Source: Gemmobacter aquarius (GTDB lineage Bacteria; Pseudomonadota; Alphaproteobacteria; Rhodobacterales; Rhodobacteraceae). Taken from it: 64,000 bases of DNA. Position numbers and translations under genes: made by a program. Below are positions 1 to 64,000 of the stretch, one piece after another (the first letter of the stretch is position 1; every line of letters starts with the position of its first letter). Location of the stretch: positions 194,001 to 258,000 of the forward strand of contig NZ_CP028918.1 of assembly GCF_003060865.1 (NCBI RefSeq), in the 5' to 3' direction. The notes beneath the pieces were generated by a model. It saw only the letters and a program-made list of their open reading frames with translations, was not told the origin of the DNA and made no database searches.

Positions 1-25
1 CGGCGAAACTCTCTTTGATATTCAT
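1..25 (-). CDS. bhcC: Start of a gene cut by the left edge, probably bhcC
   Basis: Only an ATG and the first eight codons (M-N-I-K-E-S-F-A) lie inside the window, reading leftward off the edge. The ATG is four bases after the bhcB stop, so it belongs to the same transcript. In the known bhcABCD cluster the next gene is the PLP-dependent beta-hydroxyaspartate aldolase bhcC. The identity therefore rests on gene order alone; eight residues cannot prove it. Confidence 0.45.
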
Positions 26-29
26 GGCG

Positions 30-1001
30 TTATCCCTTCATCCACGGCAGAGTATCCAGATCGACATTCCCGCCGGTCAGGATAACCCCGACCCGCTTGC
101 CCCGGAACGCCTCGGGGTTCTTCAAGATCACGGCCAGAGGCACCGAACAGCTCGCCTCGATGATGATCTTCATCCGCTTCCACGTCAGCTTCATCGCCTC
201 GACGATCTCGTCCTCGGTCGCGGTGAATACATCGCTCACGTGGTTCTTCACGAAATGCCAGGTCAAATCCTTCAACGGCACCTTCAACCCGTCCGCCACC
301 GTGTCGGGCGCATCATCGGCAATTATATGGCCCGCCTTGAAACTCCGCGCCGCGTCATCGGCATTCAGCGGTTCGGCGGCGTATATCTTCACATCGCGCG
401 CTATCGTCGATAGCGTCAGGCAAGTGCCTGAAATCATTCCGCCTCCGCCAATCGGAGCGACCACGGCTTCAAGCCCCGGCACCTGCTCCATCAACTCGCG
501 CGAGCATGTCGCCTGACCCGCGATCACTCGCGGATCGTTATATGGATGCACGAAATCCGCCCCCGTTCGCGCCTGCACCTCGGCAAAGACCGCCTCGCGG
601 CTGCTGGTCGAAGGCTCGCATTCCACGATCACCCCGCCATAGCCCCGCACGGCATCCTTTTTGGCCTGCGGTGCCGTGCGCGGCATCACCACGTTGCAGG
701 GTATCCGCCGCCGCCCCGCCGCGTAAGACAGCGAAAGCGCATGGTTTCCGCTGGAATGGGTGGCAACTCCGCGGGCCAACTGGTCATCGCGCAACCCGAA
801 CACCGCATTCGACGCGCCCCGCACCTTGAAGGCACCGGCCTTCTGGAAGTTCTCGCATTTGAAGAACAACTCGGCCCCGGTCAGTGCGTTGAGGTAAGAA
901 GATGTCAACACAGGCGTCTTATGGATATGGGGCGCGATGCGATGATGCGCTTCCAGCACGTCTTCAAAGGTCGGTATCATCAGTCCGTGAAAATCTCTCA
1001 T
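30..1001 (-). CDS. bhcB: Beta-hydroxyaspartate dehydratase (PLP, threonine dehydratase fold)
   Basis: Predicted cytoplasmic PLP enzyme of fold type II. In the beta-hydroxyaspartate cycle it dehydrates (2R,3S)-beta-hydroxyaspartate to iminosuccinate. The substrate-binding stretch KCENFQKAGAFKVRGA carries the PLP lysine (GAFK), and the glycine loop PIGGGGMISG binds the PLP phosphate. From the ATG at 1001 it is 323 aa, normal for the family. That start has GGAAG ten bases upstream; a second ATG at 980 gives MIPTFEDV and is also possible. It lies 16 bases after bhcA and four bases before the next start. Sequence alone could also fit a general serine/threonine dehydratase; the neighbours decide for bhcB. 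Confidence 0.85.
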   Translation of the reverse strand: MRDFHGLMIPTFEDVLEAHHRIAPHIHKTPVLTSSYLNALTGAELFFKCENFQKAGAFKVRGASNAVFGLRDDQLARGVATHSSGNHALSLSYAAGRRRIPCNVVMPRTAPQAKKDAVRGYGGVIVECEPSTSSREAVFAEVQARTGADFVHPYNDPRVIAGQATCSRELMEQVPGLEAVVAPIGGGGMISGTCLTLSTIARDVKIYAAEPLNADDAARSFKAGHIIADDAPDTVADGLKVPLKDLTWHFVKNHVSDVFTATEDEIVEAMKLTWKRMKIIIEASCSVPLAVILKNPEAFRGKRVGVILTGGNVDLDTLPWMKG

Positions 1002-1017
1002 TTCCTTAATGCTTCCT

Positions 1018-2187
1018 TTACGCCGCCGCCCGCAGGGCGACCGATCCACGGTAGAATTCCTGCGCCGCCGCCACGCCCGACCCCAGGCGCACCGGCCAGC
1101 CCAGATCGGCCATGCACATCTCGGCAGTCGCCAACCCTGCCAGCATCATCACATCGGTCAGCATTCCCAGATGCCCGATCCTGAACACCGTGCCCGCCAC
1201 CTCGCCCAGACCCACGCCAAAGGCCACGCCGTATTTGTCGGCGGCCAGCTTGACCAGATCGGTGCCGTTGCAGCCTGCTGGCACCTGCACGGCGGTGACC
1301 GTGTCGGAATAAAGCTCGGGCCGCGCCGCAAAGGGACGCATCCCCCAAGCTGCAACGGCGTGGCGTACCCCTGTCGCAAGCCGTGCATGGCGGGCATAAA
1401 CCGCCTCAAGCCCCTCGTCCTCGAGCATCTGGATCGACGCGGCAAGGCCCGAGATCAGGCCCACCGCAGGCGTATAAGGATAGCCCCCCGCCGCATAGCT
1501 TTTCAGCATGTCGCGGAAATCGAAGAAGGTTCTTGGCAAGGTCGCGCTGTCCATCGCCGCCAGCGCCTTGTCCGACACGCCCAGAATTGCAAGGCCAGCG
1601 GGCAGCATGAACCCCTTTTGGCTGCCGGCCACCGCGATATCGACACCCCATCCGGACATATCGAACGGCATCGACCCGATGGACGACACGCCATCCACGA
1701 ACAAAAGCGCCCCATGCCCCGCCATCGCACGGCGGATGCCCGCGATATCCGATTTCACACCCGTGGCCGTTTCATTATGCGTCGCCAGCACCGCCTTGAT
1801 CTTGCCTGCCTTGTCGGCCCGCAGCGCAGCGGCAATCGCTTCCAGCGGCGCGCCCTCGCCCCAAGGCGTCTCGATGATCTGCACGTTCAACCCGTGCCGC
1901 TGGCACAGGTCTATCCAGCGGTGCGAGAACATGCCGAACCGCGCCGCCAGCACCGTATCGCCTGCCGAAAGCGTGTTGCTGATTGCGGCTTCCCACCCCC
2001 CCGTGCCGGTCGAGGGCAGGATGATGACTTCACCACCCGACATGTTTAGCACGCGCCGCACGCCATCCACCGCAGGGCGGAACATCCGCGCGAAGGCGGG
2101 CGAACGGTGGTCCAGCGTGGCAATGTCGCAGGCCTTGCGGATCGCATCGGGAATGTTGGTCGGGCCGGGAATGAAAACGGGGTTCAT
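1018..2187 (-). CDS. bhcA: L-aspartate--glyoxylate aminotransferase, class V
   Basis: Class V aminotransferase of the serine-glyoxylate aminotransferase type, 389 aa. In the beta-hydroxyaspartate cycle it transfers the amino group of aspartate to glyoxylate, giving glycine and oxaloacetate. Visible marks are the N-terminal FIPGPTNIPD segment, the substrate loop around LDHRSPAF, and the PLP lysine in AGSQKGFMLP. The ATG at 2187 is chosen because GGAGA sits nine bases upstream and the family begins at this point. First gene of the leftward bhc operon, divergent from bhcR. A generic serine-glyoxylate transaminase is the alternative; the adjacent bhcB and IclR regulator make bhcA the better call. 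Confidence 0.87.
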   Translation of the reverse strand: MNPVFIPGPTNIPDAIRKACDIATLDHRSPAFARMFRPAVDGVRRVLNMSGGEVIILPSTGTGGWEAAISNTLSAGDTVLAARFGMFSHRWIDLCQRHGLNVQIIETPWGEGAPLEAIAAALRADKAGKIKAVLATHNETATGVKSDIAGIRRAMAGHGALLFVDGVSSIGSMPFDMSGWGVDIAVAGSQKGFMLPAGLAILGVSDKALAAMDSATLPRTFFDFRDMLKSYAAGGYPYTPAVGLISGLAASIQMLEDEGLEAVYARHARLATGVRHAVAAWGMRPFAARPELYSDTVTAVQVPAGCNGTDLVKLAADKYGVAFGVGLGEVAGTVFRIGHLGMLTDVMMLAGLATAEMCMADLGWPVRLGSGVAAAQEFYRGSVALRAAA

Positions 2188-2240
2188 GGGTCTGGTCTCC
2201 TGACGTTGAACCCAGATTACGCTTGCCATTCCCACCGCAC

Positions 2241-2300
2241 AATTTTTTCGAAAAAGATTTTCAATAAGTGAAAAAATCTGTATTATTTATTGAAATCAAT
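2241..2300. promoter_or_regulatory. AT-rich divergent promoter with palindromes, candidate BhcR sites
   Basis: The bhcA-bhcR gap is strikingly AT-rich against a GC-rich background. It holds a perfect palindrome TTTTTCGAAAAA (2244-2255), a near-palindrome from GATTTTC (2256-2262) to GAAAAAATC (2270-2278), and ATTGAAATCAAT (2289-2300). IclR proteins usually bind such inverted repeats in their divergent promoter. Binding by BhcR is inference. Confidence 0.42.
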
Positions 2301-2326
2301 ATGTCACGCTTTTTCAGGCATTTGTC

Positions 2327-3142
2327 ATGACTGATCTTCCCCGCCTTCGTGGCCGCCCCAAGGCCTTTAACGACAAGACCGAACAGAACACGGTGCAGGC
2401 GCTTGACCGCGCCTTGGGCCTGCTTTCGACGCTTGCCGCTTCCTCGGGCCTGACGCTTTCCGAACTGGCGCAAACCTCGGGCCAAGCCGTTGCCACCGTC
2501 TACCGTGCGCTGACCACGCTGCAATCGCATGGCATGGTCGAATGTGAAGATCCGGGGCAAGTCTGGCATATCGGCGCAGATGCCTTTCGTGTCGGTTCGG
2601 CCTTTCTGCGCCGCACCAAGGTGGTCGAACGCGCCCGTGGCCCGATGGACCAGTTGATGCGTGACAGCGGAGAAACCGCCAATCTGGGCATCGAAGCGGG
2701 GGATGAAGTCCTGTTCCTGTCACAGGTCGAAACGCATGAGGCGATCCGCGCCTTTTTCCCGCCGGGAACCAAGGCGCCCATGCATGTGTCGGGCATCGGC
2801 AAGGCGCTGCTCGCCTGGTATCCCGAGGAAAAGCTTGACGGAATCCTATCACGTCAGGGGATGGAGCGGTTCACCACGTTGACCCATACCGCCCCCGCCA
2901 CGCTGAAGCGCGACCTTGTCCATACCCGCGAGCGCGGCTTTGCCATCGACGATCAGGAACGCGCCGAAGGGATGCGCTGCGTCGCGGCCCCGATCTTCAA
3001 CGCCCACGGCGAACCCGTCGCGGGCCTGTCCGTGTCAGGCCCCGCCTTCCGCATGGCCCTGTCGAACGCGGCGAATCTGGGCGATCTGGTCCGCACCGCC
3101 GCCGACCGCGTGACCGGGGCGACGGGTGGGATGCGCCCCTAA
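2327..3142 (+). CDS. bhcR: IclR-family regulator of the bhc operon
   Basis: Cytoplasmic IclR-type regulator, 271 aa. A winged helix-turn-helix (about residues 22-80, with [19 protein letters not shown] as the recognition region) is followed by the IclR effector domain, which ends in the typical [24 protein letters not shown]. Divergent transcription from bhcA matches the arrangement known for BhcR, which senses glyoxylate and controls bhcABCD. No good Shine-Dalgarno sequence precedes the ATG. Its TAA overlaps the stop of convergent rlmN (3139-3142). Control of the bhc genes is inferred from position. Confidence 0.85.
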
Positions 3143-4317
3143 AGCCCCGCTTCCGCTGCGATCTCGCGCGATGATTTCCGCGCCCGCTCGGTCGCCGATT
3201 TCAACTGCCCGCAGGCTGCCATGATATCCTCGCCCCGCGGGGTGCGGATCGGGCTGGCGTATCCGGCCTTGTAGACGATGTCGGCAAACGCCTCGATCCG
3301 CTCCCAATCCGATCGTTCATAGGGCGCACCGGGCCATTCGTTGAACGGGATCAGGTTGATCTTCGCCGGAATCCCCGAAATCAGCTTCACCAAGCGCCGC
3401 GCATCGGCATCAGAGTCGTTTACACCCTTCAGCATCACATATTCGAACGTGATCCGTTCCGAATTCGACAGTCGCGGATATTCGCGCAACTCGTTCAGCA
3501 AGGTCTCGATATTCCAGCGTTTGTTGATCGGAACCAGCTTGTCGCGCACCTCGTCGGTCGTGGCGTGGAACGAAACCGCCAAGAGACAGCCGATCTCCTC
3601 GGCCGCCCGCGCGATTTCGGGCACGACACCACTGGTCGACAAAGTGATCCGCCGCCGCGACAGCGTCAGCCCTTCGTTGTCCATCACCACCTGCATGGCA
3701 TCGCGGACATTCTCGAAGTTGTAAAGTGGCTCGCCCATGCCCATCAGCACGACGTTGGACACCAGCCGCGTTTCATCCTTGGGCGCGCCGGGCACCGGCC
3801 ATTCGCCCAGATCGTCGCGCGCCAGCATTACTTGCCCCACGATCTCGCCCGCCGTCAGGTTCCGCACCAGTTTCTGCGTGCCGGTATGGCAGAACGAACA
3901 GGTCAGCGTGCAGCCGACCTGACTGGAAATGCACAGCGTCCCGCGATCCTTTTCGGGGATATAGACCGTCTCGACCTCATGCCCGCCCGCGATCCGCACC
4001 AGATATTTGCGCGTGCCATCGGCTGAAATCTGGCGGGTCACGACCTCGGGCAACTCGATGGTGAAATGCTCGTCAAGAAAGGCGCGGTAATCCTTGGCCA
4101 GATTGGTCATTCCCGCAAAGTCGCGCAGACCCCAATGGTAGACCCACTGCCAGACTTGCCCCAGCCGCATCTTGGCCTGCTTTTCGGGCGTACCCTTTTC
4201 GATCAGTGCCGCGCGCAACTGGTCGCGCGTCAGGCCGACGATATTGACCTTGCCGCCCTCGGGCAGCTTGCGCGGAAGGGTCAGCACGTCCTGAGTGATG
4301 GGCGCGGTGGCGGTCAT
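3139..4317 (-). CDS. rlmN: Dual-specificity 23S rRNA/tRNA adenine-C2 methyltransferase RlmN
   Basis: Radical-SAM enzyme that methylates C2 of A2503 in 23S rRNA and A37 in some tRNAs. It is 392 aa, the usual length. The iron-sulfur motif CxxxCxxC is C136-C140-C143 (CTLTCSFC), and the resolving, transiently methylated cysteine is about C369 in EDIMAACG. The N-terminal RNA-binding accessory domain is present (residues 25-90). It stands alone on its strand. Its stop shares four bases with the stop of bhcR, so no separate terminator fits between the two genes. Confidence 0.97.
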
Positions 4318-4375
4318 GGCATTGTCCTGATCGGGTTTAAGCCAGTCATATAGGGGATTCGCCCCAAAAACAAAA

Positions 4376-4394
4376 GGCTCCCCGACGGGGAGCC
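4376..4394 (-). terminator. Rho-independent terminator after the IalB-like gene
   Basis: Perfect 8-bp stem GGCTCCCC / GGGGAGCC with a 3-base loop. On the minus strand it is followed by TTTTGTTTTTGG. It directly follows the stop of the minus-strand gene at 4417 and precedes rlmN. Confidence 0.8.
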
Positions 4395-4416
4395 TGTCGT
4401 CGCAATTACGTCACGC

Positions 4417-4938
4417 TTATTTGCAGCGCGTCTCGGCCTCGGTCACGGCAGCAGTAAAGCCGCGCAGGCTGAAGGTGTCTTTGGTCTGGGTGCCCTTGCC
4501 CGAACGCGCCGACAGCACCGCCTGCGATCCGTTCTTCATCGCCGCCAGAATGGCATCGTCACCGCCCGGCGCAGCCCATGCCCATTCGCCATTGGCGACC
4601 AGTTCAAAGGTCTTACCATCCACATCGACACCGATCTTCGACCCGTCGGCAAAGGGATAGCCGCCGGTAAAGGAAATCTCGGCGGGTGAACCAGGGCGAT
4701 AGGTCACGAACAGCAGAATATCGCCGCGCCGCACCGAAACCGGCTGGCCGTCACGCGTGTTGACGGATTCCTTCGGAACCGTCACACCCCAGCACTCTTT
4801 CGGATTGTCCTCGGTGAAAACGTTCCAGTCCGAGGTCACTGCAACGCGGTTGCCAGACTCCTGCGCCGAAACCGCCGAAAGCGAAAGCGCCCCCGAAACG
4901 AGTGTCGCGCCAAGAACCCGGCCGAAATGGAACGTCAT
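4417..4938 (-). CDS. Invasion-associated locus B (IalB) family secreted protein
   Basis: 173 aa with a clear signal peptide (about residues 1-25, cleavage after AVSAQ), so periplasmic or secreted. The rest has the IalB layout: a W-x-V core near the start of the mature protein, two cysteines (CWGVTVP and the C-terminal TRCK) that may form a disulfide, and beta-rich segments. The family is named from Bartonella but is common in free-living alphaproteobacteria, where its role is not settled. GGAGG lies nine bases before the ATG. Single gene, ended by the hairpin at 4376. Confidence 0.82.
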   Translation of the reverse strand: MTFHFGRVLGATLVSGALSLSAVSAQESGNRVAVTSDWNVFTEDNPKECWGVTVPKESVNTRDGQPVSVRRGDILLFVTYRPGSPAEISFTGGYPFADGSKIGVDVDGKTFELVANGEWAWAAPGGDDAILAAMKNGSQAVLSARSGKGTQTKDTFSLRGFTAAVTEAETRCK

Positions 4939-5123
4939 GTCTAGAAGCCTCCGATAATGCCCAAAGCTCTTGCGCTGTCGCCTTGTCGCCGGACCGACCC
5001 GACAAGTGGCGTCCTTTTCAGTGGCGCAGAACCCACCAACCCGATACTCCCTTCTAAACGGAAAAGTCGATTTCGCGAAAGCCCCATGGGCAAAAAATCG
5101 CGCAAGCGTGAGGAGGAAAACCC

Positions 5124-6131
5124 ATGAGCAAGGTCAATGACGGTGCGGTTCCCGTAGCCGAAGCCTGGCGCGGTGGCATTCTGGAAAGCACCCATACCGG
5201 CCATGCCGTGATTTGTGACGAAACCGGACAGATCGCGCACAGCTGGGGCAACCCTTCAGCCATCATCTTCCCGCGCTCATCTTGCAAGATGCTGCAAGCT
5301 CTGCCGCTGGTGGAAAGCGGTGCTGCCGATGCGGCGGGCCTGACGCCGCGCCAGCTTGCCCTGTCTTGCGCCAGCCACGAAGGAGCGGCCCTGCATACCG
5401 ATGCGGTCAGCCACTGGCTTGCCGATCTTGGCCTGTCCGAAGGCGATCTGCGCTGCGGGTCGCACGAACCCTATGACCGCGCCGAACGCAACCGTCTGAT
5501 CGAAGCGCATGAAACGCCATGCCAGCTTCACAACAACTGCTCGGGCAAGCACGCGGGTTTTCTCACCCTGAACCGGCACCTGAAAGCCGGATCGGAATAT
5601 GTCGAGGTCGACCATCCCGTGCAGAAAGCGGCACGTGAGGCGTTCGAGGCCACCACGGATGAGGCCAGCCCCGGCTACGGCATCGACGGCTGCTCGGCCC
5701 CGAATTTCGCTACATCGGTGCTGGGACTTGCCCGCGCGATGGCCAGCTTTGCCGCAGCCCGCGAAGATGGCGGGGTGCGCCAGAATGCCATGCACCGGCT
5801 GACCCACGCCATGGCCGCCTATCCCGAAATGGTCGCGGGTGAAGGGCGGGCCTGCACCGAACTGATGCGCGCCATGGGGGGGCGGGTTGCGATCAAGACG
5901 GGGGCGGAAGCGGTCTTTGTCGCTATCGTGCCGGAAAAGAAGATGGGCATCGCGCTCAAGATAACCGATGGCGGCACCCGTGGGGCGGAAGCCGCGATTG
6001 CGGGGCTGCTGGTCAAGCTGGGCGTGCTCGATGCCGAACACCCCGCCACGCGCAAACGCCTGAACGCGGTGCAAAAGAACTGGCGCGGGTTTGAAACCGG
6101 CATCACCAAGCTTGCACCCGGCTTTGCCTGA
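5124..6131 (+). CDS. Class 3 (Rhizobium etli type) L-asparaginase
   Basis: Hydrolyses L-asparagine to aspartate and ammonia. It belongs to the zinc-dependent asparaginase family typified by the R. etli enzymes, unrelated to E. coli AnsA/AnsB. 335 aa. The family's catalytic features are visible: S-x-x-K in PRSSCKMLQ, the serine in LSCASHEG, the metal-site Cys and Lys in NNCSGKHAGF, a second Cys in GIDGCSAPNF, and Lys in AIKTGAEAV. No signal peptide, so cytoplasmic. GAGGAGG precedes the ATG. Monocistronic, divergent from the IalB-like gene, with a hairpin downstream. Confidence 0.92.
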   Translation: MSKVNDGAVPVAEAWRGGILESTHTGHAVICDETGQIAHSWGNPSAIIFPRSSCKMLQALPLVESGAADAAGLTPRQLALSCASHEGAALHTDAVSHWLADLGLSEGDLRCGSHEPYDRAERNRLIEAHETPCQLHNNCSGKHAGFLTLNRHLKAGSEYVEVDHPVQKAAREAFEATTDEASPGYGIDGCSAPNFATSVLGLARAMASFAAAREDGGVRQNAMHRLTHAMAAYPEMVAGEGRACTELMRAMGGRVAIKTGAEAVFVAIVPEKKMGIALKITDGGTRGAEAAIAGLLVKLGVLDAEHPATRKRLNAVQKNWRGFETGITKLAPGFA

Positions 6132-6139
6132 CAAAGCAA

Positions 6140-6168
6140 GGCCCCCGTCGCGGCAAGCAACGGGGGCC
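6140..6168 (+). terminator. Hairpin terminator after asparaginase
   Basis: Perfect 8-bp stem GGCCCCCG / CGGGGGCC with a 13-base loop, then CCTTTG. It begins nine bases after the stop codon. The T-run is short. Confidence 0.6.
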
Positions 6169-6367
6169 CCTTTGTGCGATCGCCCGGTCCGGACAGATTG
6201 GGGGCAATGTCGCCGCGCCGTTCGATCGTCTGACACCCGTATGACGGGCAAACACGGCAAAAATTGGGGGCTTTCCCGGTTTCACCGGGGCCATATCGGG
6301 GCAAGTTGTGGAACCGCGGGCGTCAGCCTTCGCTTGATTTGCCAAGGCAAGGGGGTAATCTGACCAG

Positions 6368-6715
6368 ATGACCGTGCAGACGCCGACGCCTTTCCCGCTG
6401 TCCGACACCCTGCCCGAGCAGGTCCATTTCGACCGTGCCGAATTGTCGATGATCCTTACGCTTTATGGCCGCATGGTCGCCCTGGGCGAATGGCGCGACT
6501 ATGGCATTTCGGCCCTGCGCGACATGGCCGTGTTTTCGGTCTTCCGTCGCACCGCCGAAAATCCGCTTTACCGCATCGAAAAGCGTCCGCGCCTGCGCGC
6601 CAAGCAGGGCATGTATGCTGTCGTCGGGATGGATGGCCAGATCTTGCGGCGCGGGGCTGACCTTGCGGCCGTGCTGCGGGTCTTGGAAAAGAAACTGATC
6701 CGCCCGATCGACTGA
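6368..6715 (+). CDS. DUF2794 family protein
   Basis: 115-aa cytoplasmic protein of a family that seems confined to alphaproteobacteria. The core FDRAELSMILTLYGRMVALGEWRDY, split here only by the usual family variation, is followed by a basic segment (YRIEKRPRLRAKQG) and a C-terminal helix. No enzymatic motif is visible and no function is established. The 236-base region upstream holds only the asparaginase terminator and unassigned sequence. The next gene converges with a 13-base gap. Confidence 0.8.
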   Translation: MTVQTPTPFPLSDTLPEQVHFDRAELSMILTLYGRMVALGEWRDYGISALRDMAVFSVFRRTAENPLYRIEKRPRLRAKQGMYAVVGMDGQILRRGADLAAVLRVLEKKLIRPID

Positions 6716-6728
6716 CCGAATTGGGTTA

Positions 6729-7547
6729 CTATGGCCTGCGCCGCATCAGGACGGGCAGCCCTTCCTGCGCCATGACCCTTGCGATACAGGCCGCGACACC
6801 TTCGTAAGCCACCGACATCGTATGACCGTTGGCGTGTATAAGCTGGTCGGCATCGACCGCCATCGCCACATGGCCCTTCCAGAACACAAGGTCACCGCGT
6901 TGCAACGGCGCATCTTCGGGCAGATCGGTTCCGACCGAACGTTGCTGGTCGCTGTCGGCAGGGCAGGGCTTGCCGCAGGCGATCAGCGCGGCCTGCACCA
7001 GGCCCGAACAATCGATGCCTGCCCTGCTGTTGCCGCCCCAAAGGTAGGGCGTGCCGAGGAAAAGCTCCGCCACCGTGACCGCATCGGCAAACGGCGCATC
7101 GAGCGGGCGCAGGTGCATCTCGGGAATGAAGCCTTGCGGCGTTTTCGCAAACTTTCCCTCGATTTCCGTGACCGTTACCAGACTGCCAAAAGACAGAGCC
7201 GCAACTTCGGCTGCCTGCACGCGGGGGCCTGAATAAAGGTGGCTCGCCGGGGCCGCTACGCGATGCGTCGGCTTGCTGGCAGCGCCAAGTGCTGCGTCAG
7301 CGACATAGCCGCAATAGCCATCCTTCGCCGCTTGCACAAAAGCCCAACCGTCATGACGTTCGATGACCATCACGGCCTCGCCCCACAAAAGCTGTCGGTC
7401 GCGGTTGCCTGACGGCCCATCGAGCAGATCGACGACCTGCGCTACAACGTCCGCCGCTTCGCCCGCTACGTAAAGCGGGGCATCGACAATGCCGCGCATG
7501 GATTGCAGCGCCACACGGCCGTTTGCAGGCGTCAGGCGGCGATCCAT
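6729..7547 (-). CDS. NlpC/P60 (C40) cell-wall hydrolase with SH3 domains
   Basis: 272 aa. Two SH3-like segments (about residues 15-140) precede an NlpC/P60 cysteine peptidase domain that cuts gamma-D-glutamyl-diamino-acid bonds in peptidoglycan fragments. The catalytic cysteine is in GIDCSGLVQ; the histidines are in KGHVAMAVD and LIHANGH. There is no signal peptide, so it may act on recycled muropeptides inside the cell, as dipeptidyl-peptidase VI does. It is translationally coupled to the aminopeptidase upstream: the TGA of that gene overlaps this ATG (TGATG). A GTG three bases earlier is an alternative start. Confidence 0.88.
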   Translation of the reverse strand: MDRRLTPANGRVALQSMRGIVDAPLYVAGEAADVVAQVVDLLDGPSGNRDRQLLWGEAVMVIERHDGWAFVQAAKDGYCGYVADAALGAASKPTHRVAAPASHLYSGPRVQAAEVAALSFGSLVTVTEIEGKFAKTPQGFIPEMHLRPLDAPFADAVTVAELFLGTPYLWGGNSRAGIDCSGLVQAALIACGKPCPADSDQQRSVGTDLPEDAPLQRGDLVFWKGHVAMAVDADQLIHANGHTMSVAYEGVAACIARVMAQEGLPVLMRRRP

Positions 7548-8935
7548 CACAGACCCAGCATCGCCGGCAATGCCAGAAGCAAGGCCCGCGCGCCTTGGCC
7601 TGCGCCCCCTTTCGGGCGGGCGGGTGCCTCGGTCGGGGTGTGGCCGTAGATGTCGAAATGCATGTAGCGCGGCTTGTCGACGAAGCGCCGCAGGAACAGC
7701 GCGGCGGTGATCGAGCCCGCAAAGCCAAAGCCGGGCGCGTTGTCGAGATCGGCGATCCCCGGTTCGATCACGCTTTCATAGGCGTCATGGAACGGCATCC
7801 GCCAGACCGGATCGAACCCCGCCTGCGCGCCGGATTCCAGCGCCGCCACCGCCCGTGCATCGTCGGTGTAATATGGCGCAAGATCCGGCCCCACCGCCAC
7901 GCGCGCGGCTCCAGTCAGCGTGGCCATCGAGATCACCAGATCGGTCTCTTCCTCGCAGGCGTAAGCCAGCGCATCGGCAAGCACCAAGCGCCCCTCGGCA
8001 TCGGTATCGTTGACTTCGACCGTCAGGCCCTTGCGCGAGGTCAGAATGTCCTTGGGCTTGAGAGCGTTGCCCGAAATGACGTTTTCCACCGCGGGCACCA
8101 GAACACGCAGGCGGATCGGCAGGTTCAGGCGCATGACCATCAGCGCCAGCCCCATCACGGTTGCAGCCCCACCCATGTCTTTCTTCATCAGCGACATGCC
8201 CGACGACGGCTTGATGTTCAGCCCGCCCGTGTCGAAACACACCCCTTTGCCGACCAGCGTGACCAAGGGCCCCTTTTCGCCCCAACGCATGTCGAGCAAA
8301 CGCGGCGCACGGGGAGACGCACGGCCGACCGCATGGATCATCGGAAAATTCTGCGCCAGAAGGTCATCGCCCCGGATCACGGTCGCATCCGCAACGAAAC
8401 GGTCGGCCAGATCGAGAAAGGTCGCCTCCAGCTCGGCGGGGCCAAGGTCGCTTGCGGGCGTGTTGATCAGGTCGCGGGTCAGAAACTCGCCCTCGGCCAT
8501 GGCAGCCAGCAAGGCGGGGTCGCACCCCTCGGGGCATTTCAGCGTGACCGCCTCGGGCATTTTCGCCTCGGGCCGGTAATAGTCAAACCGGTATTGTGCC
8601 AAAAGCCAGCCAAGCGCGGCTTCGGTCTTTTCTGCCACGCCGAGCGGTCCTTCAAGATGCCAGACCCCTGCCGGCAGGGCAACGCAGGCCTTGGCTACAC
8701 CAAAGCGCGTGCGCTTTCGGCTTTTGGCGGTGCCGAACCCGACTACTGCGGCCTGAACCTGTCCGTCGGGAGCGGGCAACAACCGAACATCGCCAAGCGA
8801 GGCTTCGAATTTCGTCGCCCCTAGCCAAGCTGCTTCGGCTTCCGAACATTCTGCCAGAAAGGCAGAAAGCCGGTCGGACGAGACGACATGAAGCGGGCGC
8901 GAAGGCGCGGCAGGATCGGCAAAAGCGGGGATCAT
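7547..8935 (-). CDS. M17 leucyl aminopeptidase family protein
   Basis: Cytosolic two-metal aminopeptidase, 462 aa. The metal and catalytic residues are in VTLVGKGVCFDTGG (Lys, Asp) and in the M17 signature NDTDAEGRLVLADAL (Asp, Glu, Arg). The N-terminal domain is shorter and more diverged than in PepA, typical of the alphaproteobacterial paralogue. The ATG at 8935 is preferred over an upstream extension because the family starts here; the ribosome site is weak. It overlaps the NlpC/P60 gene by one base, and together they could degrade peptide pieces of the cell wall. Confidence 0.88.
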   Translation of the reverse strand: MIPAFADPAAPSRPLHVVSSDRLSAFLAECSEAEAAWLGATKFEASLGDVRLLPAPDGQVQAAVVGFGTAKSRKRTRFGVAKACVALPAGVWHLEGPLGVAEKTEAALGWLLAQYRFDYYRPEAKMPEAVTLKCPEGCDPALLAAMAEGEFLTRDLINTPASDLGPAELEATFLDLADRFVADATVIRGDDLLAQNFPMIHAVGRASPRAPRLLDMRWGEKGPLVTLVGKGVCFDTGGLNIKPSSGMSLMKKDMGGAATVMGLALMVMRLNLPIRLRVLVPAVENVISGNALKPKDILTSRKGLTVEVNDTDAEGRLVLADALAYACEEETDLVISMATLTGAARVAVGPDLAPYYTDDARAVAALESGAQAGFDPVWRMPFHDAYESVIEPGIADLDNAPGFGFAGSITAALFLRRFVDKPRYMHFDIYGHTPTEAPARPKGGAGQGARALLLALPAMLGL

Positions 8936-9003
8936 TGGCACGGTTCCGTCACTACTGGGGCAAGACCAGCCTATCCGACCCAAAGATGCCCGCAAGGCCC
9001 GGA

Positions 9004-9381
9004 TTACCGGCCTGCCACCCATTCGCGGGAAAGCCCGACCAAAGACCGGCTGGCAACCCGCATCAGCCGGGCGCAAACTGCGGCAAAGGCCGTCGGGTCG
9101 GAATGGCTGCGCCGCAAATCGCCTGCGACATTGGCCAGACTGATAAGCCCAAGCCCCAGCGCCAGTTTCTGCACGCGGCGGGAATGCCACTGCACATCGG
9201 CAAGATCATGCAGCCGCACCTGCGTTGCGATTGCGGCAACCGCAAGCGCCAGATCCTCGATCGACCGGGCCAGCACGCGGGCTGCCGTGTCGGGACCAAG
9301 CCGGTCACAGATTTCACTGATCGCGCCTGCATCCTCGCGCAAGAATTCGCGCGGGCTCAGCGCAATGACGGCGCATGCCAT
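9004..9381 (-). CDS. Conserved hypothetical protein, helical
   Basis: 125 aa, mostly helical, with no membrane segment or recognised catalytic motif. The ATG at 9381 has GAGG six bases upstream. It lies 68 bases before the M17 aminopeptidase on the same strand, so it probably heads that operon. Codon use matches the neighbours. I recall similar short proteins beside this aminopeptidase in other Rhodobacteraceae but cannot confirm it here. Confidence 0.68.
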   Translation of the reverse strand: MACAVIALSPREFLREDAGAISEICDRLGPDTAARVLARSIEDLALAVAAIATQVRLHDLADVQWHSRRVQKLALGLGLISLANVAGDLRRSHSDPTAFAAVCARLMRVASRSLVGLSREWVAGR

Positions 9382-9527
9382 GCCACACCTCGAAAAACAC
9401 CACTCACCCGGCACACAGCATGTTTCGTGCCACTGAATAAAAGGTTGCCGCGATATGCAATAAACTCTCGAATTTTCCGTTTCAGGGGCCTAGGAAGGCG
9501 CACGGAACGAAGAAGCAAGGAGACCAG

Positions 9528-10178
9528 ATGCTTCAGGCCCGCCCCCTCCCCGCCTATCTGATCCAGCGCTTTCAAGGTTGGAAGGCCACGACCTATCAGG
9601 ACAATAAGGCGTGGTACCGGCGGCTTGCCGAAAGCGGCCAGCATCCTCGGGCCATGGTCATTTCCTGCTGCGACAGCCGCGTGCATGTCACGTCGATCTT
9701 CGGCGCGGACGAAGGCGAGTTCTTCATCCACCGCAACGTCGCCAACCTCGTGCCGCCCTACAATCCCGATGGCGAATATCATGGCACCTCGGCTGCCGTC
9801 GAATATGCCGTAACCTCGCTCGGGGTGGCGCATATCGTCGTCTTGGGCCATTCCAACTGTGGCGGGGTGCGCGGATGCCACGACATGTGTTCCGGACACG
9901 CCCCGCAGCTTGAGGAAAAATCCAGCTTCGTCGGGCGATGGATGGACATCCTGCGCCCCGGTTTCCTGCGGATACAGCACCTGCCCGAAGCCGATCGCCC
10001 GCGCGCGCTGGAAAAGGAAGCAGTCCTCGTCAGTCTTGAAAACCTGATGACTTTTCCCTTCGTGCAGGCCGCAGTCGAAGAGGAGCGGCTTACCTTGCAT
10101 GGTCTGTGGACCGATACGGGGGAAGGTGGTCTTGAACAATACGACCCGTCACGCGCGGGTTTCGTTCTGGTCGGTTGA
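9528..10178 (+). CDS. Beta-class carbonic anhydrase
   Basis: Zinc enzyme that interconverts CO2 and bicarbonate in the cytoplasm, 216 aa. Zinc ligands are C48 (CDSR, with Asp49 and Arg51 as the gating pair), H108 and C111 (GHSNCGG). AAGGAG lies seven bases before the ATG. Single gene facing a small convergent ORF. Likely roles are supplying bicarbonate to carboxylases or pH balance; nothing nearby points to one. Confidence 0.95.
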   Translation: MLQARPLPAYLIQRFQGWKATTYQDNKAWYRRLAESGQHPRAMVISCCDSRVHVTSIFGADEGEFFIHRNVANLVPPYNPDGEYHGTSAAVEYAVTSLGVAHIVVLGHSNCGGVRGCHDMCSGHAPQLEEKSSFVGRWMDILRPGFLRIQHLPEADRPRALEKEAVLVSLENLMTFPFVQAAVEEERLTLHGLWTDTGEGGLEQYDPSRAGFVLVG

Positions 10179-10218
10179 ACGGGCGCAGCGTCAGGGGTGG
10201 CGACGCGCCCACGAGCCT

Positions 10219-10410
10219 TCAGGCAGCAAATGCTTGCATGCGCCGGTTGGCATGCCGTGCGGTGATTTCGACGGCACTGCGATTGTGCAGGTCGAAGTCG
10301 TTGCGGAACAGATCCTGCAACTCGCTCTGGGTCATTTTGGCACGATCTGCAGCCCCCGCATCGGCGGCCTGGCGGCGCAGAAAGATCGACGATGCAAAGG
10401 TCTTGAACAT
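10219..10410 (-). CDS. Small hypothetical protein
   Basis: 63 aa, basic and mostly helical, starting MFKTFASSIF. GGGGGA lies four bases before the ATG, and a plausible promoter (TTGCCA, then GGTATC on the minus strand around 10436-10462) is upstream. No family recognised. The ribosome site and the otherwise empty interval favour a real gene, but it is short. Confidence 0.5.
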   Translation of the reverse strand: MFKTFASSIFLRRQAADAGAADRAKMTQSELQDLFRNDFDLHNRSAVEITARHANRRMQAFAA

Positions 10411-10670
10411 GATATCCCCCGAAAGCGTGTCCGATACCCATTAGTGCCAATAAACATGGCAACATCTCAATGCGAACGAGGCTTTTCTTGGGCTTTCATG
10501 GGGATGCGGCTCATCCCTTTGGGTGGGTGTGGAAAAGACCTTTTGCCAGCGATCCAACCCGCTGGTCTGCCACATTAAGGCAATCACTTGGCGCCGCGTG
10601 CCGCTTCGTGGCGGAACATTGACCCGTACCGCTGCGCCGGTGACATGAGTGAGTCGGCACCGCAATGAAA
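10411..10670. other. Intergenic stretch without a gene
   Basis: About 260 bases between the small ORF and the asd terminator. It holds the likely promoter of the small minus-strand gene near its left end. I see no further ORF with a ribosome site, no tRNA and no strong hairpin. Confidence 0.5.
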
Positions 10671-10694
10671 AATCCCGCCCGATTGGGCGGGATT
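10671..10694 (-). terminator. Terminator of asd
   Basis: Perfect 10-bp stem AATCCCGCCC / GGGCGGGATT with loop GATT, followed on the minus strand by TTTCATTG. It lies 23 bases after the asd stop. Confidence 0.8.
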
Positions 10695-10716
10695 CGTTCA
10701 ACAATGGCCGGGGATC

Positions 10717-11739
10717 TTAGCCCTTTTTCAGGCAGCGGTTGCCCAGCACTTCGGCGATCTGCACGGCGTTCAGTGCGGCACCCTTACGCAGGTTGTCCGA
10801 AACGCACCAAAGCGACAGGCCGTTTTCCACCGTGCTGTCCTGACGGACGCGGCTGATGTAGGTCGCGTAATCGCCCACACATTCGATCGGGGTGATGTAT
10901 CCACCCGGTTCGCGCTTGTCGACAAGCAGGATGCCGGGGGCCTCGCGCAGGATGTCCTGAGCTTCTTCCCAGTCGAGGAAATCCTCGAATTCGATGTTGA
11001 TCGCTTCGGAATGACCGACAAAGACCGGAACACGAACGCAAGTTGCGACGACCTTGATCTTCGGGTCGAGGATCTTCTTGGTCTCGGCCACCATCTTCCA
11101 TTCTTCCTTGGTCTCGCCCGAGTCCAGAAAGACGTCGATCTGCGGAATCACGTTGAAGGCGATCTGCTTGCTGAACTTCTTCGGCGCGACTTCCTGACCG
11201 GGAACATAAATGCCCTTGGTCTGGCTCCACAACTCGTCGATGCCTTCCTTGCCTGCGCCCGAAACCGACTGGTAGGTCGAGACCACAACGCGCTTGATAC
11301 GGGCGCGGTCGTGCAACGGCTTGAGCGCAACCACCATCTGCGCGGTCGAGCAGTTGGGGTTCGCGATGATCATCTTGTTCTTGTACATCTCGATGGCGTC
11401 GGCGTTCACTTCCGGCACGATCAGCGGAATGGCCGGATCGTAGCGGTAGAGCGACGAGTTATCGATGACTACGCAACCGGCTGCAGCCGCCTTGGGCGCG
11501 TAGATCTTGGTCGCCTCGGACCCGACTGCGAAAAGCGCGATGTCCCAGCCGGTAAAGTCGAAGGTGTCGAGGTCTTTGGTCTTGAGAGTTTTCTCCCCGA
11601 AGCTGATCTCGGTGCCCATGGATTTGCGCGACGCGAGTGCGACGATTTCGTCCACAGGAAACTCGCGCTCGGCGAGGATGTTCAGCATTTCGCGGCCCAC
11701 GTTACCCGTGGCACCCGCGACGACGACCTTATAGCCCAT
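10717..11739 (-). CDS. asd: Aspartate-semialdehyde dehydrogenase
   Basis: NADPH-dependent reduction of aspartyl phosphate to aspartate semialdehyde, the branch point to lysine/diaminopimelate, threonine and methionine. 340 aa. The dinucleotide loop is GATGNVG (9-15), and the catalytic cysteine is C130 in ANPNCSTAQM. AAAGGAG lies seven to eight bases before the ATG. It stands alone, with a strong terminator after it and a hairpin without T-run before it. Confidence 0.97.
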   Translation of the reverse strand: MGYKVVVAGATGNVGREMLNILAEREFPVDEIVALASRKSMGTEISFGEKTLKTKDLDTFDFTGWDIALFAVGSEATKIYAPKAAAAGCVVIDNSSLYRYDPAIPLIVPEVNADAIEMYKNKMIIANPNCSTAQMVVALKPLHDRARIKRVVVSTYQSVSGAGKEGIDELWSQTKGIYVPGQEVAPKKFSKQIAFNVIPQIDVFLDSGETKEEWKMVAETKKILDPKIKVVATCVRVPVFVGHSEAINIEFEDFLDWEEAQDILREAPGILLVDKREPGGYITPIECVGDYATYISRVRQDSTVENGLSLWCVSDNLRKGAALNAVQIAEVLGNRCLKKG

Positions 11740-11754
11740 CGGGGTTCTCCTTTA

Positions 11755-11777
11755 CCCGTCCCCCCTGCGGGGACGGG
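11755..11777 (-). terminator. Hairpin between the MFS operon and asd
   Basis: 9-bp perfect stem CCCGTCCCC / GGGGACGGG with a 5-base loop. No T-run follows on the minus strand; instead the asd ribosome site begins. It may end the MFS transcript weakly or shape the asd leader. Confidence 0.5.
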
Positions 11778-11835
11778 GCCTGTTAGCCTATGGGCGGGTC
11801 AGGGAAAAGCGGATTCCGCCAAGACCGATGTCGCA

Positions 11836-13008
11836 TCAGTCGGTCCGGTCGCGCGAAAAGGCATAGATCACCAGTCCGGCCAACAGGCTGACGGCGAAGA
11901 AGGCGAATATCGCCTGATAGGGCGCGGTTTCGGGCGGTGTCAGGGCTGCCGCGTGCAGCCTGCCCGTGACTACCTGTGCAAGTCCCACTGCAGCGATGCC
12001 GAACAGGTTCAAAAGCGTCACTCCGCGCCCGACCAGATGAGGCGGAAAAAATGCTCGCCCGTGTGCTACGACCATGCCGAAGGACGACCCGAAAAACCCG
12101 ACTCCGGCCAAAAGCGCCAAGGCGGTAAGGGCACTTGCCGTCGGAATGGCCCATAACGCTGCAAGGCACAGCGCCACGGCCAGATTTCCGCCGAAGATCA
12201 GCCATTTGCGCGTGCCGAGAAACCGCTCCATCGGCCCGTAGGCAAAATTGCCCACCACCATGGCCAGCCCCATCACCAGCGATGCCCGCCCGATCCCTGC
12301 CGCATCCGCATGGAAGACATCGGCGAAATAAGGGCCGACCCACAGCCCACGCAATCCGGCTGCCGGCGCGTAGCAGACGACCATCATAATCACCACCGGC
12401 CATAACGCCGGCATACGCATCAGGTCGAACACCGAACCTTTGGCTTCATGCGTGACGCGCTGCGGGTCGCGCACCAAAAGCGCGATCCCTGCCGCCACGA
12501 CCAGCGTGATGCCCGCCATCGCCCAAAGCGTGCCGCGCCAGCCAAATGCATCGACCGTGGCCGACAGCGGCAGGGACGCCGCGACGTTGCCGAGCGATCC
12601 GAAGCCGATCACCGCCCCCGCCAAGGTGCCGAACACCGCTGCCGAATAGGTTCGGGCAAAGATGTAGAAAGATGCCATAAGCACAGGCGCGCAGCCCGCT
12701 CCGATCAGGATCATCGCCACCCACAGCGCCACCGGACCCTGCGCTACGGCGAACACCGCTGCCCCGCCCGCCCCGCCGAATGCCAGCAGCGTGGCGGTCG
12801 TCCGTCTGGGGCCGATGCTGTCCAAGGCCCAGCCCACAGGCAATTGCATCAGCGCAAAGGACAAAAACCAAAGCCCCGACGCGGCGGCGAGGTCTTCTGC
12901 CGTTGCGCCAAGCTCGGACGCGAGCACGGGCGACAGGACGGCAAGGAAGGCGCGGTAAAACTGCGACAGCACGTAAGCCGCGACAAGGCTTGTTATGCCG
13001 ACCTTCAT
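11836..13008 (-). CDS. MFS transporter
   Basis: Inner-membrane major facilitator, 390 aa with about 12 hydrophobic segments. The loop 2-3 signature is LDSIGPRRTTATLL. The start at 13008 is fixed by coupling: its ATG overlaps the TGA of the preceding MFS gene (TGATG). The substrate cannot be read from sequence. Two different MFS proteins encoded as a coupled pair is unusual; they may form a heteromer or serve related substrates. Confidence 0.85.
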   Translation of the reverse strand: MKVGITSLVAAYVLSQFYRAFLAVLSPVLASELGATAEDLAAASGLWFLSFALMQLPVGWALDSIGPRRTTATLLAFGGAGGAAVFAVAQGPVALWVAMILIGAGCAPVLMASFYIFARTYSAAVFGTLAGAVIGFGSLGNVAASLPLSATVDAFGWRGTLWAMAGITLVVAAGIALLVRDPQRVTHEAKGSVFDLMRMPALWPVVIMMVVCYAPAAGLRGLWVGPYFADVFHADAAGIGRASLVMGLAMVVGNFAYGPMERFLGTRKWLIFGGNLAVALCLAALWAIPTASALTALALLAGVGFFGSSFGMVVAHGRAFFPPHLVGRGVTLLNLFGIAAVGLAQVVTGRLHAAALTPPETAPYQAIFAFFAVSLLAGLVIYAFSRDRTD

Positions 13009-14252
13009 CAAGCCGCCTGCGCCACGAGCGGTCTTTCGCGGATCGGCAGGTGCAGCACCGCCGAAAAGGCGCCCACACCCACGCCGATCCACCAGACCAC
13101 CGAATAGCCCCCCGTCAGATCATACATCATACCGCCCAGCCAGACGCCCAGAAACCCGCCAATCTGATGGCTCAGGAAGACTACACCGTAAAGCGTGCCC
13201 ATGTAGCGCAGCCCGTAGATATGGGCGACCAACCCGCTCGTCAGGGGCACGGTCGCCAGCCACAGCGCCCCCATGACCGCCGAAAAGACCAGAACCGATG
13301 TCGGGGTGATCGGCATCGAGATGAAGGCGGCGGCGGCGATGGTGCGCCCGGTATAGACGCCCACCAGCAGGTATTTCTTGGTGTAGCGCTTGCCCAGCCA
13401 GCCCGCCGTGACGGTGCCGACGATATTGAACAGACCGATTACGGCGATTGACACCGCACCCAGCGCCGATGTCGTGGTGATCCCCATGCCAGCGATCATG
13501 CCCGAAGGGTCGATTGGGCCGCAAAGCTCGGTCACGAAGGCGGGGAAATGCGCGGTGATGAAGGCAAGCTGATACCCGCAGGAAAAGAAGCCGAGGAAGA
13601 TGAAGGTATAGGTCGGGTCCTTGAACGCTCGGATCAGCACGGTGCCGAGCGATTCCTCGAGTTCGGCTTTCGTGGCGGGTTTGCCGGGGGTCAGGAAGGG
13701 CAGCGCCACCATCGCGGCAAGGATCACTACGGCGAAGATGACAAAGACCGTCTGCCACGGGTGGCTTTGCAACAGCAATTCGGCGGTCGGCGCGCCAAAG
13801 ACCTGCCCCGCCGAACCGGCGGCGGTGGCGATCCCCAGCGCCATCGACCGGTTCTCGGCACTCGCCGCGCGCCCGACGATGGCTAGGATCACGCCGAACC
13901 CGGTGCCTGCAATGCCGAAGCCGACGAGGATGGCCAAAAGCTGGTGCTCACCGGGAGTGACCGCAAAGGACGAAGCGACAAGCCCCGCCGCATAAAGCAT
14001 GGCACCCAAAATGATTGCCCTGCGGTCGCCGAAACGTTCCGCCATCGCCCCGAAGATCGGCTGCCCGATCCCCCATGCAAGGTTCTGTATCGCGATGGCC
14101 AGCGAGAAATCGGCACGCGCCCAGCCGAATTCGGCTGCGATGGGGATCTGGAACACGCCAAAGCTGGCACGGATGGCAAAGGACAGCATCAAGATGACGC
14201 ATCCGGCGATCAGGACCGGTGTCACCAGTTTGGATTGGGCGGTAAGGGGCAT
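13008..14252 (-). CDS. MFS transporter, monocarboxylate/oxalate-formate type
   Basis: 414 aa, about 12 transmembrane helices, with the family signature at loop 2-3 (MAERFGDRRAIIL). The overall pattern, including SFGVFQIPIAAEFGW in helix 1, resembles MFS carriers of organic anions such as the OFA group; that substrate is a guess. The ATG at 14252 has AGGAA six bases upstream, while a GTG at 14258 is too close to it. First gene of the pair; its stop overlaps the start of the next. Confidence 0.85.
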   Translation of the reverse strand: MPLTAQSKLVTPVLIAGCVILMLSFAIRASFGVFQIPIAAEFGWARADFSLAIAIQNLAWGIGQPIFGAMAERFGDRRAIILGAMLYAAGLVASSFAVTPGEHQLLAILVGFGIAGTGFGVILAIVGRAASAENRSMALGIATAAGSAGQVFGAPTAELLLQSHPWQTVFVIFAVVILAAMVALPFLTPGKPATKAELEESLGTVLIRAFKDPTYTFIFLGFFSCGYQLAFITAHFPAFVTELCGPIDPSGMIAGMGITTTSALGAVSIAVIGLFNIVGTVTAGWLGKRYTKKYLLVGVYTGRTIAAAAFISMPITPTSVLVFSAVMGALWLATVPLTSGLVAHIYGLRYMGTLYGVVFLSHQIGGFLGVWLGGMMYDLTGGYSVVWWIGVGVGAFSAVLHLPIRERPLVAQAA

Positions 14253-14427
14253 GTTCACTTCCTAGGCAGGCGTGTTTTCTCTGCCCAGTCTGCGGCGCGG
14301 TCAAACGTTAAATTGTTGCCATATCAATCACAGGCGCGGGACGCCTTGCTTGGTTCTGCAACAGGTACTTGCCCTGATGCGGCCAGACTGGCTAACGCAG
14401 GCTGTGGCGTAGCGACAAGGGACGGAC

Positions 14428-16011
14428 ATGGCACGGGATTGGTGGCGCGGCGCGGTAACCTATCAGGTCTATCCACGGTCCTTTCAGGATTCGGGTGGCG
14501 ATGGCATCGGCGACTTGCGCGGCATCACCTCGCGCCTGCAATATATCGCCGATCTTGGCGTCGATTGCATCTGGCTCAGCCCGTTCTTCACGTCGCCCAT
14601 GCTCGACATGGGGTATGACGTGTCGGATTATTGCAACGTCGATCCGGTCTTTGGCACGTTGGCCGATTTTGACAGGCTGTTGGCATCGGCGCATGGGCTG
14701 GGGCTGAAAGTGATCGTCGATCAGGTGCAATCGCATTCGTCCGACCAGCACCCGTTCTTTCAGGAAAGCCGCCAGAACCGCACCAACGCGAAAGCCGATT
14801 GGTATGTCTGGGCCGATCCGAAACCCGATGGAACCCCGCCGACAAACTGGCTTTCGGTCTTTGGCGGCACGGCATGGCAATGGGACGCACGCAGAAAGCA
14901 GTATTACCTGCACAACTTCCTGTCCCAACAGCCGGACTTCAATTTCCACAATCCTGCCGTGCAGGATTGGGCGCTGGGCAACATGCGCTTCTGGCTGGAC
15001 CGCGGGCTTGACGGTTTCCGCTTCGACACGGTCAATTATTTCTTCCACGATCAGGCGCTGCGCGACAACCCCGCCGATCCCCGCGAAAAGGAACAGGCCG
15101 AGGGCAACCCCTACGGGATGCAATACCACCTTTACGACAAGAACCGCCCCGAAAACCTGTTGTGGATGGAGCGGATCCGCGCCCTGCTCGACGAATACGG
15201 CGCCGCATCGGTGGGCGAGATGGGCGAGAGCCACCACGCCATCCGGATGATGGGCGAATACACCGCGCCGGGGCGGCTGCATCAGTGCTACTCGTTCGAG
15301 CTGATGGGCTATGACTACACGCCCGATTTCTTTCGCCGCAAGCTTTCCGAGTTTTTCGAGGGCGCGCCTGATGGTTGGCCGATGTGGGCTTTTTCCAACC
15401 ACGATGTGGTGCGGCACGTCAGCCGTTGGGCAAAGTATGGTGCAACGTCAGACGCTCTGGCGAAACAGGCTGCGGCGTTGCTTTTGTCTTTCGAAGGGTC
15501 GGTTTGCCTGTGGCAGGGCGAGGAGTTGGGCCAGACCGATACCGAACTTGCCTTTGACGAATTGACCGATCCGCAAGGCATCAACTTTTGGCCAGAACCC
15601 GTGGGGCGCGACAACACGCGCACGCCGATGGTCTGGGACGGGTCTGGATACGGCGGCTTCAGCACCGCTCGCCCATGGCTGCCGGTCAAGCCACCGCAGC
15701 TTGCGCGCAATGTGGCAAGCCAGCAGGGCGTGGCGGGTTCGGTGCTGGAATTCTACCGCCAGATGCTGGCGTTTCGCCGTGATAGCGCGGCCCTGCGGTC
15801 GGGACGGACGCGGTTTTTTGACCTGCCCGACCCGGTTCTGGGCTTTGTGCGGGGCAACGGGTTGGGCTGTTTCTTCAACCTCTCAGCCCAAACGGTCAGT
15901 GTTGCGGTTGAGGGCTTGGGCGATCCCATCGGTCCTTCGCTTGCAGCAAAGACCGATGGCACGACCCTGACGCTCGGCCCGAATGGCGTCGCCTTTGCCC
16001 AGATCGGCTAG
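14428..16011 (+). CDS. aglA: GH13 alpha-glucosidase, AglA type
   Basis: Cytoplasmic alpha-glucosidase of 527 aa that cleaves small alpha-glucosides. The GH13 catalytic residues are D200 (GFRFDTVN, nucleophile), E264 (VGEMGE, acid/base) and D326 (FSNHDV). Conserved region I reads [12 protein letters not shown], the form seen in rhizobial AglA enzymes, which also act on sucrose. AAGGGA precedes the ATG. It faces the galactoside operon and its stop overlaps the GH42 stop on a shared CTAG. Beside an alpha-galactosidase it could hydrolyse the sucrose left from raffinose; that is inference. Confidence 0.9.
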
Positions 16012-17912
16012 TCCAGCTTTTCCCAGTAGACTCCGGCTGCCGGTATCGTCACCTCGCCGCGTTCGACCGGAACGGCGTTGTAGTTGAACCAGAAGCGGTG
16101 CGTTCCGCTGTCGCGGCGGCGCAAGCCTTCGGGCAAGGGGTCGACCAGAATGCCCCGTGCATCGCAAAGCGTGGTCAGGATGCGGTCAAGCGCCGTCTCG
16201 TCCGGCCAGCCGGCCAGATAGTGCAGCCCACCGGCAGCGACAAGCGCGGGCCAGCCGTCGGTGCTGCGTTCTACGACCGTGCCTTCGGTTTCCAACTTTT
16301 CACGCCAATGCAGGAAGTTGCCGCCAAGGTCCAAGGGAACCGGAACATCTGGCGGCAGGCTTTCGACCCGCGCCACGGTCGCGGCCAATCCGGGCAGGTT
16401 CGGCGGCAGCGGAACGGGCGTCGCGAATTCGACGGTCTTGGCGTTGCTGCGCGGGCCGACCAGCGAAGCCCCGTTGTGACGGGCAAGCGCGTTCAGCAGC
16501 GGTGCTGACAGGGTGGCAATCCCCGGTGCCAGAACCAGTTTGTAATTGCCAAGATCGCCGCAATCGGGGGGTAGAATGTCGATGTTCAGCCCAAGCCGCC
16601 GCAAGCCGCGGTAAAAGGAAAAGGCCAGACGGAAGTAATCGAAATCCTGCCCCTGCGGCTGGGTCTGCCATGCCCAAGCCGAGGCATAGTCGAACACCAG
16701 CGCCACATCGGCGCGGGCGGCATCGACATCGGGCATCGCGGCCAGTTCCTTTGCCACCTCGCCCGCCTCGTGGAAGGCCTGCGCCGGGGCACTGTCGGGG
16801 CGCAAAAGACCCGCGTGCATCTGCTCCTGTGCAAAGGGGGCCTGCCGCCAGCGGAAATAGCACACCGCCTCGGCCCCATGGGCAAAGGCCTCCCACGCCC
16901 AAAGCCGGGCCATTCCGGGCAAGGGGTCGGCGTTCCACGGTGCCCAGTTTACCGGCCCCGGTTGCTGCTCCATGATCCACCAGCGCCCGCGCCCGACAGC
17001 GCGGTAAAGGTCGTGGTGGAAGGCCTGAAAATCCGGGTCGCCCTGCCGAACGAAGCGGCGCTTGTGTTCGGGCGTGACCTCCAGACGGTCCGACAGGAAC
17101 CCGAGCGGATAGGCATCCCATGACGCGATATCGAGGTCAGCACCTGTAGCGAAATGGTCGAATTCCGTGATCCGCCCCATGTAGTTATGCGCGATCGGTG
17201 CATCGGAAAACTTGCGGATGATGTCGGTTTGCAATCGGTTGTAACCCACCACCTCGTCCGAGGCGAAGCGGCGGAAGGCCATGACATGGGCGGGGTTCGC
17301 TTCGGTCACGGTCAGGTTCGGCAGGCCGATGTCATCAAAACTGGAGTATTCCATCGACCAGAAGATGTTGCCCCATGCACGGTTCAACGCCTCGGTCGAC
17401 TGGTAGCGTTGGGCGAGCCAATCGCGGAACGCCTTTAGCGCGGCGTCAGAATAGGACAGCACCGTATCGTGGCAGCCGTACTCGTTGTCGGTCTGCCATG
17501 CAGCGATGTGGGGATTGCGACCGTAGCGTTCCGCAAGCGCGGTCACGATGCGGGCCGATTCGTGGCGATACCCGCGGTGGGAAAAACAGTAATGCCGCCG
17601 CGACCCGAAGCCCCGCGTGCGGCCTTGGGCATCGACGGCCAGCATGTCGGGGTGCCTGTCGAGCATCCAGCGCGGCGGCGTAGCGGTGGGCGTGCCCAGA
17701 ACCACCTTCAACCCTGCCGCGCCCAGCGTTTCTATGGCGCGGTCAAGCCAAGCCCAGTCATAGCGCCCCGGAACCGGTTCGATCCTGCTCCACGCGAATT
17801 CGCCGATCCGCACCCATGTCAGGCCCAGTTCGGCCATGCGGGCGGCATCTTCGGCCCATTGGGCTTCGGGCCAATGTTCGGGATAGTAGCAGACGCCAAG
17901 CGTGCGTTTCAT
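16008..17912 (-). CDS. GH42 beta-galactosidase
   Basis: Hydrolyses terminal beta-galactosides in the cytoplasm. 634 aa in the usual three parts: a TIM barrel with the acid/base E144 (TDNEYG) and nucleophile E315 (WWIMEQQPG), a trimerisation domain (about 385-580), and a short C-terminal beta domain. The start overlaps the lactonase stop by four bases (ATGA), so it is the last gene of the dgoK-dgoA-lactonase-GH42 string. No signal peptide; substrates must be imported by the ABC system upstream. Confidence 0.95.
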
Positions 17913-18766
17913 AAGATGACCCTTGGTTCGGGAAGGCCTGCGGCAATGTCGGGCAGCGCAAAGGTCTGGCCTGACAACGGCGCACGGACAAGTGCCGCCG
18001 CGTCCATGTGCTCGCGGGCGGTGGTGACGAAAAGCGTTGTGAAATCCGGCCCGCCAAAGGCCGGACAGGACGTTTGTGGCGCATCGACGAGCACGGCGCG
18101 CAGGAATTCACCGGCCGGCGAATAGCAGGCGACCCGCCCCGCGCCCCATTGTGCGCTCCACAGATTGCCCGCAGCATCGACTGTTGCGCCATCGGGGAAA
18201 AGCCCCTCGGCGGCCAGATCGACGAAGAGTTCCGGATCGCCCGAAGGCCAGCCGTCGGCGTCCAGCGCCACGCGGTTGATCTTTTGCATTACCGTATCGG
18301 CGAAATAGGCGGTGCGCCCATCCGGTGCGAAACAGATCGAATTCGGAATTGTCAGCCCGCCGAACAATTTCCGCAATTCGCCCCGATACCAGCGGTAGAT
18401 CGACCCTGCGCCCGGATCATCACCACCCCGCTTGCCCATCGTGCCGATCCAGAACCCGCCCTGACGGTCGGCGCGGCCATCGTTGGACCGGGTGCGCGGA
18501 TTGCCCGGTTCGAGTTCGACCAGCGTTTCGATCTCTTCGCTTTCCAGTTCGAACAGGAAAAGATCGCGCTCGCCCGCGATCAGCAGGTGGTCGCGAGTCA
18601 CCCAACCGGCGGCTGACACCAGTTCGACAAAGCTCCACGTCTGCGGCCCCTCGCGGCCGACCGTGTGCAGCTTCTTGCCAAGGATGTCGAACCAGAACAG
18701 TTGGCGGCGTTCGGGGTGCCACAGCGCACCTTCGCCCAGTTCGCAGGGGCGCGGGTCGTAAATCAT
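17909..18766 (-). CDS. SMP-30/gluconolactonase family lactonase, probably galactonolactonase
   Basis: Six-bladed beta-propeller lactonase, 285 aa. Metal-binding positions are visible in GEGALWHP (Glu), [14 protein letters not shown] (Asn/Asp) and [14 protein letters not shown] (Asp). The family opens sugar-1,5-lactones made by sugar dehydrogenases. Because it overlaps dgoA and the beta-galactosidase by four bases on each side, galactono-lactone is the likely substrate. Arabinono- or gluconolactone cannot be excluded from sequence. Confidence 0.88.
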
Positions 18767-19380
18767 GCCAAGGCCCCTTTGGCGGCGTCATAGGCTGCGA
18801 CGATCTTTGCGGCGCGGACCGCGACCTCGGCTGCCGACAGGCCCGGTGTGTAGAGCGCTGTCCCGATGCCAAAACCATCTGCGCCAGCCTTGATCCATTG
18901 ACCAAAATTGTCGGCCCCCGCGCCGCCCACGGCATAGACCTGCGTGGCCTTGGGCAGGACCGCCCGTATCGCCTTGACCCCGTCAGGCCCGATCAGCGAG
19001 GCGGGGAAGATCTTCAGCCCGTCCGCCCCTGCCTTGAGGGCGGCGAAACATTCGGTCGGCGTCATCACGCCGGGCCATGACGAAAGCCCCATCGCCTTGG
19101 TCGCCGAAATCACTTCGGGGTCCATGTTGGGCGAGACGATGAGCGTGCCACCGGCCTCGGCCACGGCGCGCAGGTCTTGCAGGGTCAGCACTGTTCCCGC
19201 GCCGATTTGTGCATGGGCAGACACGTCGCGCGCCATGGCGGCGATTGATGACAGCGGGTCAGGGCTGTTCAGGGGCACTTCGATGCGGGTGATGCCCGCC
19301 GCGATCAGCGCATGGGCCACGGGCAGCGCATCGGGCGGAGTGATGCCGCGCAGGATGGCGATGATGTTGCGATGGGTCAT
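18763..19380 (-). CDS. dgoA: 2-dehydro-3-deoxy-6-phosphogalactonate aldolase
   Basis: Class I aldolase that splits KDPGal into pyruvate and glyceraldehyde-3-phosphate, the last step of oxidative galactose breakdown. 205 aa, KDPG/KDPGal aldolase fold. The Schiff-base lysine is in GLKIFPAS; the segments [11 protein letters not shown] and IGAGTVL are those of DgoA rather than Eda. The ATG overlaps the dgoK stop by four bases. Confidence 0.93.
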
Positions 19381-20270
19381 GCTGTCACCTGTGCGCGGGC
19401 TGCGGTTAGTCCGGCCAAAGTGGCGTCTGTGGCCGGAACAAGGCGGGGGCTTGCGCCTTGGGTCACAAGGGCGCGGGCGTAGGACTTTGCCAAGGCCTCC
19501 GAGCCGACGATGGCCACCTCTTGCCCCAGCCAGAAGGGTTTCGACGCGGCCAGTTCCACACCGATCAGCAGGCCGGAAAGCCGCGCGCGTGCGGCGCCAG
19601 CATCAAGGCCCGCAATCAAGCCTTCGGCGCGCAACCCGAACAGCTTGGCTCCAATCCGCTCGGGGCGCGACAGGGTGTCGGACAGGGCCGTATCAAACGC
19701 AGCGTCGTCCCAGTCGCCCCCTGTCATGCCATGGCGCAAGACCGATTGGGTTGAAAGCAGGGCGAACAATTCTCCGGTCATGAAGGTCTGGAAACTGACC
19801 ACCTCGCCCGCCGAGACGTGGACCCATTTCGAATGCGTTCCCGGCAGGCAGATCACACCGTCAAAACCCGGGTTCAAAGCAAGCACTCCGGCAATCTGGG
19901 TTTCTTCGCCGCGCATGACGTCGGCCGGTTTTGCCTGCTTCAGGCCGGGTATCAGGCGCACTGCAATACGCGTGTCGCGGGACGGGGCGGTGACAAGGCT
20001 TGCAGAATCCAGCGGAGTGCAGGGCGTGGCGCGGTAGGGCGCTTCGAACCAGCCCTGACGGCTGCCGACCATGCCGCAGGCGATGACCTCGGTCCGATCC
20101 GCCGTCAGCCAAGGCGTGATCAGCCGCAGCAGGGCCGGTTCGAACCCGTCGCGGTCAAGGCTGCCCATCCCGTCATCTGACGCGGCATGGGCAAGGATGC
20201 CGCCCTGTCCCATCGCCCAGGCCCGCAGGTTCGACGTTCCCCAATCGACTGCGATCCAGTCTGTTTTCAT
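19377..20270 (-). CDS. dgoK: 2-dehydro-3-deoxygalactonokinase
   Basis: Phosphorylates 2-keto-3-deoxygalactonate with ATP to give the DgoA substrate. 297 aa, DgoK family; the N-terminal phosphate loop is [12 protein letters not shown], and the central [10 protein letters not shown] stretch is typical. First gene of a tightly overlapping string dgoK-dgoA-lactonase-GH42. It lies 89 bases after the alpha-galactosidase stop, with a palindrome (20332-20343) in the gap that may give it separate control. Confidence 0.94.
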
Positions 20271-20331
20271 GTCCGGTATTCCTGCTATCCTTGCGGCACC
20301 GTCTTGGGCCGAAGGTCTGATATTTCAGCAA

Positions 20332-20343
20332 AACCATATGGTT
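20332..20343. promoter_or_regulatory. Perfect palindrome upstream of dgoK, candidate operator
   Basis: AACCATATGGTT is a perfect 12-base palindrome, extended imperfectly to about 18 bases, in an AT-rich gap between the alpha-galactosidase stop and the dgoK start. The regulator is unknown. It differs from the palindrome at the binding-protein promoter (25554-25573). Confidence 0.4.
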
Positions 20344-20359
20344 GTTGCATTCTGCGCCA

Positions 20360-22423
20360 TCACAACCGTCGCCCCTCGACCACCCAGACCGACCCCGGCC
20401 ATGCCACCGGAAGCAAGATGCCGCAGGTCATGAGCGTCTGGCCCGTCAGCGTCAAGTCCTGCGATTTCAATGCGTTCGGGCCACGGCTTTGGCGCGGTGC
20501 GTCGGCGCGGTTCAGCAAGTGAACGCTGTAACGCGCTTCGGGGTCCAGACCCGTCAGCCGCAGCGGGCGGGGAAGGATCTGGCTGCTGGTGCTTTCCTGC
20601 CCGCAAAACAGCACGAAACGGCTGGAATCGGCCGAAATCTGCATTTCAGAGATGGTGGCGGGGTCGTCACTGTCGAGGCGGAGGATGGTGCCGCGGGTCA
20701 TCCAGTCGCGGTTGGCTTTCCACCAAGCCGTTATATTCGTGAGGGTTTTTTCTTCATCAGGCGTCAATTCGCGCAGGTCCATCTCGAACCCAAGATGCCG
20801 CTGGGCGGCGACCCAGGCGCGGGTGGACATGGGCAGAACGCGGCCCGAGGTGTGGCAATGGCGTGGCCCGACATGGCTGCCGGTGACGGCAAGCGGCAGG
20901 AACAGCGCCGCATCATGTTGAATTCGCAGCCTTTCCAGCGCGTCGTTGCTGTCGGAAAGCCAGACGCGCTGGGTGTGCGCCAAGATGCCTGCATCGATCC
21001 GCCCCCCGCCCGAGGCGCAGCTTTCGATCTCGACCAAGGGGTGCGCGTGGCGCAGGGCGGTGAGCAATTCGTAAATGCCGTGGGTCTGGTCGGCGTCGAC
21101 TACGGGGAGAAGGCGGTTGTGGTCCCATTTTATGTAATCGATGGGGTATTGGGTCAAAAGTGCGGAAATCGAGTGGAACAGATGTTCGCGCACCTGTGGC
21201 AGGGCGAGGTTCAAAACCATTTGATTCCGGCCAGTTACCTGATCCTGCGGGCCAAGCATCCAGTCGGGATGGGCGCGCATCAGGTCGCTGTCGGGGTTTA
21301 CCATTTCGGGTTCGAACCACAATCCGAACGACATGCACAACCGATGCACAGATTCGATCAGCGGCGTTAACCCTTTGGGCCATTTTCGTTCATCCACCCA
21401 CCAGTCGCCAAGACTGGTCGTGTCATCGTCGCGGCGGCCGAACCAGCCGTCATCCAGCACGAAGCGTTCGGCCCCGATGGCAGCGGCGCGTTCGGCGATG
21501 GCAGTCAGGTCAGGCAGGTGGTGGTTGAAATAGACCGCCTCCCAGCAGTTGTAATGCACGGGGCGGGGGCGGGCGGGATCGGGCCACTTCACCACGCGGT
21601 CGCGGATATCGTGCTGGAAGGTGGCGCCGATGCCGTTCAGGCCAGCGGTCGAGACGGTGGCGATAAGTTCGGCGGATTCGAAGCGGGTGGCGGGCCGTGT
21701 TTCCGCGCCTGTCGCATGGCCGAACTGGACCTGACGGCGACCGTCGGGCAATTCCTCGGCCAGCATGCGATGCCCGCCGGACCATGCGTAATGCAGGGCG
21801 TGGGCGGTGCCGCCTGTGTTGGTGCAGCCATTTCCGGCAAAGATGACATAGGGCGGGTGTTCGTGACCCGACCGGCCCGTGCGGCTTTCGCGCATGCGGA
21901 TGCCAGCCGACCACGGCGTGCGGTTCAGGTGGAATTCGCTGATCCATTTGCCGTGGATATCGATGATATCGCCCTGCTGCGGGGCGGGCAGGACCGGGGC
22001 GGCCAGCCATTGGACGCGGACGGGGTGATCGGCGGTCAGCACGGTTTGCAGGGTGATGACACCGGTGGGTTGTGCTGTGAGGTGATGGGCAAGCGCCATG
22101 CCTGCGCTGCGCGAATGCAGAACCAGCGAGGTCGGGCTGACCTCGGCGCGGTCAAAGGTGAACTGCGGGTGCAGCGGCGTGCCGTCTTGGGCCTGCACGA
22201 CAAGGCCGGGTTGTCCGGCAAAGGCGCGGCCCGATTCGGGTGTTAGCGTCACGGGGGCGAGCGAGTCGAGCATCCCGCCCGTAAGGTCGTTCTGCGCCGA
22301 CAGGGCGAGTTGGCCGAGGTCTTCGCTAACGGGCAGGCACGGGCCCCAATAGGTGACGGCGGGGATACCGCCGGAAGTCGTCAGGGCGATGGTCTGATCG
22401 CCCGCATCGATACGCCAGTTCAT
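20360..22423 (-). CDS. GH36 alpha-galactosidase
   Basis: Releases galactose from alpha-galactosides such as melibiose and raffinose in the cytoplasm. 687 aa: N-terminal beta-supersandwich, catalytic barrel (about 290-590) and C-terminal beta domain. The nucleophile is D434 in YIKWDHNR; the acid/base is the Asp pair D491/D494 in WLSDSNDALER. The upstream barrel motifs YNCWEAVYF and VLDDGWFG match the family. The ATG at 22423 overlaps the permease stop by four bases (ATGA), tying it to the importer operon. Confidence 0.95.
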   Translation of the reverse strand: MNWRIDAGDQTIALTTSGGIPAVTYWGPCLPVSEDLGQLALSAQNDLTGGMLDSLAPVTLTPESGRAFAGQPGLVVQAQDGTPLHPQFTFDRAEVSPTSLVLHSRSAGMALAHHLTAQPTGVITLQTVLTADHPVRVQWLAAPVLPAPQQGDIIDIHGKWISEFHLNRTPWSAGIRMRESRTGRSGHEHPPYVIFAGNGCTNTGGTAHALHYAWSGGHRMLAEELPDGRRQVQFGHATGAETRPATRFESAELIATVSTAGLNGIGATFQHDIRDRVVKWPDPARPRPVHYNCWEAVYFNHHLPDLTAIAERAAAIGAERFVLDDGWFGRRDDDTTSLGDWWVDERKWPKGLTPLIESVHRLCMSFGLWFEPEMVNPDSDLMRAHPDWMLGPQDQVTGRNQMVLNLALPQVREHLFHSISALLTQYPIDYIKWDHNRLLPVVDADQTHGIYELLTALRHAHPLVEIESCASGGGRIDAGILAHTQRVWLSDSNDALERLRIQHDAALFLPLAVTGSHVGPRHCHTSGRVLPMSTRAWVAAQRHLGFEMDLRELTPDEEKTLTNITAWWKANRDWMTRGTILRLDSDDPATISEMQISADSSRFVLFCGQESTSSQILPRPLRLTGLDPEARYSVHLLNRADAPRQSRGPNALKSQDLTLTGQTLMTCGILLPVAWPGSVWVVEGRRL

Positions 22424-23265
22424 TTGACGGCCCCGAGGGTAAGGCCTGCGATGAAGTGCTTTTGCATGAGGAAAAACATCAGGACAGGCGGCAGGGCGGC
22501 AAGGATCGAGCCTGCCGAGACGAGGTGCCATTGCGCGATCCACTGGCCGTTCAGCGACGACAGGCCCGCCGTGATGGGCTGGCTGTCGACGCCTTGGGTC
22601 AGCACGGTGGCCCAGAAAAAGTCGTTCCAGATGAAAGTGAAGACCAGCACCGACAGCGCCGCGATGGCGGGGCGCATCAGGGGCAGGACGATGAACCAGA
22701 AAATGCGCCATTCCGCGACGCCCTCGACGCGGGCGGCTTCGATCAGCTCATACGGCAGGGCCTTGATGAAGTTCCGCATGAAGAGGGTGCAAAAACCGGT
22801 CTGGAAGGCGATGTGGAACAGCGCAAGCCCATACCACGTGTCATACATGCCCAGTTGCAGCGTCATGTCGCGCACGGGGACCATCAGGATCTGGAACGGC
22901 ACGAAATTGCCCGCCACGAACATGAAGAACACAAGGATGTTGGAGCGGAAGTTGTAGACTGCCAGTGCAAAGCCCGTCATCAGCGACAGGCTGACCGCGC
23001 CGATCACCGTGGGAATGGTGACCCAGAGCGAGTTGACCATGTATTGGCCGATGGGCGTTTCGGTGAAGATGAAGACGTAGTTTTCCCATGCGATGCCCGA
23101 GGGCATGCCGAAATAGTTTCCCATGGCAAGGTCGGAGGCGGGGCGCAGCGAGGTGAGCGCCACGCCGAGCAGCGGGAAAAGCCAGATGATCAGGGCAAGG
23201 GGCAGGGCGATTGCATAGACCCATTGCGCGGCGGGCGAGGATTGCCGGATGGGACGGGGGAACAT
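22420..23265 (-). CDS. Sugar ABC transporter permease, MalG type
   Basis: Inner-membrane subunit of a CUT1 sugar importer, 281 aa with six transmembrane segments. The cytoplasmic EAA loop reads EAARVEGVAEWRIFWFIVLPLMRPAI and couples to the ATPase. It starts three bases after the stop of the MalF-type permease and overlaps the alpha-galactosidase by four bases. The cognate ATPase is encoded divergently at 26423. Confidence 0.93.
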   Translation of the reverse strand: MFPRPIRQSSPAAQWVYAIALPLALIIWLFPLLGVALTSLRPASDLAMGNYFGMPSGIAWENYVFIFTETPIGQYMVNSLWVTIPTVIGAVSLSLMTGFALAVYNFRSNILVFFMFVAGNFVPFQILMVPVRDMTLQLGMYDTWYGLALFHIAFQTGFCTLFMRNFIKALPYELIEAARVEGVAEWRIFWFIVLPLMRPAIAALSVLVFTFIWNDFFWATVLTQGVDSQPITAGLSSLNGQWIAQWHLVSAGSILAALPPVLMFFLMQKHFIAGLTLGAVK

Positions 23266-23268
23266 GGA

Positions 23269-24195
23269 TCAACGCTCCGTTTCGTCGCGCCACATCTTCC
23301 AGATGAAGCCCGAGATGAAGATCATCATGATCGCAAACAGCACCACGGCGATGGCCGCGCCATAGCCCATACGGTAGCCGTATTCGCCCAAGGCCATTTC
23401 GAACATGTAATAGGACAGCACGCGGGACGACCCGAAGGGGCCGCCGTTTGTCATGATCGACACGAGGTCGAAGGAGCGCAACGCGCCGATCACGGTGACG
23501 ATGACGGCGATGAAGGTCGCGGGGCGCAGTTGCGGCAGAACGACATACCACAGCATGCGCCAGCCCTTGGCCCCGTCAAGCCGCGCGGCCTCGATCTGGT
23601 CGGGGGCGACGTTGTTCAGGCCGGTGAGATAGAGGATCATCACATAGGCGATCTGCGGCCAGAGGCCTGCGGCGATGATGCCATAGGTGACAAGGTCGGG
23701 GTCGGCGAGGATGGCGGTGCCGGTGCCAGTGACGGATTCCGTCAGCAGATAGAACAGCCCGAAATTCGGCGCGTAGAACCATGCGAAGATCAGGCCGACG
23801 ACGACCTGGCTGATGACGAAGGGAAAGAAGAACAGCGATTTGTAAAGCCGGATACCCGTGACTGTCTGGTTCAGGAAGATCGCGATGAACAGGCCGATGG
23901 GCAGGGCGGCCATGTAAAGGACCAGCCATTTGAGGTTGTTCCAGAGCGAGGTTTCAAAGGCGGGGTCGGTCATCAGTTCGGAGTAGTTGCCGATGCCGAC
24001 GAAGGTGCCGGTGAACTGGCCGTCCTTGTTGTAAAGGCCGTTCCAGTCATAGAAGGAAAGCGTGACGCTCTGGACGATGGGCCAAAGCACGTAGACGGTG
24101 AACATGAACAGGCCGGGGGCGAGAAAGAGCCAAGGCGCGATCGTGCGCTGGTTCCATTTCCGCGGGCTGCGCTGGATCGGGGACGCGGCGGTCAT
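23269..24195 (-). CDS. Sugar ABC transporter permease, MalF type
   Basis: 308 aa, six transmembrane segments, EAA loop IEAARLDGAKGWRMLWYVVLPQLRPA. The ATG at 24195 is chosen for GGGAA five to six bases upstream; ATGs at 24207 and 24222 lack a ribosome site. A strong hairpin (24226-24253) separates it from the binding-protein gene. It pairs with the MalG-type permease to form the channel. Confidence 0.92.
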   Translation of the reverse strand: MTAASPIQRSPRKWNQRTIAPWLFLAPGLFMFTVYVLWPIVQSVTLSFYDWNGLYNKDGQFTGTFVGIGNYSELMTDPAFETSLWNNLKWLVLYMAALPIGLFIAIFLNQTVTGIRLYKSLFFFPFVISQVVVGLIFAWFYAPNFGLFYLLTESVTGTGTAILADPDLVTYGIIAAGLWPQIAYVMILYLTGLNNVAPDQIEAARLDGAKGWRMLWYVVLPQLRPATFIAVIVTVIGALRSFDLVSIMTNGGPFGSSRVLSYYMFEMALGEYGYRMGYGAAIAVVLFAIMMIFISGFIWKMWRDETER

Positions 24196-24225
24196 GTCTG
24201 TTCCCATCGTCGCTAGGTGCAAAAA

Positions 24226-24253
24226 CGGGCGCCCCCGATGACAGGGGCGCCCG
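24226..24253 (-). terminator. Attenuating hairpin between binding protein and permease genes
   Basis: Perfect 10-bp stem CGGGCGCCCC / GGGGCGCCCG with an 8-base loop, followed on the minus strand by TTTTT. It sits just after the binding-protein stop and inside the operon. This fits partial termination or 3'-end protection, giving excess binding protein over permeases, as known for sugar ABC operons. Confidence 0.75.
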
Positions 24254-24263
24254 TGGTATCAGA

Positions 24264-25517
24264 TCACTGCGGATAGATGCGCAGACGGGTCTGTTCCAGA
24301 CGCTCGAGGATCTCGTCGAGCTTTTCGGGCTGGACGAGGAACTGCTGGAAGCCTTCCATGCCTGCCTTGGCGTATTCGGCATCCGCGTCGCGGTCCCAGA
24401 ACTGGGCGATGCCGCCCGTCGCGGTGGACAGCGCCTGGAAACCGGCCGTCAGGAACGGATCGGCGGCATCGACGGTCGAGTTCTTGTTGGTCGGCAGCTG
24501 GCCCACGGCGCCGTTCCATTTCGACTGCGCGTCAGCACTGGCGATGAAGGCCAGCAGCTTTTTCGCATCGTCGGGGTTCTTTGCACCGCTGGTGAGGTGG
24601 ACCGTGTCGGTCGGGGCTTCTTCGGCACGGGCGACACCGGCGGTGATTTCCGGGAAGACCATGAAGCCGAGGTTGTCATTGGTCATGCCGCCTTCCTTGA
24701 AGACGCCGACGGCGAAGTTGCCCATGACATAGTTGGCGGCCTTGCCCTGCACGAACAGGGCTGCGGCATCCTGCCAGTCGATCGCGGCGTGGTTGGCGGT
24801 GACGTAGGGTTGCAGCTTGCCGAGGTTGTCGAACACGGCGCGCGCTTCGGGCGAGGTCCACGACACCTTGCCTGCGGCGAGGTCGCTGTGGAACTGGTAG
24901 CCGTTGGTGCGCAGCGAGATGTAGTCGAAGATACCCGCGACCGGCCAAAGCGCGCTGGAGCCGGTGGTCACGCAGTCGATGCCTGCGGCCTTGAATTTTT
25001 CGCAGTTGGCAAGGAACTGGTCCCAGGTCACGCCGCCATCGCCCGGCAGGTCGACGCCTGCGGCTTTGTAGGCGTCGCGGTTATAATAGATGCCCCACTG
25101 GTAATAGGTATAGGGGACGGCATACTGCTTGCCGTCGATCGTCGAGGACGGGACCGACGAGGCGAGCGCATCGGTCAGGCCGTTGTCGGCCCAGACATCC
25201 GAGATGTCGGCGAAAAGGCCGGCCTCGACAAAGGGACGCATCCGGTTCGCAGCATACCAGTTCGCCAGATCGGGCGCATCGGCGGTCAGGAAGTTGCGGA
25301 TCGCGTTCTTGTAGGCTTCGTGGTCGAAGTTGGTCAGCTGGACGTCGATCTCGGGGTTTGCGGCCTCGAAATCGGCGATCAGGGCTTCGGCAGCCGCGAG
25401 CGGGATCGGGTCGTAGTCGGCATTCCATGTGACGACGCGCTTGTCTTGCGCCATTGCCGTGGTTGCCATGAGCAACGCAGCGGACAGGGCGAGCGTGCCC
25501 TTTGCGAAACGGACCAT
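24264..25517 (-). CDS. Sugar ABC transporter substrate-binding protein
   Basis: Periplasmic binding protein of the CUT1 (MalE-like) group, 417 aa with signal peptide (about residues 1-23, ending ATTAMAQ). The C-terminal KNPDDAKKLLAFIASADAQSKW is typical. A full GGAGG lies seven bases before the ATG. First gene of the importer operon. The ligand is probably an alpha- or beta-galactoside, inferred from the two galactosidases and Dgo enzymes downstream. Confidence 0.93.
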   Translation of the reverse strand: MVRFAKGTLALSAALLMATTAMAQDKRVVTWNADYDPIPLAAAEALIADFEAANPEIDVQLTNFDHEAYKNAIRNFLTADAPDLANWYAANRMRPFVEAGLFADISDVWADNGLTDALASSVPSSTIDGKQYAVPYTYYQWGIYYNRDAYKAAGVDLPGDGGVTWDQFLANCEKFKAAGIDCVTTGSSALWPVAGIFDYISLRTNGYQFHSDLAAGKVSWTSPEARAVFDNLGKLQPYVTANHAAIDWQDAAALFVQGKAANYVMGNFAVGVFKEGGMTNDNLGFMVFPEITAGVARAEEAPTDTVHLTSGAKNPDDAKKLLAFIASADAQSKWNGAVGQLPTNKNSTVDAADPFLTAGFQALSTATGGIAQFWDRDADAEYAKAGMEGFQQFLVQPEKLDEILERLEQTRLRIYPQ

Positions 25518-25547
25518 TGGTTTCCTCCCTTTTGGTTCCATTATGTG

Positions 25548-25573
25548 AAACTTAGTTTTGAATATTGAAAACT
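25548..25573. promoter_or_regulatory. Overlapping inverted repeats in the divergent promoter, candidate IclR operator
   Basis: AAACT-T-AGTTT (25548-25558) overlaps AGTTTTGAATATTGAAAACT (25554-25573), which is symmetric at 18 of 20 positions. The region is AT-rich and lies between the binding-protein gene and the IclR gene. The three half-sites AAACT/AGTTTT/AAAACT suggest a dimer-of-dimers site. Binding by the adjacent regulator is inference. Confidence 0.6.
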
Positions 25574-25623
25574 ATGCGGATGATCCGCTACTATGTCAAC
25601 AGCAGAGCGAAAGGCTGGGGGTC

Positions 25624-26406
25624 ATGGGCGCGGATCAGGGGGACGGAACGGTCGGCAAGGCGCTGGATGTCCTCGACATGGTCGCGGGTGCCGGGCGTCC
25701 GGTGCGGTTCACCGAATTGCTCGAACAATCGGCCTATCCCAAGGCCACGCTTTACCGGCTTTTGCAGACCCTGACGCATCAGGGGATGCTGGCTTATGAT
25801 CCCGACCGGCAGACCTATTCGCTGGGCGTGCGGCTTGTCAGGCTGGCGCATGCGGCTTGGGCGACATCGTCGCTTGCGCCGATTGCGCGGCCCTATCTTG
25901 ATGAATTGTCAGGCGAAACCGGCGAGACGATTCACCTTGCACAGATGGACAACGGGCAGGTGTTGTATGTCGACAAGCGCAACGCCCTGAAGCCGGTCGA
26001 GATGTTTGCGCAGGCGGGCAAGGTTGGCCCCGCCTATTGCACCGGGGTGGGCAAGGCGATGCTGGCGTTCCTGCCGGACGAGGCGGTCGAGCGGGTGATC
26101 CAGCGGCAGAGTTTTCACAGTTTCACGGCGCAGACCTTGGACAGCCCCGAAAAGCTGTGGGCCGAACTGCGGGCGATTCGCAGCCGTGGCTATGCCTTTG
26201 ACCGCGAGGAGCACGAGCCGGGAATCATTTGCTGTGCGGCGCCGATCCTGACCAAGGCGGGAAGGGTGATTGGCGCCTTGTCGGTGACATCGACGACGGC
26301 GCGAACGACGATTGCCGCCTTGGGCGCAGTATCGGGACGGATCAGGGAGACGGCGGCAAAGATCGCGGCCGAGGCGGAAAGCTGGCGCTTTCCGGAACAG
26401 GGTTAA
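25624..26406 (+). CDS. IclR-family regulator of the galactoside locus
   Basis: 260 aa from the ATG at 25624. Winged helix-turn-helix at about residues 6-65 ([21 protein letters not shown]), then the IclR effector domain ending [25 protein letters not shown] at 25558 would extend it by 22 residues, but it lies inside the operator-like palindrome and the family starts later. It is divergent from the ABC operon and 16 bases before the ATPase gene. It probably controls the whole locus in response to a sugar or intermediate. Confidence 0.88.
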
Positions 26407-26422
26407 ACGGGAGGGGACGGAC

Positions 26423-27475
26423 ATGACAGGCGTTACTTTGCAGAATGTCGTCAAGCGTTACGGCGATGCACAGGTGATCCACGGGGTCGATCTGACGGTC
26501 GAGGACGGAGAGTTCTGCGTGTTCGTCGGCCCTTCGGGATGCGGAAAAAGCACGCTGTTGCGGATGGTTGCGGGTTTGGAGGAAACGACCGGCGGGGCCA
26601 TCCGCATCGGCGCGCGTGATGTGACCCATGCCGATCCGTCCGAGCGGGGCGTGGCGATGGTGTTCCAGACCTATGCGCTTTACCCGCATATGACGGTGGC
26701 CGAAAACATGGGGTTCGGGCTGAAGATGACCGGCCATCCCAAGGCCGAGATTGCCACCAAGGTGGCGGAAGCGGCGCGGATTTTGAAGCTGGAAGACTAT
26801 CTTGGCCGCAAGCCCAAGGCGCTTTCGGGCGGGCAGCGGCAGCGGGTCGCGATCGGGCGGGCGATTGTGCGGGGGCCGGAGGTGTTTTTGTTCGACGAGC
26901 CTTTGTCGAACCTCGACGCCGAGTTGCGGGTGGAAATGCGGGTCGAGATTGCCCGTCTGCACCGCGAGATCGGGGCGACGATGATCTATGTGACGCATGA
27001 TCAGGTGGAAGCCATGACGCTGGCCGACAAGATCGTGGTGTTGCGTAAGGGCAAAGTCGAGCAGGTCGGCAAGCCTTTGGAATTGTATCACAATCCGGAC
27101 AACCGCTTTGTGGCCGGTTTCATCGGGTCGCCTGCGATGAACTTTGTTTCCGGCGTGGCGGGTGACGGTGGTGTGGCTGCGGCGGGTCTGGGCGGCACGG
27201 TTGCGGCGGGGGTGCGGTTGCCTGCATCGGGCAAGGTGACGGTGGGGCTGCGGCCGCAGCATCTGCGGGTGGTCGAGGCCGCGACGCATCGCGTCGACAT
27301 GACCGAGGCTTTGGGCGGGGTCAGCTATATCCACCTGACCGCGCCGACCGGCGAGAAGCTGGTGATCGAGGCAAAGGGCGATGTGATTCCCGCCGCAGGG
27401 TCTATGGCGGGAATCGCGTTTGACGCCACGGACGCGCTGTTCTTCGACGAGGCGTCGGGCCTGCGGCTGCGCTAG
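26423..27475 (+). CDS. ugpC: Sugar ABC transporter ATPase, UgpC/MsmK type
   Basis: 350-aa ATP-binding subunit for a CUT1 importer. Walker [10 protein letters not shown], signature LSGGQRQR, Walker [11 protein letters not shown] and the H-loop in YVTHDQ are all present, followed by the C-terminal TOBE/OB regulatory domain. GGGAGG precedes the ATG. Co-transcribed with the IclR gene rather than the permeases, so regulator and ATPase share control. The symbol marks the subfamily, not proven glycerol-phosphate transport. Its stop overlaps the pbpC stop on a palindrome (27467-27480). Confidence 0.93.
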
Positions 27476-29439
27476 CGCAGGCGGATCGTGGTGCGGGCCG
27501 AGCGGCCTGTGGCGTCGATCACCGAAAGGGTCGTGAAACCCTTTGATTGCAGGGGCAAAAGCGCCTCGCGCGTGGTTTGCCCCGTGGTGACGGGGCGGCC
27601 ATCGACCAGCCACGAATAGGGCGCGGTGCCGCCTTCGACCCGTGCGAGCAGGCCTTGGGGGAGGGGTTCGAGTTCGGCCCCCTGTGGCGGGAAGGCGATG
27701 CTGGGCGCATCGGCGGCTGGCGCGAAGGCGGCTTGGCGTGAGCGGAAACGTTGCAAGGGTGGCGGGAGTTGCGCGTTGGCGACAAGCAGGGTTTCGGGTG
27801 GTGGCGGCGGTTGCGGGGTCAGGTCGGGCTTGAGGCGGGCGAAGGCCTGGAACAGGACGGGGGCGGCGAGGTCGGCGCCGAAGGCCCCCGGGACGGGGGT
27901 GCCGTCGGGGCGGCCTAGCCAGATGCCGATGACGTGGCGGCCGTCGTAGCCGATGGCCCAGGCGTCGCGGTGGCCGTAGCTGGTGCCGGTCTTGTAGGCG
28001 AGGCGGTTGGCGGGGGCGCCTGCGGGGGGTGCCAATCCGGTAAGGATATCAGTGACTTGCCACGCCGAGGCGCGGGATATGACGCGGGTTTCGGTTTTTG
28101 CTACGGTGGCGCAATCCTGCCAGCGCAGGGCGCGGGACATACCGCCATTTGCGATGGTGGCGTAAAGGCCCACCATATCTTGTAATGTCACGCCGATGCC
28201 GCCCAAGGCGATGGCAAGGCCCGGTTTGCCGGGGGGCAGGCGGTAGCGGACGTTCGATTGGTCGAGGGCGGAGAGAAGTTTTTCGGGACCTAGCGCGTCG
28301 GTCAGTTCTACCACGGGGATGTTAAGGGATTGTTGCAGGGCGTCGCGCATGCGGATCGTGCCGTGGAATTGGCGGTCGAAGTTCTGCGGGGCATAGGTGC
28401 CGAAGCGGACGGGGCGGTCTTCGATCAGGGTTTCGGGATGACCCAGGCCAGCGTCGAAGGCAAGGGCATAAACCATTGGTTTCAAAGTAGAACCGGGGGA
28501 TCGCAGGGCGCGGGTCATATCGACGAAACCGGCCCGCGCATCGGCCTGAAAGGCGGCGGAACCGACCGAGGCGAGGATTTCGCCGGTCGTGTGGTCGGCG
28601 GCGACGATGGCGACCTGCACGCGGTCGCCCAGCCCGCGCAGCGTGTCGGCGGCGAGGGTTTCGAGCGCTGTTTGCAAGGATGCGTCGATGCACAGGTGAT
28701 GCACGCTTTTTGCGCGGTCCGTTAAGACTGCGTTATCCGAAAGATGCGGGGCATGGGCGGGGAAGGGTTGGCGGGTGGTGGGGATCGCCTCGCGCTGCGC
28801 GGCCTTGGCTTGGTCGGGGGACAGGATGCCGGCCGACACGGCGCGGGCAAGGACGCGGTCGCGCCCTGCGGCGGCGGCGTCGGGGGCGCGGTCGGGGCGG
28901 CGGCGTTCGGGGCTTTGCGGCAGGGCGATGAGCAGGGCGGCCTGGGCGGGCGTGAGGCGCTTGGGGTCTTTGCCGAACCATGTGCGGGTCGCGGCGCGCA
29001 GGCCTTCGACATTGCCGCCGTAAGGGGCGAGTTGCAGGTAGAGGGTCAGGATCTGTTCTTTGGTCAGCCGCCGTTCGAGGGCGAGGGCCACGCGCATCTG
29101 GCGGAGCTTGCCGGAAAGCTGGCCGGTGGTGCCCTCTTCAGCCAAGCGGGCGACCTGCATGGTGAGGGTGGAACCGCCGGAGATGACGTGGCCGTTCCAT
29201 GCGGCTTGCAACGTGGCGCGGATCAGGGCGCGGGGGTCGATGCCCGAATGGGTGGGGAAGCGGCGGTCTTCGTAAGCCATGAGCATGGCGAGGAAGGTGG
29301 GGTCGGTTTCGGCCACGGTGAGCGGCAGGCGCCAGCGGCCATCGGCCACGGTATAGGCGCGCAAAAGCTGGCCCGTGCGGTCGAGGACGAGGGTGGAGGT
29401 CTCAACCGAGAGGGGGGCAGGGCGGTGGCGTCGATCCAT
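27472..29439 (-). CDS. pbpC: Penicillin-binding protein 1C, main part of a frameshifted gene
   Basis: Bifunctional peptidoglycan synthase. GT51 glycosyltransferase (motifs [15 protein letters not shown] and [12 protein letters not shown]), then transpeptidase (SxxK in GSTLKPM, SLN, KTG in YKTGTSYG), then the C-terminal PBP1C domain. The open frame from 29439 lacks the membrane anchor. The expected N-terminus is in another frame at 29412-29516 and joins this one if one more C is added to a run of six (29412-29417). The functional gene would be 27472-29516. A sequencing error or a real one-base loss are both possible. Paired with the alpha-2-macroglobulin gene upstream. Confidence 0.88.
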
Positions 29440-29516
29440 GCGTCAAAGCTGTCGCGGGCTGTGGCGGCGAGGAACAGCCCCGCCGCCAGTAACAGCGCGT
29501 GCCTTGCGCGGATCAT
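29412..29516 (-). other. pbpC: 5' end of pbpC in a shifted frame (signal anchor)
   Basis: From the ATG at 29516 this frame encodes a hydrophobic signal anchor (RHALLLAAGLFLAATA) and then [15 protein letters not shown]. Adding one C to the six-base run at 29412-29417 continues as [16 protein letters not shown], the normal PBP1C sequence. Read on without correction it runs into unrelated residues and stops at 29223. Confidence 0.8.
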
Positions 29517-29526
29517 TTCGTCCCGG

Positions 29527-29554
29527 TCATTCTGTAACCGTCATTCTGTAACCG
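29527..29554. repeat. 14-bp tandem duplication at the alpha-2-macroglobulin/pbpC junction
   Basis: TCATTCTGTAACCG occurs twice in direct tandem (29527-29540 and 29541-29554), covering the alpha-2-macroglobulin stop codon and the space before pbpC. It looks like a recent replication slip and lengthens the gap before pbpC by 14 bases. Confidence 0.85.
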
Positions 29555-32500
29555 TGACGCGGCCCGTGTCGCCATGGGCGCGGAAATCGGGCTGGTACAT
29601 GTCTTCCACCGATGCGGCGGGGTGGATGTAGCTGCCCGGTGTGACGGCGCGGACGACATAGGCCAGACGGAAGGGCTGGTTGTCGCTGCGGTCTACGGCG
29701 GAAAGGAAGCGGTCTTGCCGGAACTCGCTATGTGCGGTTTCGGTGAGCAGGTCGAGGCCGAGGGCTTCGGTGATCTGGCCGCTGGAGAGGAGGTTCGGGT
29801 TGTCGATTTCAAACCCTGCGGGAAGGGGGTCCGTAACCATCAGGCGGGCTTGGCCTGCGTCGAAGGGGGTAACTTCGAGGACCGCGACGAGTCGGGTTCC
29901 GGCTTTGACGGTTGAGGTGTCGGCGGGTTCGCCGGTCAGCGTGTAGTAGCTGCGGGTGATGGCGTAGCCGTTGCCGCCTGCGGGTTCGGGTGTGACGGGG
30001 GTGCCGAAACTGGTGACGGTAAGCGTGGTGTCGGGGCCGGTGTTTTCAACCGCAAGCGGGGTGTCGCCCAGAAGCCGGACAAGGGGGCCGGTGGCGGGTG
30101 TGCCATCGATCAGGATGTCCGGTGTGCCGTCCGTCAGGGCGCGGGCGGCGAGCAGGGTCCATGTCGCCTCTTGCGTCGACAGGGGGCCGTTGTGGGCGGC
30201 GAGGCGGTTGGTGATCGCTTCGGTGTTGACCGCTTGGCTGCCGGATTCGGTGGCAAGGGTCAGGAGCGTTGCGGCATCGCGGTAGGGGCTGCCGTAATCG
30301 GCGCGCCATGTCTGGGCGGTATCGTCGGGTTGAAGTTGCGCTTCGGCCTGTTGGAACAGGGTATCGGCACGGGTCTGGTCGCCATAGGTGGCAAGGGCTG
30401 CGCCCAGTTGGGCCACGGCTGCGGGGGTGGCAAAGGAATAGGCTTTGACATCGGCGTAATAGCGCAGGTCGCCGATATTTGCCGCCCCTTCGCGGGCAAG
30501 GACGTAGAGGGCGTAGGCCAGAGCCTCGCCGCCATTATCGAAATCGGCGGCGTAGTTGACCTGATTGCGGAGGTTATCGAGGGCGAGGCGGTAGGCGGTG
30601 TCGGGGACGTTCAGGCCCTTGGCTTTCGCGCGCGACAGGAAGTCGGTCACGAAGGCGTCGAGCCAGAAATCGCCCGATCCGGCCTGCCAGAGGCCAAAGC
30701 CGCCTTCGGCGCCCTGGTTGGTGAGGATTTCGGTGATGGTTTCTTGCAGTCGGGCGCGCAGGTCTTCGCCGTGGGGCAGGTCGAGCGCCTGTGCCACGGT
30801 GTCCAGGTAGAGCAGCGGCATGGCGCGCGAGGTCATCTGTTCGGTGCAGCCATAGGGATAGCGGTCGAGTGCCGCGAGGACGCCGGGGGCGTTCAGGCGG
30901 GCGACGGGGCCTGCGGCGAGCGTGGCGCGACCGTTGGTCAGGCCGTCGAGGGCGGCGGCGTCGAAGGTGAAGGTTTCGCCCTGTTTCAGATCGAAGCGCG
31001 AGATGCGGCTGGTTTCGGGGGCGTTCGATTGGACGGGCAGGGTGAGGGTTTTGGTCAGAGCCTTGCCGTCGGGGGTGGCGAGGGTGACGGTGATGGTTTG
31101 CAGCCCTGCGTCGGTTGCAGTGACGGGGATGGCGATGGCGGCTTTGCCCTGTTCCGTCAGGGTGACGGAGGCGGGGGCGGTGCCGAGGGTGAGGCCGGTT
31201 GCGGTGATTGAAAGCGGCATTTCGCCTGCGGGACCGGTGGCGTGGACGATTTCCAGCAGCAGGCGGCTTTCATCGCCGGGGGCGAGGAAGCGGGGCAGCG
31301 AAGCGGTGACGACCACGGGGTCGCGGACGAGGACATCGGCGGAGGCCTGGCCGATGCCGGTGCCGCTCCACGCGACGGCCATCAGTTTGACGGTGCCGTT
31401 GAAGGCGGGGAGGTCGAAGGAGGTTTGGGCGATACCGTCTGCGCCCACGGTGACGGGGCCGGTGAAGAAGGCGAGGAGTTGTTCGGTGGGCGGGGGGGCT
31501 TGCAGGCGGGCCTGCGCGCCTGCGTCGCCGCCGGAGCGGACGGTGCCGGTTGCGCCGTTGAGGCCGTCGATCAGGCGGCCGTAGATGTCGCGGATGCCGA
31601 CACCGAGTTTGCGCTGGCCGAAGTAATGGGCTTGCGGGTCGGGCGGGGTGAAGGCGGTGAGGTTGAGGATGCCCTGGTCGACGGCGGCGAGGGTGACGTA
31701 GGCGGTTTCGCCTGCGGTGATGCCGGTGACCTTGACCGACACGTCGAGCGGCGCGCGGGGGGCGGATTCTGCGGGGGCGATGATTTCGGCGGTCAGCGCG
31801 CGGGGGCCGGGTGCTATGGCGGCGTGGGCGAGGCCAAGCGCGCGGGCGGGGTTGTGGCCTGCGCTGGCGTCCATCGGGCGCAGGACCGAGGCGGTGACGT
31901 AGACGCCTGCGCCCCAGTCATCGGTGACGGGGAGGGAGATGCTGTTTTCGCCCATCGTGACTTTCACGGCCTGCATGGCGATGACGCGGTCGGACAGGAC
32001 GGTGATCAGCGCGGTTCCGGCAAAGCGCGGCACAAGGCGCAGGGTGGCGGTGTCGCCTGCCGCATAGGCGGCTTTGTCGAGCGAGAGGTCGAGCGTGTCG
32101 GGCGTGCTGGAGACATCGGCGGCGGCGAACCAACCGGCGCTGAAGGGGATGGAGGCGGCGGCACCTGCGGTGCTTTCGACGGCGAGTTCGTATTCGCCCC
32201 ATTTTACGGGGGCGGCGATTTCGGTCGGGCCATTCAGGGTGATGTCGCCTTCGCTTACGCGGGTGCGGGTGGTGACGGGTTCCCACATCCATGCGCCGTA
32301 GGATTGATACCACTGGTAGGTGGTTTCGACGCGGGTCAGGGTCCATTTCACGGGCAGGGGGGTGGCTTTGCCATCGGTGCCGACACCGACAAGGGTGAAG
32401 CGGGCTTCGCCGTTTTCGGGCAGGACGCCGTCGAAGGCGGGTTTGATGCCGATGAGGGGTTGGGAGGGGGTGAGGGGTTTGGTCAGCTTGCGTTCGACGG

Positions 32501-33680
32501 GGCGGCCCGAGCCTTCGGCGACGCGGACGGCGATGACGGCTTCAAGCGGTTGGGTGGTGGCGGGGACTGCCGGAAGGGTGAGCGCGAGGGTGGCGTTGCC
32601 TGCGTCATCGGTGCGGACGGGGTCGATGGGTTGAACGACGGCCGAGAAGGGATCATCGGCGCGGCCGAAGCTGTAGCCTGCCCAGCCGTCAAGTTCCTTG
32701 GCGGCGCGGATCAGGGTTTCGCCTTCGATGGCCAGATCGGCCCCCGGCGCGCCGAAGAGGTATTTCGCGGCAATGGTCAGATCGGGGTTGCCCGTGACGG
32801 CAAGGGGCGTGTCGGGCAATGACAGGGCGAAGTCGATGCGTTCGGGCAGGAAATCTTCGACCAGCAGCGTGCGCGAGGCGAGGGGGGCGGCGTCGAGGTC
32901 GGCCAACATGTCGATGCGCCAGACGCCGCGCGGGGCAGACCCTGCGACCGGCATGGCGAAGACGTAGCCGCCTGCGGTGTCGGTGGCGAGGTGGCGGGAA
33001 TATTCGATCCCGTCAGGGCGGCGCAGGATCGCGGTGAGCGGCAGGCCGGTGATGGCCTTTGCGTCGCCATCGCGGGCGAGGGCGGTGGCGTAGACGGTTT
33101 CGCCTGCGCGGTAAGCGCCACGGTCGGTGGTGACGAACAGATCGACGGGGGGCGAAGCCTCGCGCCCTTCGACGCCACGGTCGGACAGGTCGAATTCGGG
33201 ATCGGTCAGGGAAAGGAAGGTCAGGTCGTCTTCGCCATCGCGGGCGATGACCATGCCGGGGGCGGCGGCGCCCGTGCCACGGGTGAGCCCTGCGTCGAAC
33301 AGGGCGTGGCCGGTGTCGTCGGTGGTGGCGGTGGCGAGCACCTCGTTTCCGGTGGAAAGGAGTTGCAGCGCCACGCCCGCTTTGGGTTCGGCGGATCCGA
33401 GCGAGAGGACGAAGACATGTAACCCGTCGGTGCCGGAAAGCGTGGTCAGGCCAAGGTCGGAGACGGTGAAGAACTGCCAGCCAGCGGGGGTCTCATACGG
33501 GTCGACGCCGGGGATGGCGGCTTTGAGCGCGAAGACGCCCGAGGGCTGGCCTGCCAGCGCATCAGCCATGGGCAGGCGGGTGGTGACATCGCGGTTGAGG
33601 TCTTGTGTTACGGTGGCGGTGCCGTTCCAGACTTGGGTGCCGGTTTTGGCGGAAAAGTCGTATTCCTGCCAGTCGGCCAA
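29541..33680 (-). CDS. yfhM: Bacterial alpha-2-macroglobulin, main C-terminal part of a frameshifted gene
   Basis: Large envelope protein that traps proteases through a thioester. About 1,379 codons are open: macroglobulin-like domains, a bait region, the thioester motif GCTEQM and the alpha/alpha toroid and C-terminal binding domains. The frame opens at TTG with LADWQEYDFSAKTG, mid-protein, so this is not a true start. The signal peptide and PAN-like N-terminus are in the overlapping frame at 33608-34927, and one extra C at 33681-33684 would join them (total about 1,790 aa). The family often pairs with pbpC, as here, possibly to blunt host or predator proteases where the wall is breached. 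Confidence 0.88.
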   Translation of the reverse strand: MADWQEYDFSAKTGTQVWNGTATVTQDLNRDVTTRLPMADALAGQPSGVFALKAAIPGVDPYETPAGWQFFTVSDLGLTTLSGTDGLHVFVLSLGSAEPKAGVALQLLSTGNEVLATATTDDTGHALFDAGLTRGTGAAAPGMVIARDGEDDLTFLSLTDPEFDLSDRGVEGREASPPVDLFVTTDRGAYRAGETVYATALARDGDAKAITGLPLTAILRRPDGIEYSRHLATDTAGGYVFAMPVAGSAPRGVWRIDMLADLDAAPLASRTLLVEDFLPERIDFALSLPDTPLAVTGNPDLTIAAKYLFGAPGADLAIEGETLIRAAKELDGWAGYSFGRADDPFSAVVQPIDPVRTDDAGNATLALTLPAVPATTQPLEAVIAVRVAEGSGRPVERKLTKPLTPSQPLIGIKPAFDGVLPENGEARFTLVGVGTDGKATPLPVKWTLTRVETTYQWYQSYGAWMWEPVTTRTRVSEGDITLNGPTEIAAPVKWGEYELAVESTAGAAASIPFSAGWFAAADVSSTPDTLDLSLDKAAYAAGDTATLRLVPRFAGTALITVLSDRVIAMQAVKVTMGENSISLPVTDDWGAGVYVTASVLRPMDASAGHNPARALGLAHAAIAPGPRALTAEIIAPAESAPRAPLDVSVKVTGITAGETAYVTLAAVDQGILNLTAFTPPDPQAHYFGQRKLGVGIRDIYGRLIDGLNGATGTVRSGGDAGAQARLQAPPPTEQLLAFFTGPVTVGADGIAQTSFDLPAFNGTVKLMAVAWSGTGIGQASADVLVRDPVVVTASLPRFLAPGDESRLLLEIVHATGPAGEMPLSITATGLTLGTAPASVTLTEQGKAAIAIPVTATDAGLQTITVTLATPDGKALTKTLTLPVQSNAPETSRISRFDLKQGETFTFDAAALDGLTNGRATLAAGPVARLNAPGVLAALDRYPYGCTEQMTSRAMPLLYLDTVAQALDLPHGEDLRARLQETITEILTNQGAEGGFGLWQAGSGDFWLDAFVTDFLSRAKAKGLNVPDTAYRLALDNLRNQVNYAADFDNGGEALAYALYVLAREGAANIGDLRYYADVKAYSFATPAAVAQLGAALATYGDQTRADTLFQQAEAQLQPDDTAQTWRADYGSPYRDAATLLTLATESGSQAVNTEAITNRLAAHNGPLSTQEATWTLLAARALTDGTPDILIDGTPATGPLVRLLGDTPLAVENTGPDTTLTVTSFGTPVTPEPAGGNGYAITRSYYTLTGEPADTSTVKAGTRLVAVLEVTPFDAGQARLMVTDPLPAGFEIDNPNLLSSGQITEALGLDLLTETAHSEFRQDRFLSAVDRSDNQPFRLAYVVRAVTPGSYIHPAASVEDMYQPDFRAHGDTGRVTVTE

Positions 33681-34927
33681 GGGGCGGAGAGGTAGCCGTT
33701 TTGCACGGACGCAATCAGGTTGCGGTCGGTGACGCGGTAAAGCGTGAGGTCGAGCGTGGTGGTGTTGACGGTTTCCACGGGAAGCGCGGGGTCGCCTGCG
33801 CGGGGCAACACATAGGCGCGGCCCGCAAAGCGGACGGCGGGGCTGCGGTCGCGGATATACGAGGTGATGTCGACCGATTGCATCAGCACCTGACCATCGG
33901 CGGCTGGCAGGCCTTCGCGCAGGGTGATGCTGACGGTCTGGCCATGTGTGACGCCGCCCACGCAGATGTCGCGGCCCTGCGCGGTGACGGTCAGGGTCGG
34001 GTCGGGGGTGCGGACGAAAGTGGCGTAATCGACTCCGGCAGGCACGAGGTCTTCGGACAGGGTGGCGCAGAGACGGGGGCGGGCGCTGTCAGCCTCGACC
34101 CGGTTTTCGACGATGCGGAAGCCGTATTTTCCGGTAGCCTCGGCCAGAAGGCCTGCGGTTTCTTCGCCGCCCGCTATGGAATGGGCGAGGCGCAGGGCTT
34201 TTAGCCCGTCAGTGCCGCGACCGAGGAATTCGAGCGCCTGAGCCATGGGAAGAAGCACGTCGCGCTGCTGTTCGGGGGATTGAGCGCGCAGGTAGCCGTT
34301 GGCGGCGGCCCAATAGGCCTGTTCGCGCAGGCTGCCTGCGTTCGGTTCGTCGGTTTCGGCGGCGGAGAGCAGCAGGCGGGCGAATTCGGACCAGTCTTCG
34401 TAGCTGTCGGACAGGTTTGCGGCGTCGCCCATGTGGCGGAAGGCGGAATCAACGTCACCCGCGGCTTCGGCTTCGGCGGCGGCTTGGCGGCGGTCTTCGA
34501 GGCTGACGCCGTCGTTGCGGTAGGCGTCTGACAGGCCGAGGGCCTGGGTGGCGAGTTGCGACACCTCCCAGTCCGGCAGGAAGGACAGGTCGGCGCGGCG
34601 GCTTTGGGCCAGCGGTTCGGCGGCGGCGTCGCGGGTCAGGACGTTGCCGGATATGGCGTCGGCAAAGGGGGTTTCGGCGCCGGCGTCTTTCTTGATGAAG
34701 CAGGCGCCCTTGGCGGTGTTGTAGGTGAATTCGGTGCAGGATGCGTTGGCGGTGCAGGCCAGTTCGCAGGCTTCCTGCGTGGTGTCGAAGGCGGTGGCAA
34801 TGTCGCCGCCGGGCCGGTCGACGCCGATGGTCAGGGCAAAGCGTTTGGCGGGGATCAGGTCTTGGGCCTGTGCCGTCAGGGGCAGGGCGAGGGCAAGGGC
34901 GGCGGTGACAGAGAGGAGCAAGCGCAT
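33608..34927 (-). CDS. yfhM: Alpha-2-macroglobulin N-terminal part, frameshifted
   Basis: Starts MRLLLSVTAALALALPLTAQA, a signal peptide, followed by a PAN/apple-like cysteine-rich segment (CELACTANASCTEFTYNTAKGACF) and the first macroglobulin domains. The natural frame ends near 33685 at VQNGYLSAP; beyond that the residues are proline-rich out-of-frame sequence. One missing base in GGGG (33681-33684) explains the break. No lipobox is seen, unlike many enterobacterial homologues. The pair reads as one gene spanning 29541-34927. Confidence 0.82.
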   Translation of the reverse strand: MRLLLSVTAALALALPLTAQAQDLIPAKRFALTIGVDRPGGDIATAFDTTQEACELACTANASCTEFTYNTAKGACFIKKDAGAETPFADAISGNVLTRDAAAEPLAQSRRADLSFLPDWEVSQLATQALGLSDAYRNDGVSLEDRRQAAAEAEAAGDVDSAFRHMGDAANLSDSYEDWSEFARLLLSAAETDEPNAGSLREQAYWAAANGYLRAQSPEQQRDVLLPMAQALEFLGRGTDGLKALRLAHSIAGGEETAGLLAEATGKYGFRIVENRVEADSARPRLCATLSEDLVPAGVDYATFVRTPDPTLTVTAQGRDICVGGVTHGQTVSITLREGLPAADGQVLMQSVDITSYIRDRSPAVRFAGRAYVLPRAGDPALPVETVNTTTLDLTLYRVTDRNLIASVQNGYLSAPWPTGRNTTFPPKPAPKSGTAPPP

Positions 34928-35081
34928 AATGGAAAACCTGACAAATGACCTGCGCGACCTTTGCACGGCGGGGGCGCTTGCGACAAGGATTCGGATGGGC
35001 TGCACGCTTTGGCTGTGGCGTTAAGCATATGTTCACCGCGCTTGCGCCAAGGTGGCTGCGAACGGGCAAGGGGCGTCGGGC

Positions 35082-37598
35082 GTGAGCGATCTGGTGGAAC
35101 GGCTGGCACGGGAGCGGCGGGCGCGATTGTCGGCCGAGCGGCTTTTGGACTGGAAGAGCCGAGAGCTGGTGGCGGCCAACGAAAAGCTGGCGCGGCAGGC
35201 GCGGGCGCTTTCGGATCAGGTGGTCGAGGAACGGCAGTCAGCCCATGCCGCGCGGTCGGAAGCCGAGCGGCTGAAGGGGCAGAATGCGCGCTATGTCGGC
35301 GATCTGGACCGCGCGCAAAGCGTGGCGGTGATGGTCGAGCGGCGGATGCGCGATGCGCTGGATGCGATGCGCGACGGGTTCGCGATTTTCGATGCCGAGG
35401 GGCGGCTGGCGCTGGCCAATCCGGCGTGGTGCGCGGTCTTCGGGGCGGAATTGCCGGTGGGCATGGGGTATGATGCGCTGCTGGCGCTGCTGGTGCCGCT
35501 TTTGGCCGTGGACGAGCCTGACGCGTGGCTGGCGATGATGCGGGCGCGGGCGGGAATGGTGCCGGTGCCCGCCGAGGTGCTGTCGTTCCGGTCGGGGCTG
35601 CACCTGCGGCTGGAGGAGCGGCTGACGCGCGATGGCGACCGCGTGGCGCTGCTCATCGACATCACCGACGAGATGCGCCTGCGGGCCGCGGTCGAGGCTT
35701 TGCCGGACGGATTTGTGATCTTTGACAGGGAGGACAGGCTATTGCTGTGCAACGAACGGTATCGCGAGCTTTACCCCCTTGCCGCCGAGGCGATCAGGAC
35801 GGGCGAGAGTTACGGCGACATCTTGCGCCATGCCCTGCGCGCTGGGCAGTTCGCCGATGTGGGCGATGCGCCCGACTGGCTGGCGGCGCAGCTGCGGGCC
35901 GAGGCGGGCGAGGTGGAATTGGCGGGCGGGCAGGTGATCCGTGTGCAGCATCATCCCACGCCCGATGGCGGGCGGGTGGCGCTGCATGCGGATGTGACCG
36001 CCGCGCATGAGGCGCGGGTGGCGCTGGAGGCGGCACGTTTGGCGGCAGAGGCGGCGAGCCGGACGAAATCGGCCTTTCTTGCCAATATGAGCCACGAGAT
36101 CAGGACGCCGATGAACGGCGTGGTCGGCATGGCGGAACTGCTGTGCGACACGGCGCTGAGCGATGATCAGCGGCTGTTTGCCGAAACGATCCGGTCGAGC
36201 GGCGAGGCTTTGTTGGTCATCATCAACGACATTCTGGATTATTCCAAGATCGAGGCAGGGCGGCTGGTGCTGCACCCCGAAACCTTTGATCTGGAGCGGC
36301 TGATCCACGAGGTGGTGATGCTGTGCCAACCGAAAGCGCGGGCGCAGGGCATCGATCTGCTGGTCGATTTCGATGTGTTCCTGCCGACGCGCTTTGTCGG
36401 CGATCCGGGGCGGCTGCGGCAGATATTGACCAATCTGCTGGGCAATGCGGTGAAATTCACCGCCCAAGGCCATGTGCTGGTGCGGGTGGTGGGGTTCGAG
36501 ACCGACACGGGCGAGGTGCAGTTGCATGTGACGGTCGAAGACACCGGCATCGGCATCGCGGCGGATCAGCTTGAGCTGATCTTCGGAGAATTCTCGCAGG
36601 TCGAGGACGCGGCGAACCGGCGGTTCGAGGGGACGGGGCTTGGCCTTGCGATCACGCAGCGGCTGGTCGAGCATATGGCGGGGGCGATCTGGGTCGACAG
36701 CACGCTTGGGCAGGGGTCGTGCTTTGGTTTCCGGCTGGTGCTGCCGGTGGCCGAGGGCGCGGCGGGGCCTGCGCTGCCTGCGGCTTTGCGAAGGGTGCTG
36801 GTGGTGGATGACAGTTTCATCAACCGCACCATTCTGGAACGGCAGTTGACGCCTTGCGGTATTCAGGCGGTGCTGGCGCGGTCGGGGGCCGAGGGGCTGG
36901 CGGCCCTTGGTGACGGGGTGTTCGATCTGGTGATCACCGACCATGACATGCCGGAAATGGACGGGCTGGCCTTTACGCTCGCGCTGCGGGGGGCGGGCTG
37001 GCAGGGGCCGGTCATGATGCTGTCGTCGCATGGCATGGCGCTTTCGGAGGCCGAGCGGGCGCTGTTCGTGGGGGTTGTGCAAAAGCCGGTGCATCGGGCC
37101 GAGCTTTACCGGCGGCTGGCCGCGCTGGGGGCCGATGCGGTGCCGGAGGGGGGGCCGCAGCCCGAGGTTGCGCCGACCGAGGCGCGGCGCATGAAGGTGC
37201 TGGTGGCCGAGGACAACCGCACCAACCAACTGGTCTTTGGCAAGATGGTGCGGGATCTGCCGATCGATCTGGTCTTTGCCCAGAACGGGCGCGAGGCGGT
37301 CGAGATGTGGCGCGACTGGTCGCCCGATCTGGTGTTCATGGACATCTCGATGCCCGAGATGGACGGGCGCGAGGCGACGCGGGCTATCCGTGCCGAAGAG
37401 GCGGGGCGTGGCCATGTGCCGATCCTTGCCTTGACCGCCCATGCGATGGAGGGCGACGGTGACGGGATACTGGCGGCCGGGCTGGACCGGCATCTGACGA
37501 AACCGCTGCGAAAGCCGGTGATCCTGGGTGCGCTGGCCGAGTTTTGCCCGCCGGATGCCGTGCCGATTCTGTCGGCCGTGCAAGCGGATGCAGCGTGA
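35082..37598 (+). CDS. Hybrid sensor histidine kinase with two receiver domains
   Basis: 838 aa from the GTG at 35082 (AGGGG eight bases upstream); a GTG at 35052 has no ribosome site. Order: N-terminal coiled coil (about 1-90), two PAS-like domains (about 95-200 and 205-310), HisKA with the phospho-histidine H338 (NMSHEIRTPMNG), HATPase (DTGIGI, GTGLGL), then two receivers, each with an acidic pocket and a DxxMPEMDG phospho-site. No membrane segment, so it senses in the cytoplasm. No response regulator is adjacent. The signal and output are unknown. Confidence 0.92.
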   Translation: MSDLVERLARERRARLSAERLLDWKSRELVAANEKLARQARALSDQVVEERQSAHAARSEAERLKGQNARYVGDLDRAQSVAVMVERRMRDALDAMRDGFAIFDAEGRLALANPAWCAVFGAELPVGMGYDALLALLVPLLAVDEPDAWLAMMRARAGMVPVPAEVLSFRSGLHLRLEERLTRDGDRVALLIDITDEMRLRAAVEALPDGFVIFDREDRLLLCNERYRELYPLAAEAIRTGESYGDILRHALRAGQFADVGDAPDWLAAQLRAEAGEVELAGGQVIRVQHHPTPDGGRVALHADVTAAHEARVALEAARLAAEAASRTKSAFLANMSHEIRTPMNGVVGMAELLCDTALSDDQRLFAETIRSSGEALLVIINDILDYSKIEAGRLVLHPETFDLERLIHEVVMLCQPKARAQGIDLLVDFDVFLPTRFVGDPGRLRQILTNLLGNAVKFTAQGHVLVRVVGFETDTGEVQLHVTVEDTGIGIAADQLELIFGEFSQVEDAANRRFEGTGLGLAITQRLVEHMAGAIWVDSTLGQGSCFGFRLVLPVAEGAAGPALPAALRRVLVVDDSFINRTILERQLTPCGIQAVLARSGAEGLAALGDGVFDLVITDHDMPEMDGLAFTLALRGAGWQGPVMMLSSHGMALSEAERALFVGVVQKPVHRAELYRRLAALGADAVPEGGPQPEVAPTEARRMKVLVAEDNRTNQLVFGKMVRDLPIDLVFAQNGREAVEMWRDWSPDLVFMDISMPEMDGREATRAIRAEEAGRGHVPILALTAHAMEGDGDGILAAGLDRHLTKPLRKPVILGALAEFCPPDAVPILSAVQADAA

Positions 37599-37944
37599 TC
37601 GCGCGCGGCTGTCTGCTGGAGGGGGCTGTCTGCCGGACGGGGCTGTTTGCCGTCTCCAGACCTCATCCGAGGATATTTCGGACAAGAGGAACGGGGCAAT
37701 GCAGGGAAAAGCGCGGTTTTTCGGGGTGGCGGGGCGATGGGCCTTGCTATCGGGCGGCGTTGGCGCTATCGCGCCCGACTTCTGTATGCCGGTCCTGCCT
37801 GACGTTGAGAATTCATTTTCGCGGTGGTAGCGTCGGGACAGGCCCCCTGCGCCGGGGAAGGATCGGCGCGCAACCCTGGAGGACGATGTCCTGTCTCATT
37901 CTGACCCTGCGACCGGTTTGCCGGTCGGGCCGCGGGCCGAGCGC
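37599..37944. other. 346-base gap with a three-copy 17-bp repeat
   Basis: No convincing gene of normal size. Three imperfect 17-bp units beginning GGCTGT(C/T)TGC run head to tail at 37607-37657. The last two can form a GACGG/CCGTC hairpin that may end the kinase transcript. CCGAGGATATTT follows at 37667-37678. A hairpin GACCGG-TTTG-CCGGTC lies at 37911-37926. A 20-codon ORF (37886-37948) with GGAGG upstream overlaps the rsfS start by ATGA and could be a leader. Confidence 0.5.
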
Positions 37945-38328
37945 ATGAGCGCCGCCACGGAACAATCCGAAACCTATACCGCCGACGAGCTTTTGGCGCG
38001 TGTGCTTGCGTCGCTCGACGATGACAAGGCCGAAGAGGTCGTGCAGATCGATCTGCGCGGGCGGTCGGACGTGGCCGATTACATGGTGATCTGCTCGGGC
38101 CGGTCGACCCGTCAGGTCGCGGCGATTTCCGAAAAGCTGGCAGACCGGCTGAAGCAGGAATTCCGCCTGTCGGCCAAGATGGAAGGCAAGGAAACCGGCG
38201 ACTGGGTGCTGATCGACGCGGGCGATGTTATCGTCCATGTGTTCCGCCCCGAAGTGCGCGATTTCTACCAGCTTGAAAAGATGTGGCTTCCCGGCGACGC
38301 GCATCGCAATCCGGTGCCGAGCGCCTGA
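37945..38328 (+). CDS. rsfS: Ribosome silencing factor RsfS
   Basis: 127 aa. Binds ribosomal protein uL14 and blocks subunit joining under starvation. Conserved stretches DLRGRSDVADYMVICSG, STRQVAAI and GDWVLIDAGDVIVHVF are present. The ATG at 37945 is favoured over a TTG at 37918. It starts the rsfS-rlmH-gpmI-envC-ctpA string; the rlmH ATG follows one base after its stop. Confidence 0.93.
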   Translation: MSAATEQSETYTADELLARVLASLDDDKAEEVVQIDLRGRSDVADYMVICSGRSTRQVAAISEKLADRLKQEFRLSAKMEGKETGDWVLIDAGDVIVHVFRPEVRDFYQLEKMWLPGDAHRNPVPSA

Positions 38329-38329
38329 G

Positions 38330-38800
38330 ATGCGGGTGCATCTGCTGGCGGTGGGGCGGATGCGGTCCGGCCCCGAACGGGCGCTGGTGGATGACTATGT
38401 GACGCGGTTCGACCGGACGGGGCGGGCGCTGGGCCTTGGCCCGCTGGTCGAGCACGAGGTCGAGGACAAAAAGGGCGGCGGGATGGAGGCCGAGGGCGAG
38501 CTTTTGGCCCGCGCCCTGCCTTCGGGCGCTTTGCTTGTGACGATGGATGAACGCGGGCGGGTTATGTCATCGCCCGATTTCGCCGCGATGCTGGCGCGTT
38601 GGCGCGATGGCGGGCGGCAGGATGTGGCTTTCGTCATCGGCGGCGCGGACGGGATCGCGCCGGGATTGCGGGCGCGGGCCGAGGCTTCTGTGAGTTTCGG
38701 GGCGATGGTCTGGCCGCATATGCTGGTGCGGGTGATGCTGGCCGAACAGTTGTACCGCGCGGCGACGATTCTGGCGGGTGGCCCCTATCATCGGGCGTGA
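38330..38800 (+). CDS. rlmH: 23S rRNA pseudouridine-1915 N3-methyltransferase RlmH
   Basis: 156-aa SPOUT methyltransferase acting on helix 69 of 23S rRNA. The SAM-binding knot is visible in VAFVIGGADGIAP and in the C-terminal MVWPHMLVRVMLAEQLYRA. The start is one base after the rsfS stop, the usual arrangement, which fixes the ATG at 38330. Confidence 0.95.
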   Translation: MRVHLLAVGRMRSGPERALVDDYVTRFDRTGRALGLGPLVEHEVEDKKGGGMEAEGELLARALPSGALLVTMDERGRVMSSPDFAAMLARWRDGGRQDVAFVIGGADGIAPGLRARAEASVSFGAMVWPHMLVRVMLAEQLYRAATILAGGPYHRA

Positions 38801-38861
38801 AGCGTTGCCCAAGGCGGCGGCTGGCGCTATTGAGGCGCAACCAGACCGGAGGGGCCGCGCC

Positions 38862-40379
38862 ATGACCAATTTCAAACCCGTTGTGCTGTGCATCCTTGAC
38901 GGTTGGGGCCTGTCGGATGTGACTGCGGGGAATGCGCCTGCCTTGGCGGATGTGCCGAATTTCCGGCGGCTGATGGCGACTTGCCCCAATGCCACGCTGG
39001 TGACGCATGGGCCGGATGTGGGGCTGCCCACGGGGCAGATGGGAAATTCCGAGGTCGGGCACACAAATATCGGCGCGGGGCGCGTGGTGGCGATGGACCT
39101 TGGCGCGATCGACCTTGCGATCGAGGACGGGTCTTTTGCGGTGAACGAGGCGCTGCTGGCCTTTGTGGCCAAGCTGAAGGCGAGCGGCGGGGCGGCGCAT
39201 CTGATGGGCGTGATCTCGAACGGGGGGGTGCACGGGCATATCGTGCATGTGCTGGCGGCGGCGCGTGCGATCACTGCGCTGGGCGTGCCGGTCTGGCTGC
39301 ATGCGGTGACCGACGGGCGCGATGTGGCACCGAGTTCGGCTGCAGGGTTCATCGACGAGCTGGTCGCGGGCCTGCCTGCGGGGGCGCGGGTGGCGACGGT
39401 GATCGGGCGCTATTGGGCGATGGACCGCGACAACCGCTGGGACCGCGTGGGCCGCGCCTTTGGCGCGATGGTGCGCGGGACGGGCGAGGTTGCGGCCGAT
39501 GCGGCGGCGGCGGTGGCGGCATCTTATGCCAAGGGCGAGACGGACGAGTTCGTGGCCCCGACGGTGATTGGCGATTACGCGGGGATGCGCGACGGGGACG
39601 GGGTGTTTTGCCTGAACTTCCGCGCCGACCGGTCGCGCGAGATTTTGGCTGCGCTGGGCGATCCGGCCTTTGCGGATTTCGAGACGGGCAAGCGCCCTGC
39701 CTTGGCGGCGATGCTGGGGATGGTGGAATACTCCGACGCGCATAACGCCTATATGCAGACGGCTTACCCCAAGCGGGCGATCCCGAACACGCTGGGCGAA
39801 TGGGTGGCGGCGGCGGGGCGCACGCAGTTCCGGCTGGCCGAGACCGAGAAGTATCCGCATGTGACGTTTTTCCTGAACGGGGGCCGCGAGGTGCCGTTCG
39901 AGGGCGAGGCGCGCGCGATGCCGAAATCGCCGAAGGTGGCGACCTATGACTTGCAGCCCGAAATGAGCGCGGGCGAGGTTTCGGATCATTTGGTGCAGGC
40001 GATCGAGCATGGCTACGATCTGATCGTGGTGAATTTCGCCAATCCCGACATGGTGGGGCATACCGGCGATCTGGGGGCCGCGATCAAGGCCTGCGAGGCG
40101 GTGGACCGCGGGCTTGGCCGTGCCTTGGCTGCGCTGGAGGCTGCGGGCGGCGCTATGGTGGTCTGTGCCGACCATGGCAATTGCGAGATGATGATCGACC
40201 CCGTGACGGGCGGGCCGCATACCGCGCATACGACCAATCCGGTGCCGGTGATCCTGTTCGGCGGGCCTGCGGGGGCGGTGTTGCGCGGTGGGCGGCTGGC
40301 CGACCTTGCGCCGACCGTGCTGGGGTTGATGGGGTTGCCCTTGCCGCCCGAGATGACCGGACGCAGCCTGATCGCATGA
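38862..40379 (+). CDS. gpmI: 2,3-bisphosphoglycerate-independent phosphoglycerate mutase
   Basis: Glycolytic enzyme interconverting 3- and 2-phosphoglycerate, 505 aa. Two-manganese active site: nucleophile S63 in GNSEVGH, with metal ligands in LDGWG (Asp) and CADHGNCE. GAGGGG lies seven bases before the ATG. Overlaps the envC-like gene by four bases. Confidence 0.96.
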   Translation: MTNFKPVVLCILDGWGLSDVTAGNAPALADVPNFRRLMATCPNATLVTHGPDVGLPTGQMGNSEVGHTNIGAGRVVAMDLGAIDLAIEDGSFAVNEALLAFVAKLKASGGAAHLMGVISNGGVHGHIVHVLAAARAITALGVPVWLHAVTDGRDVAPSSAAGFIDELVAGLPAGARVATVIGRYWAMDRDNRWDRVGRAFGAMVRGTGEVAADAAAAVAASYAKGETDEFVAPTVIGDYAGMRDGDGVFCLNFRADRSREILAALGDPAFADFETGKRPALAAMLGMVEYSDAHNAYMQTAYPKRAIPNTLGEWVAAAGRTQFRLAETEKYPHVTFFLNGGREVPFEGEARAMPKSPKVATYDLQPEMSAGEVSDHLVQAIEHGYDLIVVNFANPDMVGHTGDLGAAIKACEAVDRGLGRALAALEAAGGAMVVCADHGNCEMMIDPVTGGPHTAHTTNPVPVILFGGPAGAVLRGGRLADLAPTVLGLMGLPLPPEMTGRSLIA

Positions 40380-41485
40380 TCCTTCGTATTGCTGCCCTGT
40401 TGGTCTGCCTTGCTGCGCCGGTTGTGGCGCAGGGCGTGGCCGATCAGGCGGCGGAGGCTGCGGCCGATCTGCAAAAGGCGGTGACGGCGCTCCAGACGGC
40501 CGAGGGCGGCAAGGACCGCGTGGCGGCGCTGACCCAGACGATCGCGGCCTATGAAAGCGGGCTTGGCGTGCTGCGCGAGGCTTTGCGTCAGGCGAGCCTG
40601 CGCGAGACGGAGCTTTCTTTGCAGTTCAACGCGCAGCGCGAGCGGATCGGGCAGTTGGTGGCGGTTCTGGCGCAGCTTGAAGCGGAACCGGGGCCGCTGC
40701 TCATGCTGCATCCTTCGGGGCCGCTGGGCACGGTGCGGTCGGGGATGATGCTGGCCGATGTGACGCCCGCGCTGCAGGGCGAGGCGATGCGGCTGAAGGG
40801 CGAGTTGCAGGAGTTGCGCGACCTGCGCGATTTGCAGCTTGCGGCGGGCGATACGCTGGCGCGGGGGCTTCAGGCGGCGCAAGCGGCGCGGTCGGCGCTT
40901 TCGCAGGCGATTTCGGAGCGCACGCAACTGCCGCGCGGCTTTGCCGAAGACCCCGACGAATTGCGCCGGTTGCTGGAGAGTGCGGATACGCTGGATGCCT
41001 TTGCGTCGGGCCTCGCGCCGGTCGAGGATGACGAGAATTACTTCATCACCGCCAAGGGCCGCTTGCCGCTGCCGGTCGTGGGGTCGGTGTTGCGCCGCCC
41101 CGGCGAGGCGGATGCGGCGGGGGTGGCGCGGCCGGGGTTGACGCTGTCGGTCAGGCCGCGCGCACTGGTCACGGCGCCATGGCCTTCGACGATACGGTAT
41201 CTGGGGCCGCTGCTCGACTACGGAAATGTGATCATCCTGGAGCCGGGGGGGCGCTATCTGTTGGTTATTGCCGGGCTTGAGACCGTGTATGGAGAAGTGG
41301 GCGAGGTGGTTTCTGCCGGCGCGCCGCTTGGCCTGATGGGGGGGACCGATCCGACGCTTGCCGATCTGTTGTCGGTGTCGGAAGATGGTGGTGGCGTGCG
41401 CGAGACGGAAACGCTTTATATGGAATTGCGGCAAGGGGCCGATCCGGTGAACCCGGAAGACTGGTTCACCGTAGGAAGGGATTGA
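40376..41485 (+). CDS. envC: Murein hydrolase activator, EnvC family
   Basis: 369 aa: signal peptide (to about AAPVVAQ), a long coiled coil (about 20-210), and a C-terminal LytM/M23 fold. The histidines of active LytM endopeptidases are missing (the expected metal positions read LDYGNVIILEPGGRYLLVIAG), as in EnvC, which activates amidases during division and does not cut the wall itself. The ATG overlaps the gpmI stop (ATGA). ctpA follows at once. Confidence 0.88.
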   Translation: MILRIAALLVCLAAPVVAQGVADQAAEAAADLQKAVTALQTAEGGKDRVAALTQTIAAYESGLGVLREALRQASLRETELSLQFNAQRERIGQLVAVLAQLEAEPGPLLMLHPSGPLGTVRSGMMLADVTPALQGEAMRLKGELQELRDLRDLQLAAGDTLARGLQAAQAARSALSQAISERTQLPRGFAEDPDELRRLLESADTLDAFASGLAPVEDDENYFITAKGRLPLPVVGSVLRRPGEADAAGVARPGLTLSVRPRALVTAPWPSTIRYLGPLLDYGNVIILEPGGRYLLVIAGLETVYGEVGEVVSAGAPLGLMGGTDPTLADLLSVSEDGGGVRETETLYMELRQGADPVNPEDWFTVGRD

Positions 41486-41490
41486 GGCGG

Positions 41491-42837
41491 ATGAAGAAGT
41501 TTGTGATGGCCGCGCTGGGCGGCACCGTTGCCGGCGCGCTTTTGACGACGCAGGTCGCCGGTCCGCTGATCGCCCAGGAAGCCGAAAAGAGCACCTCGGT
41601 TTACGAGCAGCTTGACCTGTTTGGCGACATCTTCGAGCGGGTGCGCGGGCAATATGTCGAGGAGGTGGACAGCGAAAAGCTGATCCAGGCGGCAATCAAC
41701 GGGATGCTGACATCGCTCGACCCGCATTCGAGCTATATGGCGCCCGACGATTTTGCCGACATGCAGGTGCAGACGCGGGGTGAATTCGGCGGCCTTGGCA
41801 TCGAGGTGACGCAGGAAGAGGGCTATATCAAGGTCGTCTCGCCCATGGACGGCACGCCTGCCGACAAGGCCGGGATCAAGGCGGGCGATTTCATCACGCA
41901 GGTCAACGGCGAAAGCACGATGGGGCTGAACCTTGACGAGGCCGTGGACAAGATGCGCGGGCCTGTCGGTTCGGAGATCATCCTGACCATCGTGCGCGAG
42001 GGGACCGAAGACCCGTTCGACGTGTCGCTGATCCGCGACACGATCAAGGTGACGGCGGTCAAGGGCCGCACGGTCGGTCAGACAGTTGTGCTGCGGGTGT
42101 CGACGTTCAACGACCAGACGACTCCGGGCCTCGAGGCCGAGTTGAAGAAGGGTGTCGAAGCACTGGGCGGGCTGGACAACGTGGAAGGCTTCGTCATCGA
42201 TCTTCGCAACAATCCGGGCGGTTTGCTGACCGAAGCGATCAACGTGTCGGACGCTTTCCTTGAAAAGGGCGAGATCGTTTCGACGCGGGGCCGCAACCCG
42301 CAGGACGGCGAGCGGTTCAACGCGACGCCGGGCGATCTGACCAAGGGCAAGCCTGTGGTGGTGCTGATCAACGGCGGGTCGGCATCGGCGTCGGAAATCG
42401 TGACGGGGGCCTTGCAGGACCATCACCGCGCCATCGTGGTGGGCACCAAGAGCTTTGGCAAAGGGTCGGTGCAGACCGTGGTGCCGCTGCGCGGGCAGGG
42501 CGCGATGCGCCTGACCACGGCGCGGTATTACACGCCGTCGGGCCGGTCGATCCAGGCTTTGGGGGTGATGCCGGATATCGTGGTGAACCAGCCGAAGGCC
42601 GTCGATCCGGCGACCGAAGCCGGACCCGAGGTCAACGCGCAAGGCGGGCGGACCGAGGCCGATCTGCGTGGCATCCTGTCGAACGATTCGATGACCGAGG
42701 ACGAGCGCAAGTTGCTGGAAGAGGAACGCGCCAAGGTGGAAGAGGCGGCCAAGCTGCGCGACGAGGATTACCAGCTTGCCTATGCCGTCGACATCATCCA
42801 CGGGCTGTCGACCGTGGCGCAGGCCCAGCAGCCGTGA
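41491..42837 (+). CDS. ctpA: Carboxy-terminal processing protease (S41)
   Basis: Periplasmic serine protease, 448 aa. Signal sequence, N-terminal helices, a PDZ domain (about 95-175, GGLGIEV) and the S41 catalytic core with Ser in GGSASASEI and Lys in SFGKGSVQT. Such proteases trim wall hydrolases and other envelope proteins and often sit with envC-type activators, as here. The ATG at 41491 is preferred over a TTG at 41482. Confidence 0.94.
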
Positions 42838-42844
42838 CCGGAGC

Positions 42845-42866
42845 GGCCGCCCCCTGCGGGGCGGCC
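42845..42866 (+). terminator. Hairpin between ctpA and rppH
   Basis: 9-bp perfect stem GGCCGCCCC / GGGGCGGCC with loop CTGC, then CCCATTT. It begins seven bases after the ctpA stop. Weak T-run, so termination may be partial. Confidence 0.6.
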
Positions 42867-42886
42867 CCCATTTGGAAAGTGCTGCG

Positions 42887-43363
42887 ATGACCTTATCCGA
42901 CCTGCCCTATCGCCCCTGCGTGGGGATTGTTCTTATCAATGCGAAGGGCGAGATTTTCGCAGGCCAGCGGCTGGATTCGACTGCCGAGGCCTGGCAGATG
43001 CCGCAGGGCGGGATCGATCCGGGCGAAAAGCCGCGCGAGGCGGCGTTGCGCGAGTTGTGGGAAGAAACCGGTGTCACCGCCGATCTGGTCGAATTCGTCG
43101 CCAAGACCGAGGATTGGGTGACCTATGACCTGCCGCCGGACTTGCTGGGCAAGGTCTGGGGCGGCAAGTATCGCGGACAGCGGCAAAAGTGGTTCCTGTT
43201 CCGCTTTCTGGGTTCGGACGACGCGATACGCATTGCCACCGAGCACCCAGAGTTCAGCCGCTGGCGCTGGATCGGCGCCGACGAGATGGTTGCCGCGATC
43301 GTGCCGTTCAAGCGGTCGGTCTATGAGCAGGTGGTCGTGGCGTTCCGGCCCTATCTGGCCTGA
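42887..43363 (+). CDS. rppH: RNA pyrophosphohydrolase RppH
   Basis: 158-aa Nudix enzyme that removes pyrophosphate from mRNA 5' ends and starts decay. The Nudix box G-x5-E-x7-REUxEExGU reads [23 protein letters not shown] in two overlapping parts. The C-terminal half with [12 protein letters not shown] matches RppH rather than other Nudix proteins. GGAAAG lies seven bases before the ATG. Confidence 0.93.
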
Positions 43364-43390
43364 TCCTTTCCGGGCGGTGATCTGGCGGAG

Positions 43391-43478
43391 CGGCCCATTG
43401 GGGCCGCGAGCGATATCTCGCGCTTGCGCGCTCGGGCGTTAGGGGGGCTCGCCCCCCTCTTGCCGCGTGCCGCGGCAA
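43391..43478. terminator. Cluster of hairpins between convergent rppH and the oxidoreductase
   Basis: CGGCCC/GGGCCG (43391-43406), GCGAG/CTCGC (43406-43421), AGGGGGGC/GCCCCCCT (43441-43458) and TTGCCGCG/CGCGGCAA (43460-43478) follow one another. All are perfect stems and work on either strand. CGGAGGATATTT follows at 43486-43497. Confidence 0.6.
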
Positions 43479-43516
43479 TTCACCCCGGAGGATATTTGAC
43501 GGCAGAAAATGCCGGA

Positions 43517-44557
43517 TCAGCGGGTTGTGGCGGGAGTGGCGAGAAGGTCTTGCACCAGCGGGATGACTTTTTCGCCATAGAGGCGGATGCCTTCGAGCAG
43601 GGTTTCATGTGGCATGGGGCCGGTGGCGTATTTCATGTCGAAGCGGGTGACGCCGAGGTCTGACATGGCCCTGGCGATCTTGCGGGCCACGGTTTCGGGT
43701 GCGCCGACATAGAGCGAGCCTTGGGTCACCTCGTCCATGAAGCGTTCGGGGGTGACGGAGGGCCAGCCGCGCTCGGCGCCTATGCGGTCGAACATCGCCT
43801 TGTAATGCGGCCAGAGCTGTTCGGCGGCGAGTTCGTCGGTGGCGGCGACATGGCCGGGAGAGTGGATGCCGATGGGCTTTGCACGGCGGCCAAGCTGGGC
43901 GCAGGCGCGGTGGTAGAGATCGACATAGGGTTTGAAGCGGCGCGGGTCGCCGCCGATGATGGCGAGCATCATCTGCAGGTCCTGCCGCACCACCCGTACG
44001 ACCGATTCGGGGCTGCCGCCCACGCCGACCCAGACCTGAAGCCCTGCGCCAAGGGTGGGAAAGACCTTTTGCGCGGTGAGGGGCGCGCGGGTTTGGCCGG
44101 ACCATGTGACGGTTTCATCGCGCACGAGGCGGGCGAAGAGGTCGAGCTTTTCTTCGAACAGCCGTTCGTAATCGTCGAGCGCATAGCCGAAGAGCGGGAA
44201 GCTTTCGGTGAAGGAGCCACGCCCGAGGATCACCTCGGCCCGGCCGTCCGAGATGGCGTTGAGCGTGGAAAACCGCTGGAAGACGCGGACAGGATCGTCG
44301 GACGAAAGCACGGTGACCGCCGAGCCGAGGCGGATGCGGCTTGTCTTGGCGGCGATGGCGGCGAGGAGGATTTCGGGCGAGGAGATCGCGAAATCCGCGC
44401 GGTGATGTTCGCCAAGGCCAAGGAAATGCACGCCCAACTCGTCGGCGAGGACGCCTTGGGCGACCACATCGCGCAACACCTGATCATGCGGTTTCAGCTG
44501 CCCGTCGGGACCGAAGGAGGTGTCACCGAAGGTGTCGAGGCCGAGTTCGATCTGCAT
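43517..44557 (-). CDS. LLM-class flavin-dependent oxidoreductase
   Basis: 346-aa luciferase-like monooxygenase fold (TIM barrel, FMNH2-dependent). Typical segments are GLGEHHRADFAISSPEIL near the flavin site, RIRLGSAVTVLSSDDPVRV, and GPMPHETLLEGIRLYGEKVIP at the C-terminus. AAGGA lies five bases before the ATG at 44557. Subfamily members act on varied small molecules, so the substrate is unknown. Single gene, with a hairpin array upstream. Confidence 0.87.
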   Translation of the reverse strand: MQIELGLDTFGDTSFGPDGQLKPHDQVLRDVVAQGVLADELGVHFLGLGEHHRADFAISSPEILLAAIAAKTSRIRLGSAVTVLSSDDPVRVFQRFSTLNAISDGRAEVILGRGSFTESFPLFGYALDDYERLFEEKLDLFARLVRDETVTWSGQTRAPLTAQKVFPTLGAGLQVWVGVGGSPESVVRVVRQDLQMMLAIIGGDPRRFKPYVDLYHRACAQLGRRAKPIGIHSPGHVAATDELAAEQLWPHYKAMFDRIGAERGWPSVTPERFMDEVTQGSLYVGAPETVARKIARAMSDLGVTRFDMKYATGPMPHETLLEGIRLYGEKVIPLVQDLLATPATTR

Positions 44558-44638
44558 GATTTTCCTTTCGCAAGGCCCGAGGATAGGCGCAATCGGCACG
44601 GATTTACAGACTTAGCCGTTTGGAACACAGGCCGCGGG

Positions 44639-44740
44639 CGCCCGGGACTTTTCCTGAAAAGTCCCGGGCGGGGGCCGGAAAATCTTTGGCAAAGATTTTC
44701 CGGCGAGGGGGAGGGGCAAAATCCTTCTGGAAGGATTTTG
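44639..44740. repeat. Array of three long perfect hairpins
   Basis: Three hairpins in a row: a 15-bp stem at 44639-44653/44656-44670 around CCCGGGACTTTTC; a 15-bp stem at 44674-44688/44690-44704 around GGAAAATCTTTG; and an 11-bp stem CAAAATCCTTC/GAAGGATTTTG at 44717-44740. Between the starts of two minus-strand genes there is no obvious need for three terminators. Resembles the arrays at 51187 and 59940 but with other loops. Confidence 0.85.
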
Positions 44741-44749
44741 GCGCGGCGG

Positions 44750-45511
44750 TCAGGCCACATCGCGCATTTGCAGCTGGCTGCCAGCGCCGGATTTCACCTC
44801 GAAGCGGCTGATCTTGCGGACGAGGTCGGAGAGTTTGGCGCTGCCATAGGTGCGGGTGTCGAAATCGGGATTGGCTTGGGTGATATACTGGCCGACCTGA
44901 CCCAGCGAATACCATTCGCCATCGGGGTCGATGGCGCGCATGGCGGCGACGATCAGGGGGATCGCCTTGGCCGGAGGTTCCTTGCCGCCGCTTTGCGGTT
45001 TGGGTTCGGTTGGTTCGCTGCGGGCGGCGCTGCGCGGGGCGGGGTCGGCCTGCGGTTCGGGCTCATCGGGCGAGCCGAGGTTTTCGACGTAGATGAAACG
45101 TTTGCAGGCCTGCCGAAAGGCTTCGGGCGTTTTCTTTTCGCCGATGCCGAACACGTCGAGCCCCTGTTCGCGGATGCGGGCGGCCAGCCTTGTGAAATCG
45201 CTGTCGGAGGAGACGAGGACGAAGCCGTCGAACAGGCCCGAGTGCAGGAAATCCATCGCCGCGATGACAAGCCCTATGTCCGAGGCGTTCTTGCCCTTGG
45301 TGTTGGAGAACTGCTGGTCGGCGACGAGGCCGAGGGCGGCCACCTTTTTCGCCCAGCCGCCGAGGCGTTGGGCGGACCAGTCGCCATAGATGCGGCGGAC
45401 CGATGCTTCGCCCAGACCGGCGATTTCCTCGAAGATCGCCTCGGCATAGCCCGATGGCACGTTGTCGGCGTCGATCAGCACGGCGAGGCGGGGGGCGCGG
45501 GGTTCGGGCAT
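44750..45511 (-). CDS. NYN-domain (LabA/DUF88) protein with OST-HTH/LOTUS domain
   Basis: 253 aa. N-terminal PIN-like NYN domain (about 1-145) with the acidic residues expected for a metal-dependent nuclease: LIDADNVP, the middle Asp in NASDIGLVI, and SSDSDF. A proline/acid-rich linker follows, then a C-terminal LOTUS-like winged helix (about 180-250), an RNA-binding module. This suggests an RNA-processing enzyme; the target is unknown. AAGGA lies seven bases before the ATG. Confidence 0.88.
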   Translation of the reverse strand: MPEPRAPRLAVLIDADNVPSGYAEAIFEEIAGLGEASVRRIYGDWSAQRLGGWAKKVAALGLVADQQFSNTKGKNASDIGLVIAAMDFLHSGLFDGFVLVSSDSDFTRLAARIREQGLDVFGIGEKKTPEAFRQACKRFIYVENLGSPDEPEPQADPAPRSAARSEPTEPKPQSGGKEPPAKAIPLIVAAMRAIDPDGEWYSLGQVGQYITQANPDFDTRTYGSAKLSDLVRKISRFEVKSGAGSQLQMRDVA

Positions 45512-45619
45512 TGGGTGTCCTTTGGGCCGTTTCGTCCTTTGTGACCCAAAGCGCGCGTGGGGGAAAGGCTGGCTTTCTTGATCCTGTGCAAGCGCAGGTC
45601 TGGCGGGGAGCGCGGCACA

Positions 45620-45645
45620 GGAACCCTGCCGGTCCCGGCGGGTTC
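45620..45645 (+). promoter_or_regulatory. Hairpin/palindrome upstream of the DUF2382 genes
   Basis: GAACCC-T-GCCGG-TC-CCGGC-GGGTTC is a near-perfect inverted repeat 32 bases before the first DUF2382 gene. The same bases also fit GGAAC-N18-TT, the general-stress sigma (EcfG/RpoE2) promoter pattern. Because the palindrome itself creates both halves, the promoter reading is weak. Confidence 0.35.
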
Positions 45646-45676
45646 ACTGGCCCTGTAACCTACGGGCGAGGACCGG

Positions 45677-46117
45677 ATGGGAGAGCGCGACAAGGACGAC
45701 GACGCGGTTTTGCCGCTGGCCGAGGAGCGGCTGGTCGTCGGAACGCGGCGGGTCGTTTCAGGTCGGGTGCGGTTGCGGGTGACGACCGAAACACTGGACG
45801 AGCCGGTGACGGCCGACCTGCGGGGCGAGACTGTAGAGGTGACGCGGGTTCCGGTGGACCGCGAGGTGGACGCGATGCCCGTGACGCGCGTCGAGGGCGA
45901 TGTGACCATCGTTCCGGTGGTCGAGGAGGTGCTGGTGGTCGAGCGGCGGCTTGTGCTGCGCGAGGAGATCCATCTGCGCCGCACAGCCACGGTCGAGACG
46001 TTTGCGACCAGCGTTCCGCTGCGCCAGCAGCGCGTGGTGATCGAGCGGGACGGCGAGGAGCCGTTCCTTTTGCCAATCAACATCAACCAAGAGGATGAGA
46101 GCGATGAGCGACTATGA
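45677..46117 (+). CDS. DUF2382 (YsnF/AvaK domain) stress protein
   Basis: 146-aa soluble, acidic protein made almost wholly of the DUF2382 domain, with repeated beta-strand pattern (LPLAEERLVVGTRRVVSGRV, VVVERRLVLREEIHL). The family is named from stress-induced YsnF and AvaK; its biochemical role is unknown. GAGG lies six bases before the ATG. The next gene, with the same domain, overlaps its end by 14 bases. Confidence 0.85.
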   Translation: MGERDKDDDAVLPLAEERLVVGTRRVVSGRVRLRVTTETLDEPVTADLRGETVEVTRVPVDREVDAMPVTRVEGDVTIVPVVEEVLVVERRLVLREEIHLRRTATVETFATSVPLRQQRVVIERDGEEPFLLPININQEDESDERL

Positions 46118-47216
46118 TGATGGATCGGTAGCACTCGGTTCGGCCCGCAGCACGATTGTGACGGGCTTTTTCGACAGCCGGGCCGAGGCGGAAAGTGCAG
46201 CCGAGCGGCTGCGCGCCCTGGGTCTGGGCGGGCAGGTGCAGGTGACCGAAGGGGCGGGCGGGCCAGCGATGTCGGACATCGAGGAGCGCGATGAACGCGG
46301 GTTTTTCGAGCGGCTGGGCGATTTCCTGTTCCCCGACGAGGACCGCAGCACCTATGCCGAAGGGCTGTCGCGCGGGGGCTATCTGGTCACGGCGACGGGG
46401 CTGACCTCGGCTTCTTACGACTTGGTGATGGATGCGCTGGAAGAGGCGGGCGCGGTCGATATCGACGAGCGGGCGGCAAGTTGGCGGTCGGAAGGCTGGA
46501 GCGGTGGCGCTGTGTCGTCGGATGAGAGCCGCGGGCTTTCGGGTTCGGCGGGAGTAGGGGCCGGAACCGGCTATGCGTCGGAGAATGTCGGCGGGTCGTC
46601 CTATGGGGCGGGCGCGGTTGGCGCGGGGCGTATGGGGTCGGAACTGGCGGGCGAGGGGCGGTCCGGTATGGGCAGCAGCGGTTCGGTTTCGGGGTCCGCG
46701 CTCGGGGCTTCGGGGTTGCGGTCTTCGGATAGCGACGAGACGGTGCCCATCGTCGAGGAGCGCTTGCGCGTCGGCAAGCGTGATACCAGCCACGGGCGGG
46801 TGCGCGTGCGGTCCTATGTGGTGGAAGAGCCGGTGACTGAAACGGTGCGGCTGGAGGAAGAGCGGGTCGAGGTCGACCGCCATCCGGTCGACCGTGCGGT
46901 TGGCGCGGGCGATGGCGACCTGTTCCGCGAGCGCAGCATCGAGGCCGAGGAATACCGCGAGGAAGCCGTGGTCTCGAAAGAGGCGCGCGTGGTCGAGGAG
47001 GTCGGGCTGCGCCGGACGCATGACAGCCACGAGGAAACCGTTTCCGACACGGTGCGGCGCACCGAGGTGGAAATCGATGACGGGCGCGGCGGCGACAGCC
47101 TGTCGGGTGGGTTCCGGTCGAGCCGTCCGGTGAGCGAGGTCGAGGCGGAATCGGGTATGGACGATGACGAGATCGACGCGACGGGTCTGACCGAGAGGGA
47201 CGTGAACCGTCCCTGA
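46104..47216 (+). CDS. DUF2382 protein with N-terminal GsiB/17M-like domain
   Basis: 370 aa. The N-terminal part (about 15-125) is a general-stress 17M-type alpha/beta domain (VTGFFDSRAEAESAAERLRALG). A Gly/Ser-rich linker (about 135-210) follows, then a DUF2382 domain (PIVEERLRVGKRDTSHGRV to VEEVGLRRTHDSHEETV), and an acidic tail. The ATG at 46104 is inside the preceding gene, suggesting coupled translation. The two genes look like a partial tandem duplication of the DUF2382 module. Confidence 0.82.
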   Translation: MSDYDDGSVALGSARSTIVTGFFDSRAEAESAAERLRALGLGGQVQVTEGAGGPAMSDIEERDERGFFERLGDFLFPDEDRSTYAEGLSRGGYLVTATGLTSASYDLVMDALEEAGAVDIDERAASWRSEGWSGGAVSSDESRGLSGSAGVGAGTGYASENVGGSSYGAGAVGAGRMGSELAGEGRSGMGSSGSVSGSALGASGLRSSDSDETVPIVEERLRVGKRDTSHGRVRVRSYVVEEPVTETVRLEEERVEVDRHPVDRAVGAGDGDLFRERSIEAEEYREEAVVSKEARVVEEVGLRRTHDSHEETVSDTVRRTEVEIDDGRGGDSLSGGFRSSRPVSEVEAESGMDDDEIDATGLTERDVNRP

Positions 47217-47219
47217 CGC

Positions 47220-47288
47220 CGTAGGGTGCGCCTTTACGGCGCACCCATCTTTGGCCCACGAAGGTGCGCCGTAAAGGCGCACCCTACG
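47220..47288. repeat. REP-like inverted repeat between convergent genes
   Basis: Two 26-base arms (47220-47245 and 47263-47288) are perfect reverse complements separated by 17 bases. Each arm is itself a hairpin GGTGCGCC-TTTAC-GGCGCACC next to CGTAGG. The GTAGGGTGCGCC core recalls dispersed repetitive extragenic palindromes known in many proteobacteria. It may also end both convergent transcripts. Confidence 0.85.
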
Positions 47289-47332
47289 CGGGGGTGGTTG
47301 GCGTGCGCCGGATCGGCGCTGCCGATTTCGGG

Positions 47333-48469
<1,137 letters not shown>

Positions 48470-48615
48470 GGGATGCTCCTGTCTTGGTTTGGTGGTAGGT
48501 TGCCCAAACACCGCAGGATTGCAACGTGTGAAACCGACAAGAACCGGTAACGGAACGAAGCGGGCGTTCGGGCGTTTGGCGAGGTTGGATGGCAAAAACA
48601 GCGGGAGACGGGACG

Positions 48616-48894
48616 ATGGGAAAGATGATGGTGGCGGTTGCGGTGGCCGCGCTTTTGGCCGGGTGCGAGCCGATGGGCGTGCCGGTTGCCGATGCGCCAA
48701 GCCCGAACACTTGCGGGGCCTATGACCTGCAATATCTGGTCGGATCGCCCGATACGGTGCTCGAGACGATACGGTTCAACAAGCCGCTGCGGGTCATTCA
48801 GGCGGGGTCGGCGGTGACGATGGATTACAACGCCGACCGTATCAACATCGAGCTGGACCGCTACCGGATGATTTCGCGGGTGTTCTGCGGGTAA
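48616..48894 (+). CDS. I78-family peptidase inhibitor lipoprotein
   Basis: 92 aa. Lipoprotein signal with lipobox LLAGC, then the I78 domain: C in NTCGAYDLQYLVG, the RVIQAGSAVTMDYNADRINIE core and C-terminal RVFCG. The family includes fungal and bacterial serine-protease inhibitors. It is likely held on the periplasmic side of a membrane and could protect against proteases. The ATG at 48616 follows GGGAGACGGGACG. Divergent from adhI. Confidence 0.88.
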   Translation: MGKMMVAVAVAALLAGCEPMGVPVADAPSPNTCGAYDLQYLVGSPDTVLETIRFNKPLRVIQAGSAVTMDYNADRINIELDRYRMISRVFCG

Positions 48895-48905
48895 CCTGTC
48901 ACAGA

Positions 48906-48935
48906 AAAAAGCCCCCGTTTGTGCGGGGGCTTTTT
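48906..48935. terminator. Bidirectional terminator
   Basis: 12-bp perfect stem AAAAAGCCCCCG / CGGGGGCTTTTT with a 6-base loop, placed between the convergent I78 and cytochrome c' genes. It has a T-run on both strands. Confidence 0.9.
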
Positions 48936-48954
48936 GGTCTGCGTTGCGTCAGTC

Positions 48955-49389
48955 TTACATCCGGTAGGCGGTGTGGCAATCCTTGCAGGTGCCGCCGATG
49001 GCGCCCATGCCGGCCTGCACGCCTTCGAGCGAGGAGGCGTCGAGCGCGGTTGCGGCGGCTTCGAGTGCGCCGGATTTCTTGACGAAATCATCCCAGTTGG
49101 CCCAGATTTCGGGCTTTGCCTCATCCGCCGGATCGGCGCCGCCTTGGGTTTCGAAGGTGGCGGTGATCTTGGCTGCGGCTTCGGCCAGCGCGGTCTTGGC
49201 CGCTTCGGCGGCGGCGGCGTCATAGGGGGCCTTGCCGCCCGCCATGCCGCCCAGAACCTTGGTCGCGCCGCCGATGGTTTCCATCAGTTCAGAGCGGGCA
49301 ATGGCGTTGGGGTCGGTCCGTTCGGCTGCGTAAAGGGCGGTGGCGGCAAAGGCGAAGCCGGTGATGACGAGGGTTTTGGTGAATTTCAT
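48955..49389 (-). CDS. Cytochrome c'
   Basis: 144-aa periplasmic four-helix cytochrome. Signal peptide (about 1-21), helical body, and the C-terminal haem site CKDCH that marks class II cytochromes c. These bind nitric oxide and can protect against it. GGAGA lies eight bases before the ATG at 49389. A TATAGT box and two palindromes lie upstream. No nitric-oxide gene is adjacent, so the NO role is from family knowledge. Confidence 0.92.
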   Translation of the reverse strand: MKFTKTLVITGFAFAATALYAAERTDPNAIARSELMETIGGATKVLGGMAGGKAPYDAAAAEAAKTALAEAAAKITATFETQGGADPADEAKPEIWANWDDFVKKSGALEAAATALDASSLEGVQAGMGAIGGTCKDCHTAYRM

Positions 49390-49433
49390 TATGCGTTTCT
49401 CCCTGAACTCTGGAGACCGACTATAAGGGGGGT

Positions 49434-49460
49434 CGTGTGACACGGAAGTGACCTTGTCAC
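49434..49460. promoter_or_regulatory. Adjacent palindromes upstream of cytochrome c'
   Basis: CGTGT-G-ACACG (49434-49444) and GTGAC-CTT-GTCAC (49448-49460) are both perfect. They lie 45-71 bases before the cytochrome c' ATG, just upstream of a minus-strand TATAGT box (about 49420-49425). The binding protein is unknown; the sequence is not an Fnr/NnrR box (TTG-N8-CAA). Confidence 0.4.
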
Positions 49461-49536
49461 GCCGAAAGCCTGTATCACGGCATTGTCAGCGGGGGCGGGG
49501 CGGGGGTGGACTCGGGCCATGGCTGCGGTATGTTTG

Positions 49537-49551
49537 GAACATAACGGGAAC
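49537..49551 (+). promoter_or_regulatory. LexA (SOS) box of imuB
   Basis: GAAC-ATAACGG-GAAC matches the alphaproteobacterial LexA site GTTC-N7-GTTC (read here on the opposite strand). It ends four bases before the imuB ATG and overlaps its ribosome site, so LexA binding would block transcription strongly. Confidence 0.8.
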
Positions 49552-49555
49552 ATTT

Positions 49556-51289
49556 ATGGCCAAACGTCGAATCCTTGTGATCTGGTTTCCCCGTCTGGGG
49601 GTCGAGCGGGTGCTGCGCCGGCGCGGGGCGGCCCTGCCTGCGCCCTTTGCGGTGGTGGGTGACCGGAACGGGGCGCAGGTGCTGGTGTCGGTCAACCCCG
49701 AGGCGGGGGCGCTGGGATTGTTCGAGGGGCAGGGGCTGCGCGATGCGCGGGCGATCTGTCCCGCCTTGGATACGGTGACGCAGGACGAGCGGGCCGAGGC
49801 GGCGTTTCTGACGGTGCTGCGGCGCTGGCTGGGGAAATATTCGCCCTGGGTCGCCGAGGATGCGCCGGACGGGGTGATGCTGGACCTGACGGGATGCGCG
49901 CATCTGTTTGGCGGGGAAGCGGCGCTGATGGAACAGGTGGCGGACGAGTGCGAGGCGATGGGGCTGACGCTGCGGGCGGGGTTGGCCGATACGCCGGGGG
50001 CGGCCTGGGCGCTGGCGCGGTTTGCGGGGCGCGGGGGCGGTGGCGGGGCCGAGACACGGTCGGGTGACGATATCGCGCAAGAGGCCCATGCCACGCGGTC
50101 AAAGGCGGTGCGGCGGCGGGCGGGTCCGGTGGCGCCTGCAGGGCCGCAGGGGGTGATCGCACCCGAGGGGCGTGCGCGGCAGATGCTGGGACCGCTGCCG
50201 GTGGCGGCGCTGCGGCTTGGGGCGGATGTGGTCGAAGGGCTGGCGCGTCTGGGCGTGCGGCGGATCGAGGATCTGGCGGTGCTGCCCCGCGCCACGCTGC
50301 CCAAGCGGTTCGGCCCGATGGTGCTGCGGCGGCTGGATCAGGCCTTCGGGTTGGAGATCGAGCCTGTCACGCCGGCCAAGGCGCCTTTGCATTTCGCGGC
50401 GCGCTTGAGCTTTCCTGACCCGATCGGTTTGCTCGGCGATGTCGAGGCGGGGGTGGACCGGTTGCTGCCGGTGCTGTGCGCCAAGCTCGCCTCACGGTCG
50501 CGGGGGGCACGGCGGGTGCGGTTGCAGGCGTTCCGCGCCGATGGCGATGTGCAGGTGGCCGAGGTGGGGTTGGCGCGGGCCTCGGACCGGGTGGAAAGCA
50601 TCAGGCCGCTTCTGGCGCTGAAGCTGGGCGATATCGACGCGGGCTTCGGGATCGACATGCTTCGGATCGAGGCGGTGCTGACCGAGCCGCTGATGGCCGT
50701 GCAGTTTCGCGCCCGCATGGGGGAAGATGCCGCCCCCGTGCCGCAGGATACCGCGCTGGACGAGATCATCGGCAAGCTGGGCACGCGGCTGGGGGCCGAG
50801 GCGGTGACGCGGTTCCATCCGGCCGAAAGCCATGCGCCCGAGCGGGCGTTTCAGGTGCTGGCTGCGGCATGGTCGCAGCCTTTGGGCAAGCCGTGGGAAG
50901 GCTGCGGGCGGCCGCGACCGCTGGTCATGCTGCGCCCCGAGCCGGTGGCGGGGCCGGAAGGGCCGGTGCCGCCGAAAGGTTTTCGCTGGCGCAGGCGCGA
51001 CTGGGTGACGCGGGTGGCGACTGGGCCGGAGCGGATCGCGCCGGAATGGTGGCTGGACCGGCCCGAGTGGCGGTCAGGCCCGCGCGATTACTGGCGCATG
51101 GAGACCGAGGATGGCACGCGGCTGTGGCTGTTCTATGCCCATGGCGGGGATGTGTCGGGGGGTGGTTCTGTCAGGGGGTGTTTGCGTGAGCGATTTCTTG
51201 CGAAGAAATCGCGCCGGAATTTGACGCAAATTCCGCGGTCGGGCGTGGAGCCAAAATCTGCGTCAGATTTTGCCGCGATTTCTTCGTGA
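49556..51289 (+). CDS. imuB: ImuB-type Y-family polymerase homologue, 3' end shifted
   Basis: Part of the damage-induced mutagenesis machinery (ImuA-ImuB-DnaE2); ImuB lacks polymerase activity and links DnaE2 to the clamp. The first motif reads LVIWFPRLG in place of the catalytic Asp segment of DinB, as in ImuB. The start at 49556 follows GGGAAC. The frame runs on through a hairpin array to 51289, but the family's end (GWFCQGVFA, stop) is in the +2 frame. One extra G in the run 51157-51162 gives a stop at 51187-51189, so about 544 aa. No imuA or dnaE2 is adjacent. Confidence 0.88.
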   Translation: MAKRRILVIWFPRLGVERVLRRRGAALPAPFAVVGDRNGAQVLVSVNPEAGALGLFEGQGLRDARAICPALDTVTQDERAEAAFLTVLRRWLGKYSPWVAEDAPDGVMLDLTGCAHLFGGEAALMEQVADECEAMGLTLRAGLADTPGAAWALARFAGRGGGGGAETRSGDDIAQEAHATRSKAVRRRAGPVAPAGPQGVIAPEGRARQMLGPLPVAALRLGADVVEGLARLGVRRIEDLAVLPRATLPKRFGPMVLRRLDQAFGLEIEPVTPAKAPLHFAARLSFPDPIGLLGDVEAGVDRLLPVLCAKLASRSRGARRVRLQAFRADGDVQVAEVGLARASDRVESIRPLLALKLGDIDAGFGIDMLRIEAVLTEPLMAVQFRARMGEDAAPVPQDTALDEIIGKLGTRLGAEAVTRFHPAESHAPERAFQVLAAAWSQPLGKPWEGCGRPRPLVMLRPEPVAGPEGPVPPKGFRWRRRDWVTRVATGPERIAPEWWLDRPEWRSGPRDYWRMETEDGTRLWLFYAHGGDVSGGGSVRGCLRERFLAKKSRRNLTQIPRSGVEPKSASDFAAISS

Positions 51290-51300
51290 GAAATCGCTCA
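51187..51300. repeat. Array of four hairpins spanning stop to stop between convergent genes
   Basis: Stems: GCGATTTCTT/AAGAAATCGC (51190-51212, loop GCG), CGGAATTTG/CAAATTCCG (51215-51235, loop ACG), CAAAATCTG/CAGATTTTG (51252-51272, loop CGT), GCGATTTCT/AGAAATCGC (51275-51297). The outer 27 bases (51187-51213 and 51274-51300) are reverse complements at 25 of 27 positions. They begin and end with the stop codons of corrected imuB and of yaaA. Confidence 0.9.
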
Positions 51301-52089
51301 GGCGGCTTCGGCAGCCGCTTGGCGCAGGAAGACGGGTGCGTCGGGGGCGGAGCGGTCAGCATCGTAGCCGTAGCCGCCGATGGTGAAGCCGGTCAGGTCG
51401 GCGGGGTCGGTCAGGCGGTGTTCCGAAATGAAACGGGCCATGGCGCCGCGGGCTTTCTTGGCGAAGAACGAGACGATCTTTGCTTCGCCCGCTTTCACCT
51501 CGAGGAAGGTGGGGGTGATGATGCGGAGTTTCAGGGCCTTGCGGTCGACGGCGTGGAAATATTCGTTCGAGGCGCAGTTGACGAGGATTTCGCTGCCTGC
51601 GGTTTCGCCTGCGTCGTTCAGCGCATTGGCGATCTTGCGGCCCCAGAAGGCATAGAGGTCGGGGCCTTTGGGGTTTGCAAGTTTGCTGCCCATCTCCAGC
51701 CGGTAGGGTTGGATCAGGTCGAGCGGGCGCAAAAGGCCGTAAAGGCCCGAGAGGATGCGGAGGTGGTCTTGCGCCCACAAGAGCGCGTCGGGGTCGAGGG
51801 TTTTCGCCTCGAGCCCCGCGTAGGTGTCGCCGTCAAAGCAGAAGGCGGCGGGTTTCAGCGTGGCGGGGTCGGGCTTGGGTTTGTAGGCGCGGAAGCGGTC
51901 GTGGTTCAGCTTGGCGAGCGGTTCCGAGATATCCATCAGCGCGCGCAGGTCGGCAACCGAGAGGTCACGCGCGATGCGGGCGAGTTTTGCGGCCTCGGCC
52001 CCGAAATCGGGGGTGGTGGGGTCCAGCCCTGCGGGCAGGGGGCGGGGCGTTTCGTCCAGTCGCTTGGCGGGGGATATCACGGTCAGCAT
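51298..52089 (-). CDS. yaaA: Peroxide stress protein YaaA
   Basis: 263-aa DUF328/UPF0246 protein. In E. coli YaaA lowers free iron and protects from hydrogen peroxide. The conserved start MLTVISPAKRLD, the GLYGLLRPLDLI...YRLEMGSKL segment and the C-terminal FFAKKARGAMARFISEHRL are present. AGGAG lies seven bases before the ATG. Its stop codon forms the end of the hairpin array. Confidence 0.94.
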   Translation of the reverse strand: MLTVISPAKRLDETPRPLPAGLDPTTPDFGAEAAKLARIARDLSVADLRALMDISEPLAKLNHDRFRAYKPKPDPATLKPAAFCFDGDTYAGLEAKTLDPDALLWAQDHLRILSGLYGLLRPLDLIQPYRLEMGSKLANPKGPDLYAFWGRKIANALNDAGETAGSEILVNCASNEYFHAVDRKALKLRIITPTFLEVKAGEAKIVSFFAKKARGAMARFISEHRLTDPADLTGFTIGGYGYDADRSAPDAPVFLRQAAAEAA

Positions 52090-52122
52090 GGAGGTCTCCT
52101 GTGGCACTCGACTTAGGGCGCG

Positions 52123-54165
<2,043 letters not shown>

Positions 54166-54226
54166 CTGGCCGGAATCGCTGTGGCGCGGGCAGGGTGGCC
54201 CGCGCGCGGTTAAGACGTCGTCAGGA

Positions 54227-54514
54227 TCAGAGGAAGGCGGCGGCGTTGTTGATCAGGATGATCCGGAGCGCGTAGATCGCAAGGAGGGCGACGAGCGGCG
54301 CGAGATCGAGCCCGCCCATGTTGGGCAGGAAGGACCGCAGGCGGGAATAGACCGGACGGAGCAGGTTTTCGAGACCGTTCCAGATTTGGTAAACGAGCGG
54401 CTGGCGCAGGTTGAGGACCTGGAAGTTTATCAGCCAGCTCATGATGATATGGGCAAGGATGATCCACTGCGCGACGTTCAGGATCAGAAGCAGGATTTGC
54501 AGCAGAGAGGTCAT
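54227..54514 (-). CDS. YggT family membrane protein
   Basis: 95-aa inner-membrane protein with two hydrophobic segments (about 2-30 and 70-92) and the family core LRPVYSRLRSFLPNMGGLDLAPLVALL. Role uncertain; linked to osmotic adaptation and cell division in some bacteria. GAAGG lies eight bases before the ATG at 54514. Divergent from the thioesterase gene. Confidence 0.9.
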   Translation of the reverse strand: MTSLLQILLLILNVAQWIILAHIIMSWLINFQVLNLRQPLVYQIWNGLENLLRPVYSRLRSFLPNMGGLDLAPLVALLAIYALRIILINNAAAFL

Positions 54515-54777
54515 TTCGCGGCCTTCGCACCAAGGAAAGAGTTCGTGTGGCTTTGCACACAAGAGGTTGTGGTCAGAGGTAATGGTTGGGCGGGCAAAGG
54601 GCAACGGTTATCGACGCTGCGCTTGTGGCTGGTGGCGGAGCGGGGGGTCACAACCCCCCGCAGCCCCCCTCGGACCGGTCCGGTGCAGAAACTGCGGCTG
54701 CGAAACCCGCAAGGAATGGGTCTTGCTTGACGCGGGCTGCGGGCTTGGGTCACGTGCGGCGGGGCAGGAGGGCTGCG

Positions 54778-55308
54778 ATGTATCCGTTTTTTCGTCTTGG
54801 GCTGGAGCTGTGGAAGGCGCGGCGTGCGCCTGCGATGGGGCTTTTGGAGACCCATGTGAGCCATCATCGCTGCTGGCCACAGGATCTTGATCTGTGGATG
54901 GAGCTGAACAACGGGCGGACGCTGACGCTGTTCGATCTGGGGCGGGTGCCGATGGGGCGGCGCAGCGGGCTGCATGTGGCGCTGGCCGCGAACGGCTGGG
55001 GGGCTGCGGTGGCGGGGGCGGTGGTGCGTTACCGGCGGCGGGTGCGGGCCTTTGATGCGATCGAGATGAAAAGCCGCTGCATCGGTTGGGACGGGCGGTT
55101 TTTCTACATCGAACAGGCGATGTGGGTGCACGGGGAATGTGCGAACCATATCGTGCTGCGCTCGGCGGTGACCTCGAAGGCGGGGATCGTGGCGCCGGGG
55201 CAGGTGTTGGGGGCGATGGGCTTGGCGTTGGACAGTCCGCCGCTGCCGGAATGGGTGCAGGCGTGGATTGCCGCCGAGGGGGCGAGGCCCTGGCCTCCGG
55301 AGCTTTAG
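54778..55308 (+). CDS. Acyl-CoA thioesterase-like protein (hot-dog fold)
   Basis: 176 aa, 4HBT/THEM-type. The pattern DLDLWMELNNGRTLTLFDLGR, with Asp/Asn near the N-terminal helix, followed by VVRYRRRVRAFDAIEMKSRCIGWDGRFFYIEQ, is that of proteins related to FcbC and mammalian THEM6. Substrate unknown. AGGAGG lies seven bases before the ATG. Confidence 0.83.
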   Translation: MYPFFRLGLELWKARRAPAMGLLETHVSHHRCWPQDLDLWMELNNGRTLTLFDLGRVPMGRRSGLHVALAANGWGAAVAGAVVRYRRRVRAFDAIEMKSRCIGWDGRFFYIEQAMWVHGECANHIVLRSAVTSKAGIVAPGQVLGAMGLALDSPPLPEWVQAWIAAEGARPWPPEL

Positions 55309-55369
55309 GCAGGCTTGCGCGACGGGCGCTTTCGGGATTCAATCGCCGGTAATCACAAAGGGGCAGGCG

Positions 55370-56734
55370 ATGGCGAGTGGCACGACGAAGCGCATATGGG
55401 GCTGGTGGTTCTTTGACTGGGCGAGCCAGCCTTACAACACGCTGCTGCTGACCTTTATCTTTGGTCCGTATTTCGCGGAAATCGCCCGTGGCTATTATCA
55501 GGCGCAGGGCATGGGGGTCGATGCGGCGGCTGCGGCGGCGCAGGCCTATTGGGGGGCGGGGCTGGCGATTGCCTCGGTCATCATCGCGCTGCTGGCACCG
55601 TTTCTGGGGGCGATTGCAGACGGGACGGGGCGGCGGCTGGTCTGGGTCTGGGTGTTCTCGGCCTTTTACGTCGTGGGAAGTTACGCGCTTTGGTATGTGG
55701 CACCGGGGGGTGAAAGCCTGTTCTGGGCGGTGGCGTTCTTTGGCCTTGGCTTCATCGGGATGGAGTTCGCCACGATCTTTACCAATGCGCTGATGCCGAG
55801 CCTTGGGGACCATGACGATCTGGGGGCGGTCAGCGGGTCGGGCTTTGCCTTTGGCTATATGGGCGGGTTGATCGCGCTGATCCTGATGCTGACGCTGTTT
55901 TCCGAGAATTCGGCCACCGGAAAGACGCTGATCGGGATAGACCCGCTGTTCGGGCTGGACCCCGAGGCGCGGGAAGGGACGCGGGCGGTGGGGCCGTTCA
56001 CGGCGGTCTGGTATGTGGTGTTCATGATCCCGTTCTTTCTGTGGGTGAAGGAGCCCAAGACCGAGCGGAGGCCGCTGAACCTGCGGCTGGCGTTTGCGAG
56101 CCTGCGCGAATTGCTGGCGGGGCTGCGGTTTCGCAAGAGCCTGTCGGCCTATCTGTTGTCGTCGCTGTTCTACCGTGATGCGTTGAATGCGCTTTACGGG
56201 TTCGGCGGGGTTTACGCATCGGGCGTGCTGGGCTGGGAGATCACGCAGATCGGGGTGTTCGGGCTGGTCGGGGCGGTGACGGCGATGGTGGCAAGCTGGG
56301 TCGGGGGCAAGATGGACCGCCGCTTCGGGCCGAAACCGGTGATCGCGTTCTGCATCGTGGTCTTGATGGTGGTCTGCACCGTCATCGTGGGGATGACGCG
56401 CGAGCAGCTTTGGGGGATGCCGCTGGATTCGGCGGCGGGGACTTCGGACACGATCTTTTTTGCCTGCGGGGCCTTGATCGGGGCGGCGGGTGGGGCGCTG
56501 CAATCGGCGAGCCGCACGCTGATGGTGCGCCACACCACGCCGGACCGCGCGACCGAGGCGTTCGGCCTGTTCGCGCTTTCGGGCAAGGTGGCGAGTTTCA
56601 TCTCGCCCGCGCTGATCGCGTTGGTGACGGGGATCAGCGGATCGCAGCGCATCGGGATTTCTCCGCTGATCGTGATGTTCGCAATCGGGCTGGGGCTGCT
56701 ACTGTTTGTCAGGGCGCGGGGCGAGCAGGAATGA
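55370..56734 (+). CDS. MFS transporter, UMF1/Atg22-like
   Basis: 454 aa, about 12 transmembrane helices. The N-terminus WGWWFFDWASQPYNTLLLTFIFGPYF is the signature of the UMF1 (Atg22-like) group. The bacterial substrate is unknown; the yeast relative exports amino acids from the vacuole. AGGGG lies seven bases before the ATG. Overlaps mepA by four bases. Confidence 0.9.
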   Translation: MASGTTKRIWGWWFFDWASQPYNTLLLTFIFGPYFAEIARGYYQAQGMGVDAAAAAAQAYWGAGLAIASVIIALLAPFLGAIADGTGRRLVWVWVFSAFYVVGSYALWYVAPGGESLFWAVAFFGLGFIGMEFATIFTNALMPSLGDHDDLGAVSGSGFAFGYMGGLIALILMLTLFSENSATGKTLIGIDPLFGLDPEAREGTRAVGPFTAVWYVVFMIPFFLWVKEPKTERRPLNLRLAFASLRELLAGLRFRKSLSAYLLSSLFYRDALNALYGFGGVYASGVLGWEITQIGVFGLVGAVTAMVASWVGGKMDRRFGPKPVIAFCIVVLMVVCTVIVGMTREQLWGMPLDSAAGTSDTIFFACGALIGAAGGALQSASRTLMVRHTTPDRATEAFGLFALSGKVASFISPALIALVTGISGSQRIGISPLIVMFAIGLGLLLFVRARGEQE

Positions 56735-57618
56735 ACATGATCGGGCGGGTTTTATGTGTGATGGCTGTGGTCGCCGCTTTTCCTGCGATGGCTGAAACCA
56801 AGGCGAACAAGCTGTTCGGCGCGGCGGACGCGCCTTCGCAGCAGGCCCCGATGCCGATCGGCAGCTATGCCAAGGGCTGTGGCGCGGGGCTTGTGGAACT
56901 GGCCGAGACCGGGCCTACGTGGCAGGCGATGCGGCTGAGCCGGAACCGGCATTACGGGCAGCCCGATCTGGTGGACTTTATCGGTGATCTGAGCCGCTTT
57001 GCGCGGGATCGTCTGGGCTGGGCGGGGCTTTATGTGGGCGATATGAGCCAGCCGAGGGGCGGGCCGATGACCAGCGGGCATGCCAGCCACCAGATCGGGC
57101 TGGATGCCGATATATGGATGCTGCCGCCTGCGCGGCTGGACCTGAGCCGCGCCGAGCGGGAAGCGATTTCATCTGTCGCGGTGCGGTCGGCGGATCAGCT
57201 TTCGGTGACGCGGGCGTGGACGCCTGCCCATGCGGCGCTGCTGGAGGCGGCGGCGTCGGACCCGCGGGTGGACCGGATTTTCGTCGCGGCGGCGGTCAAG
57301 ATCGCGATGTGCAAAACGGCAAATCGGTCGGACAAGAAGTGGTTGCAGAAGATCAGGCCGATCTACGGGCATGACACGCATTTTCATGTGCGGTTGAAGT
57401 GTCCCAAGGGGGCCACGCTGTGCGAGACGCAGAAACCGAGCGTTTCGGACCTGTCGAATGGCGGGAATGGCTGCGATGACACCTTGATGTATTGGGTGTC
57501 GGATGCCTATCTGCACCCCAAACCTTCAAAGGAGCCAGCACCGGCTGTTCGTGGTCCGCGCGACTACACGATGGCCGATCTGCCCAAGCAATGCATAAAC
57601 GTCCTCTCTTCGCCCTGA
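56731..57618 (+). CDS. mepA: Penicillin-insensitive murein endopeptidase MepA
   Basis: Periplasmic zinc LAS peptidase that cuts D-Ala-mDAP cross-links. 295 aa with signal peptide (about 1-22). Zinc ligands are in [14 protein letters not shown] (His, Asp) and [12 protein letters not shown] (His). Six or more cysteines fit the disulfides known in MepA. The start at 56731 overlaps the MFS stop; an ATG at 56737 has a better-spaced AGGA and is an alternative. Confidence 0.94.
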
Positions 57619-58487
57619 TTCTGGGCTTTGCCCTGATCGGGGGGTTGCAAGGCAGCGCAAGCCCGCCTTTGCCTGCCGGTTACCTGCAAAGCTATCGCTG
57701 GACGCTGGATGATGCGAATTTCGGCGGGCTGTCGGGGATTGTTGTCTGGCCGGATGGCGCGCGGTTTCTGGCGATTTCCGACAAGGGTGCCTTTGTCGAG
57801 GGGCGCATGGAGCGGGCGGCGGACGGGTCGATTGCGGGGGTGTCTTCAGGGCCGATGCGGCCGCTGCTGGCGCGGGGCAGCGCGGGGCTGGCCAAGGGGC
57901 GGACCGATTCCGAAGGTTTGGCGGTGGGGCCTGACGGGCGGGTGTTCGTGTCCTTTGAAGGGGTCGCGCGGGTGCTGGAATATGACCGGATTTCGGGGTC
58001 GGCCCTGAACCTGCCGTCGCATCCCGATTTCGCGCGGATGCAGATCAATTCCGCGCTGGAAGCTTTGGCGGTCGATGGGGAGGGTACGCTTTACACGCTG
58101 CCCGAACGGTCGGGCGCGATGGACAGGCCGTTTCCGGTTTATCGCTTTCGCGGGGGTGTGTGGGATCAGCCGTTCGATGTGCCACGGCGGGGCGGGTTTC
58201 TGGCGGTGGATGCCGATGTGGGACCGGACGGGCGGTTTTACCTGCTCGAGCGCGAATTTCAGGGGCTGGCGGGGTTTGCCAGCCGCGTGCGGAGTTTTGC
58301 GCTGACGGGCGGGGGCGTGGCCGACGAGCGGGTCGAGATGCAGAGTGCCACGGGGCAGCATGACAATCTGGAAGGTTTGTCGGTCTGGCGTGACGGGACG
58401 GGGGGGCTGCGGATGACCATGGTGTCGGATGACAATTTCAACTTTTTCCAGACGACCGAGATTGTGGAATACCGCGTCTTGCGTTGA
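57591..58487 (+). CDS. Esterase-like activity of phytase family protein
   Basis: 298 aa with signal peptide (about 1-24), so periplasmic. Beta-propeller fold of the phytase-like group PF13449: [22 protein letters not shown] near the N-terminus, [19 protein letters not shown], and a C-terminal [11 protein letters not shown]...DDNFN. Substrate unknown; phosphate esters are suggested only by the family name. It overlaps mepA by 28 bases, implying coupled translation. Its stop lies at the edge of a structured leader for the next gene. Confidence 0.85.
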
Positions 58488-58540
58488 CTTGGCACGCCGT
58501 GGGGCGTAGTGCGGCCCCCGTCATCCGATGAGCGGGTGGC

Positions 58541-58570
58541 CAAGTCTCCGCGACCTTGTAAAAAACGGAC
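58541..58570 (+). promoter_or_regulatory. Candidate preQ1-I riboswitch
   Basis: H-type pseudoknot layout: P1 CAAG (58541-58544) with CTTG (58555-58558); loop TCTCCGCGAC; tail TAAAAAAC; and P2 TCCG (58547-58550) with CGGA (58566-58569). The A6-C tail and the C just before the P1 3' strand (C58554) match preQ1-I. P2 covers the GGA of the ribosome site, so preQ1 should block translation. An upstream helix GACTTGGC (58486-58493)/GCCAAGTC (58539-58546) would compete with P1. The gene downstream is a queuosine-precursor transporter, the expected target. Confidence 0.72.
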
Positions 58571-58576
58571 GAACAT

Positions 58577-59203
58577 ATGACCCGCATCCAGACTTATGGC
58601 GTGATCGCCATGGCCATCGTCGTGGTGGCCTCGAACATCCTTGTGCAGCATCCGATCGGCCAGTGGCTGACGTGGGGTGCGTTCACCTATCCCTTGGCGT
58701 TTCTGGTTTCGGATATCGTCAACCGGCTGTCGGGCGCTTCGGCAGCGCGGCGGGTGGTTTATGTGGGCTTTGTCGTCGGGCTGGTGTGCAGCTGGGTCGG
58801 CACGCAGGTGGCGGGCGAGTTCGGCCCGCTTGTGACACTGCGCGTGGCGGTCGGGTCGGGGACGGCGTTTCTGATCGGGCAGCTTCTGGACATCGGGGTT
58901 TTCAACCGTTTGCGCCGGTCGGTTGCGTGGTGGAAAGCGCCGTTCGTCTCGACCCTGTTCGGGTCGACCATCGACACGGCGATCTTCTTTACCATCGCGT
59001 TTTCGACCGGTCTGATCTGGATCGAACCCGGTAACGATGTGTCATGGGCGGCGGAACCGATGCCGCTTCTGGGCTTTGGTCCGATGGTGTCTTTGTGGGT
59101 TTCGCTGGCCGTCGCGGACTGGCTGGTCAAGGTTGCGGTCGATGTGATCGCCCTGTTGCCGTTTCGATTGGCGGTTTACCGCTTTGCAGCACGGGTAGCG
59201 TAA
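58577..59203 (+). CDS. Queuosine precursor transporter (YhhQ/VUT family)
   Basis: 208-aa inner-membrane protein, about six helices, of the COG1738/DUF165 family that imports preQ0/preQ1. Typical stretches are FTYPLAFLVSDIVNRLSGASAARRVVYVGF and the STLFGSTIDTAIFFTIAF segment. The riboswitch candidate immediately upstream supports the substrate. Only weak GGA precedes the ATG, and it is inside the pseudoknot. Confidence 0.9.
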   Translation: MTRIQTYGVIAMAIVVVASNILVQHPIGQWLTWGAFTYPLAFLVSDIVNRLSGASAARRVVYVGFVVGLVCSWVGTQVAGEFGPLVTLRVAVGSGTAFLIGQLLDIGVFNRLRRSVAWWKAPFVSTLFGSTIDTAIFFTIAFSTGLIWIEPGNDVSWAAEPMPLLGFGPMVSLWVSLAVADWLVKVAVDVIALLPFRLAVYRFAARVA

Positions 59204-59209
59204 TTTCTT

Positions 59210-59400
59210 TTGACAAACACAAAATCTGTGTCACCTTTTGGGTATCGGCAACCCATTGAAAGGAGGTGATCCAGTGTCTAGAGCTACATTGGAGATAGGT
59301 GTCAGGACAGTCGGGGGGCGTGTTTTCTAAGGGCAGCCCCTTGGATAAACAGACTACCGATTGGGCTTGGTACCTAACTGGCCCATCTCCTTGGATCTCG
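59210..59400 (+). promoter_or_regulatory. Structured leader upstream of arfB with an extreme Shine-Dalgarno
   Basis: Perfect -35 TTGACA (59210-59215), no clear -10. AAAGGAGGTGATCC (59259-59272) complements the last 14 bases of 16S rRNA. The following GTG is in a stem TCCAGTGT/ACATTGGA (59270-59293, one G-U). Further stems AAGGG/CCCTT (59329-59342) and TGGGC/GCCCA follow. CTCCTT (59386-59391) can pair with AAGGAG, and GGAGAT (59291-59296) with ATCTCC (59384-59389), so alternative folds exist before the terminator at 59401. Confidence 0.55.
59274..59330 (+). CDS. Possible 18-aa leader peptide
   Basis: GTG start seven bases after AAGGAGG, 18 codons beginning M-S-R-A-T-L-E-I and ending G-G-R-V-F, then TAA. 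The ribosome site is the strongest in the window. No homologue recognised. It could be a leader peptide, a small protein, or the ribosome site could serve another purpose such as 30S capture. Confidence 0.4.
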   Translation: MSRATLEIGVRTVGGRVF

Positions 59401-59431
59401 GAAAGGGTCGCCTGTGTCGGGCGACCCTTTC
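59401..59431 (+). terminator. Strong terminator between the leader and arfB
   Basis: 12-bp perfect stem GAAAGGGTCGCC / GGCGACCCTTTC with a 7-base loop, then TCTGTTTTG. It precedes the arfB ATG by 24 bases, so transcripts from 59210 must pass it to reach arfB. Confidence 0.8.
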
Positions 59432-59455
59432 TCTGTTTTGAAGGCAGGTCGGGTT

Positions 59456-59884
59456 ATGGAAATGCTGCGGATCAATGACACGCTGGTGATTGCCGACTGG
59501 GAGTTGAGCGAGAATTTCTCGCGCTCGTCGGGGCCGGGCGGGCAGAATGTGAACAAGGTGGAAACGGCGGTCGAATTGCGGTTCGAGGCCGAGCGGTCGC
59601 CGCATCTGGGGCCTGCGGTCAAGGCGCGGCTGAAGCGGATCGCGGGGCGGCGCTGGACCACGGAAGGGGCCATCGTCATTCGCGCCGAGGAGACGCGGAG
59701 CCAGATCCGCAATCGGGAAATGGCGCGGGAGCGGCTGGTCGAGATGATCCGCGAGGCGCTGGTGGCGCCCAAGCGGCGGGTGGCGACAAAACCGACATGG
59801 GGCAGCACGAAACGGCGGCTGGCGGCCAAGGCGGTGCGCGGCGAGGTGAAGTCGCTGCGGGGGCGGGTGGACGGCGAGGAGTGA
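59456..59884 (+). CDS. arfB: Ribosome rescue factor / peptidyl-tRNA hydrolase ArfB
   Basis: 142 aa. Releases stalled nascent chains when an mRNA ends without stop codon. Catalytic GGQ in SSGPGGQNVNKVETAVELRF, then a basic C-terminal tail (RRVATKPTWGSTKRRLAAKAVR) that enters the empty mRNA channel. ATG at 59456 (or 59462) behind a weak AGG. The long leader with a terminator suggests conditional expression. Convergent with pncB across a hairpin array. Confidence 0.94.
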   Translation: MEMLRINDTLVIADWELSENFSRSSGPGGQNVNKVETAVELRFEAERSPHLGPAVKARLKRIAGRRWTTEGAIVIRAEETRSQIRNREMARERLVEMIREALVAPKRRVATKPTWGSTKRRLAAKAVRGEVKSLRGRVDGEE

Positions 59885-59939
59885 GGGCGTTCCTGCCGTT
59901 GGTAGCAACGGGAAGGATCGCTGCTTTCTGCCTCGACAA

Positions 59940-60050
59940 CGATTTTTGGCGCAAAAATCGTGGCGGAGTTTGGCGCAAACTCCGCGTCCGGCCCGATTTC
60001 TGCGTCAGAAATCGGCGCGAAAAATGCGTCATTTTTCGCTTTCGAAAGCG
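59940..60050. repeat. Array of five hairpins between arfB and pncB
   Basis: Stems: CGATTTTTG/CAAAAATCG (59940-59960, loop GCG), GCGGAGTTTG/CAAACTCCGC (59963-59985, loop GCG), CCGATTTCTG/CAGAAATCGG (59993-60015, loop CGT), GCGAAAAATG/CATTTTTCGC (60017-60039, loop CGT), and the palindrome CGCTTTCGAAAGCG (60037-60050). All are perfect. Four share the TG-N3-CA loop seen in the array at 51187. Confidence 0.9.
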
Positions 60051-60058
60051 GGCGATCT

Positions 60059-61348
60059 TTAGACGGTAACCGCCACCGCAGCCTGTTCGCCCACGCCGAA
60101 GACGCGCTTGTAGCGGGCGACCTCATCTGCCGGTCCCATCGCCTTGTTGGGGTTGTCGGACAGTTTTACGGTGGGGCGACCGTTGGCGGAAACCGCCTTG
60201 CACACGAGGCTGAACGGGGCGAGGCGGTCTTCGGCCAATCCGGTGAAATCGTTGGTCAGCAGGGTGCCCCAGCCGAAGGATACCTTTACGCGGCCTGCGA
60301 ATTGGGCGTGCAGTTTGGCGATGCTGTCGACATCGAGACCGTCGGAGAAGATCACCAGTTTCTTCGTCGGGTCTTCGCCGCGCGATTTCCACCAGCGGAT
60401 GGCGGTTTCGGCGCCTGTCGCCGGATCGCCCGAATCGATGCGGATGCCTGTCCATGTCGACAGCCAATCGGGGGCGTTCCGCAGGAAGCCTTCGGTGCCA
60501 TAGGTGTCGGGCAGGATGATGCGAAGGTTGCCGTCATGTTCCTCGTGCCAGTCGGCCAGCACCTGATAGGGCGCTTGCGCCAGTTCGGCGTCGGAATTGG
60601 TGAGGGCGGAATAGACCATGGGGAGTTCGTGGGCATTGGTGCCGATGGCTTCGATGTCGCGTTTCATGGCGATGCGGCAGTTCGAGGTGCCGGTGAATTT
60701 ATCGCCCAGCCCTTCCTGCATGGCCTGCACGCACCAGTCTTGCCACAGGAACGAATGGCGGCGGCGGGTGCCGAAATCGGCGATCTTCAGGCCGTCGATG
60801 GGACGCAGGCGTTCGATCTTTTCCCACAGCCGCGACATGGCGCGGGCGTAGAGGATTTGCAGCTCGAATTTGCCCATGCCTTTGAGGACGGCGCGCGAGC
60901 GGAGTTCCATCAGCACGGCGAGGGCGGGAATTTCCCACAGCATCACCTCGGGCCATTTGCCTTCGAAGGTCAGCTCATACTGGCCATCGTGCTTTTCGAG
61001 GTGATAGGCGGGCAGGCGCATGCCCTCGAACCACTCCATGAAGTCGGGGCGGAACATCTGGCGCTTGCCGTAAAAGGTGTTGCCGCGCAGCCATGTGGAT
61101 TCGCCGCGTGACAGCGAGAGCGAGCGGACATGGTCAAGCTGTTCGCGGAGTTCGCCTTCGTCGATCAGGTCGGCGAGGCGGACGGATTTCGTGCGGTTGA
61201 TCAGGCTGAAGGTGACGTGGGTTTCCGGCTTGTTGCGGAAAATCGACTGGCACATCAGCAATTTGTAAAAATCGGTGTCGATCAGCGAGCGGACGATCGG
61301 GTCGATCTTCCAGTTGTGATTGTGCACGCGGGTGGCGATATCGACCAT
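60059..61348 (-). CDS. pncB: Nicotinate phosphoribosyltransferase
   Basis: Makes nicotinate mononucleotide from nicotinate and PRPP in NAD salvage. 429 aa. Conserved parts: the N-terminal [37 protein letters not shown] and the C-terminal DNPNKAMGP. The ATG at 61348 is one base after the pncA stop, so the two are co-translated. A TTG at 61360 is inside pncA and less likely. Confidence 0.95.
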
Positions 61349-61349
61349 G

Positions 61350-61958
61350 TCACTGTCCAAGGGTTACGCCTGCGGCGTTCAGTTTAGTGGTGGCCTCGGC
61401 CAGTGATCCGTTCAGGTCGATGGCGCGGCAGGCGCCTGTCAGCACCGTGGCGGCAAAGCCATTGGCGGCGGCGTCGAGGGCGGAATACGCGACGCAGTAA
61501 TCGGTGGCGAGGCCGACGAGGGTTAGCGTGGTGACACCGCGGGTGCGGAGATAGCCGTCAAGCCCGGTGGGGGTTTTGTGGTCGTTCTCGAAGAAGGCCG
61601 AGTAGCTGTCGATTTCGGGGCGGAAACCTTTGCGGATGACCATTTGTGCGGTGTCGGTGCGGAGCGCGGGGTGGAAGGCGGCGCCATCGGTGCCGATCAC
61701 GCAATGGGTGGGCCAGAGCACCTGCGGGCCATAGGGCATTTGGGTCAGCGAGAAGGGGGCGGCGCCTTCGTGGTTGGCGGCAAAGCTGGCGTGGGTGGCG
61801 GGGTGCCAGTCTTGGGTCAGCACCACGGTGGCGAATTCGTCCATCAGCGCGTTGATGCGGGGGATGATGCTGTCGCCGTCGGTCACGGCCAAGGCACCGC
61901 CGGGGCAGAAGTCGTTCTGCACGTCGATCACGATCAGGGCTTCGGTGGCGGGGCGCAT
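61350..61958 (-). CDS. pncA: Nicotinamidase
   Basis: Deamidates nicotinamide to nicotinate, feeding PncB directly downstream. 202 aa, isochorismatase-like fold. Triad: Asp in [12 protein letters not shown], Lys in MVIRKGF, Cys in [11 protein letters not shown]; metal ligands in [16 protein letters not shown] lies eight bases before the ATG at 61958. Confidence 0.95.
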
Positions 61959-62084
61959 CGGGGGGCCTTGCGGTTGTTTTCCTGATCTTGGGTAGGAAAC
62001 GCGCGCGCCCGCGTCAATCGTATAAGCTGGGCTTTGCGGGGTAGCAGGCTTGAACTCGGGCGTGAAGGGGTGCATTTCGCGGCC

Positions 62085-62987
62085 ATGATCACCATCGCCG
62101 CGCTATATCATTTCGCCCGATTTGCCGACCCTGCCGCTTTGCGGGGGCCGCTTTTGGCCCTGTGTCAGGCGCAGGGGGTGAAGGGGTCGCTTCTGCTGGC
62201 GGGCGAGGGGATCAACGGCACGATTGCGGGGGACCGTGCAGGCGTCGATGCGGTGCTGGCGCATGTGCGGGGCTTGCCCGGATGTGCTGCGCTGGAGTGG
62301 AAGGAAAGCTTCGCCGCCGAGATGCCATTCGGCAAGATGAAGGTGCGCTTGAAGCGCGAGATCGTGACGATGGGGCAGCCCGACGTGGACCCGAAGGCGG
62401 CGGTTGGCCATTACGTGCAGGCGGCCGAGTGGAACGATTTGATTTCCGCGCCGGATGTGGCGGTGATCGACACGCGCAACGATTACGAAGTGGCGATCGG
62501 CACGTTTCAGGGCGCGGTCGATCCGGGAACGCGGGCGTTTGGCGAGTTTCCGGCGTGGTGGGAGGCGAATGCTGCGCGGTTTCATAACAAGCGGATCGCC
62601 ATGTTCTGCACGGGGGGCATCCGTTGCGAGAAGTCGACGAATTTCCTGTTGCAGCAGGGCGTGGCCGAGGTGTTCCACCTGAAGGGTGGCATCCTGAAAT
62701 ATCTTGAAGAGGTGCCTGCCGAGCAATCGCTTTGGCAGGGTGAATGTTTCGTCTTCGATCAGCGCGTGTCGGTCGGGCACGGGTTGGTGCCGGGGCAGAT
62801 GTCGTCTTGCGGGGCGTGCCGGCGGCCTGTCACGCCCGAGGGGCGGGCGCATCCGATGTATGAGGAAGGCGTGCGTTGTGCGGCCTGCGCCGAAGAATAC
62901 GACGAGGCGGATCGGGCGCGGTTCCGCGAGCGGCAAAAGCAGATGGAACTGGCGCGGGCGCGGGGCGAGCGGCATCTGGGTTCGTAA
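62085..62987 (+). CDS. trhO: tRNA uridine(34) hydroxylase TrhO (rhodanese-like)
   Basis: 300 aa, YceA family. Oxygen-dependent hydroxylation of tRNA U34 on the way to 5-carboxymethoxyuridine. N-terminal acylphosphatase-like domain (1-95), rhodanese domain with active cysteine in [12 protein letters not shown], and a C-terminal cysteine-rich part (CGACRRPV...CAACAEEY) likely to bind zinc. Start by homology; weak ribosome site. Divergent from pncA. Confidence 0.93.
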
Positions 62988-63045
62988 CCGCGATTGACAG
63001 TCGCGGATCGCCAAGGGACACCAAGGGCGATTTCAGGAGAATGAC

Positions 63046-64000
63046 TTGGCCCAACTGATCCGCACCCATGCCGCCCTGCTGTTTTCGGGCATCGTCACAT
63101 TCATGCTGATGGGGGCGGGGCAGTCGCTTTACGGGCCTGCGCTGCCCGCCTTTGCGCGGGAATTCGGGCTGACGGTGGCCGATGCGGGTTGGCTGGTGTC
63201 GGCCTTGTGGATCGGGTCGGCCACGGGGGTGGCGATCATGTTCTGGCGCGGGGCGGGTGTCACGCCGCGCCATGCGCTGGCGATCTTGGCGTTGGGGGCT
63301 GCGGGGGTGGCTGCGGGGCTTGGCTGGTGGGGGACGGTGGCGGCGTCAGTCGTGTTCGGGACGGGTTACGGGATGTCGGCGGTGGTGTTCAACCCGCGCG
63401 TCTTGCGGGCCTTCGGGGCCAAGGGGCCTTCGATGGTGGGGCTGTTGAACGCGACATTTGCGGCGGGCGCGATTGCGATGCCCTTGGTCTTTGTGGCGGT
63501 GGGGTCGGACCCGCAGACGGGCTTTGCCATCGTGGCGGGTGTTTGTGCGGTGACGTGGCTTTTCGCGGGGTCGTCGGGGCGCATCGAGGACGAGGCGGCG
63601 GCGGGAACCGAGCCTTACCGCTTTCGCCCGCTGATCCTGTGCTTTGCCGTCTTGGGGATCGCGACCGAGGCCTGTCTGATCGGGCTGGGGCCGACCGCGC
63701 TGATCACGGCGGGGGCGACCGAGGAGGTGGCGGCCAAGGCGCTGTCGGGGTTTTTCGTGGCCTTTTTGCTGGCGCGGATTGTGCTGGTGTTTCTGGCGCA
63801 CCGCTTTGCGGCTTTCAGCATTTACGCCGTGTCGATGGCGGGGGCGGCGGTTGCGGCATGGGGGGCGGTGGTGTTTCCGGCGGTGCCGTTTTTCGTCGCG
63901 CTGGGGGCTGCGGCGGGGCTGTTCTTTCCCAACTGCTATGTCGCGGCCTGCCGGCTGATGGGCACCGACCCGAGGGTGACGCCCACGATCATTGCCGCAG
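63046..64000 (+). CDS. MFS transporter, cut by the right edge
   Basis: Open from a TTG at 63046 (AGGAG six bases upstream) through the window end, over 318 codons. The protein starts LAQLIRTHAALLFSGIVTF and shows at least eight hydrophobic segments, with the motif GPALPAFAREFGLTVADAGWLVSALW in the first helices. No ATG fits the ribosome site. Substrate unknown. Confidence 0.82.
   Translation, partial: MAQLIRTHAALLFSGIVTFMLMGAGQSLYGPALPAFAREFGLTVADAGWLVSALWIGSATGVAIMFWRGAGVTPRHALAILALGAAGVAAGLGWWGTVAASVVFGTGYGMSAVVFNPRVLRAFGAKGPSMVGLLNATFAAGAIAMPLVFVAVGSDPQTGFAIVAGVCAVTWLFAGSSGRIEDEAAAGTEPYRFRPLILCFAVLGIATEACLIGLGPTALITAGATEEVAAKALSGFFVAFLLARIVLVFLAHRFAAFSIYAVSMAGAAVAAWGAVVFPAVPFFVALGAAAGLFFPNCYVAACRLMGTDPRVTPTIIAA

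Follow-up and report, generated by a model that had tools for sequence, protein, structure and literature searches.

Between the gene for a queuosine precursor transporter and arfB, which encodes a ribosome-rescue peptidyl-tRNA hydrolase, the 64,000-nucleotide stretch of Gemmobacter aquarius DNA analysed here as a whole (the window) carries a putative small RNA gene. Its features are an unusually long Shine-Dalgarno (SD) sequence, a mini-ORF, several predicted helices, a copy of the 16S rRNA anti-SD sequence and an intrinsic terminator (Table 1).

Table 1. Features of the small RNA locus and its two neighbours, in positions of the window
Feature	Position	Strand	Basis or remark
Queuosine precursor transporter gene, upstream neighbour	58577..59203	+	TIGR00697 E 1.4e-30, PF02592
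TTGACA, probable -35 element of the small RNA's own promoter	59210..59215	+	Position matches TTGAC in relatives
Putative small RNA gene	59243..59432	+	5' end from promoter spacing (inferred); 3' end at the terminator
Extended SD GAAAGGAGGTGATCC, 15-base complement of the 16S 3' tail	59258..59272	+	
Start-codon hairpin, CCAGTGT ... ACATTGG	59271..59292	+	Predicted fold; no covariation support
18-codon mini-ORF VSRATLEIGVRTVGGRVF	59274..59330	+	Start GTG at 59274; stop TAA at 59328-59330
Helix P2, 59308-59314 (codons 12-14) with CCGATTG at 59357-59363, after the stop	59308..59363	+	Permutation test
Hairpin holding the stop codon	59327..59344	+	Permutation test; changes on both sides among aligned relatives
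CATCTCCTT, copy of the 16S anti-SD, pairing with the ribosome site	59384..59392	+	Helix conservation
Intrinsic terminator	59400..59432	+	Terminator scan; hairpin -26.3 kcal/mol
arfB, ribosome-rescue peptidyl-tRNA hydrolase gene, downstream neighbour	59456..59884	+	NF006718 E 3.1e-54, PF00472

The stretch from 59243 to 59432 looks like an autonomous unit, with a terminator of its own and a promoter-like -35 box. In 25 of the 47 elements of the window's group (group A) TTGAC stands at -49 from AAAGG, where the background is 0.04 per position, and it is found at -48 in six, -50 in four and -51 in two others. No -10 consensus stands out in these 47 elements, and a sigma-70 promoter scan of the window returned no site; in the two other groups that we compared (B and C) CTTG lies at -50 to -52, and near -27 there is a -10-like site. 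The strong terminator described ahead of arfB in the first-pass annotation of this DNA was recovered, the scan of the locus finding one terminator where 0.9 would be expected by chance. A custom scan, run with no null, detected a terminator-like hairpin in 152 of 155 loci, its stem starting 100-200 nt past the core sequence in 145.

Ribosome site and 16S pairing

The first-pass annotation had drawn attention to a 14-base complementarity with the 3' end of 16S rRNA, far beyond that of a normal ribosome site, and both parts of this claim stand. AAAGGAGGTGATCC is exact at 59259-59272, the single exact copy in the window, and a G at 59258 extends the match to 15 bases. The duplex of the 15-mer with 16S rRNA is predicted at -26.8 kcal/mol, against -15.7 for the strongest and -8.7 for the median of 49 window ORFs selected by a custom filter for gene-like ORFs. 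With up to three mismatches AAAGGAGGTGATCC has four matches in the window, where 3.75 are expected, and the ribosome site is the only copy of AAAGGAGGTGATCCA within one mismatch in the window's assembly. A chance match was rejected on these copy counts and on a reversed-pattern control that found none, and a 16S fragment or pseudogene was rejected because the match goes no further than the tail and a conserved start codon comes next.

The 16S reference was a typed 60-base query for the 3' end of the rRNA, ending in GGATCACCTCCTTTCTAAGGATG. It matches 379 plasmid or chromid records, 202 of them at 99% identity or more, and the best 30 of the 379 matches, among them named Rhodobacterales replicons of Cereibacter sphaeroides and Ruegeria, are all at 100%. 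Searches of the window's assembly did not find the 16S tail, and no recognisable tail turned up in 20 relatives, which suggests that these assemblies do not show rRNA.

The constancy of the site was followed in 70 loci of the Rhodobacteraceae, namely the best 30 matches to a family covariance model and 40 hand-picked from the other matches listed; the set includes the window's own genome (L240) and repeats of two genomes (G002 and G020). The full 15-mer is present in 48, and 11 carry the change GGTGGTCC, with which G-U pairing to 16S rRNA is still possible. The first base is changed in four, one of which is also altered, in a G-U compatible way, at the last base. In the other seven the extension past GGAGGTG is broken and no longer fits 16S rRNA, which argues that pairing over all 15 bases can be dispensed with. 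In L215, L238, L288, L291 and L299 the extension is changed or shortened, yet the mini-ORF still has 18 codons.

These figures bear on the possibility that the RNA is never translated and serves as a 16S-tail antisense that blocks or guides 30S subunits in hibernation or in 16S 3'-end maturation. A complementarity that reaches into the normal spacer would suit such a role, as would the 48 full-length and 11 G-U compatible sites; yet seven extensions are broken, copies with altered extensions keep their 18 codons, and start codon, frame and stop are all conserved. We consider an untranslated antisense very improbable.

Probable translation and predicted fold of the mini-ORF

The 18-codon ORF noted earlier was confirmed, with its start inside a predicted hairpin, and its dimensions are strikingly constant. 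Among 108 distinct family elements, picked by synteny or by covariance model only, the ORF has exactly 18 codons in 104, 20 in three and 24 in one, and starts with GTG in 106 and TTG in two. Codon 19 is TGA in 45, TAG in 41 and TAA in 18; TGG does not occur, where 17.7 cases would be expected if the two variable positions are assumed to be independent. Stops are found in the two other frames of 58 and 61 of the 108 elements. Two elements combine a TTG start with a shorter spacer (L215 and L299) and a third has the shorter spacer (L238), all three at 18 codons. In other lineages TTG follows a spacer of the usual length (L217, L218, L219, L223, L225 and L226); the TTG starts came from matches based on the covariance model or on Rfam.

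Beyond the family, 190 elements were defined by sequence pattern with no ORF filter, a set with some dubious members (L161, L185 and L201). In 177 of them the ORF has 14, 18 or 20-26 codons, and there is no stop before codon 14. The three groups used for comparison were delimited differently: the 47 elements of group A all have 18 codons by construction, and groups B and C were selected by the start of the peptide and a length below 40. An anchor found in 63 of 84 group B elements is in phase in 58 of the 63, at distances of 32 to 47 in steps of three, and two anchors defined by pattern in group C keep phase in 13 of 15 and 12 of 17. Since the A/GTG start, and in the search with the 21-base core the TC after it, were part of the search patterns, conservation of the start in those sets is not independent evidence.

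The first-pass annotation had proposed conservation of the mini-ORF as a check, and the outcome is divided: length, frame and stop are kept, but the amino acids are not. The pN/pS ratios of the three groups are 0.92, 0.85 and 0.75, compared with 0.66-1.1 in other frames, and variability is similar across the three codon positions (0.71, 0.77 and 0.66 bits). With ratios of this order translation seems to be selected and the peptide not: the mini-ORF seems to behave as a translated frame in which start, frame, length and stop are under selection and the amino acids are not. One published observation counts against translation of the mini-ORF, namely that in a profiling study of Caulobacter the ncRNAs, mostly intergenic, were reported as not translated, CC2171, an RNA relevant here (see below), not being named in the part of that source available to us (PMC4117421).

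If the peptide mattered, the locus could be a microprotein gene with an incidentally very strong ribosome site. The conserved start, frame, stop and length would fit, as would the Met/Val-Ser start that is widely shared, if partly built into the search pattern, and the longer copies of Azospirillum, which look like a real protein. Against this stand the pN/pS ratios and the nearly equal variability of the codon positions, the lack of peptide similarity between groups beyond the start when compared by eye, and the passage of conserved RNA helices through the ORF. We consider a microprotein gene quite unlikely.

Some lineages have departed from the common form. In Azospirillum-type copies (three named Azospirillum genomes and one further genome: L090, 6757, +; L114, 2508, -; L123, 5185, +; L179, 1500, +) the extended site starts an ORF of 56-59 codons with a signal-peptide-like beginning, MSHGA...LLTAG.A.A, and here the mini-ORF may have turned into a secreted small protein. 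Bradyrhizobium-type copies (L071, L077, L081, L082, L094, L103, L105, L118, L133 and L134) have a 14-codon mini-ORF with an invariant end, KRCHLAGIAR, and variable codons 3-4. At L161 the 21-base core precedes a 100-codon ORF, which we take to be VirB3/TrbD-like; perhaps a conjugation gene has a strong ribosome site here by chance or by borrowing.

The RNA has a folding z-score of -5.19 relative to shuffled sequence. In the predicted fold the ribosome site pairs with CATCTCCTT, and masking of the site by this distal anti-SD copy, which had been suggested from the window alone, finds support among relatives: all seven pairs of the consensus helix are intact in 46 of 47 aligned sequences, and the helix averages 8.14 in the window's group against 5.68 in shuffled sequences, with 28 of the 47 elements at or below the 2% level. 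The excess is absent from groups B and C (5.01 against 4.99 and 5.05 against 5.22 shuffled). The anti-SD copy can thus, by this measure, mask the ribosome site in Rhodobacteraceae only, of the three groups tested, and a switch of that form cannot be class-wide. Opening the site is predicted to cost a median of 12.0 kcal/mol in group A, against 4.9 and 4.3 kcal/mol in the other two groups.

Other helices involve the ORF itself. In permutations that, like the shuffles and the P values of the phase and stop-codon tests, ignore relatedness, the true partners of helix P2 (codons 11-15 with the segment after the stop) and those of the stop-codon hairpin beat the permuted ones, none of 1000 permutations reaching the observed value in either case; the stop-codon hairpin also shows changes on both sides in aligned relatives. 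A pairing of codons 2-10 with the segment that precedes the terminator, seen in groups B and C, likewise exceeds all 1000 permutations. Weaker tests gave 111/1000 (group B) and 8/1000 (group C) for the remainder of the ORF against the region past the stop, and 14/1000 and 3/1000 for a hairpin before the stop. No covariation was found for the start-codon hairpin, whose score is equalled or exceeded in 897 of 1000 permutations, or, in the window's group, for codons 3-10 with the 3' part (479 of 1000). The permutation tests show that conserved, predicted helices link the ORF with the RNA's 3' part.

Distribution, kinship and gene context

The family covariance model, trained on the 47 elements of group A, matches 176 of 198 genomes of the family, taken to be Rhodobacteraceae from named loci that share the synteny, and is without a match in 22; in the window it matches 59247-59429 at 192 bits, this copy being in the training set (model R1). 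The window's stretch itself matches 18 of 18 other genomes of the genus and 27 of 41 relatives in all. The 21-base core is present in at least 120 stretches from named genomes, and the 80 listed titles with the core include Rhodobacterales, Rhizobiales, Caulobacterales, Rhodospirillales and others, orders that we in part presume from the genus names. With a looser core pattern 89 of 385 class genomes are positive, against none with the reversed pattern, and so are 80 of 398 genomes drawn across the phylum; among the latter a single genome (G480) lies outside the class, and its match looks like an unrelated coding start.

A mobile element was rejected on the single copy in 88 of the 89 pattern-bearing class genomes, and a plasmid-borne element on the absence of any match between the 251-base stretch and plasmids. 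One genome (G036) has two copies with different spacers (C1 805113-805130, +, and 2922051-2922068, -). The 21-mer is also present on six putatively viral contigs, five of which may be host DNA, with ORFs like those of the Bradyrhizobium, Methylobacterium or Brevundimonas copies, the ORF of the sixth (L213) being unrelated and longer.

The search with Rfam at curated cut-offs gave no match in the window. In a permissive search of 351 bases RF01867 (CC2171) matches 59250-59428 end to end at 41 bits (E 1.9e-7), the gathering cut-off of this family being 75 bits. Of 289 genomes of the class, nine have a match to RF01867 that passes the cut-off and 61 have one at E <=1e-3, as does one of 14 control genomes, that of Caulobacter vibrioides. 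The two RNAs share the core GAAAGGAGGUGAUCCAGUGUCU, identical letter for letter in the cmscan alignment and inclusive of the extended SD and start, and they are similar in length, each with its own terminator directly after the structured part. They differ in that four of the seven outer-helix pairs of the Rfam model are non-standard in the window, in the ability of the window's branch to mask the ribosome site with an anti-SD copy instead, and in that the Rfam entry, as far as it was available, describes an sRNA gene and mentions no ORF. The long-range helix that CC2171 forms from codons 3-5 to the segment preceding the terminator is absent from the window's group (4.47 with own partners, 4.54 swapped); it is present in group B (6.7 against 6.14) and in group C (5.48 against 4.68 swapped). 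Since neither the cut-off score nor the outer helix is attained, we call the RNA a divergent relative and do not file it as a CC2171 member; on the best reading of these comparisons it belongs to an RNA that occurs across the class and is related to CC2171, and forms the branch of that RNA in Rhodobacteraceae. The survey of Caulobacter sRNAs is said to be that of Landt et al. 2008. In the literature covered, CC2171 or RF01867 appears only in a row of a Mesorhizobium sRNA table and in an Rfam update list, and the titles and abstract openings, mainly of papers outside the subscription literature, contain no mini-ORF or 16S pairing for a CC2171-type RNA; such RNAs seem to be without a described function.

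Gene neighbours were called with a simple custom ORF caller. Among the matches listed (120 named-genome loci) the queuosine transporter is upstream in 30 and missing in 90. At the 30 transporter loci arfB is the next gene in 21, displaced in four, not found in four and beyond judgement at a contig edge in one (L087). It lies downstream at none of the 90 listed loci without the transporter, 13 of which are within 800 nt of a contig end, and upstream on the other strand at two (L075 and L116). Of these 90, 77 could be scored for the orientation of the next ORF, which is antisense in 38 and sense in 39; proteins encoded downstream of the listed transporter-less loci form 58 clusters of 82. In the 70 family loci arfB follows immediately in 59; it is not found in seven, three have another arrangement (counting the mis-oriented L299) and one is not assessable. 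Loci with no arfB within the fetched stretch include L005, from the window's genus, and L062, L072, L093, L127, L271, L289 and L302, among others. With 59 of 70 loci in the family and 0 of the 90 listed without the transporter, linkage to arfB is a strong family trait and not a property of the RNA.

The first-pass annotation had raised as possible a design in which the state of the ribosome on the mini-ORF decides read-through into arfB, had given a stand-alone small RNA as the alternative, and had stated that an element found away from arfB in many genomes would refute control of that gene. Such elements are what the listed loci contain: translation of the mini-ORF gained comparative support, control of arfB fails as a general function, and the stand-alone small RNA, class-wide and with no constant neighbour, is the better reading.

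A leader that acts in cis on arfB could nevertheless exist in Rhodobacteraceae. With few free 30S subunits the ribosome site would be left empty, pair with the terminator's 5' arm and allow antiterminated read-through; with many, the terminator would form. Besides the position of arfB at 59 of 70 family loci and 21 of the 30 listed transporter loci, the spacing would be in keeping with such a leader: the gap from terminator to arfB is 35 nt or less in 47 of 100 gaps, among which repeats are possible, so there is often no room for a promoter of arfB's own, and the gene may need read-through or a promoter within the RNA. Among competitors for the terminator's 5' arm the ribosome site ranks first (-16.1 kcal/mol), with a pairing that averages -12.4 against -6.6 kcal/mol shuffled in the window's group and is weaker in the other groups (-9.9 against -6.9 and -9.7 against -6.5). 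However, this competitor is weaker than the terminator itself (-26.3 kcal/mol), the ribosome site is also contested by the anti-SD copy close by, and some loci have the RNA with arfB displaced or not found, in addition to the 90 listed loci from which a downstream arfB is absent. We consider a cis leader of arfB unlikely. It keeps some weight on account of the short gaps and of the ribosome site as best competitor, and attenuation of arfB is possible as an output specific to the family. The tail of the ribosome site, GGUGAUCC (59265-59272), can pair with 59400-59414 in the terminator 5' arm, a possible antiterminator.

A proposed switch of fold by ribosome capture

We lean towards the reading, somewhat more probable than not on this comparative evidence, that the locus encodes an autonomous RNA whose fold is switched by capture of a 30S subunit and translation of the mini-ORF, and we infer that engagement by the ribosome is the selected event. 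In the closed RNA of Rhodobacteraceae a free 30S subunit would displace the anti-SD copy through its much longer 16S pairing, the -26.8 kcal/mol of which would pay for the masking cost of about 12 kcal/mol (group median). Translation of the mini-ORF would then unwind the helices that span it, and the RNA would shift from a closed, untranslated form to an open, ribosome-loaded one. The open form could expose the 3' segment for action in trans, and in Rhodobacteraceae its anti-SD-like stretch may pair with mRNAs. Alternatively, the open RNA might simply hold 30S subunits or, specifically in this family, alter read-through into arfB. A wider formulation is that of a class-wide sensor of free 30S subunits. 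Its ribosome site would match the single-stranded 3' end of 16S rRNA such that the RNA is opened by available 30S subunits alone, perhaps those with a tail free of bS21, with translation of the fixed-length, sequence-indifferent mini-ORF as its readout and a coupling to arfB in Rhodobacteraceae; we advance it tentatively and think it unlikely.

The RNA is present in 176 of 198 genomes of the family, spread through the class and seemingly without a described function. An ORF of fixed length with an indifferent peptide, joined to a near-maximal 16S pairing, could make it a probe for the sensing of free ribosomes by RNA, and also of what extended SD pairing is for.

Four other systems invite comparison. 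The rnTrpL/peTrpL RNA of Sinorhizobium is likewise a small alphaproteobacterial RNA with a translated ORF, of 14 codons, but it is leaderless and derived from the trp attenuator (PMC10117765), whereas the window's RNA has an extended ribosome site and, outside the family, no constant downstream gene. Pos19 of Rhodobacter sphaeroides is also a terminated small RNA with an ORF; by its description, the only basis on which we set it apart, it is 219 nt long and RpoE-dependent, has ORFs of 150 and 135 nt and was not found in other species (PMC5036791). The SisA-D RNAs of Caulobacter also carry an anti-SD-like stretch, but, compared by description only, no mini-ORF or SD masking appears in the part of the account available (PMC12559287). 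Extended SD-anti-SD helices of Staphylococcus aureus resemble the predicted pairing of the window's site in continuing into the spacer and differ in acting on ordinary mRNAs, and the same source argues that bS21 would hinder extended SD helices in E. coli (PMC13009471).
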